64,000 bases of DNA from Selenomonas ruminantium subsp. ruminantium ATCC 12561. Lineage in GTDB: Bacteria; Bacillota; Negativicutes; Selenomonadales; Selenomonadaceae. Made by a program: the position numbers and the translations under genes. Positions 1-64,000 of the stretch are shown piece after piece. The notes below the pieces were generated by a model. That model made no database searches. It was not told the origin of the DNA and worked only from the letters and a program-made list of their open reading frames with translations. Positions within the stretch are counted from its first letter, which is position 1. Every line of letters starts with the position of its first letter. The stretch covers positions 7,528-71,527 of the forward strand of contig NZ_AUJE01000010.1 of NCBI RefSeq assembly GCF_000424065.1, read 5' to 3'.

Positions 1-500
1 GGGGCCGGCCTTCACTGCGTTCAGGCAGTCGCTCCTAACAGAAAAAGCACTCCCCGTTCGCCCCAAGTTACGGATTAGCCTATTGCCACGAACTCGTTGC
101 TCCCGTCACAAGAACATCGATGTACTTGCTGCTTATCACTGCGAAAATGCCGTCTTATACGGAAATCGCTGAGGGCGGAGGTGGTGATGCTTTTCGCTGT
201 GGAACGACTGTCCGAACGCAGTGAGGACTGGCCCACAAACGACAATTTCTAGAAATTGAGCTGAACATACGCGCCGCCGGTCTTGCCCGGCGCAGGTAAC
301 TAAAAAGTGCATTCCTTTGCTTGTGGGTCATTTCGTGCAACGGCGAAAAGTATTACCACCTCTGCCCAAACTGAGCTGTAACAAAAAAATTTCAGCACGT
401 ACTGGCAAACTGCAATTTATCTTTATGACGCAAACAGGATTTTATATTGGTAGGGCGAAATAAAGTCATATACAAGTCACATAGGGAGAATAAAATTGAA
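1..500. other. Non-coding stretch with palindromes
   Basis: I see no convincing gene here; all open frames are short and lack a ribosome binding site. The stretch is structured. It contains a perfect 16-bp palindrome CAATTTCTAGAAATTG at 243-258 and a GCGCCG/CGGCGC stem at 271-276 and 288-293. It may be the tail of a mobile element or a structured RNA that continues left of the window, but I could not match it to a known family. Confidence 0.4.
463..496 (+). promoter_or_regulatory. Promoter with 11-bp direct-repeat operator
   Basis: Two GTCA half-sites start at 465 and 476, one helical turn apart (AAGTCATATAC, then AAGTCACATAG). A TAAAAT -10 box follows at 491-496. There is no -35 box, as is usual for promoters activated by OmpR/PhoB-type regulators. 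The same arrangement with identical spacing occurs at 2326-2359, so the regulator at 537 probably controls itself here. Confidence 0.65.
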
Positions 501-536
501 GCGAATACGTGATTTTCTATGTGAAGGGGGCGGCCT

Positions 537-1220
537 ATGTTTTCAATATTGGTAGCGGAGGATGACCGCAATCTCAACCGCATGATTTGTGCGAAGCTCA
601 AACAGGAGCAGTATCATGTCTTTCCGGCTTTTGATGGGCAGGCGGCGTTGGATATTATGGAGCGGGAGCATATCGACCTTGTCATCAGCGATGTGATGAT
701 GCCCCGCATGGACGGCTTGGAGCTGACGCGTGCCCTGCGTGGGGCGAAGATGGATTTGCCTATCTTAATCATTACTGCCAAGGGGCAGATGGAGGATATG
801 GAGCGGGGCTTCCGCGCGGGGACGGATGACTATATGGTAAAGCCCATCCAGCTGCGGGAACTCATGCTGCGGGTCGGGGCGCTGTTGCGGCGGGCGCAGC
901 TGATGAGTGAAAAACGGCTGACGATTCGGGAAACGGTACTTGATTATGCGTCGTTGACGGTACAGACAGGCGAGCAGACCGATACTTTGCCGCCCAAGGA
1001 GTTTTATCTGCTGTTCAAGCTGCTCAATCAACCGGGCAAGATTTTTACCCGGCAGGAGCTTTTAGACGAGATTTGGGGCGTGGATAAGGATACGGACAGT
1101 CGCAATGTGGATGCCCATATCAAGAAACTGCGTCACCGCTTTGCCGACAATCCCGACTTCGCCATTGAAACCGTGCGGGGGTTGGGGTATAAGGCCGTGT
1201 TTAAGGATGAACCGTCATGA
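537..1220 (+). CDS. OmpR-family response regulator
   Basis: A 227-residue DNA-binding response regulator. The N-terminal receiver domain (about 1-120) has the acidic pair D9/D10, phospho-acceptor D52 in a SDVMMP motif and the conserved KP near residue 102. The C-terminal winged-helix domain (about 130-222) has the typical RNVDAHIKKLR recognition helix and ends in VRGLGYK. A GAAGGGGG ribosome binding site precedes the ATG at 537. The stop overlaps the start of the kinase gene, so the two form a two-component pair. The direct repeats upstream of this gene and upstream of the thiol cluster are its likely targets. Confidence 0.93.
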   Translation: MFSILVAEDDRNLNRMICAKLKQEQYHVFPAFDGQAALDIMEREHIDLVISDVMMPRMDGLELTRALRGAKMDLPILIITAKGQMEDMERGFRAGTDDYMVKPIQLRELMLRVGALLRRAQLMSEKRLTIRETVLDYASLTVQTGEQTDTLPPKEFYLLFKLLNQPGKIFTRQELLDEIWGVDKDTDSRNVDAHIKKLRHRFADNPDFAIETVRGLGYKAVFKDEPS

Positions 1221-2290
1221 AGAAACAATTTGTTTTGCCTTTGCGGCTCTATCATAGTCTGACGACATTATTGACGTTGGCTTTTTGCTGCTGTGCGTCC
1301 AGTCTGCTGGTCTACTTACTGGACAGCCTTGCCGGATTGTCGTTGGAACTGCCTGTTGCGTTGATTATTTGCAGTCTGCTCACGATTGTTTCCGGGGCGT
1401 TGCTATTGGCCTGGGAAGCTGGTTTTTACATCCGTCCGGCACAGTCTGTGGTAGAGGCCACGGGACGCATCGCCAAGGGGGATTTTGCCGTACGTGTGCC
1501 CCAGCCGGAAAATCTGGTCAGTACGGAGGAAGGCGTGCAGCTGATTGAGAATTTCAACCGCATGGCCAAGGAACTGCAAAGCATTGACCATATGCAAAAG
1601 GGCTTTACCGGCAGTGTATCCCATGAATTCAAGACGCCGCTTTCTTCCATTGTCGGCTTTTCGGAAATCTTGCTCGAAGGCGGATTAAGTGAGGAAGAAC
1701 GGCGGGAGTATACGGGGCTTGTCCATGAGGAGGCCCTAAGGCTTTCGCGGCTGGCGGAAAATCTTTTGCGTTTATCGCGGCTTGATGCACAGGCCATTGT
1801 CATGCGCCATGAAAATATTGCTGTGGATGAACAGATACGGCAGTGTGTTATCCTGTTGGCGGAGCGCTGGGAAGCGAAGGATATTTCGTTTTCGCTGGAT
1901 TTGCCTGCACTGATGATTGAAAGCGACCCGGATATGACCAAGCAGGTATGGTTGAACCTTATCGACAATGCCGTCAAGTATTCGGCAAAGGGCAGCACGA
2001 TTCAGATTACGGGCGAGTCTGCGCCCGGTTCCATCTGCGTGCATATCAAGGATGAAGGCATCGGCATTCCTGCGGATAAGCAGGAGCATATCTTTGAACG
2101 GTTTTATCAATGTGACGAATCCCATCAGGAAAAGGGCCATGGTCTGGGGCTTTCCATCGTCAAGCGTATTTTGGAATTGTTGGGCGGTCAGATTGCCTGC
2201 CAAAGCCAGTCTGGTCAGGGAACGGAAATGATTGTGGCCCTGCCGCTGGACAGTGGCAGAAGCTGTTTGCTCCCAATATCCGCGAAATAA
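1217..2290 (+). CDS. Sensor histidine kinase
   Basis: Membrane histidine kinase of 357 residues, partner of the regulator upstream (4-bp ATGA overlap). Two hydrophobic segments lie at about 15-38 and 44-66 with almost no extracytoplasmic loop between them. This suggests it senses within the membrane or the cytoplasm. A HAMP linker follows, then the dimerisation domain with phospho-acceptor His136 in SVSHEFKTP, and an ATPase domain with N-box (LIDNAVKYS), G1 (DEGIGI) and G2 (GHGLGLSIV). The stimulus is unknown; the shared operator with thiol/peroxide genes points to redox stress. Confidence 0.92.
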   Translation: MKKQFVLPLRLYHSLTTLLTLAFCCCASSLLVYLLDSLAGLSLELPVALIICSLLTIVSGALLLAWEAGFYIRPAQSVVEATGRIAKGDFAVRVPQPENLVSTEEGVQLIENFNRMAKELQSIDHMQKGFTGSVSHEFKTPLSSIVGFSEILLEGGLSEEERREYTGLVHEEALRLSRLAENLLRLSRLDAQAIVMRHENIAVDEQIRQCVILLAERWEAKDISFSLDLPALMIESDPDMTKQVWLNLIDNAVKYSAKGSTIQITGESAPGSICVHIKDEGIGIPADKQEHIFERFYQCDESHQEKGHGLGLSIVKRILELLGGQIACQSQSGQGTEMIVALPLDSGRSCLLPISAK

Positions 2291-2325
2291 AATTTTTCAC
2301 AAAAAGATTGCAAAAAACTAAATAA

Positions 2326-2359
2326 AAGTCACATAGAGGTCACAATTGGCCGCTATAAT
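2326..2359 (+). promoter_or_regulatory. Promoter with the same direct-repeat operator
   Basis: GTCA half-sites start at 2328 and 2339 (11 bp apart), followed by a perfect TATAAT at 2354-2359. The second half-site is 15 bp before the -10 box, exactly as upstream of the response regulator at 537. It drives the thioredoxin reductase cluster. Confidence 0.65.
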
Positions 2360-2399
2360 CATAAGCGTAGTAGAGATGAGGTACAGAAAGGAGATAATG

Positions 2400-3344
2400 A
2401 TGCCAACGGAAAAGAAACGCATACAAAAGGATATCGTCATCATCGGTGCCGGTATGGCTGGGCTTACCGCCGCTCTTTATGCAGGGCGCATGAATCTGTC
2501 GGTACTGGTGTTGGAAAACGCACTGGTAGGCGGTCAGATTGCCAATGCTACTGGAATTGAAAATTATCCGGGACTGCCCAATGTGGCAGGTAAGGATTTA
2601 ATCGCAACCGTACAGCAGCAGGCGGAGAGCTTTGGCGCTGTGGTTGATGAATTTGACATGATTGAAAAAGTCAGCTTGCAGGAAGAACGAAAAATCGTGG
2701 AAACTGAGTCCTGCATTTACGAAGCCGGCAGCGTCATTATCGCCTCGGGGATGGAACGGCGCAAGCTGCCGCTGCCCGAAGAACGCAAATACGCCGGCAA
2801 GGGTGTGCACTATTGTGAGCTTTGTGACGGTCACTTGTATCAGGATAAAGTAATCGCCGTTATGGGCGGCGGCAATGCTGCCGTGGATGCAGCTAACTTC
2901 CTGACCAAGTACGCAAAAAAGCTGTATCTGCTGCACCGTTCCCAGTTGCGTGCCGATGAATCCGCGCAGGAAAAACTGCGTAGCAATGAAAAAGTAGAAA
3001 TCCTGCTCGAAACCGATGTGACAGCATTGAAGGGCGAAAAGCGTTTAGAAAGTGTTGAAGTTTTGGACAAAGCGACTGGTGAAAAGAAAGAATTAGCCAT
3101 AGATGGCATTTTCGTCAATATCGGCGTTACGCCCAATACGGCGCTGTTCCAGACGGATATTGAGCTGGCCGAAGATGGCCGCATTGCGGCAGGAGAAGAT
3201 TGCCGCACCAATATCCCAGGTGTTTTTGCCGCCGGTGATGTCCGGCACAAAGAAGTACGGCAGCTGACAACAGCCGCCGCAGATGGTACGACAGCCGCAA
3301 TTTTAGCGGAGAAATATTTAGCGCAAATCAGAAAGGGGAAATGA
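2400..3344 (+). CDS. trxB: Thioredoxin reductase-like flavoprotein
   Basis: NADPH-dependent disulfide reductase of 314 residues using FAD. Visible motifs are the FAD-binding GAGMAGL near residue 17, the redox pair Cys139/Cys142 in CELCDG (the family usually has CATCDG), the NADPH-binding GGGNAAVDAA, and the C-terminal FAD-binding GVFAAGD. A longer reading frame reaches back over the promoter, but the AAAGGAG at 2387-2393 selects the ATG at 2400. It is the first gene of a cluster with a glutaredoxin and a glutathione peroxidase, which it probably keeps reduced. The variant CxxC surroundings may mean a non-thioredoxin partner. Confidence 0.9.
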   Translation: MPTEKKRIQKDIVIIGAGMAGLTAALYAGRMNLSVLVLENALVGGQIANATGIENYPGLPNVAGKDLIATVQQQAESFGAVVDEFDMIEKVSLQEERKIVETESCIYEAGSVIIASGMERRKLPLPEERKYAGKGVHYCELCDGHLYQDKVIAVMGGGNAAVDAANFLTKYAKKLYLLHRSQLRADESAQEKLRSNEKVEILLETDVTALKGEKRLESVEVLDKATGEKKELAIDGIFVNIGVTPNTALFQTDIELAEDGRIAAGEDCRTNIPGVFAAGDVRHKEVRQLTTAAADGTTAAILAEKYLAQIRKGK

Positions 3345-3347
3345 ATT

Positions 3348-3626
3348 ATGGTTAAGGTTTATTCGATTAACAACTGTCCCTGGTGTGACAAGGCCAAAAA
3401 GTATCTGCAATCACGGCAGGTGGAATACGTGGAATGCAATATCGAAATGGATGAAGCAGCCTTGGCAGAATGCAAGGCATTGACCAATGATGAGGTCGTC
3501 CCCGTGATTACTGCCGATGGCAAAGAGTATGTACTGGGCTTTGACAAGGGCAAGATTGATGCCTTGTTGGGGCTTTGCTATAAGGATTTCGTAACAGGAG
3601 AGGAGAACTATAATGGGTGTTTATGA
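3348..3626 (+). CDS. Glutaredoxin/NrdH-like protein
   Basis: Small thioredoxin-fold protein of 92 residues with the redox motif CPWC at Cys10-Cys13 and the cis-proline segment VVPVI. It is likely the electron carrier between the reductase upstream and target disulfides. Three bases separate it from trxB, and its last 14 bases overlap the glutathione peroxidase gene, so the three are co-translated. The C-terminal 18 residues extend beyond the usual glutaredoxin fold. Confidence 0.87.
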
Positions 3627-4158
3627 ATTTTCGGCTAAGACGAACAGCGGTGAGGTAAAATCCCTTAAGGATTATGCAGGCAAGGTGCTGATTATTGTCA
3701 ATACCGCCAGCAAGTGCGGATTCACTCCGCAGTACAAGGAATTGCAGGAACTTTATGATAATTATAAAGATAAAGGTCTGGAAATCCTGGGCTTCCCCTG
3801 CAATCAGTTCGGTGCACAGGAACCGGGCAGCAATAGCGAAGTACAGCAGTTCTGCCGCCGCAACTACGGCGTAAGCTTCCAGATTTTCGAGAAGGGTGAT
3901 GTGCGTGGCGAAACCGCCCAGCCGCTTTTTAAGTATTTGACCGCAGAAAAGGGCTTCAAGGGCTTTGACAAGGACCATGAACTGTCGGCTATCCTCATGG
4001 ATGCACTTAAGAAAAACTATCCGGAATATCTCGAAGATGATGGTATCAAGTGGAACTTCACCAAGTTCCTCATCGATAGAGACGGCAATGTGGTAGAGCG
4101 TTTTGAACCGACCACGAGCCCGTCTGCAATGACGGCAGCAATCGAAAAGCTGTTATAA
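3613..4158 (+). CDS. Glutathione peroxidase family protein
   Basis: Thiol peroxidase of the BsaA/Gpx family, 181 residues, which reduces hydrogen and organic peroxides. The catalytic set is visible: Cys35 in NTASKCGF (cysteine, not selenocysteine), Gln65 in GFPCNQFG, and the Trp/Asn of KWNFTKF. Bacterial members usually use thioredoxin-like donors, which fits the reductase and glutaredoxin encoded just upstream. A GGAGAGGAG sequence precedes the ATG. Confidence 0.92.
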
Positions 4159-4236
4159 CTTGGAAGTAAAAACTGGAACAACGGCGTTATAAAAAGTGTC
4201 TAATGTGTATTATGTGTAGATAAAGGAGAGATAGTC

Positions 4237-4782
4237 ATGAGCTTACATGGTATTACGAAGGGAACCCCGCTTGAGAAAATGGCAGAAATGATGGCTTTGG
4301 GTGAAGCCAAAGGCACGATGATGTATTATACGCTGGCTAGACTTGCCAAAGAGCAGGGCCTTGATGACGTGGCTGAACAGTTTATTGAAGCGGCTAATCA
4401 GGAAGCTGTCCATGCCGGTTTCTATGTAACGGTAAACGGCATGCTTCCCAAGGATTTCTGGCAGCTCGTGCGCGGTCTGATGAGTGCAGAAACCAGCGGT
4501 GAAAAGAAGGTCAAGGCTATGGCTGATAAATTCCGCGAGGCAGGCTTTGTAGAAGCTGCTGATGAAATGGAAATCTTTGCCAAGCAGGAAGGACATCATG
4601 GCGTCGTCTTGGCGAAAATTCTGGAAAAGCACTGCCCGGGGATGTTGGAAGCTGCCGGCAAGAAAATCTATGTCTGCTCGGTCTGCGGTTATGAGCATGT
4701 CGGTGACCTTGATGCAGAACCGGATGACTTTGCCTGCCCGCTCTGCGGCCAGCCGAAGAAAGTATTCAAACTGAAGGATTGA
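4237..4782 (+). CDS. Rubrerythrin
   Basis: Non-haem di-iron peroxidase of 181 residues, typical of anaerobes. The first 135 residues form a ferritin-like helical bundle with E..H motifs (EAANQEAVHAG, FAKQEGHH). The last 40 carry a rubredoxin-like iron site with two CxxC pairs (CSVCGYEH and CPLCGQP). AAAGGAGAG precedes the ATG. A 78-bp gap separates it from the peroxidase gene. It may be transcribed with that cluster or from a weak promoter of its own, and its role in peroxide removal matches the neighbours. Confidence 0.93.
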   Translation: MSLHGITKGTPLEKMAEMMALGEAKGTMMYYTLARLAKEQGLDDVAEQFIEAANQEAVHAGFYVTVNGMLPKDFWQLVRGLMSAETSGEKKVKAMADKFREAGFVEAADEMEIFAKQEGHHGVVLAKILEKHCPGMLEAAGKKIYVCSVCGYEHVGDLDAEPDDFACPLCGQPKKVFKLKD

Positions 4783-4796
4783 GGGGACTTTTGAAC

Positions 4797-5138
4797 ATGA
4801 CAGACCAGGAAGTAATTCAGGCGTTTCATATTATGTGGGATAATTTTCCCGAACCGGTGACCATCACCCAGCGGAGCCGGGAGATTATCGCCGTAAACAA
4901 GAAAGCAGCAGAGCTGGGCTTAACGGCGGGGATAAAGTGTTCCTCCATCGGCAAGCCCGAAGATCATAAAGGCTGCCTGTGCAACAAGGCGATTGATGAA
5001 AACAAGTCCGTGCATGTGGCTTATGAAGGCCCGCAGGGCAAGGCTTATGGCTTTTGGACGCCGATTACGGAACGTCCGGAATGGATTCTCCATTTCAGCG
5101 TAGGCCGGGTGGCAGAATATCAGGAAATCAAACGTTAA
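4797..5138 (+). CDS. Small PAS-like protein
   Basis: Protein of 113 residues that resembles a lone PAS-type sensor domain (DNFPEPVTITQRS, then VNKKAAELGL). It contains a cysteine-bearing segment, KCSSIGKPEDHKGCLCNKA, that could bind a metal or react with oxidants. The in-frame TTG at 4779 overlaps the rubrerythrin stop; GAGGGGAC at 4781-4788 better supports the ATG at 4797. It is last in the stress cluster and is followed by a strong terminator. Function unknown; a redox-sensing partner role is only an inference. Confidence 0.65.
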   Translation: MTDQEVIQAFHIMWDNFPEPVTITQRSREIIAVNKKAAELGLTAGIKCSSIGKPEDHKGCLCNKAIDENKSVHVAYEGPQGKAYGFWTPITERPEWILHFSVGRVAEYQEIKR

Positions 5139-5180
5139 AAAATAGCCTGACAGAGCGTATGGTTTTGTCAGGCTATTTTT
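5138..5180 (+). terminator. Rho-independent terminator
   Basis: A 15-bp perfect stem (AAAAATAGCCTGACA paired with its complement at 5166-5180) ends in TTTTT and closes the stress cluster. Confidence 0.9.
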
Positions 5181-5380
5181 GGCGGAGAAGGAAATCTTTG
5201 GCTCGTGTCGAAAAAGGAATCAAGTATTTGTGTATTGGTTGATGGGAGGATTTTACGATGAAAAAAGTAATTGCCATCAATGGCAGCCCACGGCGCAACG
5301 GCAACACGGCAGAACTTTTGCAGCAGGCCTTGAAGGGCGCGCAGGAGGCCGGTGCGGAAACGGAACTTATAAATCTTTAC

Positions 5381-5799
5381 CCATGGGGAGTGTCAACAAA
5401 TGCGGCGTAAAACCCCGAGCTTTAGCTCTGGGGATATAAGCCGCGTCCTGCGAATTTACGTAAGTAATTGAAGCAGGACAACTGCTAACTTTCGTGGTAT
5501 AATAGACTTAACCTAAAGAATACGAAAGAAAGGAGAAGCCCTGCAAAAATAGAGACTGGACGAATCGAAAACCAAGGCCTATAGGCAACCAGTTCTTAGC
5601 GGGTTGAGGTTGCGTGTATCAACCTGCGGTGATTTAAAGACCTCACCGCTGTAAAGATAACAAGCATTCGCATACACAAATACCGTGGGACACACGGAAA
5701 TTTACGCTTTTGGAGATTGTGTAAGACGAATTGGCTTAGGTCGATTCGCTACGGTCGTTGAATTAAGAATCCCCTGGATTTATCCATGGGGAGTGTCAA
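5381..5799 (+). mobile_element. IS200/IS605-type (IS608-like) relic without transposase
   Basis: The 419-bp element begins directly after TTAC (5377-5380) and ends with TCAA (5796-5799), the left and right cleavage signals known for IS608. Each end has a hairpin with a single unpaired T on its 3' arm: 5413-5433 (CCCCGAGC, loop TTTA, GCTC-T-GGGG) and 5771-5791 (CCCC-TGGAT, TT, ATCCA-T-GGGG). That is the shape recognised by TnpA. No tnpA or tnpB frame remains. The last 16 bases also occur at the left end (5381-5396), possibly a trace of an earlier insertion. Confidence 0.75.
5510..5799 (+). ncRNA. Candidate orphan omega-RNA-like transcript
   Basis: An extended -10 promoter (AGGACA, 17 bp, TGG-TATAAT at 5498-5503) lies inside the transposon relic. 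The DNA downstream folds well, for example GCGGTGA at 5626-5632 with TCACCGC at 5643-5649, and runs to the right-end hairpin. In intact IS605 elements, TnpB-guiding omega RNA ends at this right end and reads its guide from the flank. No tnpB is present here, so any function would need one supplied elsewhere. Structure and promoter are seen; the RNA identity is inferred. Confidence 0.35.
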
Positions 5800-5837
5800 G
5801 AGTTGGGCAAGAGCTTGTTAAGTGAATAACGGTAGTT

Positions 5838-5878
5838 AAAAAGATTCTGCATCTTTAAGGAAGATGTAGAATCTTTTT
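5838..5878 (+). terminator. Rho-independent terminator
   Basis: A 15-bp stem starting at AAGATTCTGCATCTT with one G-T pair, followed by TTTTT. It probably terminated the intact FMN reductase gene. Confidence 0.85.
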
Positions 5879-5881
5879 ATT

Positions 5882-5963
5882 ATGTATTTTATTACATGAT
5901 ATTGACAAATAGGGGGAAGCGTTGTATGCTAAATACTGTCAGTTGATATGTAATTAAATACAT
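5882..5963 (+). promoter_or_regulatory. padC promoter flanked by two PadR-like operators
   Basis: The promoter is TTGACA (5902-5907), 17 bp, TATGCT (5925-5930). On each side lies an ATGTA-N6-TACAT dyad, at 5882-5897 and 5948-5963. This fits the ATGT-N8-ACAT operator reported for PadR, the phenolic-acid-responsive repressor of padC in other Firmicutes. One site is just upstream of the -35 box and one is near the transcript start, which suits repression by looping or bridging. No padR gene is in the window. Confidence 0.75.
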
Positions 5964-5983
5964 GATTAGGAGGACAATCTAAG

Positions 5984-6514
5984 ATGAAATTTAAGGAACT
6001 CGATGATTTTTTAGGCACGCATTTTATTTATACTTACGATAATGGTTGGGAGTACGAGTGGTATGCTAAGAATGACCACACGGTAGATTACCGTATTCAT
6101 GGCGGCATGGTTGCTGGCCGCTGGGTGAAGGATCAGGAAGCCAATATCGTAAAGCTCACGGACGGCGTGTTCAAGGTAACCTGGACGGAACCCACGGGCA
6201 CCGACGTGGCACTAGACTTCATGCCCAATGAAAACATCATGCATGGTGTGATTTTCTTTCCCAAATGGGTGCAGGATCATCCGTCCATTACGGTCTGCTT
6301 CCAGAATGAGCATATTGACCTGATGGAAGAATCCCGTGAAAAATACGAAACCTATCCGAAATATTTGGTGCCGGAATTTGCCAAGATTACCTATATGGGC
6401 AAGGCTGGTCTGAATAACGAAGATGTTATTGCCGAAGCACCCTATGTGGGCATGACGGACGAAATCCGTGCCGGTAAATACTTCGATGCAAATTATAAGC
6501 GCCTGAAAAAATAA
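5984..6514 (+). CDS. padC: Phenolic acid decarboxylase
   Basis: Cytoplasmic enzyme of 176 residues that removes CO2 from hydroxycinnamic acids such as ferulic and p-coumaric acid, giving vinylphenols. It matches the family over its whole length, with the signature [13 protein letters not shown] near residue 12, [12 protein letters not shown], and the [16 protein letters not shown] stretch. These contain the Tyr, Arg and Glu residues known to line the active site. An AGGAGG sequence precedes the ATG. It forms an operon with a secreted esterase and sits behind PadR-like operators. Confidence 0.96.
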
Positions 6515-6532
6515 AAGCAGGAGGTCGTAGTG

Positions 6533-7633
6533 ATGAAAGCAGGTAAATGGCGTAAACTTTCTTTGGCGGCGTTATTGTCGCTGGCTTTAGCGGTGCCCAT
6601 GACTGGTGGCAGCTGTGCAGCCGCCGAAAATCTGGTCAATATGCAGCCTACCTACCGGGATGTTGTAGTGGCCAATGTGCAAAATGACAATGGCGCGCCG
6701 CGTCAGCTGCGCATGAATGTCTTTGTGCCGCCGAAAGCGAAAGCTGAAAAAGTCCCCGTGCTGGTGTTCGTGCATGGTGGCGGTTGGGCTAAAGGCACTT
6801 ATGAAGGTGATGATGCTAAACAGAAAGCGGTCAATACTGTACAGAGCGGCAATAATGCCCTGATGGACAAGGACAACACCTCATCGTATAAAATCTTCAA
6901 AGATGTATTGAATCATGGAATTGCCTTTGTTTCCGTGGATTACCGGTTGAACAGTGAAGCGGCCTTTCCAGCACAGATTTACGATGTGAAAGCGGCGGTT
7001 CGTTTTGTGCGCGCCCATGCTGATGAATATGGACTGGATGCCGAACGGATTGCCATAGCCGGTACCTCTGCCGGTGCGCATTTGGCTGCAGAACTGGCTG
7101 TGACCAGCGGGAATAAGGAACTGGAAGGCAACGAGGGCGGCAACCTTGACTATAGCAGTAGTGTAAAAGCCTGTGTCGATTACTATGGCCCCACCAATCT
7201 TTTGACTATGGCACCGGAAATGAGTACCAAGCTGCAAGACCCTGCGCAGGCGGCGGAAACCCATGATTCCATTCGTGCCAATGAGTCTATTCTCTTGGGC
7301 TTTGTGGGCGAAGGGCAAGGCGTAGGCACCTTGCGCAAGGTTGCGGAAGCACAGGATAAGAATTCACCGTATTGGAAAATGGTGGAACTGGCTAAATTGG
7401 CCAGCCCGGTTTATCAGGTGACGAAAGATGCACCGCCCTTCTTCATTGCGCATGGCGGCCATGATTCGCTCGTGCCCATTCAGCAGAGCATCAGCCTGCA
7501 AAAGGCATTGACCGATGTCGGTGTGGAAAATCTCTTTATATGCAATTCCAAGGCACCGCATGGCTATCAGGGAGAAGATACTAATAAAGCCATGATGCGC
7601 TGGCTCTGCCGCCAGTTAGGCGTAGAATATTAA
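6533..7633 (+). CDS. Exported alpha/beta-hydrolase esterase
   Basis: Protein of 366 residues with a typical export signal in the first 30 (basic start, hydrophobic core, cleavage probably near AAA-EN), then an alpha/beta-hydrolase domain of the carboxylesterase type. Visible are the oxyanion motif HGGGW at His81 and a plausible triad: Ser179 in GTSAGAH, Asp311 in GHDSLVP, His343 in APHGY. AGGAGG at 6519-6524 supports the ATG at 6533 rather than the GTG at 6530. Being co-transcribed with padC, it may release hydroxycinnamic acids from plant esters; this substrate is inferred. Confidence 0.87.
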   Translation: MKAGKWRKLSLAALLSLALAVPMTGGSCAAAENLVNMQPTYRDVVVANVQNDNGAPRQLRMNVFVPPKAKAEKVPVLVFVHGGGWAKGTYEGDDAKQKAVNTVQSGNNALMDKDNTSSYKIFKDVLNHGIAFVSVDYRLNSEAAFPAQIYDVKAAVRFVRAHADEYGLDAERIAIAGTSAGAHLAAELAVTSGNKELEGNEGGNLDYSSSVKACVDYYGPTNLLTMAPEMSTKLQDPAQAAETHDSIRANESILLGFVGEGQGVGTLRKVAEAQDKNSPYWKMVELAKLASPVYQVTKDAPPFFIAHGGHDSLVPIQQSISLQKALTDVGVENLFICNSKAPHGYQGEDTNKAMMRWLCRQLGVEY

Positions 7634-7680
7634 ATCAAAATAGCTCCGCAGCTTTTGGCCAGCGGAGCTTAAAGAGGATA

Positions 7681-7770
7681 TTAAAGATAGTTGAAATTCG
7701 TTTTGTTAAAACTGCAATTCGTGCAACAGACACTGAAGTACGCCACTTCTTTAAAGGCCTGCTCATTCAA
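7681..7770 (-). CDS. Possible 29-residue cysteine-rich peptide
   Basis: A short minus-strand frame with a CCTNC cysteine cluster in its middle. It lies downstream of an AGGAGG (complement of 7773-7778) and of the leftward face of the operator region at 7785-7861. Its only start, a TTG at 7770, sits just 2 bases from the AGGAGG, which is too close. An alternative frame from the ATG at 7766 has better spacing but an unremarkable sequence. I do not recognise either, and no function can be given. Confidence 0.25.
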   Translation of the reverse strand: MNEQAFKEVAYFSVCCTNCSFNKTNFNYL

Positions 7771-7784
7771 AACCTCCTAAAATG

Positions 7785-7861
7785 TTTTTGACATATGTCT
7801 TGATGAAAGTATGGCACATTTTTGATATATGTCAAAAATACTAATCGGCAGGAACGATTAG
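7785..7861. promoter_or_regulatory. Divergent operator region with two similar palindromes
   Basis: Two sites close to TTTGACATATGTCAAA lie at 7787-7802 (last bases imperfect) and 7821-7836 (one mismatch), centres 34 bp apart. Each contains a TTGACA box, one facing each way, so a regulator bound here would cover both promoters. A CTAATCG/CGATTAG hairpin follows at 7841-7861 in the leader of the FAD oxidoreductase gene. Confidence 0.55.
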
Positions 7862-7916
7862 CGAAAACCGCGAATTAGATAGAACGTGAAATCGTGTCGA
7901 TGCAGGAGTGAATGCA

Positions 7917-9335
7917 ATGAGAAAAATGGCTGAAATGGCTGGCGCTAAAGAACGAAATGACGATACCATGTGTTATGCCGGTAAGGAAATACCGGTGCTG
8001 TTTTCTACCGATGTGTGTGTAGCCGGCGGCGGCCCTTCCGGGACGGCTGCCGCGATTATGGCAGCACGGAATGGTGCAAAAACTGTGCTCATAGAACGCG
8101 GCGTGGCATTGGGGGGGCTGGCGGTACTGGGTTGTGTCTATCCTTTTATGGATACGCATGCACCGGATAGTGATACGCCCTACGTAGTGGAAGTAAAGGA
8201 ACGCCTGCGTAGACATGGCGTTGAACCTTTTGATGGCGTGACCCAGCAGACCTGGCATAATCCGGAGACGTTGGCACTCATTTATGATGAAATGTGTGCA
8301 GAAGCTGATGTGGATGTAATGTATCAGACCGTACTGGTCGATACATTACAAAACGATTCGGTCATTGAGGCCTGTATCGTTCAGACTATTGCGGGGCTGG
8401 CTGCGATTCGGGCCAGAACCTTTATTGACAGCACGGGTGATGCCTATCTTGCCCGTGCGGCGGGCATTCCTTGTGAGCATGGTTATGAAAAGACCGGAAA
8501 CAATCAACCGCTGTCCTTCCGTTTTGAGATGGGCGGGATTGATGTAGAACGGCTTTATCAGTATGTGGTCGTAGATTTGCAGGAGGACTGGTGCAAGTCT
8601 AAGCCGCCCTATTTTGAAATTGCTGAAGCCATGCATCGCAAGCAGCGCTATAAGCTGGAAGACCTGATGGCCAAAGGGGTAGAACATGGGGAAATCACGC
8701 AGGAAGAGGCAGAATATATGCAGGCCTATACCATTATGGGCAAGAACGGCGTGATGAGTATGAACTGCCCGGAAATCCCTGTGAAATTTTCTGCGTCTGA
8801 TCCAGTTTCCTATAGTAAAGCGGTGGCTTATGGCCGGAAGATGATGCATCATATTGCCGATTATCTGATTGGCCATTTGCCGGGCTTTGAACAGGCGTTT
8901 ATCAGCCGGGAAGCGGCGATGTTGGGGGCGCGTGAATCCTGGAGGATTCGTGGCAGGAAGTATCTGGTAGAGGACGACTATCATAAACAGAGCCGTTTTT
9001 CTGATGCAGTATGTCGTACGGCGTGGTTTATTGACGCGCATGGGGAGAAAGTTTCGGAAAAACTGCCCCCAGGGGGCTTCTATGAAATCCCTTATGGTGC
9101 CTTGGTGACGGAGCAGATTGAAAACCTTATCGTGACCGGACGCTGCATTAGTGCCAGCTTTATCCTGCAGGCCTCAATGCGTATTCAGCCTACCTGCATG
9201 AGTATTGGCGAGGCCGCAGGGATTGCGGCGGCATGGGGAATTTCGCATAATATTGCTGCCAATGTGCTGAGGTGGGAGGAGTTACCCGCAGATAAGCGGA
9301 GTTATGTTTCTGCAGGTCAATGTGATATACGATAG
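7917..9335 (+). CDS. FAD-dependent oxidoreductase
   Basis: Soluble flavoprotein of 472 residues of the FAD_oxidored (PF12831-like) group. An N-terminal Rossmann motif AGGGPSGTAAA near residue 37 is followed by the ribose-binding acidic residue in VLIERG, and a C-terminal FAD contact region VTGRCISASF. GCAGGAG at 7902-7908 selects the ATG at 7917 over the GTG at 7908. The substrate is unknown. It stands alone behind the double palindrome and ends at a strong terminator, so it is probably under dedicated control. Confidence 0.8.
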   Translation: MRKMAEMAGAKERNDDTMCYAGKEIPVLFSTDVCVAGGGPSGTAAAIMAARNGAKTVLIERGVALGGLAVLGCVYPFMDTHAPDSDTPYVVEVKERLRRHGVEPFDGVTQQTWHNPETLALIYDEMCAEADVDVMYQTVLVDTLQNDSVIEACIVQTIAGLAAIRARTFIDSTGDAYLARAAGIPCEHGYEKTGNNQPLSFRFEMGGIDVERLYQYVVVDLQEDWCKSKPPYFEIAEAMHRKQRYKLEDLMAKGVEHGEITQEEAEYMQAYTIMGKNGVMSMNCPEIPVKFSASDPVSYSKAVAYGRKMMHHIADYLIGHLPGFEQAFISREAAMLGARESWRIRGRKYLVEDDYHKQSRFSDAVCRTAWFIDAHGEKVSEKLPPGGFYEIPYGALVTEQIENLIVTGRCISASFILQASMRIQPTCMSIGEAAGIAAAWGISHNIAANVLRWEELPADKRSYVSAGQCDIR

Positions 9336-9417
9336 TCATTCATGATGAGTTTTATGATGGGATTCTTGCCTTGCAAAGGCAGAAGGGGGGGGGAAAGTCG
9401 ATACAGCTTCTAAAAAA

Positions 9418-9479
9418 CAAAAGCGTTCAAATCGTCAAAACCCTATAAATTAAGGACTTTGACGATTTGAACGCTTTTT
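9418..9479. terminator. Strong bidirectional terminator
   Basis: A 21-bp perfect stem (AAAAGCGTTCAAATCGTCAAA with its complement at 9458-9478) with A/T runs on both sides. It separates the plus-strand oxidoreductase from the minus-strand small gene at 9554-9718. Confidence 0.92.
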
Positions 9480-9553
9480 GTTATGTTGCTGTAACAACGC
9501 TTTTGGGGCGTTTTTCACAGCCTCTTTTATATAAAGTAAATGTTTTTGCTGTT

Positions 9554-9718
9554 TTAGCAGAAGAACGACATTCTGGCAGATGCTTTGTAGTTCTCAGCTA
9601 ATTTGCGCAGATTGTCTCTGTTGCTGCCGACTGTTTCATCGTACATACGTCTGGCGGTGTTTTCGTTAATCATATACTTCCAGACCAGTGCCTTGATAAT
9701 CAATTCTCTTTCTAACAT
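9554..9718 (-). CDS. Small helical protein of unknown function
   Basis: A 54-residue protein, rich in charged residues and probably helical (RELIIKALVWKYM, then RRMYDETVG). GGAGG at the complement of 9724-9728 supports the ATG at 9718; two earlier in-frame starts lack such a site. A near-perfect promoter lies upstream (see 9763-9791) and a strong terminator downstream, so it is an independent transcription unit. I do not recognise the family. Confidence 0.6.
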   Translation of the reverse strand: MLERELIIKALVWKYMINENTARRMYDETVGSNRDNLRKLAENYKASARMSFFC

Positions 9719-9762
9719 TTGTTCCTCCATCTTTTCTTTCAATATCCCATTAACAGATTGAT

Positions 9763-9791
9763 ACTATAGCTCAGATTTGAGCCACTGTCAA
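9763..9791 (-). promoter_or_regulatory. Sigma-70-type promoter, minus strand
   Basis: Read on the minus strand: TTGACA (complement of 9786-9791), 17 bp, TATAGT (complement of 9763-9768). It points at the small gene ending at 9554. Confidence 0.75.
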
Positions 9792-9959
9792 TATTTTTTA
9801 TAATAAAATTTATAGCCATAAGCAAAAACTATAGATATCGTTCAGGGGGCAGACTTAATAAATCGTAATGGCTATTTGTAAACTTTACTGAAAAGTTATA
9901 TACTGTATAGGTGTTAATGTACACGGTATATCTACAACAGGTAAAGGGGATATGTAAAA

Positions 9960-10919
9960 GTGTTTAAGCCACATAAGTTAGCAATTATCGGTTTGGGGCA
10001 TGTCGGTTCGGCGGTGTTAGCCAGAGCGATTGCCTGTCAGCTTGCAGCGGAAATCGTTTGTATTGACATCAAGCCGGAAGTCGCACATGGTGAAGCGTTG
10101 GATGCAGTGCATTCGCTATCTTGCTCCTATGTGCCGGGGATTCATGTCTATTCCGGCGGCTTTGAAGAATGCCGTGATGCCGATGTGATTATCTGTGATG
10201 CCGGCCCGAGTATTGTGCCGGGGCAGAAGATGGATCGTCTGCTACTGGCCAAGGAAAATATCGCGGTTATCCGCGATGTGATGAAAAAGGTAACGGCTTA
10301 TACCCGTGAGGCCGTATTCATCATGATTACCAATCCTTTGGACATCACGACTTATGTGGCGGCAACGGAGTTTGATTATCCGGCAGGGCGTCTGTTTGGT
10401 ACAGGGACAATCCTGGAAACCATGCGCTTTAAAAGCATTTTGGGCAAGCACTTCCATGTGGATGCCAGCGATGTGCAGGGCTATATGTTAGGCGAACACG
10501 GCAATTCGGCTTTCCCTGCATGGAGTACGGTCAGCATTGGCGGCGTAACGCTTTCTAAGCTCGATGAATTCTTTGACCATGAGGAAGACCTGAATCGGGA
10601 AAAAATTGCGCAGGAAGTGGTCAATACCGCCTATGATGTGGTCATGTCCAAGGGCTGGACGAATACGGGCATTGCGATGGGCGCCTGCCGCCTGGCCAAG
10701 GCGGTGCTCTTTGATGAACGCTGCGTTATGCCGGTATCCATGCCCTTGAACGGGGAATATGGCCTGCATCATGTGGCACTATCCATGCCGAGCATTATTG
10801 GCCGTCATGGTGTGGAAAAGCGCATACCGCTGCCGTTGGCAAAAGATGAAGAAGAACTTATGCAAAAGAGTGCGGAGAGCATTCAGGCAGTTTTGCGGGG
10901 CAACGGGGTCATCGCGTAA
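9960..10919 (+). CDS. L-lactate dehydrogenase family protein
   Basis: NAD-dependent L-2-hydroxyacid dehydrogenase of 319 residues. Motifs are the NAD-binding GLGHVGSA near residue 12, the Asp of VCIDIKP, NPLD, substrate-binding Arg156 and catalytic His180 in GEHGNS. The mobile loop over the active site reads VPGQKMDRLL and lacks the usual lactate-specific Gln context. The true substrate may therefore be another 2-oxoacid, as in hydroxyisocaproate dehydrogenases. It starts with GTG at 9960 behind AAGGGGA and is monocistronic. Confidence 0.82.
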   Translation: MFKPHKLAIIGLGHVGSAVLARAIACQLAAEIVCIDIKPEVAHGEALDAVHSLSCSYVPGIHVYSGGFEECRDADVIICDAGPSIVPGQKMDRLLLAKENIAVIRDVMKKVTAYTREAVFIMITNPLDITTYVAATEFDYPAGRLFGTGTILETMRFKSILGKHFHVDASDVQGYMLGEHGNSAFPAWSTVSIGGVTLSKLDEFFDHEEDLNREKIAQEVVNTAYDVVMSKGWTNTGIAMGACRLAKAVLFDERCVMPVSMPLNGEYGLHHVALSMPSIIGRHGVEKRIPLPLAKDEEELMQKSAESIQAVLRGNGVIA

Positions 10920-10934
10920 ATACAATAGTGAGTA

Positions 10935-10972
10935 AAAAATATCCTCTTTAGGCATTAGAGAGGATATTTTTT
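10935..10972 (+). terminator. Rho-independent terminator
   Basis: AAAATATCCTCT pairs with its complement across an 11-base loop and ends in TTTTTT, closing the dehydrogenase gene. Confidence 0.88.
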
Positions 10973-11100
10973 ATTGTTTTTAACAACAGGCAGCAGAGAT
11001 AGGCAAAAAATGGCAGGACTTCAAAAAAATTCGGCGAATAGGTGTAACAAAGGGAAGCTTTGGGTCAAATGGGATTTTGAGATGGCGGGAGGGAAGCTGG

Positions 11101-12192
11101 TTGAGGAAGATACTCATACTGGTGAGCCTGATTTTCGCCGCAGCGGTCGCAGGGATTCTCATGATACAGGACCAGCAGGCGGAAGAGGATATCACCGCAA
11201 AAACAACACGAGTGGGGCTTATTCTGAATGGGAGCCATGAGGACCGGAATTATAACCAGACGCATTTTGAAGCATTGCAGTCTTTACAGCAGGAACTGAA
11301 CTTAAAAGTCATTTATCGGGAGAAGGTTCCTGATGAATGTTATGACGTGATTGAAGAATTGATTCAGGGGGAAAAATGTGACATTATTGTGGCGAGTTCC
11401 TTGGCGTTTGGCGAGGATATGAAAAAAGCTGCGGCAGAATACCCCAATATTTATTTTCTCCATGCTGCAGGAATGGGGGAGTCAGCGAATCTATCCTCGT
11501 TCTTTGGGCGAATGTATCAGGCAAGGTATTTGGCTGGCATCGTAGCGGGGATGGAAACGACCAATGGCGAGCTAGGCTATGTGGCAGCTTTTCCAATTCC
11601 CGAGGTAATCCGTGGAATCAATGCCTTTGCCTTAGGTGCACGCAGCGTCCGTCCGGATGCCAAAGTCTATGTGCGCTATTGTCATTCGTGGACAGCGGAT
11701 GAACCTGCGGCAGATGCCTGTGTAAAACTTCTCGATGCACATCCGATAGATATCATCACTATGCATACGGATTCCCTAATGCCGCATAAAATTGCAGAAA
11801 GCAGGGGGGTAAAGTCCATTGGCTACAATAAGGATAATCATGATTTGTTTACGAGTACCTATCTGACTGCTGGTGAATGGAACTGGCAGGTCTATTACCG
11901 CCGGCAGATATGGGACTGCCTGCGGGGAAAATTCCATGGCAAGCATACCTGGGTGGGTATGGAGGATGGAATTGTGAAGTTGAGCGCATTTTCCAATCTG
12001 GTCAGGAAAGAGACAAAGACTGCGGTTGAGGCGGCAAATTACCGGTTGGTGAGCCGTGAACAGGATGTGTTTTATGGACCGATAAAGGATAATCAGGGCA
12101 ATATGCGTGTGGAAGCCGGCGAAGCCATGTCGGACCAGGCACTGCTTACTAAATTTGACTGGTATGTGGAGGGTGTGAGCGTTGAACAGTGA
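11101..12192 (+). CDS. Membrane-anchored BMP-family binding protein
   Basis: Protein of 363 residues with an N-terminal hydrophobic anchor (about 4-22) and no lipobox cysteine, then a periplasmic-binding-protein fold of the basic membrane protein/PnrA type, a family that usually binds nucleosides. Family marks are [29 protein letters not shown] and LGYVAAFPIPEVIRGINAF. GGGAGGG at 11087-11093 supports a TTG start at 11101. There are no ABC transporter genes beside it; a paralogue, a hybrid kinase and a receiver protein follow. It probably delivers a ligand signal rather than feeding a transporter. Confidence 0.82.
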   Translation: MRKILILVSLIFAAAVAGILMIQDQQAEEDITAKTTRVGLILNGSHEDRNYNQTHFEALQSLQQELNLKVIYREKVPDECYDVIEELIQGEKCDIIVASSLAFGEDMKKAAAEYPNIYFLHAAGMGESANLSSFFGRMYQARYLAGIVAGMETTNGELGYVAAFPIPEVIRGINAFALGARSVRPDAKVYVRYCHSWTADEPAADACVKLLDAHPIDIITMHTDSLMPHKIAESRGVKSIGYNKDNHDLFTSTYLTAGEWNWQVYYRRQIWDCLRGKFHGKHTWVGMEDGIVKLSAFSNLVRKETKTAVEAANYRLVSREQDVFYGPIKDNQGNMRVEAGEAMSDQALLTKFDWYVEGVSVEQ

Positions 12193-13285
12193 AAAATGGA
12201 AGCAGCGTAATATTCCCATATTGTTGGTGATTTTCATTGTGGGCGTAATTTTTTTCGTGATTCAAAGCTTTCGCATTCCCTACGAGGCACGGCAGGTTAC
12301 CGTGGGGGCTGTTTTGATTGGTCCTAAGGAGGACAAAGGCTGGAATGAAATTCATTTCAATGGGCTGGCAAATGCCTGCAGGGAACAAGGATGTGAACTG
12401 AAAATCCGCGAAGACATACAGGAAAGCGCCGGCGAAAGTGTTTTTTACGAAGCAGTCGAGGAACTGGTGGACGAAGGTGCAAACGTGATTTTTTTGACCA
12501 GCTTTGGCTATGGAACCTATGTAGATAAACTGTCTGCCAGGTATCCGGATGTGGCGTTTTTCTGCATTTCCGGTCATGGGAAAGCGAAAAACAGCACCTC
12601 GTATTTTGCCCGCCTTTATCAGGTACGTTATCTCGCGGGCATAGTTGCTGGTGCTGCCACTAAGACGGGGGTTCTCGGCTATGTGGCAGCTATGCCGAAT
12701 GCCCAGACGAATCGTGGGATAAATGCCTATGCAATGGGGATGCGCAAGGCAAACCCTCAGGCAAGACTGGTGGTTTGCTTTACGGGCAGCTGGGATGATG
12801 AAAAAGCACAGCGGGACAGCGTCAGCCGGCTGGCAGCGGCGGGCGCAGATGTCATTACCTATCATGAGGACAGGCCGCATGCTATACAGATGGCGGAAGC
12901 TATGGGGCTTTATACGATAGGCTATGGTTCAACGAAGGAAAAGTATTCCCCGCGTTATCTGACCGCAGCGTTATATGACTGGGATGTTGTTTATAAGAAG
13001 GTGCTGGGGGATTATATGAGCGGACGCATGCGGCCAAGCAGAGAATATTGGCTGGGGCTGGAAGAAGGCGGCGTCCGGCTGGATAATATGTCTTCGCTGG
13101 TAGCACCCAAAACGCGCGATTTAGTTGAGCTGGAACAGCAGCGTATGCGCAAACAGGATGTGTTTACCGGCTTGATTCGGGATAACGCGGGAAAGATTCG
13201 CTGTGAGGATGGGGAACAAATCAGTGACCATGAGCTTTTTTACGGCATGGACTGGTTTGTTGAGGGGGTAGAGATACATGATTGA
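12182..13285 (+). CDS. Second BMP-family binding protein
   Basis: A 367-residue paralogue of the upstream gene with the same plan: a hydrophobic anchor at about 10-27, no lipobox, and a BMP domain with [31 protein letters not shown] and [22 protein letters not shown]. It starts with TTG at 12182 behind GGAGGG and overlaps the end of the preceding gene. The two could form a heterodimer or bind different ligands. Its last bases overlap the kinase start, so translation is coupled through the operon. Confidence 0.82.
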
Positions 13286-16013
13286 TATTTCTTCCTTAAA
13301 AGGGAAAGGAACTGCGATCATCACGCTGGTCGTTTTTGCTTTTGTACTGCTGTTTGTCGGTGTGATGTTCAAGGACAGGATGAATGACCTGCTTATCTTT
13401 TATACCGAAAGACAGACCAGACGGCAGGCGGAAACGCTGGCCGGACAGGCTGCAGAGAATTTAAGTGTGGAGCTGAAAAACCTTGCGTATATCGCTTCTA
13501 AAATTGAAGCGTCACCAGACGAAATCGCCCGTTTGATGCCCTTGCTGTACAATGAATCATCCGGGGTGAAGCAGGGACTCTTGACCCTTAATGGGCGGGC
13601 GGTCTATGGGGATAGTCTGTCTGTCCGCCAATTTGACGGCATACAGGCTTCGTTTCGTGGCTTCAAGGGGATTACTTTTGTACATGGCGAGGGGCTTTTA
13701 TTTACCTGTCCGGTATTTCATGGTGAAAACGTCAAGTACGTTCTTTATCGCCTGTATCCTATCAAAAGTTTGATGGAAGAATTTTCCATTCGGTGTTATG
13801 ATGGTATAGGCAAAGTGATGGTTACAACCCGTGAGGGGGATATTATCATTCCTTTCGACCAGTGCGACCCGGAAGATATCGAATTTATGCAAAGCAATGA
13901 GGTGCGAAAGTTTTATCAGAAAATGCGCTGGGAAATAGAAGTTTCCGTGGCGTCTGCCCGCAGCTTTGATTCAAGTCATGGGGATATGATTATGTTTGAG
14001 GCGGAAATCCCGGGGACCGATTATCTGGTATCCGGTTTTGTGCCCAAAGCCAAGGCATCAGAGGGCATTGAACGCATTACGCTGCTGGTTATCTATGTGT
14101 TTGGCCTGCTGTTGATACTCGTCGTCATTGGTGTGGTGTTCCTGCTGCGTTCGCAATGGCAAATCCGTGAGAGTGAGGAACTCATGGAGGCAAAGGCGAT
14201 GGCAGAGCAGGCATCGCGGGCGAAAAGTGATTTCCTGGCCAATATGTCCCATGAAATTCGCACGCCAATCAATGCACTTATCGGCATGAATGAAATGATT
14301 CTGCGGGAGTGCCGGGAAAAAAATATTTTATATTATGCCGGGAATATCAAAAATGCTGGTCAAACCTTGTTGGAGCTGGTTAATCAAATTTTGGACTTTT
14401 CCAAGATTGAGGCAGGAAAAATTGAAATCATTCCTGTAGAATATTCGGTGGCTTCGCTGTTAAATGATTTGGTGAATATGCTCCAGCCGCGAGCGAAGGA
14501 CAAAGGGTTGACGCTTGAGCTGGGCTTTGATGAAGAAATGCCCAGCAAGCTTTATGGTGATGAAGTCCGCATCAAGCAGATTATCACCAATATCCTGACC
14601 AATGCGGTGAAGTATACGGAACGCGGAACGGTGACGTTCTTTGTGGGCTGTGAAACTGCCAGCGATGACCCGGATAGTGTATACCTGCGCGTAGCGGTTC
14701 AGGATACGGGCATTGGCATCAAAGAAGAGGATATGGCAAAACTCTTTACGGAATTTGAGCGCATTGAGGAAAAACGCAACCGCAACATTGAAGGAACAGG
14801 GCTGGGGATGGCGATAACCCAGAATTTGCTGCATATGATGGGCAGCACCATACAGGTGGACAGCACCTATGGTTATGGCTCTACGTTCTGTTTTGTCCTC
14901 AAACAAAAAGTGGTCAGCTGGGAGCCGATGGGCAATTATGAGGAAGCCTGCCGCAGCAGCATCAACAATCGAAGCGGTTATCATGAACAATTTATTGCGC
15001 CTGACGCCCATGTCCTGGTAGTGGATGACAACCACATGAATCTGGTGGTATTCAAAAACCTCCTGAAGCAGACACAGGTACAAATCGACACGGCAGAAAG
15101 CGGTATGCAATGTCTGAAACTTACCCAGCAGCGGAAATACGATGTGATTTTCCTTGACCATATGATGCCGCATAAAGATGGCATTGAGACGCTGCAGGAA
15201 CTTCGTGCACAACCGGATAATCCGAATGCCGATACGAAAGCCATCTGCCTTACGGCGAATGCCATTGCCAATGCGCGTGCGCAGTATATCGAGGCAGGTT
15301 TTGACGATTATCTGACGAAACCGATTGAGCCGGAAAAACTAGAGGGCGTGCTGCTGGCTTATCTGCCCCCGGAAAAGATTAAGAAGGCCAGTGTAGAAGA
15401 TGTGCCGGAAATAGCCGCGCCGGAGGTGCCTGAGGCGCTTGCGCCGTTAAAGCATGCAGATTGGCTGGATTTGCCTGCCGGGATTAAGAACAGCGGTTCA
15501 GCCGACGCCTATTTGCCGCTGTTGAAAATCTTTTATGAATCGCTTGATGAAAAAAGCGATGAAATTGAAGGCTTTTATGCGGCAGAAAACTGGCAGGATT
15601 ATACCATCAAGGTTCATGCCCTCAAGAGTTCGGCGCGCATTATCGGCGCGGTGTCCTTTGGTGAAGAAGCGCAACTGCTGGAAAATGCGGGCAAGAGCGG
15701 GGATTTGGCCTATATCCATGAGCATCATGCAGGTTTTATGGCAAAATGCCGCAGCTTTAAGGCTCCGTTGGCGGAAGTTTTCACCGCTGTGCAGGAGGAA
15801 GACAAGCCGGAGGCAGATGCGGATCTGCTGGCAGCCGTTTATGAGGAAATTCGGGTGGCGGCAGAGGAGATGGACTGCGACCGTCTGGAGGATATATTTG
15901 CAGAGATGGAAGAATACAGTATGCCAGCACAGGAGAAGGAAAAATGGAAACAGCTTAAATCCGCAGCCGGGCAATTTGCTTATGATACAATTATACAGCT
16001 GCTGACGAAATAG
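13278..16013 (+). CDS. Hybrid histidine kinase with receiver and Hpt domains
   Basis: Protein of 911 residues. A membrane segment (about 12-31) and a second one (about 271-293) bracket an extracytoplasmic domain of about 240 residues. Then come a HisKA domain with His325 in NMSHEIRTP, an ATPase domain ([23 protein letters not shown]), a receiver with Asp627 in FLDHMMP, and an Hpt domain with His780 in VHALKSS. This is a full internal phosphorelay. The extracytoplasmic domain could contact the two BMP proteins encoded just upstream, as in LuxPQ-type systems; that pairing is inferred from the operon. Confidence 0.92.
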
Positions 16014-16056
16014 ATCGGAATGTCTTACGATATAAATACCATATGGGGTGAACATA

Positions 16057-16845
16057 ATGATTGAAGAAAAGAAAAAGGTAGAGAAGCGCAAGAACGTTGT
16101 CATTGTTATGTGCAAGTACAGCGTGGTGGTTAAGGGAATTGAACGCAAGCTGACGGAAATGGGCTGTAAGGTGTCGATAGTGACGCAGGAAAATGAGAAG
16201 ATTCCCAAGTATGATACCGAAAAAGAAGAAAGATTGTTTATCTTGTATCTGCCCAATAAGATTATGGAGGATATGATTCAATACAATTGGCTGGAAAACA
16301 TTTATACTACGATAGATAAAATGAAATCTGAGGTAATCGTCATCGGGGACCAATGGGACCGCGAGGATTTGGCAGGCAGTTTCTTTGATATGACCAGCAT
16401 TAAGTGGCTAGATCGTCCGCTGAAAATGGAGGAACTGGAACTGCTGATTACCGGAGGTCATTTGCCGGAGGGCGTGCATAAAAGCAAAAAGCACATTCTG
16501 ATTGTCGATGATGATCCGTCCTATGCCAAAATGGTACGCGAGTGGATAAAAGACCATTATCAGGTCAGTATTGTCACTGCAGGGATTCAGGCGATTACCT
16601 TTCTGGCGAAAAATCCCGTGGATATGATTCTTCTCGATTATGAAATGCCTGTAGTTGATGGAGCGCAGGTATTGCAAATGCTGCGGCAGGAGCCGTCTAC
16701 GCAGAATATTCCTGTGATATTCCTGACCGGCGTTGGGGATAAGGAGCAGGTGGAACGTGTGCTGCGGTTAAGGCCGACAGGATACATTTTAAAATCGACT
16801 ACGAAAGAAAAACTGCTGGACTATTTGCATACACATGTGAAATAA
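16057..16845 (+). CDS. Double-receiver response regulator
   Basis: Protein of 262 residues. The C-terminal half (about 145-262) is a standard receiver (HILIVDDDPSYAK, DMILLDYEMP, IFLTGV, YILKS). The N-terminal half (about 14-135) has a receiver-like outline (NVVIVMCKYSVVVKGI, then EVIVIGDQWD) but lacks the acidic pair and the phospho-acceptor Asp, so it looks like a pseudo-receiver. There is no DNA-binding or output domain. A GGGG ribosome site supports the ATG at 16057. It is the last gene of the BMP-kinase operon and probably the phosphorelay's end point or a shuttle. Confidence 0.82.
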   Translation: MIEEKKKVEKRKNVVIVMCKYSVVVKGIERKLTEMGCKVSIVTQENEKIPKYDTEKEERLFILYLPNKIMEDMIQYNWLENIYTTIDKMKSEVIVIGDQWDREDLAGSFFDMTSIKWLDRPLKMEELELLITGGHLPEGVHKSKKHILIVDDDPSYAKMVREWIKDHYQVSIVTAGIQAITFLAKNPVDMILLDYEMPVVDGAQVLQMLRQEPSTQNIPVIFLTGVGDKEQVERVLRLRPTGYILKSTTKEKLLDYLHTHVK

Positions 16846-16887
16846 AGCGCCGTCTTTTAGCCAGGAAAGCAAGTTTTGTTTTGATGT

Positions 16888-16955
16888 TTGACTTTTTGCT
16901 GTTTATGCCGTATACTAGTCAATGTACGTTAGCACTCACCATGAACGAGTGCTAA
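16888..16955 (+). promoter_or_regulatory. htpG promoter with CIRCE operator
   Basis: TTGACT (16888-16893), 17 bp, TATACT (16911-16916), followed by a perfect CIRCE element TTAGCACTC-N9-GAGTGCTAA at 16929-16955. CIRCE is the binding site of the heat-shock repressor HrcA, so htpG here should belong to the HrcA regulon. Confidence 0.95.
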
Positions 16956-16999
16956 TTAACTGGTATATAAATTTTTTTCATAAAGAGAGGCGTAAACAC

Positions 17000-18964
17000 A
17001 TGGCTAAAGAAACCCATGAATTTCAAGCGGAAACCAAACAACTGTTAGACCTCATGATTCATTCCATTTACACGAATCACGAGATTTTCCTGCGGGAGCT
17101 TATCTCTAACGCATCCGATGCGATTGACAAGGTGCATTTTGCCAGCCTGACCAATCGCGACATCCTCGAAGGGGATGACAGCTACGAAATCTTCCTCGAA
17201 CCGGATAAGGAAAACCATACCCTGACCATTCGCGATAATGGTATCGGCATGAGCCGTCAGGAAGTGATTGAAAATATCGGTACCATCGCCAAATCCGGCA
17301 CCAAGGCATTTATGGAACAGCTCAAGAAGGCCAAGGAAGCCAGCGAGGGGGCTGAGGGCAATACCGACAAGGAACTTATTGGTCAGTTCGGTGTAGGTTT
17401 CTACTCTGCGTTCATGGTAGCTGAAAAGGTGGTTATTGAAACCCGCAAGGCTGGTGAAACGGAAGGTACGCGCTGGGAATCCACGGGTGACGGTTCTTAT
17501 AGCATTGAAGAATGCAACTGTGACAAGCGCGGTACGAGCATCACGATTACTCTGGGCAAGGAATTCTTCGGTGATGACGCCGAAAATGACTTCACGGAAA
17601 ACTACACGCTCGAACGTCTGGTCAAGAAGTACAGCGACTATGTGCGTTACCCCATCAAGATGAACTTCGAGCATGAAGAAACGCCGAAGGATGATGAAGG
17701 CAAGGAAATCGAAGGCGCTGAGAAGGTTAAGACCATCGAATGCCGCACGCTGAACTCCATGCAGCCGCTCTGGACGAAGAACAAGTCCGATATCAAAGAG
17801 GAAGAATACGACGAGTTCTTCAAGAATCAGTTCCATGAATGGGAAAAGCCGATGGAAGTATTCCATACCAAGGCTGAAGGCTCTGTGGAATACACGGCCC
17901 TGCTTGCCATTCCGTCCCGTGCACCGTTCAACCTCTATCATACGGACTATGAACCGGGCGTACAGCTCTATTCCCGTCATGTATTCATCATGGACAAGTG
18001 CAAGGACCTGCTGCCGGATTACTTGCGCTTCATGAAGGGCCTTGTGGATTCTCCTGACCTGTCCCTGAATATCTCCCGTGAACTTTTGCAGCAGAGCCGC
18101 GAACTCAAGGTTATCGGCAAGGCTTTGGAAAAGAACATCCTCAAGGCTTTGGCGCGTAAGCTCAAGAACAAGCGCGAAGACTATGAAAAGTTCTGGAACG
18201 AGTTCGGCAAATCCCTCAAGATTGGCGTTTACAACAGCATGTATGCTGGCAGCGACACCATTGACAAACTCAAAGATCTGCTCCTGTTCATGAGCTCTAA
18301 AGAAGGCAAGCTGGTTACGCTGAAGGAATATGTAGAGCGTATGCCGGAAAGCCAGAAGAAAATCTACTATGCTACGGCCAAGGATAAGGAAACCATCGAG
18401 CACCTGCCGCAGATGGAAACTCTGCGCGACAAGGGCCTCGAAGTGCTTTACCTCTTGGACCCGGTTGATGAATTCTGCATCGAAACCCTGCGCGAATATG
18501 AGGGCAAGAGCTTCCACTCTATCAGTCGCGGTGACCTCGACCTCGACGATGCTGAAAGCCAGGAAGTCAAGAAAGAAACGGAAGACATCCAGAAGAAGAA
18601 TGATGACCTCTTGAAGGACATCAAGGAAGCTTTGGGCGAAAAGGTTGCTGACGTTAAGGTTTCAGCCCGACTGAAATCCAGTGCCGTCTGCCTCGTAGCG
18701 GACGAAGCTGGCCCATCCCTTTCCATGGAACAGACCTTTGCCGAAATGAACAATCCGATGTTCAAGGCTAAGCGTATCCTTGAAATCAACCCGCATCATG
18801 AACTCTTCACGCGTCTGCAGGGGCTCCATGATGCCGGCAAGGACAGCGCTGACTTCAAGGATTACTGCGATCTTCTTTATACGCAGGCACTCCTTATCGA
18901 AGGCATCCTGCCGGAAAATCCGGTGGAATTTGCCAATAAAGTTGCTAAACTGATGGCAAAATAA
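17000..18964 (+). CDS. htpG: Chaperone HtpG (Hsp90)
   Basis: Bacterial Hsp90 of 654 residues, an ATP-dependent dimeric cytosolic chaperone. The N-terminal GHKL ATPase domain shows ELISNASDAIDK, the DNGIGM motif and the lid glycines GQFGVGFYSAF. The middle domain has the catalytic-loop Arg region (NISRELLQQSRELK), and the C-terminal dimerisation domain is intact. The frame extends upstream over the CIRCE element, but AAGAGAGG at 16983-16990 selects the ATG at 17000. It is monocistronic and ends at the terminator that abuts the prophage. Confidence 0.97.
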   Translation: MAKETHEFQAETKQLLDLMIHSIYTNHEIFLRELISNASDAIDKVHFASLTNRDILEGDDSYEIFLEPDKENHTLTIRDNGIGMSRQEVIENIGTIAKSGTKAFMEQLKKAKEASEGAEGNTDKELIGQFGVGFYSAFMVAEKVVIETRKAGETEGTRWESTGDGSYSIEECNCDKRGTSITITLGKEFFGDDAENDFTENYTLERLVKKYSDYVRYPIKMNFEHEETPKDDEGKEIEGAEKVKTIECRTLNSMQPLWTKNKSDIKEEEYDEFFKNQFHEWEKPMEVFHTKAEGSVEYTALLAIPSRAPFNLYHTDYEPGVQLYSRHVFIMDKCKDLLPDYLRFMKGLVDSPDLSLNISRELLQQSRELKVIGKALEKNILKALARKLKNKREDYEKFWNEFGKSLKIGVYNSMYAGSDTIDKLKDLLLFMSSKEGKLVTLKEYVERMPESQKKIYYATAKDKETIEHLPQMETLRDKGLEVLYLLDPVDEFCIETLREYEGKSFHSISRGDLDLDDAESQEVKKETEDIQKKNDDLLKDIKEALGEKVADVKVSARLKSSAVCLVADEAGPSLSMEQTFAEMNNPMFKAKRILEINPHHELFTRLQGLHDAGKDSADFKDYCDLLYTQALLIEGILPENPVEFANKVAKLMAK

Positions 18965-18980
18965 TGATATAGCACTTAAA

Positions 18981-19014
18981 AATGACTGGTCATTTACATG
19001 ACCGGTCATTTTTT
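18981..19014 (+). terminator. htpG terminator, abutting attL
   Basis: A 13-bp stem AATGACTGGTCAT/ATGACCGGTCATT with a 4-base loop and six T's. The T-tract runs into the first bases of the prophage att core. Confidence 0.92.
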
Positions 19015-19035
19015 CATTGGATTTTCAAGAAAACA
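19012..19035 (+). repeat. attL core
   Basis: A 24-bp sequence containing CATTGGATTTTCAAGAAAAC, identical to 63522-63545. The bases on either side differ between the copies, so this is the exact repeat. Confidence 0.93.
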
Positions 19036-19075
19036 AATCCCGCTATCCCTTGCAAATCAAGGCTTTTCGGAATCT

Positions 19076-19112
19076 TTGTCTGCAACTTGTCTGCAAAAGC
19101 TACTTTGTCTGC
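19076..19112 (+). promoter_or_regulatory. Candidate integrase arm-type sites, left
   Basis: TTGTCTGC occurs at 19076, 19087 and 19105. The first two are 11 bp apart, matching the pair near attR at 63389 and 63400. Short repeats in the arms of attP are the usual N-terminal-domain binding sites of lambda-type integrases. The third copy overlaps the end of the integrase gene. Confidence 0.6.
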
Positions 19113-20296
19113 ATTGCGCGGGAAAAGATATTGGCGGTTTCCTGCTGGAGCTTCTGTGTGTTGTTGGCATACAAATCTTGCGTGATGGATGTCTTGGAAT
19201 GTCCCAGCCTTCCCGCAACGCCTTTGGGGGTTGCTCCGTTCTCGATAAGCATGGTAGCATGAGTATGACGGAAGGAATGGCAATTCAAGCCCTGGGCTTT
19301 TAGATATCGATTCAAAAGCACCCGGCAGAGAACCCGCCCATTTTCCTGTGTGCATACGAGAGATATGCGGGCGGCAGGATTGTCTAAGGGAACGCCCTTG
19401 GATTGCTGGATAAGGGCATCGTTATTGGCTCTGTATGTATAGATATAGGAACCACCATAAAACAGCTCATTGGAGGCCTGCTTGCTTTTCCAGCGCCGTA
19501 ATTCTTCACAGAGCTTTTTGTCGATGATGATGGTGCGGGCGGAGGCCGCCGTCTTGAGTTGGGAAAAGGTATTTGAGGCAAGGAGCTGGCGGGAGAGGGA
19601 TATGGTTCCCTGCTCAAGGTCTATATCCTCCCAGGCAAGCCCCAGCACTTCGCTTATGCGCATTCCTGTGTAATAGAGTACCATTATGGGCATATAGAAG
19701 CAGGTGCCGAAGGGATTATCCTGCAGGAGCTGACGGAACTTCTCGACAGGGATTACAGTCCGTTTGATAATGCCCGTAGGAGCGAGCCGGGGAACCTTGA
19801 TACTGGCCGAGGGATTGGAACGGATAAGCTCGGCCGGATATACGGCATAATCAAGGGCCTGCCGCAGTACGGTCCGGGCATTATCCAGAGTGCTGCGGGA
19901 AAAGCCTTTCTTCAGGAGTGTACGCATCCAGCAGTCAATATCCACGGGGCGGATGTCCTGCACGTTTTTCCCGGTAAAATATGGGTCAATCCAAAGGCGC
20001 CGGGCTGTATGGTAATTGTTGATGGTGGACGGACGGACATTGCACACTGCGATATTGTCAATCCATGAAATCAGGTAATCGGATAGCAGGATTTTTTCGC
20101 TGGTAATACCGATGTCCCCATACCGCAGGTTGGTGTAGGCCTCCATCCCTGCTTCGAGTGCGTCCTTCTGGGTGGCAAAACCTCCCTTCTCTATAGTCCT
20201 TCTCTTGCCGTTCGGGTGGCGGCCTGCCTCAAACATATAAGACCAGGTCTTCCCGCGCTGGCGGGTACGAATAGTTGGTAATTTTTTCTTTGCCAT
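19100..20296 (-). CDS. int: Phage tyrosine integrase
   Basis: Site-specific recombinase of 398 residues, transcribed towards attL. An N-terminal AP2-like arm-binding domain (about 8-60, TWSYMFEAGRHPNGKRRT) is followed by a SAM-like core-binding domain (about 75-170) and the catalytic domain with Arg213 (TGMRISEVLGL), Lys in QLKTAASART, HSFRHTHAT, LGHS and the nucleophilic Tyr in DLYANN. A frame extends further upstream, but AGGAGG at the complement of 20305-20310 selects the ATG at 20296. Confidence 0.95.
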   Translation of the reverse strand: MAKKKLPTIRTRQRGKTWSYMFEAGRHPNGKRRTIEKGGFATQKDALEAGMEAYTNLRYGDIGITSEKILLSDYLISWIDNIAVCNVRPSTINNYHTARRLWIDPYFTGKNVQDIRPVDIDCWMRTLLKKGFSRSTLDNARTVLRQALDYAVYPAELIRSNPSASIKVPRLAPTGIIKRTVIPVEKFRQLLQDNPFGTCFYMPIMVLYYTGMRISEVLGLAWEDIDLEQGTISLSRQLLASNTFSQLKTAASARTIIIDKKLCEELRRWKSKQASNELFYGGSYIYTYRANNDALIQQSKGVPLDNPAARISLVCTQENGRVLCRVLLNRYLKAQGLNCHSFRHTHATMLIENGATPKGVAGRLGHSKTSITQDLYANNTQKLQQETANIFSRAMQTK

Positions 20297-20317
20297 AATA
20301 TTTTCCTCCTGTGATTG

Positions 20318-20352
20318 TTTTGCAGGCAAGCCGCAGGATATGAAAAATATGG
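20318..20352 (+). repeat. 35-bp repeat, copy 1
   Basis: Begins TTTTGCAGGCAAGCCGCAGG and matches 24935-24969 with 2 mismatches, same orientation. It lies just upstream of the integrase start. A 14-bp inverted version of its left part lies at 63497-63510 next to attR. Confidence 0.7.
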
Positions 20353-20515
20353 CATGATGGAAGCCGTTCCTGTTGGCGCAGGGGCGGCTTATTTTTATAT
20401 TAGATGTAAAAAAAATAAGGCACATATCCTCGGATGAGAATACGCGCCGTCTAAAACCATTCGGTTTTCGTTGTAGCTATATAATATCTCATCTTGGGGC
20501 TGTTGTCAATATTGT

Positions 20516-21436
20516 TCAGTTGAAATACAATAAAATAATTTTCCGACAATAATTATAAGCCTCCGTAATTGAAGGGTTGCGTGAGTAATAGTTTGAATGA
20601 CGCCGCATTCTTTTGAAAAATAGGTTACGCAACTTTTCTCTGGCCTTGGCGTGGAGTCCTTCACTGGTTACCAGCGACTTATGAGCCATTAATAAGACTG
20701 TAAAATCTTGTGTAAATTGCTTTTTAATGTAGCGGCGTCGGTAAGAGGTGGTCATCCACGGAAAAGCAATAGATGCCTTTGTTAAGGCCACTTTGTTGAC
20801 TTTGCCTTCGCGGTTTAAGTGGCAAATTAAGCAATTGCTATGTGCAGAGGCATTTCTCAAATTACGGACGTTGTCCAACAATTTTCCTGAAAACGGAGCA
20901 GGTCTGTCTGGGTATATAGAGTAGTACAACTTGTATAAGCTGATGAGTTCTCCAAAGGAGATTACCTCCATAAGCACCCAGAGGGGGAGATGGTCTCTAT
21001 TATTGAAATAGAAATCGTGGCAGTAGCTGTCCTGCATCTTACGGTCTGCCTCGTCCAAAAAATCTGGATGGTATTGCAAAAATTTATCCACAATACGGTA
21101 ACCATCTTCATCTGGATTTGCCAAGGCATCGTTAATCAAGAATGTTTTTATGGAATGCTCGATGTCAAGGCACAAGTCAAGAATCAAGTAACGAAGATGC
21201 ATGTCGATTGTTGATAGGTCAACCAAGTGGGCAAAATCCAAACGAACATATTTCCCTTGGTTTGGCCCTGCTGGGTGCTGGGTATAGTTTTTTCTGTATG
21301 CAGAAACTTTTGTGAGATAGTTATGCTCTGACAGGAAGTGCTTTGCCGCTTCTTCCGTATAGGATTGGAAAGTTATCCCTTTTGCTTTCAGATGTTCTAT
21401 TTGTTCATCGAGCGTCAGTAGTCTTCCACCTGACAT
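20516..21436 (-). CDS. Abi_2-family (AbiD/F-like) protein
   Basis: Protein of 306 residues resembling the Abi_2 (PF07751) abortive-infection family: LTLDEQIEHLKAKGI and YLTKVSAYRK in the N-terminal third and LRYLILDLCLDIEHSIKTFL in the middle. The segment RNLRNASAH carries an R-x4-H motif as found in HEPN ribonucleases. AAAGGA precedes the ATG at 21436. Its place in the lysogeny block suggests expression from the prophage, possibly to exclude other phages; that activity is inferred. Confidence 0.8.
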   Translation of the reverse strand: MSGGRLLTLDEQIEHLKAKGITFQSYTEEAAKHFLSEHNYLTKVSAYRKNYTQHPAGPNQGKYVRLDFAHLVDLSTIDMHLRYLILDLCLDIEHSIKTFLINDALANPDEDGYRIVDKFLQYHPDFLDEADRKMQDSYCHDFYFNNRDHLPLWVLMEVISFGELISLYKLYYSIYPDRPAPFSGKLLDNVRNLRNASAHSNCLICHLNREGKVNKVALTKASIAFPWMTTSYRRRYIKKQFTQDFTVLLMAHKSLVTSEGLHAKAREKLRNLFFKRMRRHSNYYSRNPSITEAYNYCRKIILLYFN

Positions 21437-21456
21437 ATAATCACGTCCTTTTTTAT

Positions 21457-21672
21457 TTACGGATTGCACCGTTTGCACGGCTCATACCCTGCGGCAATGG
21501 CATCGTCACGAGTGCTGAACTCAACGAACCTTTCCGGATGCTTTATTGTGGAGCAGCTGGAGTAGTGGAACTTCATCGACTTCGGGTTGCCAAGGTAGTC
21601 TGATGCCAGGGCTGGCGTAGCTATTGATACACAGACAGCGGCCAGCGTGGCCAAAGCTATTTTCTTGAACAT
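21457..21672 (-). CDS. Secreted small Ada-like zinc-binding protein
   Basis: Protein of 71 residues with a clear signal peptide (KKIALATLAAVCVSIATPALA), so a mature part of about 48 residues. The mature part has the pattern YSSCSTIKHP...GYEPCKRCNP, like the small metal-binding domain of Ada and related nuclease-linked domains, where the cysteines bind zinc. GGAAGG precedes the ATG. Probably a lysogenic conversion gene acting outside the cytoplasm; role unknown. Confidence 0.68.
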   Translation of the reverse strand: MFKKIALATLAAVCVSIATPALASDYLGNPKSMKFHYSSCSTIKHPERFVEFSTRDDAIAAGYEPCKRCNP

Positions 21673-21729
21673 GGGAATCCTTCCTTTCGTATAGCCGTCC
21701 TTTGGGGCGGCTTTTTTTATTGCAAGCTA

Positions 21730-21882
21730 CTAAATTTTCTTTTTGACATTAACTATAATGAACATAAGAGGAGGCGCGTTGTCATGGTTAGAATGCCTCC
21801 GGCAAATACGCAGCTGGGCATCGATGGATTCCTCCCACTGATTGTCGGATGAATAGCGGGCGTATATTACGGCATTTAGCAT
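21730..21882 (-). pseudogene. Large serine recombinase, N-terminal relic
   Basis: A 50-codon frame behind a perfect AAAAGGAGGTGA. Its first 27 residues (VIYARYSSDNQ, then EESIDAQLR) match the catalytic start of large serine recombinases, including the Arg and the nucleophilic Ser region. The remainder bears no likeness and stops. The rest of the gene, normally about 500 codons, is absent. It is probably the trace of an earlier integrase or element in this block. Confidence 0.72.
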
Positions 21883-21911
21883 GGTGTTTCACCTCCTTTT
21901 AGGATATACAA

Positions 21912-21940
21912 AAAGGCCCCTGCCTAAGCAGGAGCCTCTT
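21912..21940 (-). terminator. Terminator for the PemK-like gene
   Basis: On the minus strand, AGGCTCCTGC pairs with GCAGGGGCCT across 4 bases and is followed by TTTTTG. It lies about 80 bp beyond the end of the gene at 22019. Confidence 0.7.
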
Positions 21941-22018
21941 TATGGCGCATCCACGCCATGCCTTGTATTATTTGGGAGTCAAAGCCCAATCTGTACATTC
22001 ATTGTACATTTTTTGTGG

Positions 22019-22799
22019 TTAATCGTCAAGGCTTCCCGCTTGAAAATATTTTTCTTTTATCAAGGTACATATTTCAGTCAATATAAACTCTGGCACGCAT
22101 ACGCCATACAGTTCATCAGACTGTTTTACTGGTGTGATGATTCTTTGCTTGCTAACGGTGGTTATTTGGCGTGTGTCAACAATAGAGCCTTTATTCATCT
22201 TTTGCGATAAGGATATCAAAGGCATAATTCGTTGTTGCAGCTTACGCTCAAACTCCTGCAAGTATATGGGGAGTTGTGCCATTTGCTCATCTTTATCGAG
22301 CTTTCGTAATTCATCGATGGAGTCCATAGCATCTTGATATGGCGCTTTTGCCAGCTGGACAGAGGCTTTTTCGATAATAAGCTGGGAAAATAGGGATAGG
22401 CAACTCATATTCCCCAGGACGCAGACCTCGCTCAGCGTGCTTAGGCTTTTTGGAAACCATCGGGATGATGGTTATAAGCCCATCTTTTTTGCGGTTGTCG
22501 TTGTCCAATACTATGCCATAGTGCGGGCCACCGAGTTCGTGCCCTATACGGAAACCGAGATTTACAAAGACAATCTGCCCGCGCTTGTAATTAGGCAAGT
22601 ATGAGGGATGGAAGGTTTTCTCATTCTTCACATAGCGGATATACTGCCGCAACCACATAACAAACTTTACTGACCAATCATAATTCTGCCTTACTTTTTC
22701 TTTTATGAAACTGGCGTATTCGCGAAATACAGACCGACGAAAGTGCCTGAAATCTGCGCTATTTGCTTTGTCGCGCAAATGGTTCTTACTAAAATCCAT
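22019..22799 (-). pseudogene. PemK/MazF-like toxin gene with a frameshift
   Basis: The first frame (22799 down to about 22395) has a helical N-terminus and then a PemK/MazF-like domain (YKRGQIVFVNLG, GGPHYGIVLDNDN, TIIPMVSKK). The C-terminal extension changes frame in a TTTTCCC run near 22390-22396. The other frame carries on with a natural-looking helical tail (SQLIIEKASVQLAKAP, then DELRKLDKDEQ) to 22019. One extra base explains it, by mutation or sequence error. The core toxin domain lies before the shift and could still be made. No antitoxin gene is adjacent. Confidence 0.72.
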
Positions 22800-22918
22800 C
22801 TTATCATTCCTTTCTCATTGCCCTTCGGGGCGGCTCTTTTTTATTTGCGGAACTTATACAGCTTATGATATACTACTCATGCTGCTGTGCAGACACCTCG
22901 GAGAAGGGAGGTGCGCGT

Positions 22919-23011
22919 ATGTCAGAATTATTCTTCTCATTTGCAGTAAATGTAGTTTGTGGCGTAATAGCCGCCTATATTTACGACCGTTACTTCAAGA
23001 CACGGCAGTAG
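22919..23011 (+). CDS. 30-residue membrane peptide, candidate type I toxin
   Basis: A peptide of 30 residues: one hydrophobic helix (FFSFAVNVVCGVIAAYIY) and a charged tail (DRYFKTRQ), the shape of Fst/TxpA-type toxins. It has its own promoter (TTGCGG at 22845-22850, 18 bp, extended -10 TGA-TATACT at 22869-22874) and a strong GGGAGGTG site. It is the only plus-strand gene in this block. A minus-strand promoter at 23141-23169 points back at its 3' region, and a shared hairpin lies at 23052-23087. Confidence 0.6.
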   Translation: MSELFFSFAVNVVCGVIAAYIYDRYFKTRQ

Positions 23012-23044
23012 CCTGAAAGTGTCCACGAAACGCTGGAAGGCAAA

Positions 23045-23139
23045 ACAAAAGCCCCTTAGCAACGACCACGAATCGTATGCTAAGGGGTTATTTTGTCGGT
23101 GAAAGTATGTCAGATAACAATCACTCTTCTCATTACCCT
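23045..23139 (-). ncRNA. Candidate antisense antitoxin RNA
   Basis: The minus-strand promoter TTGATA (complement of 23164-23169), 17 bp, TATACT (complement of 23141-23146) would start an RNA near 23135. It would end at the hairpin CCCCTTAGCA/TGCTAAGGGG (23052-23087), which has T-rich tails on both strands. The toxin transcript reads through the same hairpin from the other side, so the two RNAs would be complementary over about 45-90 bases. This is the layout of TxpA/RatA-type systems. No reading frame is evident in it. Confidence 0.45.
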
Positions 23140-23206
23140 TAGTATAGCATACGAATTTGTAAATATCAATAGCTGCCTATAGCCGTCCACATGGGCGGTC
23201 TTTTTG

Positions 23207-23824
23207 TTATGCCCGTATCAACTCTATATGGAACTGCTCCATCAAGCGGTAGTCGATGTCGTGGAGGTAGTAGCGCTCGATGCGGCTGAGGTAATTCGAT
23301 TTTATGCCGGCGGCCTGGTAGGATATGCGGCAGGTATCATGGATGGCGTTGATGTCAAAGCATTGGCGGGAGTAAAGGATAATGTTCGGGGCAAGGAGTT
23401 CGCTGGCAAAAGCATCGGCTTCCTTGTCCAGTATGGATAATTCCGTGTCGGTCAGCGTTCCACCGATGAGCCGACTCTGAATGAAATCGGTAAAATGATT
23501 CAGTGCGATATGCCCAAGCTCATGGGCGAGTGTCCAGCGTATCCGTTCTTCCCGGAAACGGTTTGTATTGTAGGCTACGGCATAGGTATCACGTTTGGCA
23601 CTATATATGGTGATACCATCCTTGGAGCCAAGGGCACTGCATATTTCGTCCACAGACAAATTCCGTGATGTCGCAATTTCCTGATAGGTACGGACTTTGC
23701 AGCCGCCGTACAAAAGAACTTCCAACGGGTCAAGGGGGAGCTTATCTGTTTCGATACAAAGAAGCAACCGGTCTGCAGCGTTTTTAGCGCAGTTATAACG
23801 GGGAAACTCTGGAATCGGATTCAT
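23207..23824 (-). CDS. ImmA/IrrE-family metallopeptidase
   Basis: Protein of 205 residues with the zinc protease motif HELGHIALNHF and a downstream acidic ligand in KEADAFASELL. ImmA-type peptidases cleave phage or ICE repressors to trigger induction. The gene overlaps the end of the repressor gene by 4 bp on the same strand, the usual repressor-ImmA pairing. Confidence 0.9.
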   Translation of the reverse strand: MNPIPEFPRYNCAKNAADRLLLCIETDKLPLDPLEVLLYGGCKVRTYQEIATSRNLSVDEICSALGSKDGITIYSAKRDTYAVAYNTNRFREERIRWTLAHELGHIALNHFTDFIQSRLIGGTLTDTELSILDKEADAFASELLAPNIILYSRQCFDINAIHDTCRISYQAAGIKSNYLSRIERYYLHDIDYRLMEQFHIELIRA

Positions 23825-24207
23825 TCAAACATCGCCTCGATTATAGTCCTTAACTGTTTCTTCTTTTTCTCACGCTCCTCTGGGGATGCGTCCTTCATCT
23901 TGTTGCGCGCCAGCATGCGGATATCTTCATCGAATATATCATCGACGTCATCCTTGGCGGTGGGAGCTATCGATACGAGCTGTTCGCTACCAACTAGACG
24001 CATCAAATCTTCAATAGACATATTCATAGCTTTGGCTACTCCTGTATAAGTATCTATTGAAGGAACGATAGGTTTTCCAGTTCTAGGGTTGCGATTCTTT
24101 TCAAGCATAGATATATAACCTTTGCTTAATCCGCTCAGCTTTGCAAAGTTATCCATACTTAGTTTACGCTCAACACGATAGGCTTTTACAACTTCGCCTA
24201 ATGTCAT
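23821..24207 (-). CDS. CI-like repressor (XRE family)
   Basis: Protein of 128 residues with an N-terminal XRE helix-turn-helix (about 5-70: LGEVVKAYRVERKLSMDNFA, then GLSKGYISMLE) and a charged C-terminus. It lacks a self-cleaving peptidase domain, consistent with inactivation by the ImmA-like partner. AGAGGTG supports the ATG at 24207. It is transcribed divergently from the Cro-like gene across the operator region 24220-24306. Confidence 0.88.
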   Translation of the reverse strand: MTLGEVVKAYRVERKLSMDNFAKLSGLSKGYISMLEKNRNPRTGKPIVPSIDTYTGVAKAMNMSIEDLMRLVGSEQLVSIAPTAKDDVDDIFDEDIRMLARNKMKDASPEEREKKKKQLRTIIEAMFE

Positions 24208-24219
24208 TAGTAACACCTC

Positions 24220-24306
24220 TTTTCTTATTACATTGTATAGTATAATAAACATTTTTTCAATATTTTTGTTTATTACACTTGACAATGCTTGTTTAGCATG
24301 CTAAAC
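24220..24306. promoter_or_regulatory. CI/Cro divergent promoters and operators
   Basis: Rightward promoter: TTGACA (24279-24284), 17 bp, TAAACT (24302-24307). A perfect palindrome GTTTAGCATGCTAAAC at 24291-24306 covers its spacer and -10. Leftward promoter on the minus strand: TTGAAA, 17 bp, TACAAT. It overlaps an AATAAACA/TGTTTATT inverted repeat at 24244-24274. A regulator on these sites would switch between the two directions. Confidence 0.72.
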
Positions 24307-24339
24307 TTTAGTCAGCAACAAGGAAAGGAGATATGCTTA

Positions 24340-24540
24340 GTGGGTTTTACAAATAAGCTCAAGGAGTGGCGTAAGAAGCGAGGATTGACGCAATCTGAAC
24401 TTGCCGAGAAGTCCAATGTATCGCGGGCAACTATTGCAGGTATTGAAAGTGGCGCTATTGATACAGTCACAACTGATACCATACTCAAATTGTCCAGTGC
24501 ACTAAACGCTTCGGTGCCAAAAATTTTTTTTACAAAGTAA
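24340..24540 (+). CDS. Cro-like XRE regulator
   Basis: A compact helix-turn-helix protein of 66 residues (LKEWRKKRGLTQSELAEKSN, VSRATIAGIESG), first gene of the rightward operon. AAGGAG at 24325-24330 supports the GTG at 24340; the longer frame begins inside the operator. It probably competes with the CI-like protein for GTTTA-N6-TAAAC sites on both sides of the gene. Confidence 0.85.
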   Translation: MGFTNKLKEWRKKRGLTQSELAEKSNVSRATIAGIESGAIDTVTTDTILKLSSALNASVPKIFFTK

Positions 24541-24556
24541 GTTTAATACATTAAAC
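24541..24556. promoter_or_regulatory. Second GTTTA-N6-TAAAC operator
   Basis: GTTTAATACATTAAAC has perfect 7-bp arms and the same outer bases as the palindrome at 24291-24306. It lies directly after the Cro-like gene. Confidence 0.55.
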
Positions 24557-24576
24557 AAAAAGGGGAGGAAGAAACG

Positions 24577-24799
24577 TTGGTTAAAGAAATTCAAATCTTC
24601 AACAATCCAAAGTTTTGGCAAGTTTAGCGCAGTGGTCATTGACAACGAACCTTGGTTTGTAGGTAAGGAAGTGGCAGAAATCTTAGGCTATGCAGATACC
24701 AATCAGGCTATTAGAAAGCATGTTGATGACGATGATAAGCTGACCCGTCGTTTTGACGGGTCAGGTCAAAACAGAGAGATGACCATCATCAACGAATAA
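24577..24799 (+). pseudogene. BRO/antirepressor N-terminal fragment, frameshifted
   Basis: From a TTG at 24577 behind AGGGGAGG the first frame reads VKEIQIFNNPKF and then stops. One base later the next frame continues with the BRO N-terminal domain (DNEPWFVGKEVAEILGYA, then QAIRKHVDDDDK) to a stop at 24797. An extra T in the TTTT run near 24611 explains the shift. The C-terminal domain is missing. A further short coding-like scrap in a third frame (24798-24905, DVIGQDPRLIEGYTIV) belongs to another lost gene. The region is a deletion scar. Confidence 0.7.
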
Positions 24800-24934
24800 G
24801 CGCAACTATCTTGATGTTATCGGACAGGACCCGCGGCTTATTGAGGGTTATACCATCGTCGTCAAGGACATGGACATCCGATATGGCGTAGCAGATGAGA
24901 TGTGAACTGAGGAGGAAATGAAGTAAGTAAGGCT

Positions 24935-24969
24935 TTTTGCAGGCAAGCCGCAGGATAGGAAAGATATGG
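24935..24969 (+). repeat. 35-bp repeat, copy 2
   Basis: Matches 20318-20352 with 2 mismatches. Its start, TTTTTGCAGGCAAG (24934-24947), is found inverted at 63497-63510. Confidence 0.7.
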
Positions 24970-24982
24970 AAGGAGGGGCATT

Positions 24983-25300
24983 ATGACGGATGATGTAACC
25001 ATGGCCGATATTGAGAAGCTGCTGGCCAAGGGGCAGGAGTTAAAGCAATTCCTTAAAGAAAGCCCGGAAGTGTTGGAATTTCTGCGACTGGCGGCAAAGA
25101 CCACTTTGCAGAACCCAGTCATTATCCCACCAGCCGAACGTTATATACACGCCGGGGAGGTGGCGAAAATCCTCTGCATAGACAAGGGGGCCGTTTACCG
25201 GTTGGAAAAGGCAGGACGGCTCACTGCTTATTACGTAGGGGACGCCAGCCGCATGAAGTTCAAGCTGAGCGATGTGCTCGCAATACCGCAAAGAAGGTGA
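24983..25300 (+). CDS. Excisionase-like DNA-binding protein
   Basis: Protein of 105 residues. The N-terminal half is helical and acidic. The C-terminal half is a MerR/HTH_17-type winged helix (YIHAGEVAKILCIDKGAVYRL, then AYYVGDASRMKFKLSDVLA) as in phage excisionases and early regulators. GGAAGGAGGGG precedes the ATG. The 35-bp repeat just upstream also occurs at the integrase start, which fits a role in excision control, but this is inference. Confidence 0.7.
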   Translation: MTDDVTMADIEKLLAKGQELKQFLKESPEVLEFLRLAAKTTLQNPVIIPPAERYIHAGEVAKILCIDKGAVYRLEKAGRLTAYYVGDASRMKFKLSDVLAIPQRR

Positions 25301-25361
25301 TTAACTCAACATATCGATGTTCAGAAGTGGAATCAGAGCGGGATGATATGAAAGAAGGCAG

Positions 25362-25419
25362 TAAAAAAGAGCCCGTAGGCAGCGGGCTCTAAATTATGGG
25401 CTAATGGGTATTAACCATA
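25362..25419 (-). ncRNA. Candidate countertranscribed RNA upstream of rep
   Basis: On the minus strand, an extended -10 TGG-TATAAT (complement of 25426-25431, with a weak -35) would start a transcript near 25419. About 35 bases later the hairpin AGAGCCCG/CGGGCTCT (25369-25391) is followed by TTTTTT, a terminator that works only on this strand. The result is an RNA of under 60 bases, antisense to the leader of the Rep gene. This is the layout by which rolling-circle plasmids limit Rep. Sites are seen; function is inferred. Confidence 0.45.
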
Positions 25420-25600
25420 TTTTTATTATACCACAGGCCATGTCGATTATCTATCAATCAAATGAATATTGTCAAAAAAAGTGAGGCGGCGAAACACCGC
25501 TTGACACCCTTGATTAAGGAATTAATAAACCGACAAAAAGAGTGCATGGATATGCATAAAATAAGGATTTCCAATAGTAATAAAAGATGGAGAATCAGTT

Positions 25601-26407
25601 ATGGCTTACATGGAGAAAAAATGGGTATCTCACGACAAACGTTTCATCATAGTAGACAAGTATCATTCATTGAGAGCTATGCCCAAGAATCAGTTGGCAA
25701 GGGAGAGAAGAAGTCCACGGAAGGGACAGACCACAGAACAGCAGGAGAAGATAAATCTGAGACACAGAACAGATAAGCTTTGCAGACTCATCATGGATAA
25801 CTTCAAAGCTGGAGACTGGTGGGTGTCCTTCACACTGGCAGAAAAAGTATCAGTGGATAAGTTCAAGTCAGAGTATGAGAAGATGATTCGTAGTCTGAGA
25901 ACCTTCTATCAAAAGCACGGGGCGGATTTGAAGTATATAGCAGTCCAGGAGAATCTGACGGGGCGTGGGCGGCTCCATGGCCATATCTTATTGCCGGCAC
26001 TTCCGGGTGTATCATTCGTCCAGATGAAACAGGCGATGAATGCGGCATGGAAGTTGGGCAACACCTACTTCAAGCCATATGAGGGTGGCACAATGGACGC
26101 CAGAAGAGTGGCGGCGTACATGACCAAGGAAGACACCATCACAACCAAGCTGAACGAGAAAATGCGCATCACAAAAGAAGGTGGTGATGCCAAGGGACTG
26201 GATGCAGACATCAAGGCTCAGCGCAGTCGTGTCTGCACGAGTAAGAATCTCATCCGAACAAAGCCGGTAAAGAGGTTGGTGCCCAGAGGGACGTTTCGGA
26301 AAGAGGTCAAAGCCCCTAAAGGCTACCATATCGTGTTCAGCTATAACGGCAACACGAAAGATAATTTTGATTATCAACACGCCGTCTTTGAGCGTGATGA
26401 TGAATAG
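25601..26407 (+). CDS. HUH-type replication initiator (rolling-circle Rep-like)
   Basis: Protein of 268 residues with a central domain resembling rolling-circle Rep proteins. It shows WWVSFTLAEKVSVDKF, the metal-binding HUH motif in GRLHGHILLP, and a candidate catalytic Tyr with Lys in VAAYMTKED. The N-terminal 65 residues are very basic. The start at 25601 is chosen because the matching frame begins there; an overlapping frame from 25462 looks non-coding in its second half. The gene opens a block with RecU, ParA, ParB and SSB, so the phage may replicate like a plasmid. Confidence 0.7.
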   Translation: MAYMEKKWVSHDKRFIIVDKYHSLRAMPKNQLARERRSPRKGQTTEQQEKINLRHRTDKLCRLIMDNFKAGDWWVSFTLAEKVSVDKFKSEYEKMIRSLRTFYQKHGADLKYIAVQENLTGRGRLHGHILLPALPGVSFVQMKQAMNAAWKLGNTYFKPYEGGTMDARRVAAYMTKEDTITTKLNEKMRITKEGGDAKGLDADIKAQRSRVCTSKNLIRTKPVKRLVPRGTFRKEVKAPKGYHIVFSYNGNTKDNFDYQHAVFERDDE

Positions 26408-26442
26408 CGTTATCCACATAATCCACAAGGGAGGTCGAATCT

Positions 26443-26523
26443 GTGAGTAGATACATTGCCGAGGAAATGCGGAATTTCCCTGTCAGAAAGTGCAAACGTA
26501 GACGGCTGGAAGGGAAGAAGTGA
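26443..26523 (+). CDS. 26-residue basic peptide
   Basis: Short frame from a GTG behind GGGAGG at 26429-26434, ending five bases before the RecU-like start. The second half is strongly basic (RKCKRRRLEGKK). It may be a real peptide or a leader coupling translation into RecU. No function recognised. Confidence 0.4.
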   Translation: MSRYIAEEMRNFPVRKCKRRRLEGKK

Positions 26524-26527
26524 TTTG

Positions 26528-27076
26528 ATGCAATTCGGTATGAACCGAAGCTATACAAGCAGGGTGAACAACAGCCAGGGCCGCATACTGGAAGACATGA
26601 TAATGGGGGCGGCGCGGCAGTACGAACAGGAAGGCAAGCTGGTGCTCCACAAGGAAAGCGAACCGTTCCGTGTTACGAAGAATTTAGACCGGGCAAGAGG
26701 AAGGGCAGAGGTGCAGTTTACCGCCAAGGCACAGCCGGATTTCATTGGCTGCCTAAAAGGCGGGCGGCTGATAGCGTTCGAAGCCAAGTACACCCAAAAG
26801 GACGCCATCAAGCAGGCGGCAGTGACCCCTACGCAGGCCGCAATGCTGGATAAATATCATGAAGCGGGAGCGGCGGCATTTGTCTGCTGTGGTGTCGGCA
26901 CTGGTTGGGATTTGAGTTATTTCATGGTGCCATGGAAAGTATGGTGGGACATGAAAGAAAACTATGGCCATAAATACGCCAGTGCTGATGATTTGGCCTC
27001 GTATGAAATCAAAGCTGACACAGTAGTCCGGTTCCTGGAATACAAGAACTCGAAAACAATCCTTTCTGCGTGCTGA
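26528..27076 (+). CDS. RecU-like Holliday junction resolvase
   Basis: Nuclease of 182 residues of the RecU type. Visible are the N-terminal NNSQGRILEDMIMGAA and the PD-(D/E)XK core: Asp in QPDFIGCLKGGR and FEAKYT with the catalytic Glu and Lys. It would resolve branched DNA during replication or recombination. In-frame starts lie at 26528 and 26543; the first follows GGGAAG at moderate distance. The last 15 residues have no family counterpart that I recognise. Confidence 0.82.
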   Translation: MQFGMNRSYTSRVNNSQGRILEDMIMGAARQYEQEGKLVLHKESEPFRVTKNLDRARGRAEVQFTAKAQPDFIGCLKGGRLIAFEAKYTQKDAIKQAAVTPTQAAMLDKYHEAGAAAFVCCGVGTGWDLSYFMVPWKVWWDMKENYGHKYASADDLASYEIKADTVVRFLEYKNSKTILSAC

Positions 27077-27120
27077 CCATATAAACTCGTAACACCAACA
27101 ATCTGAGGAGGAATAAGACG

Positions 27121-27888
27121 ATGAAAGTATTAACCATTGCAAATCTCAAAGGCGGCGTAGGCAAGACCGTCACCACCATCAATGCAAGCTATCTGCTGGC
27201 TACAGGGTACGGCAAGAACGTCCTGTTGGTAGATAATGACCAGCAGGGCAACTGCTCGCAGTTCTTCGGCGTATACGGCTACGACAAGCCCAGTATGACG
27301 GATGTGATGAAAAGGAATGTGACGGCAGAACAGGTCATCCAGCACACCGAATATGCAGGGTTGGATATCATCCCTGCAAATCTTTCCTTGGCTGAAGCAG
27401 AAAAGGCCGTGCTGATGGATAGTGTCACACCGCAGCAGGTACGGCTCAGAGAAATCCTGCGACAGGTCAAGGACGAATATGATTACGTGCTGATTGACAA
27501 TGCTCCCAGCCTGGGTATGTGCGTAATCAATTCACTTGCCACCAGTGATTATCTGATTATCCCTGCCAAGATTGACAAATTTACCTTTGATGGCATTGCT
27601 TGCTTGCTGAATCAGCTGAAAACAGTCAAAGAGTATTTTAACCCGCAAATCGAGCTGCTGGGGACGCTCATCACGAGCTATCGCCGCAACGACACCAATC
27701 AGCAGGGTGCTGAATGGCTGAAACAGGCAGAAAAATACAAGGCTTTTGATAGTCATATCCGCTGGACGGACAAGATGGACGAATCCACCTTCACGGCAGA
27801 ACCAGTAATGGTACATTCGCCGCGCTGTGGAGCTGCTAAAGATTACAAAGCGTTTGTAGAAGAACTGCTGAGAATGGTGGAGGGCTAA
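27121..27888 (+). CDS. parA: ParA-type partition ATPase
   Basis: Walker-type ATPase of 255 residues with the deviant Walker A motif KGGVGKT near residue 10, Walker A' (LLVDNDQQGN) and Walker B (VLIDNAPSLG). It lacks an N-terminal DNA-binding domain, so it is the Soj/type Ib-like form. It segregates DNA together with the ParB partner encoded 3 bp downstream. Such a pair is a plasmid trait and unusual for an integrated prophage. Confidence 0.93.
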   Translation: MKVLTIANLKGGVGKTVTTINASYLLATGYGKNVLLVDNDQQGNCSQFFGVYGYDKPSMTDVMKRNVTAEQVIQHTEYAGLDIIPANLSLAEAEKAVLMDSVTPQQVRLREILRQVKDEYDYVLIDNAPSLGMCVINSLATSDYLIIPAKIDKFTFDGIACLLNQLKTVKEYFNPQIELLGTLITSYRRNDTNQQGAEWLKQAEKYKAFDSHIRWTDKMDESTFTAEPVMVHSPRCGAAKDYKAFVEELLRMVEG

Positions 27889-27891
27889 GAG

Positions 27892-29388
27892 ATGGCAGGA
27901 TTTAATCTGATGGGGCTCATGAATCAGGCAAGCAAAACAGAGGCAGGAGCACCAAAATATGAGCTGAAACGGCTGAACATCAACGAGTTATACCCTGACC
28001 CGCAAAATAAGACGGTATACAGCATAGAGAACATTGAAGAACTGGCAGATGCCATCGAGATTGCGGGGGGAGTGCTCCACAATCTCGTGGTGCGGGCGGC
28101 TGATGTAACAGGAAAATACATGATTATCAGCGGTGAGCGCCGCTGGACGGCTTGCCAACTGCTAGTGAATGAAAAACGCATGCAGCAGTTCGCAGAGGTC
28201 AACTGCCTTATTGAGAATGAACATGATGAAGATCTGCTGGACTTAATGTTGATGTTGACCAACAGCACGGCCCGCCAGCTGACCGACGCTGAAAAAATGC
28301 GGCAGGCTGAACGCATGACGGATATTCTCAATCGCATGAAAGAGCAGAATGGGCTGGAAGGGCGTGTCCGTGACATCGTGGGGAAGATGCTGCAGATGTC
28401 ATCCGGTCAGCTTGCAAGATATCACGCTATAGCCAAGAATTTGCAGAATGAGGATTTGAAGCAGGCGTTTCAGGACGGGCGGCTGAAAGTCAGCGCCGCC
28501 TATGAAGCAAGTCAGCTATCTGAGGAAGGCCAGCAGAAAGTGGCGAATAAGCTTCAGGAGGAAGGCACTGTCTCTCTTAACCATGTGACCATCGTCAAAC
28601 ATGAGGAAAGAGAGGATGAGCCTGGCTGGTCGGAACGCATGGCCAAGATTGAAGAACACCGCAAGCAAGACCAACTGAACGCCATCAAGGCAAAGGCCGA
28701 AAAGTATGGCCATGACAGTTTAGAACCCTGCGAAGCCTGCCACCTGTCAACGCAGTGCATGAAATGCTGTGAATCGTGCAGAGAAGTCAATGAAGCATGC
28801 GGAATGGCCCAGATATGCGGCCGCAAAATAAAGCTCAATGCAGGGAAATGGGAAGTCGCAGAGGTCGATGAATACGGGCAGGAAACGTATCAGACTGGCA
28901 AAGGCGGTTACAAAAGCTGGATAAACTTCACCATCAAGGCTGTGGCAGACAAGACCGAAAGCGGCCGCTATTGCCTGACCTACACAGTAGTAGAGCATGG
29001 CGATGAAGCAGATTGGGTATTCCTCAAAGATACCTATGACACAAAAGAAGATGCCCTGCGGGCGGCGGCTATGGAAGTGGCCAAAACTGGCACGGCCAAG
29101 GCGTCCGTATTGAAGGACAACGGTTACATTGACGAAATCCCGCTGGAAGCCATTGAAGCCGATAAGGCAGCAAGAGCCAAGGCAGAGGAGCAGGAAGCCA
29201 TAGACAGAGCCGCCTGCCAGGAAGAAAACGAACGGCAGATAATTGCGGCTCGCTATATCCGGAATGTGCTCGAAGAACATCTGGGCGTCATCAAATCGGA
29301 CGACATGACCACGCGTGAGCGCCTGCAGAAAGAAATCAAACGCTATGACGATGAAATCGACTGGCGAAAGGGCAGAAAGTTCAACTAA
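27892..29388 (+). CDS. parB: ParB-like partition protein
   Basis: Protein of 498 residues. The ParB/Srx N-terminal domain (about 25-120) has the ISGERRWTA CTPase/nuclease-fold motif. A helical helix-turn-helix region follows (about 120-235: RQLTDAEKMRQAER, then MSSGQLARYHAIAK). Residues of about 280-310 hold seven cysteines (CEACHLSTQCMKCCESC), a probable metal site not found in ordinary ParB. The C-terminal 170 residues are unlike ParB and end in a charged helix. I could not find a parS-like palindrome nearby. Confidence 0.85.
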   Translation: MAGFNLMGLMNQASKTEAGAPKYELKRLNINELYPDPQNKTVYSIENIEELADAIEIAGGVLHNLVVRAADVTGKYMIISGERRWTACQLLVNEKRMQQFAEVNCLIENEHDEDLLDLMLMLTNSTARQLTDAEKMRQAERMTDILNRMKEQNGLEGRVRDIVGKMLQMSSGQLARYHAIAKNLQNEDLKQAFQDGRLKVSAAYEASQLSEEGQQKVANKLQEEGTVSLNHVTIVKHEEREDEPGWSERMAKIEEHRKQDQLNAIKAKAEKYGHDSLEPCEACHLSTQCMKCCESCREVNEACGMAQICGRKIKLNAGKWEVAEVDEYGQETYQTGKGGYKSWINFTIKAVADKTESGRYCLTYTVVEHGDEADWVFLKDTYDTKEDALRAAAMEVAKTGTAKASVLKDNGYIDEIPLEAIEADKAARAKAEEQEAIDRAACQEENERQIIAARYIRNVLEEHLGVIKSDDMTTRERLQKEIKRYDDEIDWRKGRKFN

Positions 29389-29444
29389 TCCGAATCAGAA
29401 TGTATAAGCCGTCCGGGCGGGCGGCTGAGGGGAGAAACAGCCAA

Positions 29445-30059
29445 ATGAATAGATACTTATCCAGAGCCGAAAAGGCGAATTTGACACGGCTTATGCTGGT
29501 GTTTAATGAACTTGAGTACGCAATAAAAGACTACGAAGAAAAAATGAAGGACGTAGACCCAGAGTTTATGAAAGACCTTCGCTCATGCAAGACCTGGGGC
29601 TACAAAGCAATCAAGCGCAGGTATGATTTTTTGGAAAAGGACGCGACTATTGATTTTACGCGGCATGTAAAACACATGGATGTCGTATTTGTACCGAGTG
29701 ATAAAGCTGTGAAGTACCACAACCTAGTAAAAGACATGTCAGGGAGCCTGGTTCTTCCTATGGAGGATTTCGAAAAGCTATACAGCGGCTTTATTCCGAA
29801 AACATGCGGCAAATGTCACAAGAAAGCATGGAAAGAGTGCCTTATCCGCGAGATTTTCCGCAAGTACGGCGTTGAGCCGGTGAACGTCAACGCTAAGAAC
29901 TGCCCATATAGCTACCTGGAAGCAGGCATAGACCTTGAAGCTTGGGCAAAAGCGTGGGCGGAAGAAAACGGCCTGAAGTTCGACAAGGAGAATCTTTGGA
30001 AATCGGACGGGGAGGTGCATGAGAATGTCGAAGAGCCGGAAAAGGAAAACGTCAGCTGA
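29445..30059 (+). CDS. Phage protein with cysteine cluster
   Basis: Protein of 204 residues: a helical N-terminal half (LSRAEKANLTRLMLVFNELE) and a C-terminal CGKCH...C...C pattern that could bind zinc. It resembles the DUF5651 group of phage proteins in layout; that match is from memory and weak. GAGGGGA supports the ATG at 29445. The end overlaps the next gene. Confidence 0.55.
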   Translation: MNRYLSRAEKANLTRLMLVFNELEYAIKDYEEKMKDVDPEFMKDLRSCKTWGYKAIKRRYDFLEKDATIDFTRHVKHMDVVFVPSDKAVKYHNLVKDMSGSLVLPMEDFEKLYSGFIPKTCGKCHKKAWKECLIREIFRKYGVEPVNVNAKNCPYSYLEAGIDLEAWAKAWAEENGLKFDKENLWKSDGEVHENVEEPEKENVS

Positions 30060-30204
30060 CCTGCTGGCAAGAGAAAGAGAACTGCTGGCGATGATGGACG
30101 GCATCGATAGCCAGCACCGCCCACGATACCTCAAACGCCAGCTAAAGGCAATCAGAGCGAAAATAAGGAGATTGGATCATGAAAATATCGGAGTTAGTAT
30201 CTGA
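30025..30204 (+). CDS. Small basic coiled-coil protein
   Basis: A 59-residue charged helical protein (SADLLARERELLAMMDG, then YLKRQLKAIRAKIRRLD). GGGAGGTG fits the ATG at 30025 better than that at 30019. It overlaps genes on both sides. Unknown function. Confidence 0.55.
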   Translation: MSKSRKRKTSADLLARERELLAMMDGIDSQHRPRYLKRQLKAIRAKIRRLDHENIGVSI

Positions 30205-30565
30205 ACGTGTAATAACCTGCGAGTTGTGCGGACGTGGATTCGTAGTCCGCAATAATCTGAGTCGCACCAAACGGTGCCCGGAATGTGCCGTTGTCATACG
30301 GAAAGGGAATAAGCAGGAAGGCTTTCGCCATCAGCAATTATTTGAACCGCGAAAAAGGCGCGTGTCCAATTTGGACACATTGGTCAGAGAAGCAAAAGAG
30401 TACGGATTATCTTATGGACAGTATGTTTCAATGAAAGCTGCAGGGTACAAGATAACGCCGCGAAATCGAACTGAGGGCATTAATCCTGCGTGGCAGGAGT
30501 GGAAAGAAAAAATGTATGCCACAGTGGCAGCGTGTAGGGCGAGGGCAGAAAACCATGGGGAGTAA
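30179..30565 (+). CDS. Zinc-ribbon phage protein
   Basis: Protein of 128 residues with an N-terminal four-cysteine ribbon (CELCGRGF and CPEC), then a basic region and helices. Probably nucleic-acid binding. It overlaps both neighbours, so translation is coupled. Not recognised further. Confidence 0.6.
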   Translation: MKISELVSERVITCELCGRGFVVRNNLSRTKRCPECAVVIRKGNKQEGFRHQQLFEPRKRRVSNLDTLVREAKEYGLSYGQYVSMKAAGYKITPRNRTEGINPAWQEWKEKMYATVAACRARAENHGE

Positions 30566-31358
30566 TAGAAGCTGGACAAAAGAGGAAGAAGAATTGCTGG
30601 CAAGGCTCTACGGCTCAAGACCGCTGGACTTCATCGCTAAAAAGCTGGGTAGGACAGTGTGGGCGATACTAAATAAGCGGGAAAGATTGAAGTTAGGCGC
30701 GTTCCTGGAAAACGGGGACTATATAACTCTTAATCAGCTCCATAAAGCGGTGACTGGCAGTAACGGAGGGGGCGGTTACATCATGACAAGCTGGGTGAGA
30801 AATCGTGGACTGCCTGTCATGGAGAAAAAAGTGGGGAAGTGTTCATTCAGAGTAGTACGGCTGACCGATTTTTGGAAGTGGGCGGAAGCAAACAGGGCGT
30901 TCTTGGATTTCTCGAAGATGGAAGAAAACATCTTAGGGATTGAACCGGACTGGGTGAAGACGGCGAGGCGGGCGGATGCAAAAACAAATACGATTAAACG
31001 AATGACTCCATGGACAAAAATGGAGGATGCAAGGCTCACGGCCTACATCAAAGAAGGGCAAAAGACCGGAAAAGAGATTGCGTCGCTCCTGGGGCGTACA
31101 GAGGGTGCTGTAGCTAGACGATGCAAAGATTTAGGGCTGGCCAATCCGAAACGGAATGGGCCGCATAGTCATAATTGGAATGTGGAGGAGATGGAAATAG
31201 CCGTGCAGGGGGTCCTGCAGGCTGTTCCCTATCCACTGATATCCAAAGAGTTGAATATATCGGAGAAAGCCATCAGAGGGCTGATGTATCGGTTATACAA
31301 GACCGAGAACCAAGACAAAATCAGGGCTATCGTCAGAAAGGAAAGGGACATGGTATGA
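30555..31358 (+). CDS. Myb/SANT-like DNA-binding protein
   Basis: Protein of 267 residues with repeated SANT-like helices: RSWTKEEEELLARLYGS near the start, TPWTKMEDARLTAYIKEG in the middle, and a third weaker HNWNVEEMEIAVQGVL. Each is followed by a helix-turn-helix-like segment (FIAKKLGRTVWAI; IASLLGRTEGAVARR; ISKELNISEKAI). Three DNA-binding units in tandem suggest a regulator of early phage genes. Start at 30555, overlapping the zinc-ribbon gene. Confidence 0.7.
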   Translation: MGSNRSWTKEEEELLARLYGSRPLDFIAKKLGRTVWAILNKRERLKLGAFLENGDYITLNQLHKAVTGSNGGGGYIMTSWVRNRGLPVMEKKVGKCSFRVVRLTDFWKWAEANRAFLDFSKMEENILGIEPDWVKTARRADAKTNTIKRMTPWTKMEDARLTAYIKEGQKTGKEIASLLGRTEGAVARRCKDLGLANPKRNGPHSHNWNVEEMEIAVQGVLQAVPYPLISKELNISEKAIRGLMYRLYKTENQDKIRAIVRKERDMV

Positions 31359-31846
31359 GACAGTTGACAGGATTCCGCATTAATCGCAGCGGAGCCGTAG
31401 ACAGCTATATTTTTGAATGGGTCAACAAGAACGATGCCGGGGCTATGGAAAGCTACACATACAAAGGCATTGAACCACCAAGGCCAGAGCTTTTAACAGC
31501 GGCAGATAACATCGCCCTGATTTCTGCGAAAATGGTTAGCCTGTCCTTGACGGAAAAAGACGTTATGGACGGCGGCTGCTTTTACGGGCTGAAAATGGAA
31601 TATCCTGTTGATGCGGATTATTACAAGCTGCAGATAAAAGCAAGCGTACAAATCCCGTGGGGTTATACTTTCAAATACGAGACACCGAACTGGCGGGTAT
31701 GGTATTCAAATACCAAGGGAGACTTTAACAACACTATCAAGGGCGCTATGCAGAAACTCATGCAGGAGTGCTGGAAATACATAGATGGAGAAAGGGCACA
31801 GACCAAACTAGCATTTACCAAACAAGAAACGGAGGATGAAGAATAA
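31355..31846 (+). CDS. Unknown phage protein
   Basis: Protein of 163 residues with a mixed alpha/beta pattern and many aromatic residues; no recognised motif. The ATG at 31355 overlaps the preceding stop (ATGA) and follows AAAGGAAAGGGA. The last base is shared with the next start. Part of the early operon. Confidence 0.6.
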   Translation: MRQLTGFRINRSGAVDSYIFEWVNKNDAGAMESYTYKGIEPPRPELLTAADNIALISAKMVSLSLTEKDVMDGGCFYGLKMEYPVDADYYKLQIKASVQIPWGYTFKYETPNWRVWYSNTKGDFNNTIKGAMQKLMQECWKYIDGERAQTKLAFTKQETEDEE

Positions 31847-32058
31847 TGAGCGGAATTTGTGAACCGATAACCGAAGGAATATTCGTGACTGGGGACTATG
31901 GAGCCATTGCAATCCGTTTCAAGCCAGGGGAAGAATGGACATTCCAACAGGATGAAGACCATAAAGACCGCTTGATAGCTTGTCGGGATTGCAGGGAATC
32001 TATAAGCCTTACGATTCAGAAGTTCTATGAGACATTCAAAATAAAGGAGCACAAATGA
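31846..32058 (+). CDS. Unknown small phage protein
   Basis: Protein of 70 residues with a central RDCRES segment; no family recognised. Start and stop overlap both neighbours. Confidence 0.55.
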   Translation: MSGICEPITEGIFVTGDYGAIAIRFKPGEEWTFQQDEDHKDRLIACRDCRESISLTIQKFYETFKIKEHK

Positions 32059-32225
32059 CTGAAAACCATAACAACATCCATAAGCACAACAGAACGTCCC
32101 AGGAATGGGACGAGGAATATAGTTATTTTGACCGCAGTATCCAGCTGAAAAGGGCGAAAGCCCTTACGGTTGGACGGCGTACTGGAAGGGACAAGGGAGG
32201 AACAAAATGTTTGAATTTGACCTGA
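32055..32225 (+). CDS. Unknown small hydrophilic protein
   Basis: Protein of 56 residues, His/Asn-rich start and basic end. AAAGGAG precedes the ATG, which overlaps the previous stop. It overlaps the membrane protein gene downstream by 19 bases. Confidence 0.5.
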   Translation: MTENHNNIHKHNRTSQEWDEEYSYFDRSIQLKRAKALTVGRRTGRDKGGTKCLNLT

Positions 32226-32407
32226 AAGCATTTGTGTGGTTCTGCATCGGCGCAGGGAGCCTGCTAATCACCTTGGTAATGATGAGCCTGTGCAATATGT
32301 CGGCGCGGTGTTCTCGACTGGAGGAACAGAATGAAGACCGCCTGCGGATTGAAAACTGGAAGAACACACCGGAACGGCGTGCCATGACAGAGAGGAGCCG
32401 TTATTGA
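32207..32407 (+). CDS. Small single-span membrane protein
   Basis: Protein of 66 residues: one membrane helix at about 8-30 (FVWFCIGAGSLLITLVMMSL), then a charged cytoplasmic tail. A good GGGAGGA precedes the ATG. Unknown role. Confidence 0.55.
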   Translation: MFEFDLKAFVWFCIGAGSLLITLVMMSLCNMSARCSRLEEQNEDRLRIENWKNTPERRAMTERSRY

Positions 32408-32655
32408 TGGAGTTGTTAAGAGTATTCAACGCTCAAAACCGGAGTGGGAGACGTTCATTACGTGTTGCTTTCCAGCACGGTGACAGTATCTATTACATGG
32501 ACATGAGCCAAAAGCGGGATGGCGGAACCTGTATAGTCACGTTCTGGAGAAAAGTGCGGGGCGGGCTGATGTATCTGCAGCAGATGATGATGGAAAACAT
32601 GAATGTAAGTGTCAGATGCGCAATTCGGTGCATCGAGAAGTTCGCACAAGTTTAG
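32407..32655 (+). CDS. Unknown small phage protein
   Basis: Protein of 82 residues with a beta-rich first half and a Met-rich helix. The ATG at 32407 shares a base with the previous stop. No family recognised. Confidence 0.5.
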   Translation: MELLRVFNAQNRSGRRSLRVAFQHGDSIYYMDMSQKRDGGTCIVTFWRKVRGGLMYLQQMMMENMNVSVRCAIRCIEKFAQV

Positions 32656-32665
32656 GAGGATATCA

Positions 32666-33064
32666 ATGAATTTAGTAATTTTGAAGGGCAGATTAACCAA
32701 AGACCCGGAAATCCGATATACGCAGTCAGGAAAAGCGGTGGCATCGTTCAGTATCGCCACGGATAAGCGTGTGGCACAGAACAGCCAAGGCCCCAAGGCG
32801 GATTTTCACAACTGCATAGCCTGGGAAACGCTGGCAGAGACAATCGGCAACAATCTGACCAAGGGCAGAGAAATTTTGGTCAGAGGGCATTTGCAGACAA
32901 GAAGCTATGATGCACAGGACGGCAGTAAGCGTTATGTGACAGAAGTCGTAGTGACTTATTTCGAATTCTGCGGAAAGAAATCAGACGCGCCAGCACCGGC
33001 AAAAGCTGGCACAGCAGCGAGCGGATTCGGTCAGCTGGCTGATGATGAAGAAATACCATTCTGA
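32666..33064 (+). CDS. ssb: Single-stranded DNA-binding protein
   Basis: SSB of 132 residues with a complete OB fold (NLVILKGRLTKDPEIRYTQS, then FHNCIAWETLAETIGN, VRGHLQTRSYDAQDGSKRY) and the acidic C-terminal tip DDEEIPF that recruits replication partners. AGGAGGATATCA directly precedes the ATG. It supports phage DNA replication along with the Rep, RecU and Par genes upstream. Confidence 0.95.
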   Translation: MNLVILKGRLTKDPEIRYTQSGKAVASFSIATDKRVAQNSQGPKADFHNCIAWETLAETIGNNLTKGREILVRGHLQTRSYDAQDGSKRYVTEVVVTYFEFCGKKSDAPAPAKAGTAASGFGQLADDEEIPF

Positions 33065-33078
33065 CGGAGGGCATAACC

Positions 33079-33423
33079 ATGGGGAAAACGGAAAAAGACC
33101 TGCTGGAAGCGATTGAGCGAATGACTGTCAGAAAGGCTGGGTGTCAGATGGGGTATAAACAGCCGAGACACATGAGCATTCCGTATACGCTGGCAAAAGG
33201 CATACGCCGATGCCATGAAGTGAGCTGCAACAAGATAGAGGGCAGACCTAAAGAGCCTGAAGCTTTGGCATCCATCACAAGGAAAACCAAGAATTATACA
33301 AGATGGACGCCGGGCATTTGCTCCATCTGTGGCGAGTGGTGCGAAATGATAACACAGGAGCATGCTCATAGTCATGGATTTAGTAGTGCAGACGAAATGG
33401 CCAGGGCAGGGATCGTGAAGTAA
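33079..33423 (+). CDS. Phage protein with zinc-finger-like end
   Basis: Protein of 114 residues, basic in the middle. Near the C-terminus CSICGEWCEMITQEHAHSHG combines Cys and His in a likely metal site. No family recognised. Follows ssb by 14 bases. Confidence 0.55.
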   Translation: MGKTEKDLLEAIERMTVRKAGCQMGYKQPRHMSIPYTLAKGIRRCHEVSCNKIEGRPKEPEALASITRKTKNYTRWTPGICSICGEWCEMITQEHAHSHGFSSADEMARAGIVK

Positions 33424-33433
33424 TCGGTGTTTT

Positions 33434-33518
33434 TTGAGAGGTCAATCGTTCGAGAATCGTTCGAAATCGTTAGAGAAACGCCGCGAAGCCAGTATTTATG
33501 CGGGTGAAATCGTTTGAG
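33434..33518. repeat. Cluster of AATCGTT-type direct repeats
   Basis: Four copies close to AATCGTTCGAG start at 33444, 33455, 33465 and 33508; the first three are tandem with a period of 10-11 bp. TTTGAGAGGT also occurs twice, once at each edge. The stretch is non-coding and lies in the replication block, so it could be an iteron origin or a ParB-binding centromere. Confidence 0.5.
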
Positions 33519-33558
33519 AGGTATTCGGACGATTCTGCGAGGTTGACAGGGGAATTGT

Positions 33559-33666
33559 ATGACGGAGAGTAATTTGTGGGCGGCGCTGGCAGGCTTTTTG
33601 TTTTGCCTGCCGGCAACGATTATATGCTTTTACCGAGTGTGGAAAGAGAAGGGCGGACGTAAATAA
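33559..33666 (+). CDS. 35-residue membrane peptide
   Basis: A single hydrophobic helix (LWAALAGFLFCLPATIICF) followed by a basic tail (RVWKEKGGRK). AGGGGA precedes the ATG and the stop overlaps the next start. Unknown role. Confidence 0.5.
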   Translation: MTESNLWAALAGFLFCLPATIICFYRVWKEKGGRK

Positions 33667-33956
33667 TGGACGAAAAGAAAAATCAGGAGTTCCCACAGGA
33701 TAGCGAAAACAATGAATACCGCTATATTTCTGCAATGTGGCTGGATGAAATCGCCGTGGGACTGACAGCTGGCGCAGTGAAGCATCCAGGGGAGACATGG
33801 CGAACAATCCCCACGGACGAACATCTGGCCAGGGCAATGCGGCACATCAATCTTTATCGTAAAGGCGATAGGAGCGAGCCACACTTAATCAACGCCAGTA
33901 TGCGGCTGATGATGGCGTTCTGTACAAGCAGGAACGAATATGGAGAGGGAGATTAA
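33666..33956 (+). CDS. DUF5664-like protein
   Basis: Protein of 96 residues resembling the domain called dATP/dGTP diphosphohydrolase N-terminal (DUF5664) in phages: WLDEIAVGLTAGAVKHPGET, then ARAMRHINLYRKGDRSEPHL. Possibly nucleotide-related; the enzymatic activity of the family is poorly established. Confidence 0.6.
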   Translation: MDEKKNQEFPQDSENNEYRYISAMWLDEIAVGLTAGAVKHPGETWRTIPTDEHLARAMRHINLYRKGDRSEPHLINASMRLMMAFCTSRNEYGEGD

Positions 33957-34134
33957 AAATACAACGCCGGAAATTGAGCGTTGCGGCTTTTGTGGCCAGT
34001 TGGTATTTACCGCAGTTGCCTGTCTCTGGACGGGCGGCGCGGTTCACATGACCCATTGTCCGGAATGCAAATATTTTGAGCCGATATTTTGGCATTGTCT
34101 GTACAGGAAAAATGATGAGAAGGTGGTTGGATGA
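33940..34134 (+). CDS. Small zinc-ribbon protein
   Basis: Protein of 64 residues with two CxxC pairs (CGFCGQ and CPECKY). Overlaps the genes on either side. Function unknown. Confidence 0.55.
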   Translation: MEREIKNTTPEIERCGFCGQLVFTAVACLWTGGAVHMTHCPECKYFEPIFWHCLYRKNDEKVVG

Positions 34135-34829
34135 TAGCCAAGGATATAGCCGAATTCATTAAGGCTATACAGTCTTTTGTGGGCTTGAACAGCTATGAGG
34201 TGTTTTCTGATTTTGTAGAGCTGGCAGCATTATCTACCATGCATGCTTTTGAGATAACCAGGCAAAAAGAATTGGCTGAAAAAATCAATACCGTCCAAAA
34301 GAAATATAAGCCGAAGGAAATTGAACGGCTAGGGCGTATGTTAGGAATGCTGATTGTAGTAATGGAAAAATATCATAAGCAGGGTAGGTATGTGGATATT
34401 CTGGCAAGAGTGTTCATGGAATTGGAAATACATAGCAAACAGACGGGGCAGTTCTTTACACCTGGAAGTGTAGCGGCACTTAGCGCGAAAATGGCATTTG
34501 ACGAGGCTGAGGCTAAGAAAATCATAGAACGCGACGGACATATTACGCTAAATGAGCCTGCCGTGGGTGGTGGTGTTATGGTGTTGGGCTTTGCGGAAGC
34601 GATGCGGGCGGCAGGATTTGACCCGTCAAGGCAGTTGCTGATTCATGCTGGGGATATTGATAGGCGATGTGCCTGCATGAGCTACCTGCACTTTTCACTG
34701 TATGGTCTTCCGGCGGTAGTAAAGCTGGGTGATGCTTTGGCAATGAAAGCATGGGAACAATGGTATACGCCGGTGTATGTACTGGATTTATGGTGTTTTA
34801 GAGATAGGAGGGACAACATTGCTGTCTGA
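34131..34829 (+). CDS. N6-adenine methylase-like protein lacking the NPPY motif
   Basis: Protein of 232 residues similar to the M subunit of type I systems: TGQFFTPGSVAALSAKM, then NEPAVGGGVMVLGFAEAM (SAM-binding loop) and HAGDIDRRCACMSYLHF. The catalytic NPPY/DPPY is absent from the region where it should follow (GDALAMKAWEQWYTP). The fold may bind DNA or SAM without methylating it. The end overlaps the recombinase gene. Confidence 0.68.
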   Translation: MIAKDIAEFIKAIQSFVGLNSYEVFSDFVELAALSTMHAFEITRQKELAEKINTVQKKYKPKEIERLGRMLGMLIVVMEKYHKQGRYVDILARVFMELEIHSKQTGQFFTPGSVAALSAKMAFDEAEAKKIIERDGHITLNEPAVGGGVMVLGFAEAMRAAGFDPSRQLLIHAGDIDRRCACMSYLHFSLYGLPAVVKLGDALAMKAWEQWYTPVYVLDLWCFRDRRDNIAV

Positions 34830-35814
34830 GAAGGAGAGGTTGGTAGTCGATATCGTGAACGATATGCATGGGGAACTGTCTGATGAGCAGATGGGGCTGT
34901 TAAAACAAGTATTGTATACCCGCGTCATGCCGTTAGAAATAAAATTGGCAGAAGCCAATATCGTGCCGGTTGAGCAGACGAACGTAAACCTTATAAAAAA
35001 TTTCATCGTAGCAAAAAGCGTCGAAGGGCTGGCGGTTAGGAGCCTGAAATTTTACAAATCGGTACTACTCCGCATGGATAAATTCATCAAAAAGCCGGTT
35101 ACACAAATAACGACGGTTGATATTCAGTGCTTTTTGGCTATGTTGATACAGACTTCAAGCAAAGGGAATGCAGATAATTGTCGCAGGGTGATGAGCAGCT
35201 TTTTTGGTTGGATGACGGATAACGAAATTATCATCAAAAATCCAACGAGACGTTGCAAGAAAATAAAGAGCGACAAAAAGATAAAATTACCGTTCAGTAC
35301 TGGCGAAATAGAGCAGTTACGATATAAAGCAAGCGACATAAGAACAAGGGCGATGCTGGAGTTTTTATTAAGCACAGGTTGTCGAGTCACAGAAATGAGT
35401 CAGCTAAACCGCAGTCAGATTGATTTTGACAAAGGTGAGGTTATTGTATTCGGTAAAGGTAGCAAAGAAAGAGTATGTTATCTTAACGAAGTAGCACGCC
35501 TGTATATGAAAAAATATCTTGAAACGCGCGACGATGACAATCCTGCATTGTTCGTGGATTCCCAAAAACCGCATAACCGGCTAGGGATAAGCCGCATTGA
35601 AGTGAAAATCAGGGAATTAGGCCGGGAGGCTGGAGTAATGAATGTCCATCCGCATAGATTTAGGAGAACAACCGCATCTTGGGCATCACGCAAAGGGATG
35701 AAGGTAGAACTCATTCAAAAAATGCTGGGGCATACAAGCATAAACACGACGATGATTTACACAGCTGTTGCCCAGGAAGACGTAAAGGCGGCTCATGAAA
35801 AATATTGCGGGTAG
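34819..35814 (+). CDS. Second tyrosine recombinase (XerC/D-like)
   Basis: Recombinase of 331 residues. A SAM-like N-terminal domain (about 55-150) is followed by a catalytic domain with Arg in STGCRVTEMSQL, Lys in GKGSKERVCYL, HPHRFRRTTA, MLGHTSINTTMIY with the nucleophilic Tyr. AGGAGG at 34807-34812 supports a TTG at 34819. It is unlike the attL integrase and lacks an arm-binding domain. Beside Rep and ParAB it could resolve plasmid-like dimers. Confidence 0.87.
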   Translation: MLSEKERLVVDIVNDMHGELSDEQMGLLKQVLYTRVMPLEIKLAEANIVPVEQTNVNLIKNFIVAKSVEGLAVRSLKFYKSVLLRMDKFIKKPVTQITTVDIQCFLAMLIQTSSKGNADNCRRVMSSFFGWMTDNEIIIKNPTRRCKKIKSDKKIKLPFSTGEIEQLRYKASDIRTRAMLEFLLSTGCRVTEMSQLNRSQIDFDKGEVIVFGKGSKERVCYLNEVARLYMKKYLETRDDDNPALFVDSQKPHNRLGISRIEVKIRELGREAGVMNVHPHRFRRTTASWASRKGMKVELIQKMLGHTSINTTMIYTAVAQEDVKAAHEKYCG

Positions 35815-35844
35815 AGGGATAAGAGATTTTGCACAGGAGAAAAA

Positions 35845-36051
35845 ATGGACATAAGAAATAATTGTCAATGGCTGGAAAGTATGACCGATGAAGAACTGGC
35901 CTGCTGGCTGGATAGACACATAGAATCATGCGCAGCATGTAGCCACTTCAATGGTAAATGCTGTGATATCCCAGGTAATGGCTATGATTGCCTGCGTGGG
36001 CGGTTGGGGTGGCTGAGAATGGAGCATGAGGAGCGGAAGAGTAATGAATAA
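35845..36051 (+). CDS. Cysteine-containing small protein
   Basis: Protein of 68 residues with CAACSHFNGKCC in the middle. ATG behind AGGAG. Unknown; possibly metal binding. Confidence 0.5.
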   Translation: MDIRNNCQWLESMTDEELACWLDRHIESCAACSHFNGKCCDIPGNGYDCLRGRLGWLRMEHEERKSNE

Positions 36052-36229
36052 ATGCTGTTATTATTGCAGAAATTTTCGCTGTGTAGAGACTGAAGGACAG
36101 ATAGCTGATAAGAAGTCTGCAGGTGCTTGCAGATTTCATGGCATTTTAATTGGAATGGGGCTACGAAAACATTTATCACCCGTAGCTTTTGGGTGTGAGC
36201 ATTGGAGAGCTGACAATGAAGGAAAATAA
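36044..36229 (+). CDS. Cysteine-rich small protein
   Basis: Protein of 61 residues beginning MNKCCYYCRNFRC, with two further cysteines (ACRFHG, GCEHW). This is a common pattern for small phage zinc proteins. The ATG overlaps the previous stop. Confidence 0.5.
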   Translation: MNKCCYYCRNFRCVETEGQIADKKSAGACRFHGILIGMGLRKHLSPVAFGCEHWRADNEGK

Positions 36230-36431
36230 AATGGGAGAAATCGCCCAAAGGTTTGGCAAAAAACTGGGCGAATATTTCAAAATCAAAGATGATGTGAATA
36301 ACAATATCTACTCATTTGAATCGTGCGGTGTAGTATGGTGGCAATCAGGCAAGAATGGTAACAGCCTAATAATTATGGATAGTGTGTTGGCTGATTTAAT
36401 AACAGGACGGAAAGAAGTTGATGATGAATGA
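36216..36431 (+). CDS. Unknown small phage protein
   Basis: Protein of 71 residues. The segment AQRFGKKLGEYFKIKD recurs in similar form in the gene at 36566 (AALFGKKLNERFMLQ), and both end in a LADLITG/LEDLLTG motif. The two genes look like diverged duplicates. Confidence 0.55.
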   Translation: MKENKMGEIAQRFGKKLGEYFKIKDDVNNNIYSFESCGVVWWQSGKNGNSLIIMDSVLADLITGRKEVDDE

Positions 36432-36550
36432 AAAGGCCAATAATAGTGCTGGCGATAGCGGCAGTAGTAGGAACACTCGCAGGCGACAGTGAGCAATTCT
36501 GCCGGGGATTTATAGCGGCTTTGCTTGTACTAATATATGATGAGATATAG
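36428..36550 (+). CDS. 40-residue membrane peptide
   Basis: Two hydrophobic stretches (IIVLAIAAVVGTLAG and GFIAALLVLIY) around a short polar loop. Start overlaps the previous gene; ribosome site weak. Unknown role. Confidence 0.45.
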   Translation: MKRPIIVLAIAAVVGTLAGDSEQFCRGFIAALLVLIYDEI

Positions 36551-36565
36551 TAGAGAGGGCGAAAG

Positions 36566-36889
36566 ATGTCAGAGAATAATTTTGATAAGCTGCTTGGCAA
36601 AAATGGCGAACTTTTGCAGGAACGGCAAAAACAGGTGCTGGATGGTGCGCTTGAAATCATTCGGTGGCACTATAAGGATAAGTCGAACAAGATGGAAGTA
36701 ATCGCGGCGCTGTTCGGCAAGAAACTGAATGAGCGATTCATGCTTCAATGCTCGGATAGAAACCGCGAAGTCATGTTTACGCCTGGAGGTTTAGATGTTT
36801 TAGATTATGACGATTTTTTTGCAGATGAACTGGGGCGAATGTTTTTGGAAGATTTGTTGACGGGCGAGGCGATGGCTATAAATGATTAG
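36566..36889 (+). CDS. Unknown phage protein, paralogue of 36216-36431
   Basis: Protein of 107 residues; shares the FGKKL...RF and LEDLLTG segments with the smaller gene upstream. AGAGGGCGAAAG precedes the ATG. No function recognised. Confidence 0.55.
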   Translation: MSENNFDKLLGKNGELLQERQKQVLDGALEIIRWHYKDKSNKMEVIAALFGKKLNERFMLQCSDRNREVMFTPGGLDVLDYDDFFADELGRMFLEDLLTGEAMAIND

Positions 36890-37034
36890 GAGATACCACA
36901 ACAAAGCGGCTGTTTTTTGGAATAGAATGCATTGCGACTATTTCAGAGAATACCAAGGCGATGCCAGGGGTAGGCGCCGCAAACAATATGCTAAAGCATT
37001 GTGGCAGTCGGAAAAGGTGGCGATTAGATGCTGA
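36882..37034 (+). CDS. Small basic protein
   Basis: Protein of 50 residues rich in Arg, Lys and aromatic residues (RGRRRKQYAKALWQS). Overlaps genes on both sides. Possibly nucleic-acid binding; not recognised. Confidence 0.45.
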   Translation: MIRRYHNKAAVFWNRMHCDYFREYQGDARGRRRKQYAKALWQSEKVAIRC

Positions 37035-37120
37035 AACGTGTATTGTTCCGCATCCAGCCATGGAAACATATCTTCAAACGGAGAAGACGGAAGAAAATTC
37101 AAAAACAGAAGGGAAAATGA
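37028..37120 (+). CDS. 30-residue very basic peptide
   Basis: Contains KRRRRKKIQKQKGK. AAGGTGG precedes the ATG, which overlaps the previous stop. Last gene before a GCCCGCA/TGCGGGC hairpin at 37125-37158. Confidence 0.4.
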   Translation: MLKRVLFRIQPWKHIFKRRRRKKIQKQKGK

Positions 37121-37248
37121 AAAAGCCCGCAAGTCTTGAAAAATAAGGGCCTGCGGGCGAAAGTATTTATAAATTCATTTGAAAAAGTGTTGACAAAAAC
37201 AAGTTAAGGTGATATAATTAAATCATAGAAAGAGAGGAGGTGAAGCCG

Positions 37249-37347
37249 ATGGAGATAATAGATTACCTAGACCTAATACAAAAGGTTGTGCTGATTATCG
37301 CAAGTGTAGCAACGGTCGCAAACGTAATACACAAATGGGATAAGTAA
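37249..37347 (+). CDS. 32-residue membrane peptide, second candidate type I toxin
   Basis: One hydrophobic helix (VVLIIASVATVANVI) and a charged end (HKWDK). It has a full-consensus promoter of its own: TTGACA at 37190-37195, 17 bp, TATAAT at 37213-37218, and a strong GAGGAGGTGA. A GAAA-capped hairpin lies downstream at 37364-37387. A minus-strand extended -10 (TGA-TATAAT, complement of 37398-37403) points back at it. The gene ignores the operon logic of its neighbours, as a toxin-antitoxin locus would. Confidence 0.55.
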   Translation: MEIIDYLDLIQKVVLIIASVATVANVIHKWDK

Positions 37348-37391
37348 CACAACCTAGAGTACAGGCAGGGGGCGAAAGCCCTCTGTCGGTC
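37300..37391 (-). ncRNA. Candidate antisense RNA for the 32-residue peptide
   Basis: The minus-strand -10 TATAAT (complement of 37398-37403), extended by TG and preceded 17 bp upstream by TTCTCA, would start an RNA near 37391. It would run through the hairpin 37364-37387 and into the toxin 3' end. I see no clear terminator, so the left limit is arbitrary. Confidence 0.3.
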
Positions 37392-37418
37392 AAATCTATT
37401 ATATCACATCGGGGAGCT

Positions 37419-37583
37419 ATGAGAAAAGCAGATATTGGAGTAGCTTTTTGTACGATTGCCAGCGTAGCAACATTGGCAGGGAAATCTATTGTAGATTTTG
37501 ACCTGTTGGATTGGGGCGTACTGGGGGCATGCTCATTCATGTGGGCGGTGTTGGCGTATGCGAAATGGAGGAATAAGGCATGA
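37419..37583 (+). CDS. Small two-span membrane protein
   Basis: Protein of 54 residues with hydrophobic segments at about 6-20 and 30-48. The ribosome site GGGGAG is close to the ATG. The stop overlaps the next start (ATGA). Unknown role. Confidence 0.45.
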   Translation: MRKADIGVAFCTIASVATLAGKSIVDFDLLDWGVLGACSFMWAVLAYAKWRNKA

Positions 37584-37771
37584 GCGAAAATAAAAATAGC
37601 TGGGGCGGCGTCCGTGAAGGAGCAGGTCGTAAGGCTACAGCGCCGGAGGGCATTCCTCGCAAACAGCACCAGCTGCGAGCATCGGACAGCGAGTGGGAGA
37701 AAATCCGACTATTCGCCAAGATTTTGAAATCTGACCCAGCACGGGCGGACCGCATGCTGAAAACAGAATAA
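37580..37771 (+). CDS. Small DNA-binding-like phage protein
   Basis: Protein of 63 residues beginning with the WGGVREGAGRKA type motif seen in small phage and plasmid proteins. A short helical domain follows (ASDSEWEKIRLFAKILK). Likely DNA-associated. Last gene before a terminator. Confidence 0.6.
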   Translation: MSENKNSWGGVREGAGRKATAPEGIPRKQHQLRASDSEWEKIRLFAKILKSDPARADRMLKTE

Positions 37772-37791
37772 AACACGAGTGGGCGGCTGAA

Positions 37792-37816
37792 AATGCCGCC
37801 TTTTTATGCTTGAATG
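37792..37816 (+). terminator. Early-region terminator
   Basis: GGCGGC, 7-base loop, GCCGCC, then TTTTT. It separates the early block from the late activator. Confidence 0.85.
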
Positions 37817-37912
37817 TAGGACAGTATTCGCTATAAATGATAAAATATTATATAAATGATGTAGCCATGGAGAAAAAGCCAATATTTCAGGGACATCGGA
37901 GGAGAAAACAAA

Positions 37913-38434
37913 ATGGCATTATCGAAAGAAGACTTACAGCAGATTTTACAGCTTATCAAAACGGCTTCGAGAGAAGTCATCAACGAGGGGAAGAAACAGA
38001 CTAAGAGTTTTTATCAGGCGACAGAACGGCGCTTGCGTGCTTACCCGGAATTAAAAGCGAATATCAAGCGGTATGAGGCGGACATCAAAGATATTGCCCA
38101 TGAGGATTTAGGAAGGTCAGCCGACATCGTGATATTTCAGAGTCATAGTGGGAAAGCTCCAGAGAGGGATTTGGAAGAATTGCGACAGGAAAAAATATTT
38201 AGGCTGACCGAGTGCCTGTATCGAGACACCAAGGAAGTACAGGAAATCGAGGTAGCCTTGGATTATGTCAAAGACCAGGAATATTATAAAATAATCCCCA
38301 TGATTTATTTCGAGGGCAAGAGTCAGCGGGAGATAGAACAGCAGATGCATTGTGATAGGACAACCATCTGGAGAAACCGCAAGGCATTGATTGCGAAGAT
38401 GAGCATAGTGCTTTATGGAGCAGATGCAATCTAA
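37913..38434 (+). CDS. ArpU-like late transcriptional regulator
   Basis: Protein of 173 residues, helical, with a C-terminal sigma-like helix-turn-helix (PMIYFEGKSQREIEQQMHCD, then RTTIWRNRKALI). Its place between the early block and the packaging genes is that of ArpU/RinA-type activators of late phage genes. GGAGGAG precedes the ATG. Confidence 0.72.
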   Translation: MALSKEDLQQILQLIKTASREVINEGKKQTKSFYQATERRLRAYPELKANIKRYEADIKDIAHEDLGRSADIVIFQSHSGKAPERDLEELRQEKIFRLTECLYRDTKEVQEIEVALDYVKDQEYYKIIPMIYFEGKSQREIEQQMHCDRTTIWRNRKALIAKMSIVLYGADAI

Positions 38435-38470
38435 AGCGGTGCGATATATCTGTGAAATAAAGATGCAACA

Positions 38471-38496
38471 TTACTGCAAAAAAACTGTGATATAAT
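38471..38496 (+). promoter_or_regulatory. Candidate late promoter
   Basis: Extended -10 TGA-TATAAT at 38488-38496 without a good -35, right after the ArpU-like gene and ahead of the packaging genes. This is the expected form of an activator-dependent late promoter. Confidence 0.45.
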
Positions 38497-38630
38497 AGTC
38501 ACATGGAAAAAGTGTAGCCATTTGGCGGCATGGATTTCATCCCTGAAAGAAATAGAAGTTCGGCAAGAGAGCATTAGCTGAGGCTGGTTCTCTCTTTTCG
38601 TATGCGTAAAAGCAAGGTGGTGAGTGGTGG

Positions 38631-38780
38631 TTGAAGGTCTACTGTGGCAATGAGGACTGTGAGTACAACGAGAGTCAGCTGTGTGTGAAGCACGAATTAT
38701 ACTATGTGCGGCGACAGTGTCGGTCATTCCGTAAGTTGTCAGTCAAGCGGGCGGCGGCGCTCATGCGTTCTGCAGAGTAA
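38631..38780 (+). CDS. Cysteine-rich small protein
   Basis: Protein of 49 residues from a TTG behind AAGGTGGTG, with cysteines in YCGNEDC, LCVKH and RQCRSF, suggesting one metal site. It lies just before the cos-like region. Not recognised. Confidence 0.5.
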   Translation: MKVYCGNEDCEYNESQLCVKHELYYVRRQCRSFRKLSVKRAAALMRSAE

Positions 38781-38810
38781 AGACATGACAGACCAGTGAA
38801 ATTTTTAGGT

Positions 38811-38851
38811 TCTTTCAGCCTGGGGGCGGTCGGGCGCTCGCTCGCGGCCCG
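38811..38851. other. Candidate cos site
   Basis: A GC-rich, partly palindromic block (TGGGGGCGGTCGGGCGCTCG, then CTCGCGGCCCG) in otherwise AT-rich non-coding DNA, 130 bp before the small terminase gene. Lambda-type terminases cut cos at such a place. No other non-coding feature explains it. The exact cut cannot be read from sequence. Confidence 0.45.
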
Positions 38852-38980
38852 ATAATTGTTTAGATATGTATTTTTTTTATAGCTAGCGATGTATTTATAG
38901 CTTAAATGTATGGAAACATATCATTTAACGCGGAAAATCAAATATATAAGTGAAATCACTTGTGAAAGGAGGAAAATCCC

Positions 38981-39523
38981 ATGAAAGTCTCGGAAGACCC
39001 ACGGAAAATTACAGTCAGTCAGGCGAATATGGCCAAGGCTATCGGCGTGACTGCAGGCCGTATCTATGGACTCATTAAGGAAGGCGTTGTGATTCGTGAT
39101 GATGACGATACGCGGGGCGGTGTTTTCCTCGTTCAGAGTGTGAAGAATTATGTTCGTATGAAGAATGGTTCTTCGTCTGGCAGTTCTGATGGGGAAGACG
39201 GGCCTGACTATATGGCAGAAAAGGCATTGCATGAACGTACAAAGCGCGAAATCGCTGAAATCAAACTTCAGAAGATGGAACGCTCCGTCTATGACGCCAA
39301 GACTGTAGAACTGGTAATGACTGAAATGTATTCCAACCTTCGCACGCAGCTATTGGGGTTGCCTGCTAAGCTGGCCCCACAGCTGGAAGGACGAACGAAG
39401 GAAGACATATATACGCTCATGACAAAAGAAATAGAGGCCCAGTTGGCAGAGCTCGCTGAGTATTCCCCGGAGCTGTTTGTATCTGAGGTCGAGGAGGGTG
39501 ATTCCGATGAAGACCGCGAATGA
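38981..39523 (+). CDS. Terminase small subunit (Nu1-like)
   Basis: Protein of 180 residues with an N-terminal winged helix (VSQANMAKAIGVTAGRIYGL) that recognises cos, then a linker and an acidic helical C-terminus that binds the large subunit. AAAGGAGG precedes the ATG. It overlaps the large subunit gene by 17 bases. Confidence 0.88.
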   Translation: MKVSEDPRKITVSQANMAKAIGVTAGRIYGLIKEGVVIRDDDDTRGGVFLVQSVKNYVRMKNGSSSGSSDGEDGPDYMAEKALHERTKREIAEIKLQKMERSVYDAKTVELVMTEMYSNLRTQLLGLPAKLAPQLEGRTKEDIYTLMTKEIEAQLAELAEYSPELFVSEVEEGDSDEDRE

Positions 39524-41423
39524 GTTATGGCGGTATGTAAGTCAGAAGGGCCTGAAACCTCTGCCTAAGACGGAAGTCAGTACATGGGCGGATAGTTATC
39601 GAATTTTGTCACAGGGGGCTGCAGAACCGGGACGATGGAAAACCAGTCGGGCTCCGTACCAAAAGGACATCATGGATGCCTTTACTCAGCCCGGCATTCA
39701 CCGAGTAGTGGTCATGTCATCGTCACAGATAGGCAAGTCGGATATTATGAACAATGTTATCGGCAGATTTGCTCATCTTGACCCGTGTGCCATTATGATG
39801 GTGCAGCCGACGATTGATATGGCGCAGGATTATTCGAAAACTCGTATCTCTCCTATGCTGAGGGATACAAAGGTTTTGTCCCATCTCTTTTACAATGTGA
39901 AAGAGGATGCTGTGAAACAGGGTGCCAAGACAAGGGACGGTAACAATACCATCCTGTCAAAGCTGTTCCCCGGCGGCCGTCTTATCATGTGCGGGGCCAA
40001 TTCTCCGGCAGGGCTTGCATCCCGGCCAGTACGAATCCTGCTTTGTGATGAGGTTGACCGTTTCCCTGATTCTGCTGGTACTGAAGGTGACCCGGTAGAC
40101 CTTGCATCCAAGCGTATGACTACGTTTTGGAACAGAGTCATGGGCCTGTTCTCGACTCCAACGAATGAGGACAGCAGTCGCATCGCCTCCGAATATCTTG
40201 CTGGTACACAGGAGGAATGGCAGTATCAGTGTCCCAACTGTGGCGAATGGCATACCATACGCTATATCGATATCAAAACCGAATACTCTGAGCATAAGGA
40301 TGCACAGGGAAGAACAACCGTAACCATCGATTCCGTGAAATGGAGTTGCCCGGATTGCGGTTTTTTATTTGACGAGAACGAGCTGAAGTCGTCTTCGCAG
40401 AAGTATGTTGCACAGAATCCTGTGGCAATAAAGAACGGAATTCGCTCTTTTTTCGTCAATGCGTTTTCTTCTCCATGGATTCCCTGGGCAGAAATCATGC
40501 GGGAATGGCTGGAGGCCAAAGGAGACCCAACAAGAGAGCAGGTAGTGGTAAATACCCGTTTTGGTGAACCTTATCGGCAAGCTGGTGCTTTTGCGGATGA
40601 GGAGGTATTTGTTCGCAGACGCGAACAATATGGTGCAGAACTTCCCGATGGTGTTCTGATGCTGACCGCCTCCGTGGATACGCAGGACAATCGCCTTGAG
40701 TATGAAATCTGCGGATGGGGGGCAGGAGAGGAATCATGGGGAATTGCCCGCGGCATTATTCTTGGCACTCCGGATAAACAGGAAACTTGGGATGCACTTG
40801 ATGAAGTCCTTGATCGTACCTATTACTTCAAGAACGGCATGGGATTGAATATCACGCGTACATTCATTGATTCCGGCGGTCACTATACGGGCAATGTCTA
40901 TCGATACTGTCAGAAGAATTGGAGCAAGCAGCGCGTACCTATCAAAGGTCAGGGTGGCCCGGGGCTTCCGCTTGTCTATAAAGTGACCAAGGCGAACAAT
41001 TCCCCCGTGGCGCTTATGATTCTTGGCGTTGACGATGGCAAACAGCAGGTCATGAATCGGCTGGCCATCGAAGCTCCAGGGCCGTCGTACTTCCATTTTC
41101 CGCTTGATGGTGATGCCGGGCTTGAATACAGAGGGTACGACCAGCTGTATTTCAAGGGCATTATTTCAGAGCATAAACGACAAGTCAAGAAAAACGGCGT
41201 ACTGCATACCGTTTGGGAGACAACGGCGGGTGTCCGTAATGAGCCGCTTGACCTTCGCGTGTATAATCTAGCAGCCATGCAATCCTGTCGTCCTGACTGG
41301 GAGCGACTGCAGATGGCAGTTAAAGGAAAAGTGACGGAGAAAAAAACCGCCCGACAATCGACAAGTGAGCCTGCAAGGAATCAGCGACCAAGACGGACGA
41401 CAAAGCGAACAAATATATGGTGA
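39507..41423 (+). CDS. Terminase large subunit (GpA family)
   Basis: Packaging ATPase-nuclease of 638 residues. The ATPase part shows a Walker A-like SSSQIGKSD near residue 78 and Walker B in ILLCDEVDRFP. A zinc-ribbon insert (CPNCGEWH, CPDCGF) follows, then the nuclease part (LTASVDTQDNRLEYEI, FIDSGGHYTGNVY). This is the lambda gpA group, which cuts at cos. GAGGAGGG supports the ATG at 39507. Confidence 0.94.
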   Translation: MKTANELWRYVSQKGLKPLPKTEVSTWADSYRILSQGAAEPGRWKTSRAPYQKDIMDAFTQPGIHRVVVMSSSQIGKSDIMNNVIGRFAHLDPCAIMMVQPTIDMAQDYSKTRISPMLRDTKVLSHLFYNVKEDAVKQGAKTRDGNNTILSKLFPGGRLIMCGANSPAGLASRPVRILLCDEVDRFPDSAGTEGDPVDLASKRMTTFWNRVMGLFSTPTNEDSSRIASEYLAGTQEEWQYQCPNCGEWHTIRYIDIKTEYSEHKDAQGRTTVTIDSVKWSCPDCGFLFDENELKSSSQKYVAQNPVAIKNGIRSFFVNAFSSPWIPWAEIMREWLEAKGDPTREQVVVNTRFGEPYRQAGAFADEEVFVRRREQYGAELPDGVLMLTASVDTQDNRLEYEICGWGAGEESWGIARGIILGTPDKQETWDALDEVLDRTYYFKNGMGLNITRTFIDSGGHYTGNVYRYCQKNWSKQRVPIKGQGGPGLPLVYKVTKANNSPVALMILGVDDGKQQVMNRLAIEAPGPSYFHFPLDGDAGLEYRGYDQLYFKGIISEHKRQVKKNGVLHTVWETTAGVRNEPLDLRVYNLAAMQSCRPDWERLQMAVKGKVTEKKTARQSTSEPARNQRPRRTTKRTNIW

Positions 41424-41433
41424 GGTGAGATAA

Positions 41434-41661
41434 ATGGCAAATGTAATACAGAATCGACGGCTAGAGATGTATCTGGAAGCTGAGAGAGCTGTTCTATCCG
41501 GTCAGTCCTATACGATTGGCAATCGCACGCTGACCCGTGCCAGTCTCGCTGAAATCCGTAAAGCGATAGATGCGTTGATTGATGGCGGCGCTACTATTGA
41601 TGGTGTGGAAGTAAGTAATACCGGCAGAAGTAAGCGAGTGTTGTTTATAGATGGGAAGTGA
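41434..41661 (+). CDS. Head-tail joining gpW-like protein
   Basis: Protein of 75 residues with AVLSGQSYTIGNRTLTRASL, as in the gpW/DUF6148-type proteins located between terminase and portal. It would plug the portal after packaging. The stop overlaps the portal start. Confidence 0.75.
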   Translation: MANVIQNRRLEMYLEAERAVLSGQSYTIGNRTLTRASLAEIRKAIDALIDGGATIDGVEVSNTGRSKRVLFIDGK

Positions 41662-43283
41662 GATGGTTGGCACGACGACGAAAAAAAATAACCGCAAAAC
41701 AGAAAATGCGCATCCGTAATAGCGGATATTCCGAAGGCGGTGCGTCCCAGACAAGCAATATATTGAAAGCCTGGAATCCCATGAAGTTATCCAGTAAAAG
41801 TGATATTGATTGGAACCTGAAAACTTTGCGGAACCGGGCGGCCGATGAGGCCATCAATACGCCAATAGGCGCAGCGGCCATCTATTCAAGTGCTACGCAT
41901 GCCGTGGGAACAGGGTTGACGTTGTTCCCACGGCCGAATGCTAAACTGCTGGGGCTGTCTCCCGAGAAGGCGAAGGAGTGGACCCGCAAAGCGCGGGCGG
42001 AATTCCAATTATGGGCGGGGTCGAAGGATTGCGACATATATCGCCGCAACAACTTTTACGACCTTCAGCATATCGCGTATCTGTCCTATCTGACAGATGG
42101 CGATGCCTTCGCGTTATTTCGCCGTAAGATGCCTACGCAGATGGCACCGTATTCTTTGCGGCTGCAGTTATTAGAGGCGAATCGGGTGAGTAACCCGCTT
42201 GACTCGGGGCTGACGAATTACACCAGCGTCGAAATGAATGCGCCAACGCCGGGCCATCGAATTATATCCGGCGTTGAAGTTGACGCAGATGGTACCATAG
42301 ACGGCTACTGGGTGTCAAATAAGGTGCCGTATGATTACAACGATATCGACGGTGTAACGCAGTGGATTAAGGTCAAAGCGTCCGGTGAGATTACAGGGAT
42401 GCCTAACATTCTGCAGATTTGCCATGACACCCGCGCCGATCAATATCGCGGCGTACCTTACCTTGCGCCGGTAATTGAGACACTGAAACAAACTTCACGC
42501 TATACAACGGCAGAACTGGCTAGCGCTATCGTGAAGTCATTCTTTTCGTTGTTCTTTACCGAGACGCCCTCTGGCAGTACGTTGAATGATGTGCTGGGAA
42601 ATTCGTTTGAGAATGCCCCCGGCGCTCCTGTGGTGGATGTTGGCGATTATGCGCTGGGTCCCGGCACATTGAATGCCTTGCCTAGTGGTGTGGACGTGAA
42701 AAGTGTGGATGCCAGCAACGCGCAGTCAACCTTTGGGATTTTCATGGAGGCCCTGCTGAAACAGGTGGGCGCGGCATTAGGTCAGCCCTATGAAGTGTTG
42801 ATGAAATCGTTCACCAGTTCCTACAGTGCATCGCGGGCGGCCCTGCTGCAGGCTTGGGATGAGTACAAGCAACGGCGGATATGGTTCGCCCGAGATTTCT
42901 GCCAGCCGGTATACGAAGTATGGCTCGCGGAAGCAGTAGCGCTGGGGCGAATTGACGCTCCCGGATTCTTTGATGACCCTGTTATCCGAAAAGCATGGTG
43001 CAATGCGGAATGGTTCGGCCCGACCATGAGTATCCTTGACCCGGTGAAGGATGTAAAAGGTTCCCATTTGAGAGTACAGTATGGGTTGTCTACTCGTGAA
43101 CGTGAGGCGGCCGAAATGACCGGCTCCGATTATGAGGAGAACATAGAACAGTTAGCTTACGAGCAGTCGCTTATGTCTGCCGCGGGGATAACTGATAATG
43201 GCGCCGCGTCAGCGATACCTACGGAAGGAGGTGATAATGATGAAGAAGTTCTGGCAAATAAAGAACGAGGCCGAAGCGGATAA
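41658..43283 (+). CDS. Portal protein (lambda family)
   Basis: Protein of 541 residues, lambda gpB type: RNRAADEAINTPIGAAAIYS near the start and ADQYRGVPYLAPVIETLKQ in the crown. Twelve copies form the DNA gate of the head. It begins with GTG at 41658 overlapping the previous stop; a TTG at 41667 is an alternative. The C-terminus overlaps the protease start. Confidence 0.92.
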   Translation: MRWLARRRKKITAKQKMRIRNSGYSEGGASQTSNILKAWNPMKLSSKSDIDWNLKTLRNRAADEAINTPIGAAAIYSSATHAVGTGLTLFPRPNAKLLGLSPEKAKEWTRKARAEFQLWAGSKDCDIYRRNNFYDLQHIAYLSYLTDGDAFALFRRKMPTQMAPYSLRLQLLEANRVSNPLDSGLTNYTSVEMNAPTPGHRIISGVEVDADGTIDGYWVSNKVPYDYNDIDGVTQWIKVKASGEITGMPNILQICHDTRADQYRGVPYLAPVIETLKQTSRYTTAELASAIVKSFFSLFFTETPSGSTLNDVLGNSFENAPGAPVVDVGDYALGPGTLNALPSGVDVKSVDASNAQSTFGIFMEALLKQVGAALGQPYEVLMKSFTSSYSASRAALLQAWDEYKQRRIWFARDFCQPVYEVWLAEAVALGRIDAPGFFDDPVIRKAWCNAEWFGPTMSILDPVKDVKGSHLRVQYGLSTREREAAEMTGSDYEENIEQLAYEQSLMSAAGITDNGAASAIPTEGGDNDEEVLANKERGRSG

Positions 43284-44028
43284 TGCAGAAATGTTTATCT
43301 ATGGGGAAATCGCGGATACGACTTGGTGGGGCGATGAAGTCACTCCCAAGCAGTTCGCCGATGACCTGAAAGCCTTGAATGGTAAGGACCTTACTGTACG
43401 AGTTAATAGCCCGGGCGGGGATGTATTCGCCGCGCAAGCTATCTATAATCAGTTAAAGTCTTACGCTGGACATGTCACGATGCGTATTGATGGCCTGGCG
43501 GCCAGTGCTGCCACCATTATCACTTGTGCAGGTGATACGGTCATAATGCCTGACAATGCCCTTTTTATGATTCACAATCCAAAAGGGGCGATGTGTGGTT
43601 ACTACGGTGCCAAAGACCTAAGCGATTATGCGAAACAGCTCGACACGGTACGACAGACTATCGTCAACGTCTATAAAAAGCGTTGCGCGAATCTGTCCGA
43701 CACGCAAATCAAGCATAAGATGGACGATGAAACGTGGATGACGGCTCAGGAAGCCCTCGATTATGGTTTTGTTGACCAGCTTGATTCGGATACCGAAATC
43801 GTAAACAGCCTGAAAGATGGCATGCTGATTATGAACTCAGTATCCTGCGATTTGTCCCGATTCAAACGGGGGAAAGAAGTAGCGGCAATTATGAACAGAA
43901 TTTCTGGTCATAAGGGCAAAAAAAGCCCTCAAAGTGCCGAAAATGGTAACCTAAAATCCCGGAGATTTTTTACCCTACGCCAAGAACTCAATAATACCAA
44001 GGCTTCACGGCGTTTTTCTGTAGGGTAA
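43237..44028 (+). CDS. Head maturation protease, ClpP-like, truncated by an insertion
   Basis: The ClpP-type serine protease domain (about 1-200) is intact. It has NSPGGDV, the nucleophilic Ser in GLAASAATII, His in MIHNP, and the C-terminal TAQEALDYGFVDQL. After residue 237 (SAENG) the natural gene continued into a scaffold domain, but a 185-bp element at 43949-44133 interrupts it and adds 27 foreign residues before a stop. AAGGAGG lies before two adjacent ATGs (43237 and 43240). In lambda the protease and scaffold are made from one nested gene in the same way. Confidence 0.9.
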   Translation: MMKKFWQIKNEAEADNAEMFIYGEIADTTWWGDEVTPKQFADDLKALNGKDLTVRVNSPGGDVFAAQAIYNQLKSYAGHVTMRIDGLAASAATIITCAGDTVIMPDNALFMIHNPKGAMCGYYGAKDLSDYAKQLDTVRQTIVNVYKKRCANLSDTQIKHKMDDETWMTAQEALDYGFVDQLDSDTEIVNSLKDGMLIMNSVSCDLSRFKRGKEVAAIMNRISGHKGKKSPQSAENGNLKSRRFFTLRQELNNTKASRRFSVG

Positions 44029-44133
44029 TAAAACTTAACCTACAAAGCCCTAAAATCGTACTTGAAATACTGTAACCCCTTATAAATACTAGGTTTAAGA
44101 ATTGTAGGTTAAATTTTGAGCGGGATTTTAGGT
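43949..44133. mobile_element. 185-bp MITE-like element
   Basis: Perfect 13-bp terminal inverted repeats ACCTAAAATCCCG (43949-43961) and CGGGATTTTAGGT (44121-44133), with a GGTA duplication on each side (43945-43948 and 44134-44137). Inside are further inverted repeats such as ACCCTAC/GTAGGGT and TTAACCTACAA/TTGTAGGTTAA, so the whole folds on itself. There is no transposase. Ends and target duplication are directly visible; the helper transposase family is unknown. Confidence 0.85.
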
Positions 44134-44157
44134 GGTAAAGAAAGTGAGGAAAATCCT

Positions 44158-44595
44158 ATGGAAAATAAGGATTTGCTTGAAAAAATCAAGAACCTCCTTG
44201 GCATGGAATCTGAACAGGCACCGGCAGAGCCGCAGGCTCTCGGTGGTGTGCAGGATGAAGCCAAGGACCCTGTTGTGGCAGAACGTGAACGCCTGCTGGC
44301 GCTTGACGCTCTCGATGACCACAAAAATGGCGTTGTCACGAAGATGGTAAACGCCGCAAAAACAAATGGCTCTACTGTTGAACAGGTTAAGCCGTTTATC
44401 GATGCTCTTCGCGAGGATGGAGCACAGCAGGATGAACAGACCAAAGTTCTGGATGCTATTAAAAATCTGATTAAAGATGAAATGGAATCCGGTGCGCAGC
44501 AGGTCAGCCCGTCCGCCCCAAAGGCTACGTCCGCCGATAAAAAGCAGGCCGCCATCGATGAAGTTGTTAATCTGGCGAATCAGAAAAGAGGTTGA
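44158..44595 (+). CDS. Scaffold domain of the head protease gene (Nu3-like)
   Basis: Helical, acidic protein of 145 residues (LLEKIKNLLGMESEQ, then ERERLLALDALDDHKNGVV) like the C-terminal scaffold part of ClpP-type head proteases. The frame stays open back through 44116 and is the same frame as the protease. A GTGAGGA lies 7 bases before the ATG at 44158, so the scaffold can be made alone, as lambda Nu3 is. The insertion upstream therefore removes only the fused form. Confidence 0.78.
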   Translation: MENKDLLEKIKNLLGMESEQAPAEPQALGGVQDEAKDPVVAERERLLALDALDDHKNGVVTKMVNAAKTNGSTVEQVKPFIDALREDGAQQDEQTKVLDAIKNLIKDEMESGAQQVSPSAPKATSADKKQAAIDEVVNLANQKRG

Positions 44596-44600
44596 GAAAT

Positions 44601-44966
44601 ATGGCAGGTATGGAAACAATGGCCGGCGTAACCTTTGATGGTCTTTTCGCGGGCCCCGAAAAAGAAGTATTCACGAAGAATGTAACCGTTAAATCCGGCG
44701 AGAACGTAAAGCGCGGCGCTCTGTTGAGCTTTGACGCTAATGGCAAAGTTATTGCTACTCCGGCTGCTTCCGGTGATGACCCGGCTGGCGTTGCAGTATT
44801 TGTAGCTGCCGAAGATATTAACGCAGCTACGGCCGATAAGGTTGGTACCGTATTTACTTCTGGTTACTTTAACCGTGAGGCCCTTATCGCTGTTACTGGC
44901 GATACGGTTGGTGCGCATGAAGAAGAACTGCGTTCCGTTGGCATTTATCTTTCTTCCGAAAAGTAA
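44601..44966 (+). CDS. Head decoration protein (gpD-like)
   Basis: Protein of 121 residues of the lambda gpD type (KNVTVKSGENVKRGALLSF, then PAGVAVFVAAEDI). Trimers stabilise the expanded head. AGAGG supports the ATG at 44601. It lies between scaffold and major capsid as in lambda. Confidence 0.87.
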   Translation: MAGMETMAGVTFDGLFAGPEKEVFTKNVTVKSGENVKRGALLSFDANGKVIATPAASGDDPAGVAVFVAAEDINAATADKVGTVFTSGYFNREALIAVTGDTVGAHEEELRSVGIYLSSEK

Positions 44967-44984
44967 GCAAAGGAGGCTACACTA

Positions 44985-46040
44985 ATGGCTATTGAACTTA
45001 AAGATACTGTATCCTTGATGCAGGCAATGGAGCGAATCAAAGCTCCTGCTACGACGCTTGTTGATACGTTTTTCCCGAATATCCCGACTCCGGCTGTGAC
45101 CAGTAAGATTATGGTCGAATACCGCAAAGGTAATCGCCGTCTGGCCCCGTTTGTTGTTGAAGGCGCTAAGGGCCTTAACGTTTCCCGCGAAGGTTCCAAC
45201 GTGAACATTTACGAGCCGCCCATGGTTGCTCCCCGTCGCACGGTATCCCCGGAAGACATCGAACAGCGTGGCTTTGGTGAAAGCATCTATTCCGCAAAGA
45301 CTGCCGCCCAGCGTGCTACTGAAATTCAGGCTCGTGACCTTGCAGAACTGCAGGCCATGATTCTGAATCGTAAAAATCAGATGGCTGCAGAAGTGCTGAA
45401 AACCGGCGCTTACACCATTAACGGCTATGCTGATGACGGGGTAACCGCTAAGGTAGCTACCATCTCATTCGGTACTGTTCAGATCATTACCCCGACGACC
45501 GAATGGGATCAGGCAGGTGCTACCATCTATGCCGATATTAAGAATGCATCCGAAATGGTGCAGGAAAATGCGGGCATGGTTCCGACAGTTGCCTTGGTTG
45601 GTAAGAACATCGGCGCGTATTTGCTTGGTAACACGGAAATCATGAAGTGGTTGTCTGTTCCGAACAATAACAATCTGGCTCTGATGAGCATTCAGCCGCG
45701 CATCACTTCTCCCCAGGTTATGCGTATCGGTTTCATCGCAAGCCTCAATCTGGAAGTGTTCGCCTATATGGAAACTTATCTGGATGACAGCGGCAACGTG
45801 GTTCCGTTCCTGGGCGATAATGATGTTATCGTCGGTGTACCGGGTCGTGGCCGTCAGCTCCATGGTGCCGTAAACCTTATCAACGATGAGGAAACCGGCT
45901 TTGAAACCTACTCCGGTTTGTATGTTCCGAAATACGCCGCATCCAAAAACTCTAACACGATGAGCCTCACGGTATACAGCCGTTTTCTGCTGGCTCCTGA
46001 GTTCATGGATGACTGGGTATACATCAAAGCGAAAGCGTGA
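44985..46040 (+). CDS. Major capsid protein (gpE-like)
   Basis: Protein of 351 residues, lambda gpE family, HK97 fold: TTLVDTFFPNIPTPAVTSKI at the start and VPYLG-like FLGDNDVIVGVPG in the spine. Codon use is stronger and more regular than in the neighbours, as is common for abundant capsid proteins. Confidence 0.92.
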   Translation: MAIELKDTVSLMQAMERIKAPATTLVDTFFPNIPTPAVTSKIMVEYRKGNRRLAPFVVEGAKGLNVSREGSNVNIYEPPMVAPRRTVSPEDIEQRGFGESIYSAKTAAQRATEIQARDLAELQAMILNRKNQMAAEVLKTGAYTINGYADDGVTAKVATISFGTVQIITPTTEWDQAGATIYADIKNASEMVQENAGMVPTVALVGKNIGAYLLGNTEIMKWLSVPNNNNLALMSIQPRITSPQVMRIGFIASLNLEVFAYMETYLDDSGNVVPFLGDNDVIVGVPGRGRQLHGAVNLINDEETGFETYSGLYVPKYAASKNSNTMSLTVYSRFLLAPEFMDDWVYIKAKA

Positions 46041-46291
46041 CCCGTATGAATGTAAGGATTATTCGCGGCTATGTATCGCATAAGACGAATCTTTACTCTG
46101 TAGGTGATGTAATCGACCTTCAGGAGCAGGATGCAAAGCGTCTCATTGTTGAAGGTGTCGTTGAAGCAGTGGAAGAAAAAGTTGTCGAAGCTGCTGCTCC
46201 AAAACAGGAGCAGGTCAATACGGCAATAGAAGATGCTGTTCTTCCTGTTGCTGACCCTGTTGCCAGCGTTAAGAAAGGCAAGAAAAAATGA
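46037..46291 (+). CDS. Small head protein of unknown role
   Basis: Protein of 84 residues, beta-like start (VRIIRGYVSHKTNLYSVGDVI) and a Glu/Ala-rich then Lys-rich tail. GTG at 46037 overlaps the capsid stop; an ATG at 46046 is possible. Position suggests a head completion or accessory role. Confidence 0.55.
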   Translation: MTRMNVRIIRGYVSHKTNLYSVGDVIDLQEQDAKRLIVEGVVEAVEEKVVEAAAPKQEQVNTAIEDAVLPVADPVASVKKGKKK

Positions 46292-46620
46292 GCACATTCA
46301 AGGAGCTTGCGGAAGGGGATGACCTGGATATTTTCATCAATGCAGAGGAGTTTTCTTCCGCACATGAAATCAATGGCATTATGGTAAATGCTGTATTTCA
46401 AGGACTGACCACTAAGGAGCTTCTGCTAAATCCCAGAAATACGCCGGAGTTTGACAGCATGCATGGCCACACAGTTATCCTGCATATCAAAACAAAGGAT
46501 ATGCCTGTACAGGTCGTGCATGGCAATGTCATTCAGGTGGACGGAGAGATGTACCGCGTGGCTGATGTGGTGGAGGACATGGGCATTACAACACTCACGC
46601 TGGAGGTGGATGCACTATGA
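46288..46620 (+). CDS. Head-tail connector protein
   Basis: Protein of 110 residues, beta-rich, in the place of lambda FII or P2 head completion genes. Overlaps both neighbours by 4 bp. Identity rests mainly on position. Confidence 0.55.
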   Translation: MSTFKELAEGDDLDIFINAEEFSSAHEINGIMVNAVFQGLTTKELLLNPRNTPEFDSMHGHTVILHIKTKDMPVQVVHGNVIQVDGEMYRVADVVEDMGITTLTLEVDAL

Positions 46621-47153
46621 GTCTTGAGGTGGATTTGAAGGATATCGAAAAGGCAAAACGATTGCTGGGACTTTGTCCTTTGCAGTTAGAACTGGCGCAG
46701 GCTGCCGCAATGAATCGAGCAATCCTCGGAGGAAGGACCGCACTGTCCAAAGGAATCCGTGAGCAGTATATCATCCCTGCCTCAACGGTTAAGGGGAAGA
46801 TGACGATGAAGAAGGCGAGAGGTGGATTGCTTCAAGCATCTCTTACTGTGAAAGGTTCACCGATTGACCTGATGAAATTCCGAACAAGAATTTCCAAACA
46901 TGGTGTCTTTGCCCAGGTAAAACGGGGAGGCGGCGGGAGCCTGCCACATTCCTTCTTTGTTGGAACAGGTCGTGCAGGCATCTATCATCGAGCGTCAGAA
47001 TCAAGGCTGCCGATTCAGAGGGAATTTGGTCCATCTGTCCCGCAGATGGCAGGAGAGAGGCATGTGTCCGAATCCGTATCCGACCGTATGAAGGAGGTCA
47101 TGGAGACAAGGCTTTCTCATGAGATTTCTGTAAGATTGGAGCGATTGATATGA
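46617..47153 (+). CDS. Minor tail protein Z-like
   Basis: Protein of 178 residues resembling the gpZ tail completion family: a basic middle (YIIPASTVKGKMTMKKARGG) and a glycine stretch (KRGGGGSLPHSFFVG). Acts at the head-tail joint. Confidence 0.68.
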   Translation: MSLEVDLKDIEKAKRLLGLCPLQLELAQAAAMNRAILGGRTALSKGIREQYIIPASTVKGKMTMKKARGGLLQASLTVKGSPIDLMKFRTRISKHGVFAQVKRGGGGSLPHSFFVGTGRAGIYHRASESRLPIQREFGPSVPQMAGERHVSESVSDRMKEVMETRLSHEISVRLERLI

Positions 47154-47644
47154 CACCAATTGCTTGTGCAAAGGCATTGTCTGAATTTCTTCAGGAGAAG
47201 TTTGATTCCAGTGATTTCACGCCAACGGATGAAAAGACTGCTGGCAATGGTATTACCATCCGTGATGGATTCCTGCCGAAGAAATTAACCGCTCAGGAAA
47301 AAGCCAAACAAGACCCATGTATCGTCATCCGTCCTGTGGAGATTACCGACACGCATGAGGATTCACAGGTAAAGTTGCAGCTTTTGGCAGTCACTTATAA
47401 CAGCGACATGGAAAATGGTCATTTGGAGCTTTATCACATTATGGAATATGTTCGGCAAGTGTTGGAGCAGAATCCAATCATTGCCGAATTATTTATGCTG
47501 CAGATGCCGGTCAAGACCATTATTCCCGAAGACCAGCCTTGGCCGGAATGGTGGGCTTATATGGAGCTTACCTATACGGTCGGACTGCCTGGAATGAGCA
47601 TCAACCGTGCGCTGATTAACGATGTATATTACAAAACGAGGTGA
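47150..47644 (+). CDS. Tail terminator-like protein
   Basis: Protein of 164 residues of mixed alpha/beta type, in the slot of tail terminator genes before the sheath. The pattern PCIVIRPVEITDTHED, then YNSDMENGHLELYHIMEYV, fits such proteins, but recognition is mainly by position. Confidence 0.55.
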   Translation: MTPIACAKALSEFLQEKFDSSDFTPTDEKTAGNGITIRDGFLPKKLTAQEKAKQDPCIVIRPVEITDTHEDSQVKLQLLAVTYNSDMENGHLELYHIMEYVRQVLEQNPIIAELFMLQMPVKTIIPEDQPWPEWWAYMELTYTVGLPGMSINRALINDVYYKTR

Positions 47645-47650
47645 ATGAAA

Positions 47651-47902
47651 ATGGCGAAACGAACGAATACTGTGACCCAGTCGATGTATATCGGGCCGAA
47701 TGTCCGCAAGCATGGATTGGTTCAGTATCGTGTCTATCGTGGGGATATCAGCTCTGTTTTCGGAGAGCTTTCCAAGACGTATCCCTTAATCCGTCAGCTG
47801 GTTGTCCCGTTGTCGGATATTGCCACGGCAAAGGCGAAGATGGAAACGCCGGGCACGCCGCAGTATCTGGCGTGTCAGCAGATTTTAGGAGGTGAAGCAT
47901 AA
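47651..47902 (+). CDS. Small tail protein
   Basis: Protein of 83 residues (MYIGPNVRKHGLVQYRVYRG) immediately before the sheath gene, sharing its last base with the sheath start. Unknown role, probably in tail assembly. An ATG at 47645 is an alternative start. Confidence 0.55.
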   Translation: MAKRTNTVTQSMYIGPNVRKHGLVQYRVYRGDISSVFGELSKTYPLIRQLVVPLSDIATAKAKMETPGTPQYLACQQILGGEA

Positions 47903-49347
47903 TGGCATATAAACATGGTATTTACGGCAGTGAGGTTCCAACATCGCTCATTCCGATGACACAGGTCAATGCAGGACTTCCTGTAGTTGTAGGTACGGCA
48001 CCGGTTCATTTGGCTGAATCTGCTGCCAAACCGAATACTCCGGTACTTTGCTATAAGTACGATGAGGCTGTAGAAGCCTTTGGCTATTCGGAGGAATGGG
48101 GAAAGTACACGCTCTGTGAATTTATGAAGTCCCATTTCTCGCTCTTCAATGTGGCTCCGGTCGTATTCATCAACGTTCTCGACCCGTCAATCCATAAAGA
48201 GACGGTAACGGATGCTACGGTTACGATGACGGATAAGATCGGTAAGGTAAATGCACCCGTTATTCTGAGCACATTACAGGTCAAGGCAACGGCAGACGGT
48301 GATGCGAAGACGCTGAACGTAGATTATACAGCAGGCTATGATTCAGATGGTGAGCTTGTCATCACGGCACTGGATGGCGGCAGCCTGGAAAGTGCAACGA
48401 GCATCCATGTCACGTATGATGCCGTAGATGCATCAAAGGTAGAGTCCTCCGATATTGTAGGTGGTGTTGATACCTCTACGGGAGCTTACATGGGGCTTGA
48501 GTGTGTAGCTCAGGTCTATCCGAAGTTCGGCCTTATTCCGGGGCTTATCCTTGCACCCGGCTGGTCCCATAACAGTGAAGTCGCCGCGGTCATGGTGGCG
48601 AAGTCCACGAAAATCAATGCCCGTTTTGAAGCAGTGGCACTCGCGGATATTTCTGCTACGGAAGTTACGAAATATACCGACGCCCCTGCATGGAAGAATC
48701 AGAATAATTTCGTAGATCTGCAGCTGGTTGCCTGCTGGCCCAAGGTGTCCCTCAGTGGCAGGAAATACCATCTGTCCACTCAGCTGGCAGGTGTCATCGG
48801 TGTAACGGATGGAAATAACAACGACATTCCATTCAAGTCCCCGTCCAATGAGTCGCTGAAATGTGATTCTACGGTGTTGGATGACGGCACGGAAATTGTG
48901 CTGGATGTCGAGACGGGAGCGTATCTCAATGGTCAGGGGATTGTCACGGCCATCAATGAAGGTGGATGGGTAGCATGGGGCAATCGCACGAGCTGTTACC
49001 CGGGCAATACGGATGTGAAAGATGCATTTATCGCTCTTCGTCGTATGTTCTGCTGGGTAAACAATACGCTGATTACGACCTTTTGGTCGAAAATCGATGA
49101 GCCGACGAACAAGCGCCTGATTGCTACTATCGTGGATTCGGCCAATATCTGGCTGAACGGCTTGGTGGCACGAGGTTACCTGCTTGGTGGGCGTGTGGAA
49201 TTCCGTGAGGATGAGAATACCGTCACGGAGCTGATGGATGGCATCATCCGTTTTCATGTTTACTATACGCCGCCGTCTCCTGCACGCGATATCGAATTTG
49301 TACAGGAATACGATACGAACTATGTGAAGACACTGTTTGAGGAATGA
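47902..49347 (+). CDS. Contractile tail sheath protein
   Basis: Protein of 481 residues of the P2 gpFI/Mu sheath type (GLPVVVGTAPVHLAESA at the start; VDSANIWLNGLVARGYLLGG and RDIEFVQEYDTNYV at the end). It forms the outer tube that contracts at injection. Its presence marks the particle as a myovirus. Confidence 0.92.
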   Translation: MAYKHGIYGSEVPTSLIPMTQVNAGLPVVVGTAPVHLAESAAKPNTPVLCYKYDEAVEAFGYSEEWGKYTLCEFMKSHFSLFNVAPVVFINVLDPSIHKETVTDATVTMTDKIGKVNAPVILSTLQVKATADGDAKTLNVDYTAGYDSDGELVITALDGGSLESATSIHVTYDAVDASKVESSDIVGGVDTSTGAYMGLECVAQVYPKFGLIPGLILAPGWSHNSEVAAVMVAKSTKINARFEAVALADISATEVTKYTDAPAWKNQNNFVDLQLVACWPKVSLSGRKYHLSTQLAGVIGVTDGNNNDIPFKSPSNESLKCDSTVLDDGTEIVLDVETGAYLNGQGIVTAINEGGWVAWGNRTSCYPGNTDVKDAFIALRRMFCWVNNTLITTFWSKIDEPTNKRLIATIVDSANIWLNGLVARGYLLGGRVEFREDENTVTELMDGIIRFHVYYTPPSPARDIEFVQEYDTNYVKTLFEE

Positions 49348-49362
49348 AGGGAGGGATAAGCT

Positions 49363-49887
49363 ATGCCATATAATGCAGTACGAGATAAACTGACCGACTA
49401 TACCGTGTTCAAGGACGGCGACCAGCTTCTTGGTACAGCAGATATTACACTGCCGAATATTGAGTATCTGTCGGATACCATCAAAGGACCAGGAATTGCC
49501 GGTGAGGTAGATATGCCGACCATGGGTATGACAAGTTCCATGGGACTGGAAATCAACTGGAGAACCATCAACGCTGACCTGACGGAGCTTTCTGCGCCAA
49601 AGGCGCATGACCTTGAGATGCGCGGCGCTCAGGCACATTATGACAGTGCTACGGGCCGCATTCATCAGATTCCTGTCATTATCAAGGTTCGCGCACTTCC
49701 GAAGACCATGGAACTTGGTAAATTCGAGACCAGTTCCACCACCGAGTCCAAGAACTCGATGGAATGTGTATACATCAAGGTATCGTATGACGGAAAGACC
49801 AAGATTGAGATTGACAAGCTTGCCCGTGTATTCTATGTCAATGGCACGGATTACATGGCTGAGATTCGTCAGGCTCTTGGCTTGTAA
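49363..49887 (+). CDS. Tail tube protein (FII-like)
   Basis: Protein of 174 residues, P2 gpFII family (LPNIEYLSDTIKGPGIAGEV, then RTINADLTELSAPKAHDLEM). Hexameric rings stack inside the sheath. Placed straight after the sheath as in P2. Confidence 0.92.
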   Translation: MPYNAVRDKLTDYTVFKDGDQLLGTADITLPNIEYLSDTIKGPGIAGEVDMPTMGMTSSMGLEINWRTINADLTELSAPKAHDLEMRGAQAHYDSATGRIHQIPVIIKVRALPKTMELGKFETSSTTESKNSMECVYIKVSYDGKTKIEIDKLARVFYVNGTDYMAEIRQALGL

Positions 49888-49898
49888 TGGAGGATGTA

Positions 49899-50186
49899 AT
49901 GAAACTGAAGCTGAAAAAGCCCATCACGGTAGATGGGCAGGAATATCAGGAACTGGATTTTGATTTCGATGGGCTTACTGGTGCTGACCTACTGAAGGCC
50001 AGAGCTGGCCTGTCTGATAATGCTGCTTATATGGATAACCTCCTGCCGGCGCTTTCTATGGACTTCCAGGCGAATGTCTCGGCGGAGGCTGCTAAGGTGA
50101 GCATCAATGTCATCAAGGCCTTGCCTGCGAAAGACTTCATGAAAATCACGAAGGCGGCGCAGGATTTTTTATCCGACAAGGGCTGA
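49899..50186 (+). CDS. Tail assembly chaperone, short form (gpE-like)
   Basis: Protein of 95 residues in the P2 gpE position between tube and tape measure. GGAGG at 49889-49893 supports the ATG at 49899. Close to the end, codons TTT TTA at 50166-50171 form part of a T-TTT-TTA slippery site. A -1 slip gives a longer product (see 50165-50344). Confidence 0.82.
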   Translation: MKLKLKKPITVDGQEYQELDFDFDGLTGADLLKARAGLSDNAAYMDNLLPALSMDFQANVSAEAAKVSINVIKALPAKDFMKITKAAQDFLSDKG

Positions 50187-50344
50187 ATGTGGAGGATATC
50201 AGCAGGACTCTGCGGCAGACGGCTATCGGATTATCGCGGGCGACCTATACGCCGATATCATATTGGATGGCCATGCCTGTACGGGAACTATTCCCATGGG
50301 TAGAGACTGTCCTTGAAATACAAAACTCCAGCCAGAAATTCTGA
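50165..50344 (+). other. -1 frameshift extension of the tail chaperone (E' part)
   Basis: The heptamer T TTT TTA at 50165-50171 is an ideal -1 slip site and is in the right phase. The -1 frame is open for 58 codons to a TGA at 50342 and reads like the second half of P2-type tail chaperones (SRTLRQTAIGLSRATYTPIS, then MAMPVRELFPWVE). No start codon with a ribosome site precedes it, so it is made only by frameshifting. Confidence 0.82.
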
Positions 50345-50362
50345 CTGGAGTCTTGTATTTTT
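50317..50362. terminator. Terminator inside the late operon
   Basis: AATACAA...ACTCCAG pairs with CTGGAGT...TTGTATT and ends in TTTTT. It overlaps the end of the E' frame. It can serve the minus-strand moron at 50361-50636, and would also act on late transcripts unless antitermination operates. Confidence 0.75.
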
Positions 50363-50636
50363 ACCAATTAAGCCCTGATGGCTTGCGTTCCGGGTATTTG
50401 GTAAAATACCAGCGCTGTAGGCGGGCATATAGATAACCGAGTGTAGATGCGATGAGGATACAGAGGGCAAGCAGGAACAAAAAGAGACCTGTTCCCATGG
50501 AAGACCATGTATCTCCGATGATATAGTAAGCAACCAAGCCGACCATAATGGTCAGCAGAAACTTGATGATGAATTTGAAGAATGGGATGGACCAAAGCAC
50601 ACAGAGTACCAATGCAATGAGAAATCCTTCTAGCAT
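50361..50636 (-). CDS. Membrane moron protein
   Basis: Protein of 91 residues, almost entirely hydrophobic, with probably three membrane helices (about 3-20, 24-42, 48-70) and a basic tail. It is on the strand opposite to the tail genes. It has its own extended -10 promoter (TGC-TATAAT, complement of 50659-50664), a GGGAGGTG site and a shared terminator. Such inserted independent genes are typically expressed from the prophage. Function unknown. Confidence 0.72.
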   Translation of the reverse strand: MLEGFLIALVLCVLWSIPFFKFIIKFLLTIMVGLVAYYIIGDTWSSMGTGLFLFLLALCILIASTLGYLYARLQRWYFTKYPERKPSGLNW

Positions 50637-50705
50637 ATAAGAACACCTCCCTGTTCTTATTATAGCATAATGGTTTGAATATTTGTGAAGAAAGGAGGAG
50701 GAAAT

Positions 50706-52898
50706 ATGGCAACAAAAGAAATGGCCATGGTCTTTGCGCTGAAAGGCGTGCTGGACAGCAGTTTCGGTAGTTCGGCAAAGACGGCGGCTCAGAGTTTCGG
50801 CAAGATAAAGTCGGAGGCAGCCAAGCTGAAGACGGCCATTCAGGAAACAGAACGGGCGCAGAAGATGTTGGACCAGGCATTCAAAGCTGGTGGTATGAGT
50901 GAAGCTACTTACAAGAAACGAATGGCTGAAATGAAGGCAAACCTTAAAGAGTACAACAAAGCTCTGGGGGATGCATCCATGCAGCAGGCAAAACAGGCAA
51001 AAGGAAAGCTTGACGATGGTGGCGGTGGCATGTTTGACGGAATCGCAGGAGCCATCAGCAAGTATAAAGGCCTGATTGCAGTAGCGGCTCCTGTCTATGA
51101 TATCTTAAAGCAATCCACAGAACAGGCGATGCACTTCGAATCCGTCATGGCGGATGTGCGGAAGGTGGTGGACTTTGATAGTCCTCAGCAGTTCAAGGAT
51201 ATGCAGAATGATATCCTTAATCTGACCAAGACACTGCCGATGACAGCAGAAGATATTGCCAAGATTGTGGCTGCAGGTGGTCAGTCTGGCATTGCTCGTA
51301 AAGATTTGCTTTCTTTTGCAGAAGCCGCCGCTAAGATGGGGGTAGCCTTTGATATCACGGCAGAGCAGGCTGGCGATATGATGGCAAAATGGCGTACCGC
51401 ATTCAAGCTTAATCAGACTGATGTGATCAGTTTGGCCGATAAGATTAACTATCTTGGCAACACGACCGCCGCAGCTGCACCTTTGATTTCTGATGTTGTT
51501 ACCCGTATTGGCCCGTTAGGAGAAATTGGTGGTGTAGCATCTGGCGAAATTGCAGCATTAGGTGCTTCAATGGTTGGTACTGGTGTTCAGTCTGATGTAG
51601 CAGCAACAGGCATCAAAAACTTAATACTCGGTATGGTTGCTGGCGAAGGTGCTACAAAATCACAGGCGGCAGCATTTAAGTCATTGGGGTTGAATGCTGT
51701 AACGATGGCCCAGAGAATGCAGAAAGATGCAAGGGGCGCCATTATAGATGTGTTCAAAGCAATCCAAAAGCTTGATAAATATCAGCAGGCTACTGTATTA
51801 GCGGATTTGTTCGGCAAGGAGTCTATTGGAGCTATTTCTCCATTACTAAGTAATTTAGATGCATTGCAGGATAACTTCAACAAGGTAGCAGACGCCAGCA
51901 AATATGCAGGTTCCATGCAATCGGAATTTGATGCACGATGCGAGACGACAGAGAACTCCATGAATCTTCTAAAAAATGCAGTCAGCAGGACAGCCATCAA
52001 TCTTGGCAGTTTGTTCCTTCCTGCTGTGAAAAACGTGGTAGAAGGTATGGCTAATGCTATTGACCAGGCAACACAGTTTGTTCAGACTCATCAGGAACTT
52101 CTTCAGAATATCGCGGCGGTGGCAGGGATTGTCGGTGCGGCAGTAGTTGCCTATAAGGGCTTTATTATCCTGCAATCCGCTATCCAGGCGTTCAGTATGC
52201 TGAGCGTTGTCCTGCGTTCTGCCGCTGCGGCGCAAGCACTTCTGAATACGGTCATGATGCTCAATCCACTTGGTCTTGTCATTGCGGCAGTAGCTGCGTT
52301 GGCAGCAGGGCTTTTCTATCTTTGGAATACAAATGAAGGGTTTCGTGCCGCAGTAATAGCTGCATGGGAAGCCGTATACAATACTGCAGTATGGGCATTC
52401 AATTCCGCTTATGATACCATCAGCAGTGCAATGAATGCGGCAGAGCAATATGTAGCAGATAAGATTGAGACCATCAAATCCGCATGGGAAAACCTTCGGG
52501 AATTCCTTGCTCATCCGATAGACGTCATTGTTCGTCATATCAATCAAGGTGTTTCTGCCGGTGGCGATGACTACGACAATGCCGGCATTGATTCGAACGC
52601 TACTGGTGGTATCTATGGCCAAGGCGCTTTCCTCACGACATTTGCGGAGACATCTCCTGAAGCGGCTATCCCGATTGACGGGTCACGTCGTGCAGAGTCC
52701 TTGTGGCGGCGCACAGGTGAAATGATGGGGTTGACTGGTGGTGGTGAATCCTTGAATGTATCCCTTTCCATCCCTGTTACCATACAGGGGAATGCTGACC
52801 ATTCTACTGCGGTGGAGATTCAGCAGAATATTGATGCGGTGGTTGAACGGGCCTTGTCCCGTATTCAGCATCAGAGAGGACGTGTAAGCTATGCCTAA
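50706..52898 (+). CDS. Tail tape measure protein
   Basis: Protein of 730 residues. It has an N-terminal coiled coil (about 25-100), a tape-measure core (about 130-440: FESVMADVRKVVDFDS, then ITAEQAGDMMAKWRTAFK), hydrophobic segments at about 475-560 and a Gly/Ser-rich end. It sets tail length, here short to medium. AGGAGG selects the ATG at 50706. Confidence 0.93.
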   Translation: MATKEMAMVFALKGVLDSSFGSSAKTAAQSFGKIKSEAAKLKTAIQETERAQKMLDQAFKAGGMSEATYKKRMAEMKANLKEYNKALGDASMQQAKQAKGKLDDGGGGMFDGIAGAISKYKGLIAVAAPVYDILKQSTEQAMHFESVMADVRKVVDFDSPQQFKDMQNDILNLTKTLPMTAEDIAKIVAAGGQSGIARKDLLSFAEAAAKMGVAFDITAEQAGDMMAKWRTAFKLNQTDVISLADKINYLGNTTAAAAPLISDVVTRIGPLGEIGGVASGEIAALGASMVGTGVQSDVAATGIKNLILGMVAGEGATKSQAAAFKSLGLNAVTMAQRMQKDARGAIIDVFKAIQKLDKYQQATVLADLFGKESIGAISPLLSNLDALQDNFNKVADASKYAGSMQSEFDARCETTENSMNLLKNAVSRTAINLGSLFLPAVKNVVEGMANAIDQATQFVQTHQELLQNIAAVAGIVGAAVVAYKGFIILQSAIQAFSMLSVVLRSAAAAQALLNTVMMLNPLGLVIAAVAALAAGLFYLWNTNEGFRAAVIAAWEAVYNTAVWAFNSAYDTISSAMNAAEQYVADKIETIKSAWENLREFLAHPIDVIVRHINQGVSAGGDDYDNAGIDSNATGGIYGQGAFLTTFAETSPEAAIPIDGSRRAESLWRRTGEMMGLTGGGESLNVSLSIPVTIQGNADHSTAVEIQQNIDAVVERALSRIQHQRGRVSYA

Positions 52899-53094
52899 TA
52901 CCTATATCACGGTGTCAGGAGATGAGTGGGATGATATCGCTTACCGAAAGCTGGGCGGAGAATGGTATACGGCCCTTCTGATGGAGGCTAATCCGGCGTA
53001 TCTGGGCATCGTTATTTTCCCTGCGGGTGTTGAGCTTACCCTGCCGTCCATCAAGACACCAATACCCGAAAATCTGCCGCCATGGAAGAGGTGA
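52891..53094 (+). CDS. Tail protein X
   Basis: Protein of 67 residues, P2 gpX type LysM-like fold (VSGDEWDDIAYRKLGGE, then NPAYLGIVIFPAGVELTLP). A hub-associated tail protein. Overlaps the tape measure stop by 8 bases. Confidence 0.87.
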   Translation: MPNTYITVSGDEWDDIAYRKLGGEWYTALLMEANPAYLGIVIFPAGVELTLPSIKTPIPENLPPWKR

Positions 53095-53100
53095 TGTCAG

Positions 53101-54111
53101 ATGCAGGCACGTAGTGCATCAATCAGTATCCAGTACGACAACAAGGATATCTCTGAAGATTTGGCAGTGTATCTGAAATCTTTCGACTACAATGATGTGA
53201 TGGATGGCGAAGCGGATGACATCAGTCTGACGCTGGAAGATATGGCAGAACTTTGGGAAGGAGATTGGCTGCCGGAAAAGGGAGCACTCCTGACCGTGGG
53301 AATCATCACGAATAACTGGAAGAAAAACGGCAGGGAAAAACTGGATATCGGGCTTTTCGAAGTGGATGAAATTGAGCTGACCGGACTTCCGCATGAGGTC
53401 AAAATCAAAGCGGTATCTGTCCCCGACAACAATACGCTTCGAGGCATTGAGCGGAATCGGAGCTGGGAGAAAACCAAGCTGTCGGTTATTGCCAAAGATA
53501 TCGCGGACAATGCAGGCATGGAACTTTTCTACGATGTATCGGATGATCCGGAGTTGGAACGTGCTGAGCAGACTGAAGAATCGGACTTGTCCTTCCTTCA
53601 GCGCATCTGTAAAGATGCAGGTTTTTCCTTGAAGGTTACAGATAACAAATTGGTTATCTTCGATGTCGTGACTTATGAGGCCCGTGAGCCAGTGGGGACA
53701 GTGGAACGAGAGGAAGCAGACCTGCTGTCCTATAATATCCGTTCCAAGACAAGAGATGTGTATAAGTCCTGCCACGTGAAGTATGCCAATACAAAGAGCG
53801 GTGAGACCATCGAATACACCTTTACTCCGGATGATAAGAAAAAAGGAAAAGTCCTGGAAGTAAATGAGCAGGTGGAAAATATCGCGGCAGCGGAAAAGCT
53901 GGCTAAAAAGAAACTCCGAGAAAAGAATTGCGAAGAAGTGACGATAGGATTGTCATGTGTAGGTTCATCCATGATGCTGGCGGGAAACACCGTCATGTTT
54001 CATGGATTCCATGCTTTCGATGGAAAGTACATCATCACAAAATGCTCTCACAGCATTGGTAATGGCTATACGATGAACGTAGATTTTAGGAGGTGCCTGG
54101 ATGGCTATTGA
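53101..54111 (+). CDS. Late control protein D / baseplate hub
   Basis: Protein of 336 residues of the P2 gpD/GPD family (IDYDNKDI-like start, then LLTVGIITNNW, EVDEIELTGLPHEVKIKAVS, ESDLSFLQRICKDAGFSL). It is the gp27-like hub to which the spike attaches. Confidence 0.9.
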   Translation: MQARSASISIQYDNKDISEDLAVYLKSFDYNDVMDGEADDISLTLEDMAELWEGDWLPEKGALLTVGIITNNWKKNGREKLDIGLFEVDEIELTGLPHEVKIKAVSVPDNNTLRGIERNRSWEKTKLSVIAKDIADNAGMELFYDVSDDPELERAEQTEESDLSFLQRICKDAGFSLKVTDNKLVIFDVVTYEAREPVGTVEREEADLLSYNIRSKTRDVYKSCHVKYANTKSGETIEYTFTPDDKKKGKVLEVNEQVENIAAAEKLAKKKLREKNCEEVTIGLSCVGSSMMLAGNTVMFHGFHAFDGKYIITKCSHSIGNGYTMNVDFRRCLDGY

Positions 54112-54502
54112 TTCACATATCAAGAATTTCATCCGTGTTGGTCGCGTGTCCGTAGTATTTCCTAATGAGATGGCGGTGAAGGTCGTTTTTGAAGATAAGG
54201 ATGACCTGGTATCGGATAAGCTGCCGGTTCTTGTTCAAGGCAGCAGTAAGAACAAGCACTTCTGGCTGCCGGATGTCGGAGAACCTGTTGTCTGCTTGAT
54301 GCTCCCGAACGGACACAATGCAGGCATTTGCCTTGGCTCTTATTACTCCAATCAGAATCCGCCTGCTGTATCGAATTCAGAGCTTCGCCGTTTGGATTTT
54401 GGTGATGGCTCATATATCGAATTTAATCGTGGGACAGGAGGTCTGACCATTCAATGCAAAGGCCCTGTGGTCATCAATGGTTCTACGGTAAATATCAACT
54501 GA
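54101..54502 (+). CDS. Baseplate spike protein V
   Basis: Protein of 133 residues, P2 gpV-like, with an OB-fold (GRVSVVFPNEMAVKVVFED, then WLPDVGEPVVCLMLPNG) and a beta-helix start (YIEFNRGTGGLTIQC). It forms the membrane-piercing spike. Overlaps the hub gene by 11 bases. Confidence 0.88.
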   Translation: MAIDSHIKNFIRVGRVSVVFPNEMAVKVVFEDKDDLVSDKLPVLVQGSSKNKHFWLPDVGEPVVCLMLPNGHNAGICLGSYYSNQNPPAVSNSELRRLDFGDGSYIEFNRGTGGLTIQCKGPVVINGSTVNIN

Positions 54503-54516
54503 GGGGAGGAATGAAG

Positions 54517-54807
54517 ATGCCGGCATTGACTCGTTTGGGAGATGCAGATACTGGTCATGATGCCTGTCCGCCAACGACTCTGAATAGCGCCAGCGAAAAT
54601 GTCTTTATCAATGGAAAAGGAGCAGGACGTGTGGGGGACAGCTATGTCGTTCATTCCTGCCCGGAGCATCCATCTCATAGCGGTGTGATTGCTTCAGGAA
54701 GTTCTTCAGTGTTTATCAATGGAAGAGCTGCAGGACGAATTGGTGATGCAGTTTCTTGTGGCGGTTCGGTTGCTGTTGGCAGCGAGAATGTATTTGTAGG
54801 AGGATGA
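54517..54807 (+). CDS. PAAR-type spike tip protein
   Basis: Protein of 96 residues with PAAR-like repeats (TRLGDADTGHDACPP, NVFINGKGAGRVGDSY, SVFINGRAAGRIGDAV). PAAR proteins form a metal-stabilised sharp tip on contractile spikes. GGGGAGG selects the ATG at 54517. P2 itself lacks a separate PAAR gene. Confidence 0.85.
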   Translation: MPALTRLGDADTGHDACPPTTLNSASENVFINGKGAGRVGDSYVVHSCPEHPSHSGVIASGSSSVFINGRAAGRIGDAVSCGGSVAVGSENVFVGG

Positions 54808-54813
54808 TACGCC

Positions 54814-55305
54814 ATGAGCATATGGAGTTCATTGATGTCGGCATTAGCCGTATATAACAGCATGGGCAGTTTGGGTGCTCTTGGAGATATCTCATTTCAT
54901 GTTTCTGCCTGGAATGACATTCATACCATCGAGGACCTGCAACGAAATGCCAAGAACCGTACCGCAACACATGCCATCATCGGTAAGAAGCCGTTCACGG
55001 AATATCTTGGTCCCGACCTTCAGACCATTTCGTTCAAAATAAAGTTGAATGCACAGTGGGGCGTGAATCCCGTATTGGAAGTGGAAAAGCTGGTCGGATA
55101 TTGTGAAGAGGGAACGGTCCTCACCTTCACGCTTGGCGGGAAGAAATTTGGAAAAAACAAATGGATGATTACTTCAGTCGGTGAAGCTGTGAAGTACTAC
55201 GACAACCGGGGAGCAATCCTTTCCTCGGAAGTAGACATTTCCCTGCAGGAATACGTTGAACCGAAACTGTCACAGACCATAGAACGGGAGGGAGATTGGG
55301 CATGA
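54814..55305 (+). CDS. Phage tail protein U-like
   Basis: Protein of 163 residues resembling P2 gpU (ALGDISFHVS, then HAIIGKKPFTEYLGPDLQTI, WGVNPVLEVEKLVGYCEEGT). Involved in baseplate or tail completion. Confidence 0.82.
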   Translation: MSIWSSLMSALAVYNSMGSLGALGDISFHVSAWNDIHTIEDLQRNAKNRTATHAIIGKKPFTEYLGPDLQTISFKIKLNAQWGVNPVLEVEKLVGYCEEGTVLTFTLGGKKFGKNKWMITSVGEAVKYYDNRGAILSSEVDISLQEYVEPKLSQTIEREGDWA

Positions 55306-55619
55306 CGATTCTTGATATTTCAGCTAATGAATTGGATGGTATAGATTTTGCTCCATCGACAACGTTGAAAGAGATTATCCAGAATGTACGGACTATCCTT
55401 ACTACAAGCCGTGGAGACGTACCGCTTGATCGAGAATTCGGCATGGATACCGGAATGGTAGACCAGCCCGCCAATCGTGTCGGTGCTATCCTGACCACGG
55501 ATATCGTGGAGGCTGTTGAGCGGTATGAGCCGAGAGTGACGGTTATGTCGGTCAGCTTTTCCGGGAATGGTGCTGATGGAGAAATCATTCCAATCGTAAA
55601 GGTGGCGATTAATACATGA
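55302..55619 (+). CDS. Baseplate wedge protein W (gp25-like)
   Basis: Protein of 105 residues, gp25/gpW lysozyme-like wedge family (EIIQNVRTILTTSRGDVPLD, then EFGMD and AVERYEPRV). GGGAGGGAG supports the ATG at 55302. Confidence 0.9.
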   Translation: MTILDISANELDGIDFAPSTTLKEIIQNVRTILTTSRGDVPLDREFGMDTGMVDQPANRVGAILTTDIVEAVERYEPRVTVMSVSFSGNGADGEIIPIVKVAINT

Positions 55620-56725
55620 CGATTTCAGATATTGATTTTCTTGATACAGATACGGATACCATAAAATCCGCAGTAATCGGGGAATATGAAGAGCTGACAG
55701 CACGAACGCTGGCAACAGCAGACCCAGTTCGATTGTTTCTTGAAAGTATTGCAAGCATCATTGCCCAGCAACGCGTGCTAATCAATTACACAGGCAAGAT
55801 GAACCTGCTGGCATACTCTCAGGGAAATTTCCTTGACCATATCGGTGCATTGGTAGGAACAGCGCGAATCCCTGCCGCTGCCGCAACTTCTACCTTTCAG
55901 ATTACGCTGTCTGCTGTGCGGGATGTTCCCGTGACGATTCCTGCAGGAACACGAGTCGCAGCAGCAGATAATGTATTCTTTTCATTAGATGTGGACACGA
56001 TTATTCTTGCAGGAGAGCTTTCAGCGGAAACATCGGGAACCTGTACGCAAACCGGCGCTGTCGGCAATGGCTACATTCATGGAGAAATCAAGACGATTGT
56101 TGACCCTGTACCGTATGTAGAAAGCATCGTGAATCTCACGACAACGGAAGGTGGTGCGGATATTGAGGATGATGAGTCTTATCGGACACGCATTCAGGAA
56201 GCACCTGAGCGATTCTCTGTTGCCGGGCCAACAGGAGCCTATGAGTATTTTGCTAAAATGGCTTCGGCACTGATTACAGACGTAGCAGTGACCAGCCCAT
56301 TCCCCGGCGAGGTTTATGTATATCCTTTGCTGGAAGGAGGAAGTCTTCCAGGAGAAGAGATTATCCATGACGTCGAGGAGATGCTCAATGACGATTCTGT
56401 ACGTCCTCTAACGGACAAGGTAACAGTATTGGCACCATCTGCTGTATCGTATGATATCGAGTTATCTTATTACATCGATACCGCTGATGCGACACGGGCA
56501 AGAAGTATTCAGTCAGAAGTACAGAAGGCTGTAGAGGCGTATATCTTATGGCAGAAATCAAAGCTTGGCCGTGATATCAATCCGACTGAGCTTTATTATC
56601 GTCTGCGCGCTGCAGGGGCAAAGCGTGCGGTGATTACTGCACCGGAATTCCTTACGGTAAACGCAGAATCTGTAGCGATTGCAGATTCTGTAACCGTGAA
56701 CTACGGAGGTCTGGAAGATGGCTAA
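55616..56725 (+). CDS. Baseplate protein J
   Basis: Protein of 369 residues of the gpJ/gp47 wedge family (AGTRVAAADNVFFSLD, then ESIVNLTTTEGGADIEDDES, GRDINPTELYYRLRAAGA). Overlaps both neighbours, as in P2. Confidence 0.93.
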   Translation: MTISDIDFLDTDTDTIKSAVIGEYEELTARTLATADPVRLFLESIASIIAQQRVLINYTGKMNLLAYSQGNFLDHIGALVGTARIPAAAATSTFQITLSAVRDVPVTIPAGTRVAAADNVFFSLDVDTIILAGELSAETSGTCTQTGAVGNGYIHGEIKTIVDPVPYVESIVNLTTTEGGADIEDDESYRTRIQEAPERFSVAGPTGAYEYFAKMASALITDVAVTSPFPGEVYVYPLLEGGSLPGEEIIHDVEEMLNDDSVRPLTDKVTVLAPSAVSYDIELSYYIDTADATRARSIQSEVQKAVEAYILWQKSKLGRDINPTELYYRLRAAGAKRAVITAPEFLTVNAESVAIADSVTVNYGGLEDG

Positions 56726-57443
56726 GAAATTAACCGATATCAGCCTGTCTGATATCACACCGCGGAATATCATTCGTGATCCGACTGTGCAGAATGCCGC
56801 TAATTCTATTGACCATCAGCTTCAACTGACGGCTGATAATATCGGATTAGTTGCTATCATAGCACGCATTGATGAACTGCCTGAGACTGTGATTGATTCA
56901 CTTGCCTGGCAGTGGCATGTTGACTTTTACGAGCCAGGTCTTGATTTGAAAGCAAAACGCAATCTGGTCCGCGAATCCATCGCATGGCATCGGCATAAAG
57001 GAACAAAGGCTGCAGTCAAAAGCGGAGTTCACGCGGTATATGGAAGCGGCGAAGTAGAAGAATGGTTTGAGTACAATGGAGAACCATATCATTTCCGTGT
57101 AGTAGACATTGTTCCGGATACCATCGATATGGATAGCATACGACTGGTATTGCGACTTATCGATTCCTGTAAGAACACCAGGAGCTGGCTGGATACCTTG
57201 GGGGTTCGGCGAGACTTACATGGAACCATCCATGTGGGAGGAATCCCATGCGTAACTAAAGCTTATGAAGTTTATCCCGTAACGATTCATGATGCAACGC
57301 TAAATCCTGTACTTTACTATGGCGGTGCATTGGTCAGCTATCAGCGGATTGAGATTTATGAGAATACTGTACAGGATACAGAAAGCCCTGTAGAAGTCTA
57401 TTACAGCAGCAACGTTTCAGCGTACAAACGCGTGGAAGTATAG
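56718..57443 (+). CDS. Tail protein I
   Basis: Protein of 241 residues, P2 gpI family (DELPETVIDSLAWQWHVDFY, then KRNLVRESIAWHRHKGT). It links the baseplate to the tail fibres. Confidence 0.9.
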   Translation: MAKKLTDISLSDITPRNIIRDPTVQNAANSIDHQLQLTADNIGLVAIIARIDELPETVIDSLAWQWHVDFYEPGLDLKAKRNLVRESIAWHRHKGTKAAVKSGVHAVYGSGEVEEWFEYNGEPYHFRVVDIVPDTIDMDSIRLVLRLIDSCKNTRSWLDTLGVRRDLHGTIHVGGIPCVTKAYEVYPVTIHDATLNPVLYYGGALVSYQRIEIYENTVQDTESPVEVYYSSNVSAYKRVEV

Positions 57444-57456
57444 GGAGGAAATTATT

Positions 57457-60072
57457 ATGTCAAATTGGAGTGGTGGAGTCCTGACCAATGTAGGTCGTGA
57501 ACTCCAGCTGAAAGTAGAAGCCGGTGCAACACTGACGTTTACCAAGATTAAGCTTGGCGATGGCATAGAATCGTTGGAAGCAGTCGATGACCTTACAGAC
57601 CTGATGAGTCCGAAGTTCGTCATGGGAATAAGCAGCAAGTCTGTAGCCAATGATGTCTGCAAAATCACAGGCGTACTTTCCTCATCGAGTATAGCCACAG
57701 GATTCCGTGCCCGTGAATGGGGATTGTTTGCCCAGGATCCGGACATTGGTGAAATTCTATACATGATAAGCATCGATACCCAGCCGGATTGGGTTCCATC
57801 CGGCAGCGACATCGGCAAACTTGCCGTAAGCTATGCAATGAATGTTGCCGTCAGTAATGCATCCAGTATCACAGCAAGAATTGACCCGGCAGGACTTGTC
57901 ACAGCCGATATGCTGGCCGAGCTTATTCATGAAACGCAATACAATAAGTCTTACAACGTTGGCGATTATGCCTTCACAGGCTATGGACTCCCCGCATGGG
58001 CATATCTTGAATGCATCCAGGAAGGAATAAGCGGTACCATTGAACTTGACCTGTCAAACGTAGTCGAAGGAGAACACATCAACGACGGCACTGTAGTATG
58101 GATTGTCCGCAACTGGCATTCCATTCATCAGTACCTCGTGGAGGCTACAGGCTACGGCATAGTAAGCGGCTTGCAGGTAAAAGCACAGGACACGCCGAAT
58201 ATGACTGTATCAATCGAAGGAGGTACAGTACATATGAAAAACGGCACAAGAATAGTAATCGCGGCGATTGCGGCACTCACTATCGCTGCGGCAGATGCAA
58301 CCAATCCGAGAATTGACAGTATCTATGTGGACGGTACGGGCAACGTAGCGTATGCACAGGGGACACCTGCAGCCACGCCTGTTGTGCCCACACTAAGTAC
58401 AGATGCGATTAAACTTGCAGATGTTAAGGTTGCGGCTAATCAAGCAAGTGTTACAGAAGCGGATATTGTTAGGGATGGTGAAGTACTCCCACGTTTCTAC
58501 AATACTGGTGTGGTCAATGTTAAGGATTTCGGTGCAAAAGGTGACGGGGTAACTGATGATACTGCGGCGATTCAGGCGGCGATTGATTCCGTAGCAGGAA
58601 ATTTTACAAATGCAGTTGGGAATGAAAAAATAGCGATTAATAAAGCTACAATTTTTATCCCGAAGGGCGTATATTTACTGTCGGCACCTATTGTGTTATC
58701 AGCAGATACATCACTAATTGGAGCTGGTAGAAATTCAACAATGCTAAAATCATCGTCCGCAATGGATGATTTATTAATTTATGGAGGGCACACAGAAGGA
58801 CAGAACCTTGTATCTAAAAATTTAGAAATAGCTAACATAACCCTTAATTGCGATGGTAATGCAAAAATCGGTTTAAGCAACAGAAATAACGTTTGGATAG
58901 AGTCGGCAAATATACATGATATATGTATATTAAGAGCGTCAGAGTTGGGGATAGATATTTCATCAACGTGGCTATCGTTATTTAGTAACATTACAATAAA
59001 GGGGTGTCCTGTAGGAGCATATTGTGGTGGAAATGACTCAAACAACGGGTGCAACGACAATACTATTATTAATTTAAGTATAAATAACTCATCACTTATT
59101 AATATAATTATTGCAAGTCAATGCTGTAATTTCATAGGGCTTAACGTTGATAGACAAAAAGACTATTTACAAAGTGGTGCTATCGTTGCGAATAGCGTGG
59201 TTATTCACGGCAATACTTACTCGGATAACGCGGCTATTTTAGCGACAACCTATTGCGACTGTAATAAGATAGATGGCTTGTGGTTTGAATGGATTAGTCA
59301 AACGTCTAATACTCCTGTACTGCTAGTCAAAGATATTAACACATATAGTAACGGGCATTTCAAATCTATAGCATTACAGATTTGCAATATTCATTCAGGG
59401 GGGTATTATCAGGATATTTTCAAAATATTATCCGGGCATATAGTTATTGATAATTGTAGATTAGACATCCCCGAAAGTTACTCAGATTATGTGGTAGATA
59501 CACAAGGAGCTGATTCTAATACATCATTATTACTAAAAGGCATGATGATGTCAGCATTTACGGCGTGGCTAAATAGTGGCAAGACACGAATAACATTGCC
59601 GTATGGGGCTTTTAGAGCAGAAGGAACTCTATCAAACGGAACATATAAAACTTATCAGCCGAAGTCACAAAATGGCTACATTGCAGAAGATACGTCAATT
59701 AATATGCTGGAAAGTATAGACAGTAATGGATTTATCACAAAAATGATAAACTCCGGTGTCTACGAAAAAGTGTCAAAATCAGGATATAAAATGGAGATTA
59801 ACCAGTTTTTTATCGGGTTTTATAACAAATTACCAGAAGGAGCCACAGCATCAACAACTGTGACAACAAGCATTCCTGTTGAATCGGGCGTTATTTGGAC
59901 AGGTATGGTTGTTCCTCGCAATTTAGCGGGCATGACAGCAATAAAAAATGGATACTATTTAGATATTGACACTAGTGGAACATATTTAACTGTGACATTG
60001 AGATTTAGCACTGCATTACCATCGGGCAATCCTAATATACATGTTGTGTTATTCCCATTCTCGGCGACATAA
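57457..60072 (+). CDS. Tail fibre with pectate-lyase-like beta-helix
   Basis: Protein of 871 residues. The N-terminal baseplate-attachment part (about 1-150: TNVGRELQLKVEAGATLTF) is followed by a linker and then, from about residue 350, a right-handed beta-helix of the pectate lyase superfamily (VKDFGAKGDGVTDDTAAIQA) running to the C-terminus. Such fibres bind and may degrade surface polysaccharide. From about 58600 on the DNA is visibly richer in A/T, with ATA and TTA codons, than the first half, so the receptor-binding part was probably acquired separately. Confidence 0.85.
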   Translation: MSNWSGGVLTNVGRELQLKVEAGATLTFTKIKLGDGIESLEAVDDLTDLMSPKFVMGISSKSVANDVCKITGVLSSSSIATGFRAREWGLFAQDPDIGEILYMISIDTQPDWVPSGSDIGKLAVSYAMNVAVSNASSITARIDPAGLVTADMLAELIHETQYNKSYNVGDYAFTGYGLPAWAYLECIQEGISGTIELDLSNVVEGEHINDGTVVWIVRNWHSIHQYLVEATGYGIVSGLQVKAQDTPNMTVSIEGGTVHMKNGTRIVIAAIAALTIAAADATNPRIDSIYVDGTGNVAYAQGTPAATPVVPTLSTDAIKLADVKVAANQASVTEADIVRDGEVLPRFYNTGVVNVKDFGAKGDGVTDDTAAIQAAIDSVAGNFTNAVGNEKIAINKATIFIPKGVYLLSAPIVLSADTSLIGAGRNSTMLKSSSAMDDLLIYGGHTEGQNLVSKNLEIANITLNCDGNAKIGLSNRNNVWIESANIHDICILRASELGIDISSTWLSLFSNITIKGCPVGAYCGGNDSNNGCNDNTIINLSINNSSLINIIIASQCCNFIGLNVDRQKDYLQSGAIVANSVVIHGNTYSDNAAILATTYCDCNKIDGLWFEWISQTSNTPVLLVKDINTYSNGHFKSIALQICNIHSGGYYQDIFKILSGHIVIDNCRLDIPESYSDYVVDTQGADSNTSLLLKGMMMSAFTAWLNSGKTRITLPYGAFRAEGTLSNGTYKTYQPKSQNGYIAEDTSINMLESIDSNGFITKMINSGVYEKVSKSGYKMEINQFFIGFYNKLPEGATASTTVTTSIPVESGVIWTGMVVPRNLAGMTAIKNGYYLDIDTSGTYLTVTLRFSTALPSGNPNIHVVLFPFSAT

Positions 60073-60079
60073 CGAGCCG

Positions 60080-60151
60080 TTCAATCGTTGGAAACCTTGG
60101 CAGAGAGTCTTGTTCAATGTCATCGCCATTGGCGGTGGCAAGGAATGGTAA
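60080..60151 (+). pseudogene. Remnant of another tail fibre C-terminus
   Basis: Immediately after the fibre stop, a different frame reads RFNRWKPWQRVLFNVIAI, then GGGKEW and stop. It has no start of its own. It looks like the last codons of a previous fibre or fibre-associated gene, left behind when the current beta-helix part was swapped in. Confidence 0.5.
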
Positions 60152-60156
60152 TAGAA

Positions 60157-60186
60157 AAGCCCACCATATTTGCGGTATGGTGGGCT
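60157..60186. terminator. Hairpin after the tail fibre
   Basis: AGCCCACCATA pairs with TATGGTGGGCT across an 8-base loop. It lies between the plus-strand fibre and the minus-strand gene at 60192, so it may terminate either; the T-rich tail is best on the minus strand (CTTTTC). Confidence 0.65.
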
Positions 60187-60191
60187 GACTG

Positions 60192-60707
60192 TTAGCCGAT
60201 TACGAGTAACCCTTCAATGAGATGTGGTATACCGTTCATGTGAAGCTTGAAGAATTTGTCGTAGTTCTTCTGATAGTTAGGGCTGTTTTTAACCTTGTCG
60301 TTCCAGATTTTTACCGAGTTCATCATGTCATGGCAAAAATCAAGAACATCAATACAGACAGCATTATCAGCAGGATTCATGCCGTAGAACCTAGTGTTGT
60401 CTATCTTTATCATTGGGTTAGGGTAAACGAACAGGATTCTACGTTTATACGTTTCAGATTCCCTAGCTTTTGCGAATGCGTTGCCTTCATGTATCATCGA
60501 GCATCTAAAATCATAGCATTCTTCTGCTGTAAGATGTTGCGGTGAAACGTGCTTGTTATACCACTCCTTATACCTTTCTCTGTCGTAATCTCCATAACCT
60601 CCTTCTAGCTGTGCGCATATGGCTGGCAAGGTGAGTGTGGACTGTAGTGCAACGAAGTATAGTTGTTGATTTAGGGTTACAGCTATCTGACGAAGTAACT
60701 CATCCAT
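60192..60707 (-). CDS. Moron protein with HEPN-like motif
   Basis: Protein of 171 residues, mainly helical. DFRCSMIHEGNAF contains an R-x4-H motif in the context seen in HEPN-type RNase or HEPN-like proteins. It is transcribed against the tail genes behind a perfect AAAGGAGGTGATT. Likely a lysogenic gene, perhaps defensive; the activity is an inference from one motif. Confidence 0.6.
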   Translation of the reverse strand: MDELLRQIAVTLNQQLYFVALQSTLTLPAICAQLEGGYGDYDRERYKEWYNKHVSPQHLTAEECYDFRCSMIHEGNAFAKARESETYKRRILFVYPNPMIKIDNTRFYGMNPADNAVCIDVLDFCHDMMNSVKIWNDKVKNSPNYQKNYDKFFKLHMNGIPHLIEGLLVIG

Positions 60708-60759
60708 TTGGAATCACCTCCTTTCGAGGTAAGTATATCAAAATAAGGAGGAAATAGAA

Positions 60760-60969
60760 ATGACTAATAAAAAATGTGAAAAAGTAACCCTAACTGTAAA
60801 AGAACTAAGGGAACTGCTTTCACAGTATGATGATTCATTGAAGGTCATAATTGGTTACGAGTGCGTATGTATATCAAACATAACGAAAAAGATGGTGTAT
60901 ACCCACGAAAGTAAACGATTAGGTGAGCGCATTTTATTCATTGATACAGATGCTGATAATGAAGATTAG
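60760..60969 (+). CDS. Small acidic protein, tandem copy 1
   Basis: Protein of 69 residues with LTVKELRELLSQYDDSLKVI. The same pattern opens the next gene, so the two are tandem duplicates. Unknown role. Confidence 0.6.
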   Translation: MTNKKCEKVTLTVKELRELLSQYDDSLKVIIGYECVCISNITKKMVYTHESKRLGERILFIDTDADNED

Positions 60970-60979
60970 GGTGGTCAAA

Positions 60980-61210
60980 ATGACGGTCAAAGAGTTAAGA
61001 GAAGTGTTGCTAAAATATGATGATGATTTAGAGGTTGTCCTCATTCATGACGTTGGTTGCTGCGTTGGCTCGATAGAGGAGAATATGATAGTTCTGGAAA
61101 AGAAAGAAGATTGGTATGAAGATGGGTGGGAAAGAAAATTGGGATGGGTAAAGGGCGATAAAGTGTTGGTTTTTGATGAAGATGCAGTCGATGATGATGA
61201 ATACGATTGA
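60980..61210 (+). CDS. Small acidic protein, tandem copy 2
   Basis: Protein of 76 residues beginning MTVKELREVLLKYDDDLEVV, like copy 1, with a strongly acidic end (DEDAVDDDEYD). The leader GGTGGTCAAA before its ATG recurs before the tiny frame at 61221. Confidence 0.6.
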   Translation: MTVKELREVLLKYDDDLEVVLIHDVGCCVGSIEENMIVLEKKEDWYEDGWERKLGWVKGDKVLVFDEDAVDDDEYD

Positions 61211-61220
61211 GGTGGTCAAA

Positions 61221-61271
61221 ATGGAAATCATAAATACGGTAGCGCAGTCTGTAGTTTACATTAATTTGTAA
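61221..61271 (+). CDS. 16-residue frame, possible decayed third copy
   Basis: It shares the leader GAGGTGGTCAAAATG with copy 2 but encodes only 16 residues with no likeness. It is probably the truncated remains of a third tandem unit, or not translated. Confidence 0.25.
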   Translation: MEIINTVAQSVVYINL

Positions 61272-61274
61272 ATT

Positions 61275-61306
61275 AAAAGCCTGCCGATATGTCTTAGCAG
61301 GCTTTT
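61275..61306. terminator. Bidirectional terminator
   Basis: AAAAGCCTGC, 12-base loop, GCAGGCTTTT. It ends the plus-strand small genes and the minus-strand toxin-antitoxin pair. Confidence 0.88.
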
Positions 61307-61309
61307 GAT

Positions 61310-61588
61310 TTAAAGTGTGGCAAATTCAATTTTCAAGCGGCAGCCAAGACCGGAGGCAAGGCGTTTAAGTGTCCTGATGGATGGATTGGCATTGCCGTTT
61401 TCTAATTTGCTGATATCAGCCTGGGCAATGCCAGTACGAGCAGCTAACTCTTTTTGCGTGATGCCTTGTCGTTCTCGTGCATCAATCATGGCGCGGATGA
61501 TGGCAAATTCCGGCTCCAAGGCATCATATTCAGCCTTGAGTTCAGGGTCTTTTAGTTGCTCATTGAGAAATTCACGAAACTCGCTCAT
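61310..61588 (-). CDS. HigA-like antitoxin (XRE)
   Basis: Protein of 92 residues with a C-terminal XRE helix-turn-helix (ITQKELAARTGIAQADISKL) and an N-terminal helical toxin-binding part. A longer frame reaches back into the toxin gene, but GGAAGAAG supports the ATG at 61588, one base after the toxin stop. As in other HigBA pairs the toxin comes first. It probably binds the palindromes at 61963-62006. Confidence 0.87.
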   Translation of the reverse strand: MSEFREFLNEQLKDPELKAEYDALEPEFAIIRAMIDARERQGITQKELAARTGIAQADISKLENGNANPSIRTLKRLASGLGCRLKIEFATL

Positions 61589-61589
61589 T

Positions 61590-61940
61590 TTACTTCTTCC
61601 TTTCCAGATAATCCTTACGATACTTCTTGGCGCGGTCAATTTCGCCTTTCGGCGTTTTCTGAGATTTTTTGACGAAGCCATGCGTTAAAATGATTTCATG
61701 ATTTAACACAAAGAAATACATAACGCGGGAAATGTCACTGCCGACTTTGGCACGTAGTTCAAAGATACCGTCGTCCAAATGCTTGGAGTAGGGCTCACGA
61801 AGGAGATTACCTTTATCTTCCAGTGTTTCAATGGTGCGAAGCATTTTTGCACGCATTTTCTTGTCCAGCCCGAGGACAAAATCTTTAGCAGGTTTATCGC
61901 CGTTAGGGAGGGTATAAAACTCAACTTGAAAATCAGACAT
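61590..61940 (-). CDS. HigB/RelE-like toxin
   Basis: Protein of 116 residues of the phage-derived Gp49/HigB type within the RelE superfamily (VEFYTLPNGDKPAKDFV, then GIFELRAKVGSDISRVMYFF, ILTHGFVKKSQKTP). Members cleave mRNA on the ribosome. First gene of the pair, behind its own promoter with overlapping operators. Confidence 0.88.
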   Translation of the reverse strand: MSDFQVEFYTLPNGDKPAKDFVLGLDKKMRAKMLRTIETLEDKGNLLREPYSKHLDDGIFELRAKVGSDISRVMYFFVLNHEIILTHGFVKKSQKTPKGEIDRAKKYRKDYLERKK

Positions 61941-61962
61941 ACGGACTCCTTAAATATGTGTT

Positions 61963-62006
61963 TTATCCTATATCAATAGAATATAGGATAAATCCTATAT
62001 TGTCAA
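61963..62006 (-). promoter_or_regulatory. Promoter and operators of the toxin-antitoxin pair
   Basis: On the minus strand: TTGACA (complement of 62001-62006), 17 bp, TATTCT (complement of 61978-61983). A perfect palindrome ATATAGGATAAATCCTATAT fills 61981-62000, and a further half-site TTATCCTATAT lies at 61963-61973. Binding would block the promoter. Confidence 0.78.
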
Positions 62007-62072
62007 GGGGAATGTATTAAATGCAAAGAGAGGCGGCGAAAATAGCCGCTTTTTTGATAGGAGGAATTCAAT

Positions 62073-62534
62073 TTGAATATATTTACAGAGATTTTCAAAT
62101 CGATGGTTCCCGTACGCTTGGAAGCCATGTGGGGAGCTGTGGTGGGGGCTTTTGGGATATTGGCCAGTCATATTTGGGGCGCGTGGAATAATATGACCGA
62201 AGTTCTCGTTGTGATGATGGTCATTGACTATGCCAGTGGCGTACTGGCGGCTTTTATCAATCCAGAATTAGCCGCCAACAGCAAGAAGGGCTTTATCGGC
62301 ATTGCCCGAAAGGTTTTCATATTTCTTTTGGTGGTGATGGCGAATGAAATGGATAGGGCACTAAGCATACATGAGATTTGCACCATGACAACCTTCTTTT
62401 ATATAGCCAATGAAGGTTTGTCGATTACGGAAAATGCGGCCAAAGTCGGAGTGCCGATTCCATCGTTTATCCTGAATTCTTTGGAACAACTGTCTCGTGA
62501 AAAGAAAGCGCGGGAGAACAAGGGGGAGAAATGA
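62073..62534 (+). CDS. Phage holin
   Basis: Protein of 153 residues with three or four hydrophobic segments (about 20-37, 42-62, 82-100, 105-120) of the phage holin family that includes TcdE (Phage_holin_4_1). It permeabilises the inner membrane so that the lysozyme can reach the wall. AGGAGG supports a TTG start at 62073. Confidence 0.87.
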   Translation: MNIFTEIFKSMVPVRLEAMWGAVVGAFGILASHIWGAWNNMTEVLVVMMVIDYASGVLAAFINPELAANSKKGFIGIARKVFIFLLVVMANEMDRALSIHEICTMTTFFYIANEGLSITENAAKVGVPIPSFILNSLEQLSREKKARENKGEK

Positions 62535-62704
62535 ATGGCTTAGCATGGACAGAACTATACAACAAATTTGCCGCCTTTGCTTATGTAGCAAGGCGGCAAG
62601 GCTTTTATGTGGGGCAGGTGCAGGAGATGGAGTACAGCCTATTTGAGATGTGCCCGTTTCCGAGAAATTACAGGCCGGATAAGAAGGGAGTAAAGCACAA
62701 ATGA
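62531..62704 (+). CDS. Small protein between holin and lysozyme
   Basis: Protein of 57 residues, overlapping the holin stop (ATGA) and the lysozyme start. Aromatic N-terminus (WTELYNKFAAFAYVARRQGF). It may be a lysis accessory; I do not recognise it. Confidence 0.5.
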   Translation: MNGLAWTELYNKFAAFAYVARRQGFYVGQVQEMEYSLFEMCPFPRNYRPDKKGVKHK

Positions 62705-63312
62705 AGGTAATTGATATCAGTGCATGGCAGGAAAATGTAGACTGGCAGGCCGTCAAGGACGCTAGCATTGAAGGCGTTATCCTAAAAATTGGAGAACATG
62801 CCCATCTTGATGATATGTTTATCGACCATATCAATAAAGCCGTGGAATACGGCCTGCAGTATGGTGTGTACTACTTTGCCCATGCGTGCACCTACGATGA
62901 AGCTGTGGACGAGGCTGACCAGGTGGCCGCATGGCTGGAAGAATATCTGCGCGGGGAGACTCCGCCCCTGGGAATCTGGTACGATGCGGAAAGCAAGCGG
63001 ATGCTCAACGGCGATGTAACGGAGTGCTGCCGGGCGTTCATCAATCGGTTGACCGATTATGGACATCAGTATAATGGAATCTACGCCAGCTGGAACTGGC
63101 TGAGCGCTGAAGGGAGCCATTACATCCGGATTGCGGATTTGCCCGATTACGTGCCGTACTGGGTGGCCAACTATGGCAGCGGAAACACCTTCGAGACGGC
63201 CTGCCGGGATTATCTCAAAGAGGAATATCCGGATAACATCATCCGGATGCACCAGTTCACGGACAATCTGGATGGCTTCGGGTATGATGCCAATATCTAC
63301 TATGAGGATTAA
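62701..63312 (+). CDS. GH25 lysozyme (endolysin)
   Basis: Muramidase of 203 residues with the GH25 motifs IDISAWQ (catalytic Asp5), YFAHACTYDEAVDEAD, GIWYDAES with the acidic pair, and HQFTDNLDGFGYDANIYY at the end. No signal peptide and no separate wall-binding domain, so release depends on the holin. AAGGGAG precedes the ATG. Confidence 0.94.
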   Translation: MKVIDISAWQENVDWQAVKDASIEGVILKIGEHAHLDDMFIDHINKAVEYGLQYGVYYFAHACTYDEAVDEADQVAAWLEEYLRGETPPLGIWYDAESKRMLNGDVTECCRAFINRLTDYGHQYNGIYASWNWLSAEGSHYIRIADLPDYVPYWVANYGSGNTFETACRDYLKEEYPDNIIRMHQFTDNLDGFGYDANIYYED

Positions 63313-63348
63313 CTCGATAACAATTCGTTATTGAGTTAAAGCAAGTAA

Positions 63349-63390
63349 AGGCCCATACCAGCTGTGATATGCTGGTATGGGCCTATTTTT
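63349..63390 (+). terminator. End-of-prophage terminator
   Basis: GGCCCATACCAGC and its complement around an 8-base loop, then TATTTTT. It prevents late transcription from running into the host regulator. A weaker hairpin precedes it at 63311-63337. Confidence 0.9.
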
Positions 63391-63407
63391 GTCTGCGGCT
63401 TGTCTGC
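63389..63407 (+). promoter_or_regulatory. Candidate integrase arm-type sites, right
   Basis: TTGTCTGC at 63389 and 63400, 11 bp apart, same spacing and orientation as the pair at 19076 and 19087. In the circular phage the two clusters flank the att core. Confidence 0.6.
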
Positions 63408-63521
63408 ATTTGTCATCAAAAACACCTAATTACTTTAAAATACGCTAAAAAGTGAAAATTTGTTAGGCTTAGAGTGATAAAGGCTTAAAAACATTTCTTG
63501 CCTGCAAAAAATTCTTGTCCC

Positions 63522-63545
63522 TTTCATTGGATTTTCAAGAAAACA
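63522..63545 (+). repeat. attR core
   Basis: 24 bp identical to 19012-19035. Here it also contains the -35 hexamer of the next promoter. Confidence 0.93.
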
Positions 63546-63555
63546 TGCTTATAAT
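63527..63555 (+). promoter_or_regulatory. Promoter of the response regulator, overlapping attR
   Basis: TTGGAT (63527-63532), 17 bp, TATAAT (63550-63555). The -35 box and most of the spacer lie within the att core; only the -10 box is purely host DNA. Confidence 0.7.
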
Positions 63556-63587
63556 AGATAAGGAAATATGAATTTGGAGGTGCGGTT

Positions 63588-64000
63588 ATGCGTGTTTTAT
63601 TGGCAGAAGATGACCGACGCTTAGGCAAGTTAGTGCAATATATGCTGGAGCAGAATAAGATAAAGGCTGACTGGGTGACTAATGGCAGTGAAGTCTATGA
63701 GTACGCCATGTACACCGATTATGATATCCTGATTCTCGACTGGATGATGCCGGGGGAAAACGGCATTGATATCTGTAAGCGGCTGCGCAGTGAGGGGTAT
63801 GCCAAGGCAATTTTAATGCTGACGGCTCGCGATTCGGTGGAAGACCGGGTATCGGGACTAGATGCTGGGGCAGATGATTATTTGGTGAAGCCCTTTGAAT
63901 TTGCTGAACTCATGGCGCGTTTGCGGGCTTTAGGGCGACGCAGCACGCAGCAGATTCAGCAGGACAAGGTGGAAGTGGGCGAATTTACGCTGAACCGCAC
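63588..64000 (+). CDS. OmpR-family response regulator, cut by the window edge
   Basis: The first 137 residues of a response regulator: acidic pair D8/D9, phospho-acceptor Asp51 in LILDWMMP, Thr in MLTARD and Lys in LVKPFEF. The DNA-binding domain has just begun (EVGEFTLNR). TTTGGAGG precedes the ATG. Before integration this gene followed htpG directly. Partner kinase and targets lie outside the window. Confidence 0.93.
   Translation, partial: MRVLLAEDDRRLGKLVQYMLEQNKIKADWVTNGSEVYEYAMYTDYDILILDWMMPGENGIDICKRLRSEGYAKAILMLTARDSVEDRVSGLDAGADDYLVKPFEFAELMARLRALGRRSTQQIQQDKVEVGEFTLNR

Follow-up and report, generated by a model that had tools for sequence, protein, structure and literature searches.

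A MITE with IS1634-family ends in the fused head protease-scaffold gene of a Selenomonas prophage

The fused head protease-scaffold gene of a prophage was found to be interrupted by an element of 183 bp, bounded by perfect terminal inverted repeats of 12 bp. The window, i.e. the whole stretch of DNA that was analysed, comprises 64 kb (G000:C9:7528-71527) of a host genome (G000) of 3.39 Mb in 67 contigs. Judged from its sequence, the element at 43950-44132 is a MITE. In our reading, which we hold with high confidence, a DDE transposase of the IS1634 family would have acted in trans on this non-autonomous element, and the MITE would have inserted into the protease-scaffold gene, duplicating 6 bp of its target.

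The initial annotation had described a 185-bp element with perfect 13-bp ends and a GGTA duplication. The feature itself was found as described, whereas its boundaries had to be moved: the 13-bp repeat is the 12-bp end to which, at either side, a single base belonging to the duplication had been added, and the letters GGTA form the centre of the 6-bp duplication TGGTAA (Table 1). The nested inverted repeats reported inside the element are present. In the 64-kb window, 23 inverted-repeat 12-mer pairs with a span of 80-2500 bp were counted, longer repeats being entered once per shift, and the element ends were the sole pair with a 6-bp direct repeat immediately outside. Twenty first-order Markov windows produced 195 inverted 12-mer pairs, none of them with a 6-bp direct repeat outside.

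In keeping with a MITE, the element is short, flanked by terminal inverted repeats and, at 183 bp, too short to encode a transposase. The window copy contains at least two stops in each of the six frames, and its longest open stretch is 47 residues, in agreement with the lack of coding capacity noted initially. Stops in every frame were found in five of the six distinct copies, and a reading as a coding element was rejected on these grounds. The copy in G167 is the sole one of the six with a frame open through the whole element; this frame, on the minus strand (L079:2321-2593), has 61 residues within the element and 90 aa with the flanks.

Table 1. Features at and around the insertion site (window coordinates)
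Feature	Coordinates	Strand	Evidence
Phage head maturation protease, ClpP-like	43237..44028	+	CLP_protease 4.7e-32, phrog_94 1.8e-80, NF045542 194.5 bits (cut-off 120)
Scaffold part, 145 aa from internal ATG	44158..44595	+	phrog_53 3.1e-7, profile 329-462; internal start conserved
MITE with ends of an IS1634-family element	43950..44132	+	Perfect 12-bp ends, 6-bp target duplication, second copy in the genome at 100%
Left terminal inverted repeat CCTAAAATCCCG	43950..43961	+	
Right terminal inverted repeat CGGGATTTTAGG	44121..44132	-	
Target site duplication TGGTAA, left copy	43944..43949	.	
Target site duplication TGGTAA, right copy	44133..44138	.	
30-bp left end common to the MITE and the full-length IS1634-type element of the host genome	43950..43979	+	93.3%
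29-bp right end common to the MITE and the full-length element of the host genome	44104..44132	+	93.1%

A search of the host genome, which had been proposed together with the initial annotation, revealed a second MITE copy (G000:C24:3001-3183), which is 100% identical to the window copy and has TTATAA on both sides, as well as a full-length element that shares the 12-bp ends. Because the two host copies are identical, the insertion appears to be recent. The second copy (L019) is inserted in the last part of an EcsC-family gene and cuts off the last 25 residues of the protein. Beyond the element the flank reads RDIGYAARRQFQERWLVDNEKLIIV followed by a stop, and an EcsC-family relative in G015 (55% identical) ends with RDIGYAARRSYQERWLRDNDKWIE; since this tail matches the flank, the gene at G000:C24 was once whole. 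Uninterrupted relatives thus exist for the EcsC gene as well as for the gene hit in the window and, together with the identical second copy and the full-length element, they bear out the original interpretation as a MITE.

Related copies were also present in other Selenomonadaceae, as was seen when the search was widened to related Negativicutes along the lines suggested at the outset. Five of the 22 genomes of the genus gave a match (E 0.001), two of them with full-length MITE copies. In the family search (189 genomes, E 1e-4, four candidates scored per genome) eight genomes matched, and five of these held full-length copies at seven places in total, i.e. at several unrelated sites; uninterrupted relatives are known for the two sites in the host genome. 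The class search (380 genomes, two candidates scored per genome) returned the same eight matching genomes and none outside the family. One copy (G002:C8, 96.7%) belongs to a plasmid of Selenomonas ruminantium subsp. lactilytica TAM6421, pSRC2 (94 kb), where it is intergenic according to the PLSDB gene table. Another genus of the Selenomonadaceae holds full-length copies at 86-88%, two in G165 and one each in G167 and G164. The six distinct copies form two groups by genus, with 96.7% identity within the first, 91.8-95.1% within the second and 86.3-89.1% between them. The duplication has the length typical of the parental family, being exactly 6 bp at five of the seven full-length copies and 7 bp at the G002 copy; the G164 copy is without an exact one. 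The copy number is low, with one or two full-length copies per genome; a high copy number, common among MITEs and not strictly required of them, was not seen.

Two exact-pattern scans of viral contigs and a blastn search against 50,697 phage records (E 0.01) returned no MITE copy. A scan of genome contigs with an exact pattern gave one place, taken as the full-length element of G020:C6; its silence elsewhere proves little, because it missed the pSRC2 copy although the pattern fits that copy. Two further end motifs in the host genome were rejected, as nothing is shared past their 12 bp. The exact motif at G000:C1:40282 has no inward-facing partner, and the candidate partner of the motif at G000:C48:5399 carries two mismatches and lies 1.5 kb off, inside a 603-aa frame (2.5 and 3.7 kb were looked at around the C1 and C48 motifs, respectively). 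A diverged 174-bp element with related ends and no exact duplication was observed in G010 (L031:4683-4856). It aligns to the MITE only in part, in the middle from about column 79 on, and possibly represents an older subfamily. Altogether, the copies define a Selenomonadaceae MITE family for which the host genome also holds a probable helper and whose members occupy a phage gene region, the plasmid pSRC2 and, in G164, a contig of chromosome size (2.14 Mb).

The probable helper, at G000:C14, is a 1775-bp element with the 12-bp ends of the MITE, TTATTT on both sides and a frame for a 539-aa transposase. With this protein, the IS1634 transposase model NF033559 gives 226.8 bits (cut-off 100) and DDE_Tnp_1 gives 62.5 bits (cut-off 23). 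A 98% copy in G020 has no exact duplication, and a full-length relative in G165 (65% in protein) has ATCCAA on both sides. With lengths of 1775, 1775 and 1769 bp the three full-length elements lie within the 1500-2000 bp of the IS1634 family, and the duplications at two of the three, TTATTT and ATCCAA, fit the AT-rich 5-6 bp of this family. All three carry a long near-perfect hairpin directly 5' of the transposase start (L020:4130-4184 in G000:C14, also in L032 and L082), which buries the Shine-Dalgarno site of the transposase and has TATAAT in or beside its loop. Between the G000 and G165 elements, which are 66-67% identical, the hairpin arms, compared by eye, have changed together with pairing kept. 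The hairpin resembles a device that keeps read-through transcription from yielding transposase. Such devices are known from other insertion sequences.

The ends of IS1634-family members are called poorly conserved, with a consensus C-----YT, in the accessible part of the family description (PMC2266710); C1 and T8 of this consensus agree with the full-length element, whose position 7 is A. In the transposase, a Y-x2-K-x3-E-x6-K stretch was recognized by eye, with lysine in place of the arginine of the IS4-type motif, and this arginine is present in 5 of 32 IS1634 members according to the same partial source.

The outer 30 bp on the left and 29 bp on the right are common to the MITE and the G000:C14 element at 93%, so that the MITE shares its ends with an autonomous element. 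No convincing match to the MITE interior (about positions 31-154) was found in the full-length elements, so derivation of the MITE from one of them by deletion is no more than a possibility. We infer that the G000 transposase, or a close relative of it, moved the MITE. The alternative that the MITE derives from another, unseen IS, with the IS1634-type element of the host being only a cousin, whether able to mobilise it or not, is less probable in our view, but it retains a substantial share of the likelihood. It is favoured by the limitation of the match to the outer 29-30 bp and by three MITE-carrying genomes (G002, G164, G167) in whose assemblies no transposase match at 1e-50 was found. Among the 189 family genomes, transposase matches at this threshold occurred in seven, several of them remnants or distant; one of the genomes with a transposase, G020, has no full-length MITE. 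Against the alternative of an unseen IS stand the same terminal 12 bp, the same duplication length and the joint presence of both elements in G000 and G165.

The comparison of the ends between the two genera cuts both ways. At the right end, the four second-genus MITEs match the element of their own genus at 96.6, 96.6, 96.4 and 89.7% and that of the first genus at 93.1, 93.3, 92.9 and 86.2%, i.e. three of them clearly and the fourth more weakly are closest to their own genus's element, which argues against an unseen IS as parent; the window copy is equally close to the two elements (93.1%). At the left end, however, the G167 copy and one G165 copy (G165b) share 30 bp at 93% with the element of the first genus and only 12 bp with that of their own, which speaks for another IS, and the other G165 copy (G165a) shares 29 bp at 93% with the former and 21 bp at 95% with the latter. 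As aligned, the MITE ends do not follow genus consistently.

Profile matches to a protease and to a scaffold on either side of the element confirmed its placement inside a head protease-scaffold gene, as annotated initially. The two pieces of the gene align to successive stretches of a single profile, phrog_53 (protease 1.8e-39, profile 61-311; scaffold 3.1e-7, 329-462). The protease start was set at 43237, from where the relatives align; the open-frame list begins the frame at 43198. The insertion added 189 bp, a multiple of three. Because the phage frame meets TAA TAA at 44026-44031, with two further stops inside the element, the protease as it stands (263 aa) ends with 26 foreign residues read from the element after 237 native ones, and the part matching CLP_protease (residues 48-182) is intact. 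Nine neighbour genes were scanned, among them those for terminase, portal, decoration, capsid, neck and tail sheath, and each aligned to phage families along the greater part of its length, so the stretch around the insertion is not visibly decayed. Elsewhere in the host genome a second head protease was detected (G000:C3:28603-29151, 44% identical, in an open frame of 266 aa without a stop inside the match), which is a sign of another prophage or a remnant.

A comparison with related phages lacking the element, also envisaged in the initial annotation, showed the gene uninterrupted in related phage contigs. From 24 viral loci found, 21 were read, three with partial matches (L064, L065, L068) being left out, and no interruption at the insertion site was present in any of the 21. 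The frame runs unbroken from the protease through the scaffold part to the stop in 18 of them, in two more it continues past the site up to the edge of the contig, and L069, short and distantly related, has no scaffold part that could be compared. The closest relative, L046 (88% in protein), reads GKESEENPM, letters that the window shows too when its two flanks are joined; at the DNA level, one CGGTAA in L046 takes the place of the two TGGTAA copies of the window.

The insertion point lies in the variable linker between the protease and scaffold parts, upstream of an internal ATG at 44158 that is preceded by the Shine-Dalgarno-like GTGAGGA. Since the right duplication, which ends at 44138, leaves 19 bp to this ATG, the insertion separates the protease from the scaffold with the scaffold start untouched. 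At the matching place a start codon was present in all 13 relatives examined within L046-L066 (ATG in 11, GTG in 2); of the 21, L050, L052, L054, L055, L062 and L063 were omitted because they looked close to others, and L067 and L069 as distant. The signal pairs with a 16S-tail sequence in each of these 13, the mean energy being -9.0 kcal/mol, compared with an average of -2.8 kcal/mol for 272 further ATG/GTG codons that lie in frame in these genes; the P value of 7e-9 is only a guide, because of the relatedness of the sequences and the choice of the start codons by eye. By these comparisons the target gene appears to be of the lambda C/Nu3 type, with a protease followed by an in-frame scaffold that has its own internal start.

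In phage lambda, Nu3 starts internally within the C gene, and it is through the scaffold domain that the protease enters the procapsid. In the window, one gene would have become two: the protease would be cut after residue 237 and gain its 26-residue tail, and the scaffold would still be startable at the conserved internal ATG, with the ribosome site untouched, so that free scaffold could be made from there. Head maturation is probably weakened or lost, because the protease loses the scaffold domain expected to carry it into the procapsid, while the supply of free scaffold may continue. We consider the prophage more likely to be impaired than intact.

The insertion might instead be tolerated, the nested gene having turned into two working cistrons of a fully functional prophage. 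Besides the intact CLP_protease-matching residues and the well-matched head and tail neighbour genes, the position of the cut in a variable linker, ahead of a conserved start with its own Shine-Dalgarno-like signal, would suit this reading. Nevertheless, we regard it as unlikely, given that none of the relatives is split at this place and that, by analogy to lambda, the scaffold domain is what brings the protease into the procapsid. It is slightly more doubtful still that the MITE split a nested capsid protease-scaffold gene at the only point that allows both products to survive, in a prophage still working with separate cistrons, in other words that the fission of a virion gene has been caught in the act. 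The window copy also constitutes a natural separation-of-function test, in which a head protease is cut from its scaffold domain and capsid maturation does or does not take place.

That the 183 bp serve the phage as a structured RNA or as a regulatory element, be it a three-way fold, an attenuator or a promoter, and are not a transposon is scarcely credible, as the same sequence occurs at unrelated sites with target duplications and the 21 phage relatives read have no interruption at the site. The predicted fold is stable, at -46.7 kcal/mol against a shuffle mean of -33.8 (z -3.2; 2 of 200 shuffles as good). In the alignment of the six copies, which leaves out the 174-bp element of G010, two of five covariation measures lean towards structure: the covariation score is 0.067 versus 0.055 (reached by 16 of 500 shuffles), and two cells are changed on both sides versus 0.7 (25 of 500), with slid versions scoring lower. 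This lean is weak because the structure was taken from one of the six copies and related sequences can exceed shuffles. The other three measures, however, stay at shuffle level (paired cells 90.4% vs 90.1%, pairs with two-sided change 1 vs 0.6, further pair types 9 vs 9.0), and no Rfam family comes near its gathering score, the single match listed reaching 20 bits against 90; on this basis a structured RNA was largely rejected. A promoter or terminator in the element was rejected as well, with one promoter-like site (0.6 expected) and no terminator (0.4 expected). A conserved RNA role of the MITE is at most weakly supported by the alignment.

The reading of a MITE moved by an IS1634-family transposase was compared with known systems. 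Both IS1634-derived MITEs and prophage MITEs are already published, so that the initial remark that MITEs in phage structural genes are rarely noticed is fair, but the case is not unprecedented. In the available excerpts of the open-access literature on IS1634 MITEs, Selenomonas MITEs and prophage or capsid MITEs, no report of the present element was found. In Methanosarcina, the table rows seen for ISMba11 and ISMac10 assign MITEs to IS1634-family parents (PMC3852290). As here, short elements are tied to a parent of this family; these rows give 247 and 249 (taken as length) and 23 and 15 (taken as copies), as opposed to 183 bp and one or two copies per genome in the Selenomonadaceae. The helper resembles the IS1634 family, as partly accessible in PMC2266710, in its 1775 bp, its AT-rich 6-bp duplication and its match to the IS1634 transposase model, and this likeness belongs to the helper and not to the MITE itself. 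According to the accessible part of PMC8024623, ISGka5, an IS1634-family IS of Geobacillus, moved with a 6-bp repeat, and the helper duplication is likewise 6 bp.

Among prophage MITEs, MCLas-A of Candidatus Liberibacter asiaticus has filled and empty forms, the excerpt of PMC12566600 speaking of 'the empty prophage MCLas-A'; host and element are different, and the likeness is by description, not by sequence. The 217-nt wDam-MITE-1 of the Wolbachia prophage WO is thought by its authors to have disrupted a phage gene and differs by its 24-nt ends, its 9-nt duplication and its position at a contig end, as far as the consulted portion of PMC5447182 goes. With respect to the target, lambda C/Nu3 likewise has protease and scaffold in one gene, and C and Nu3 overlap according to a reference title in the accessible text (PMC3224144, PMC8508860). 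In the window, in contrast to lambda, the insertion cuts the gene between these two parts, and its position just before the nested start is the one feature at which a specialist might stop.
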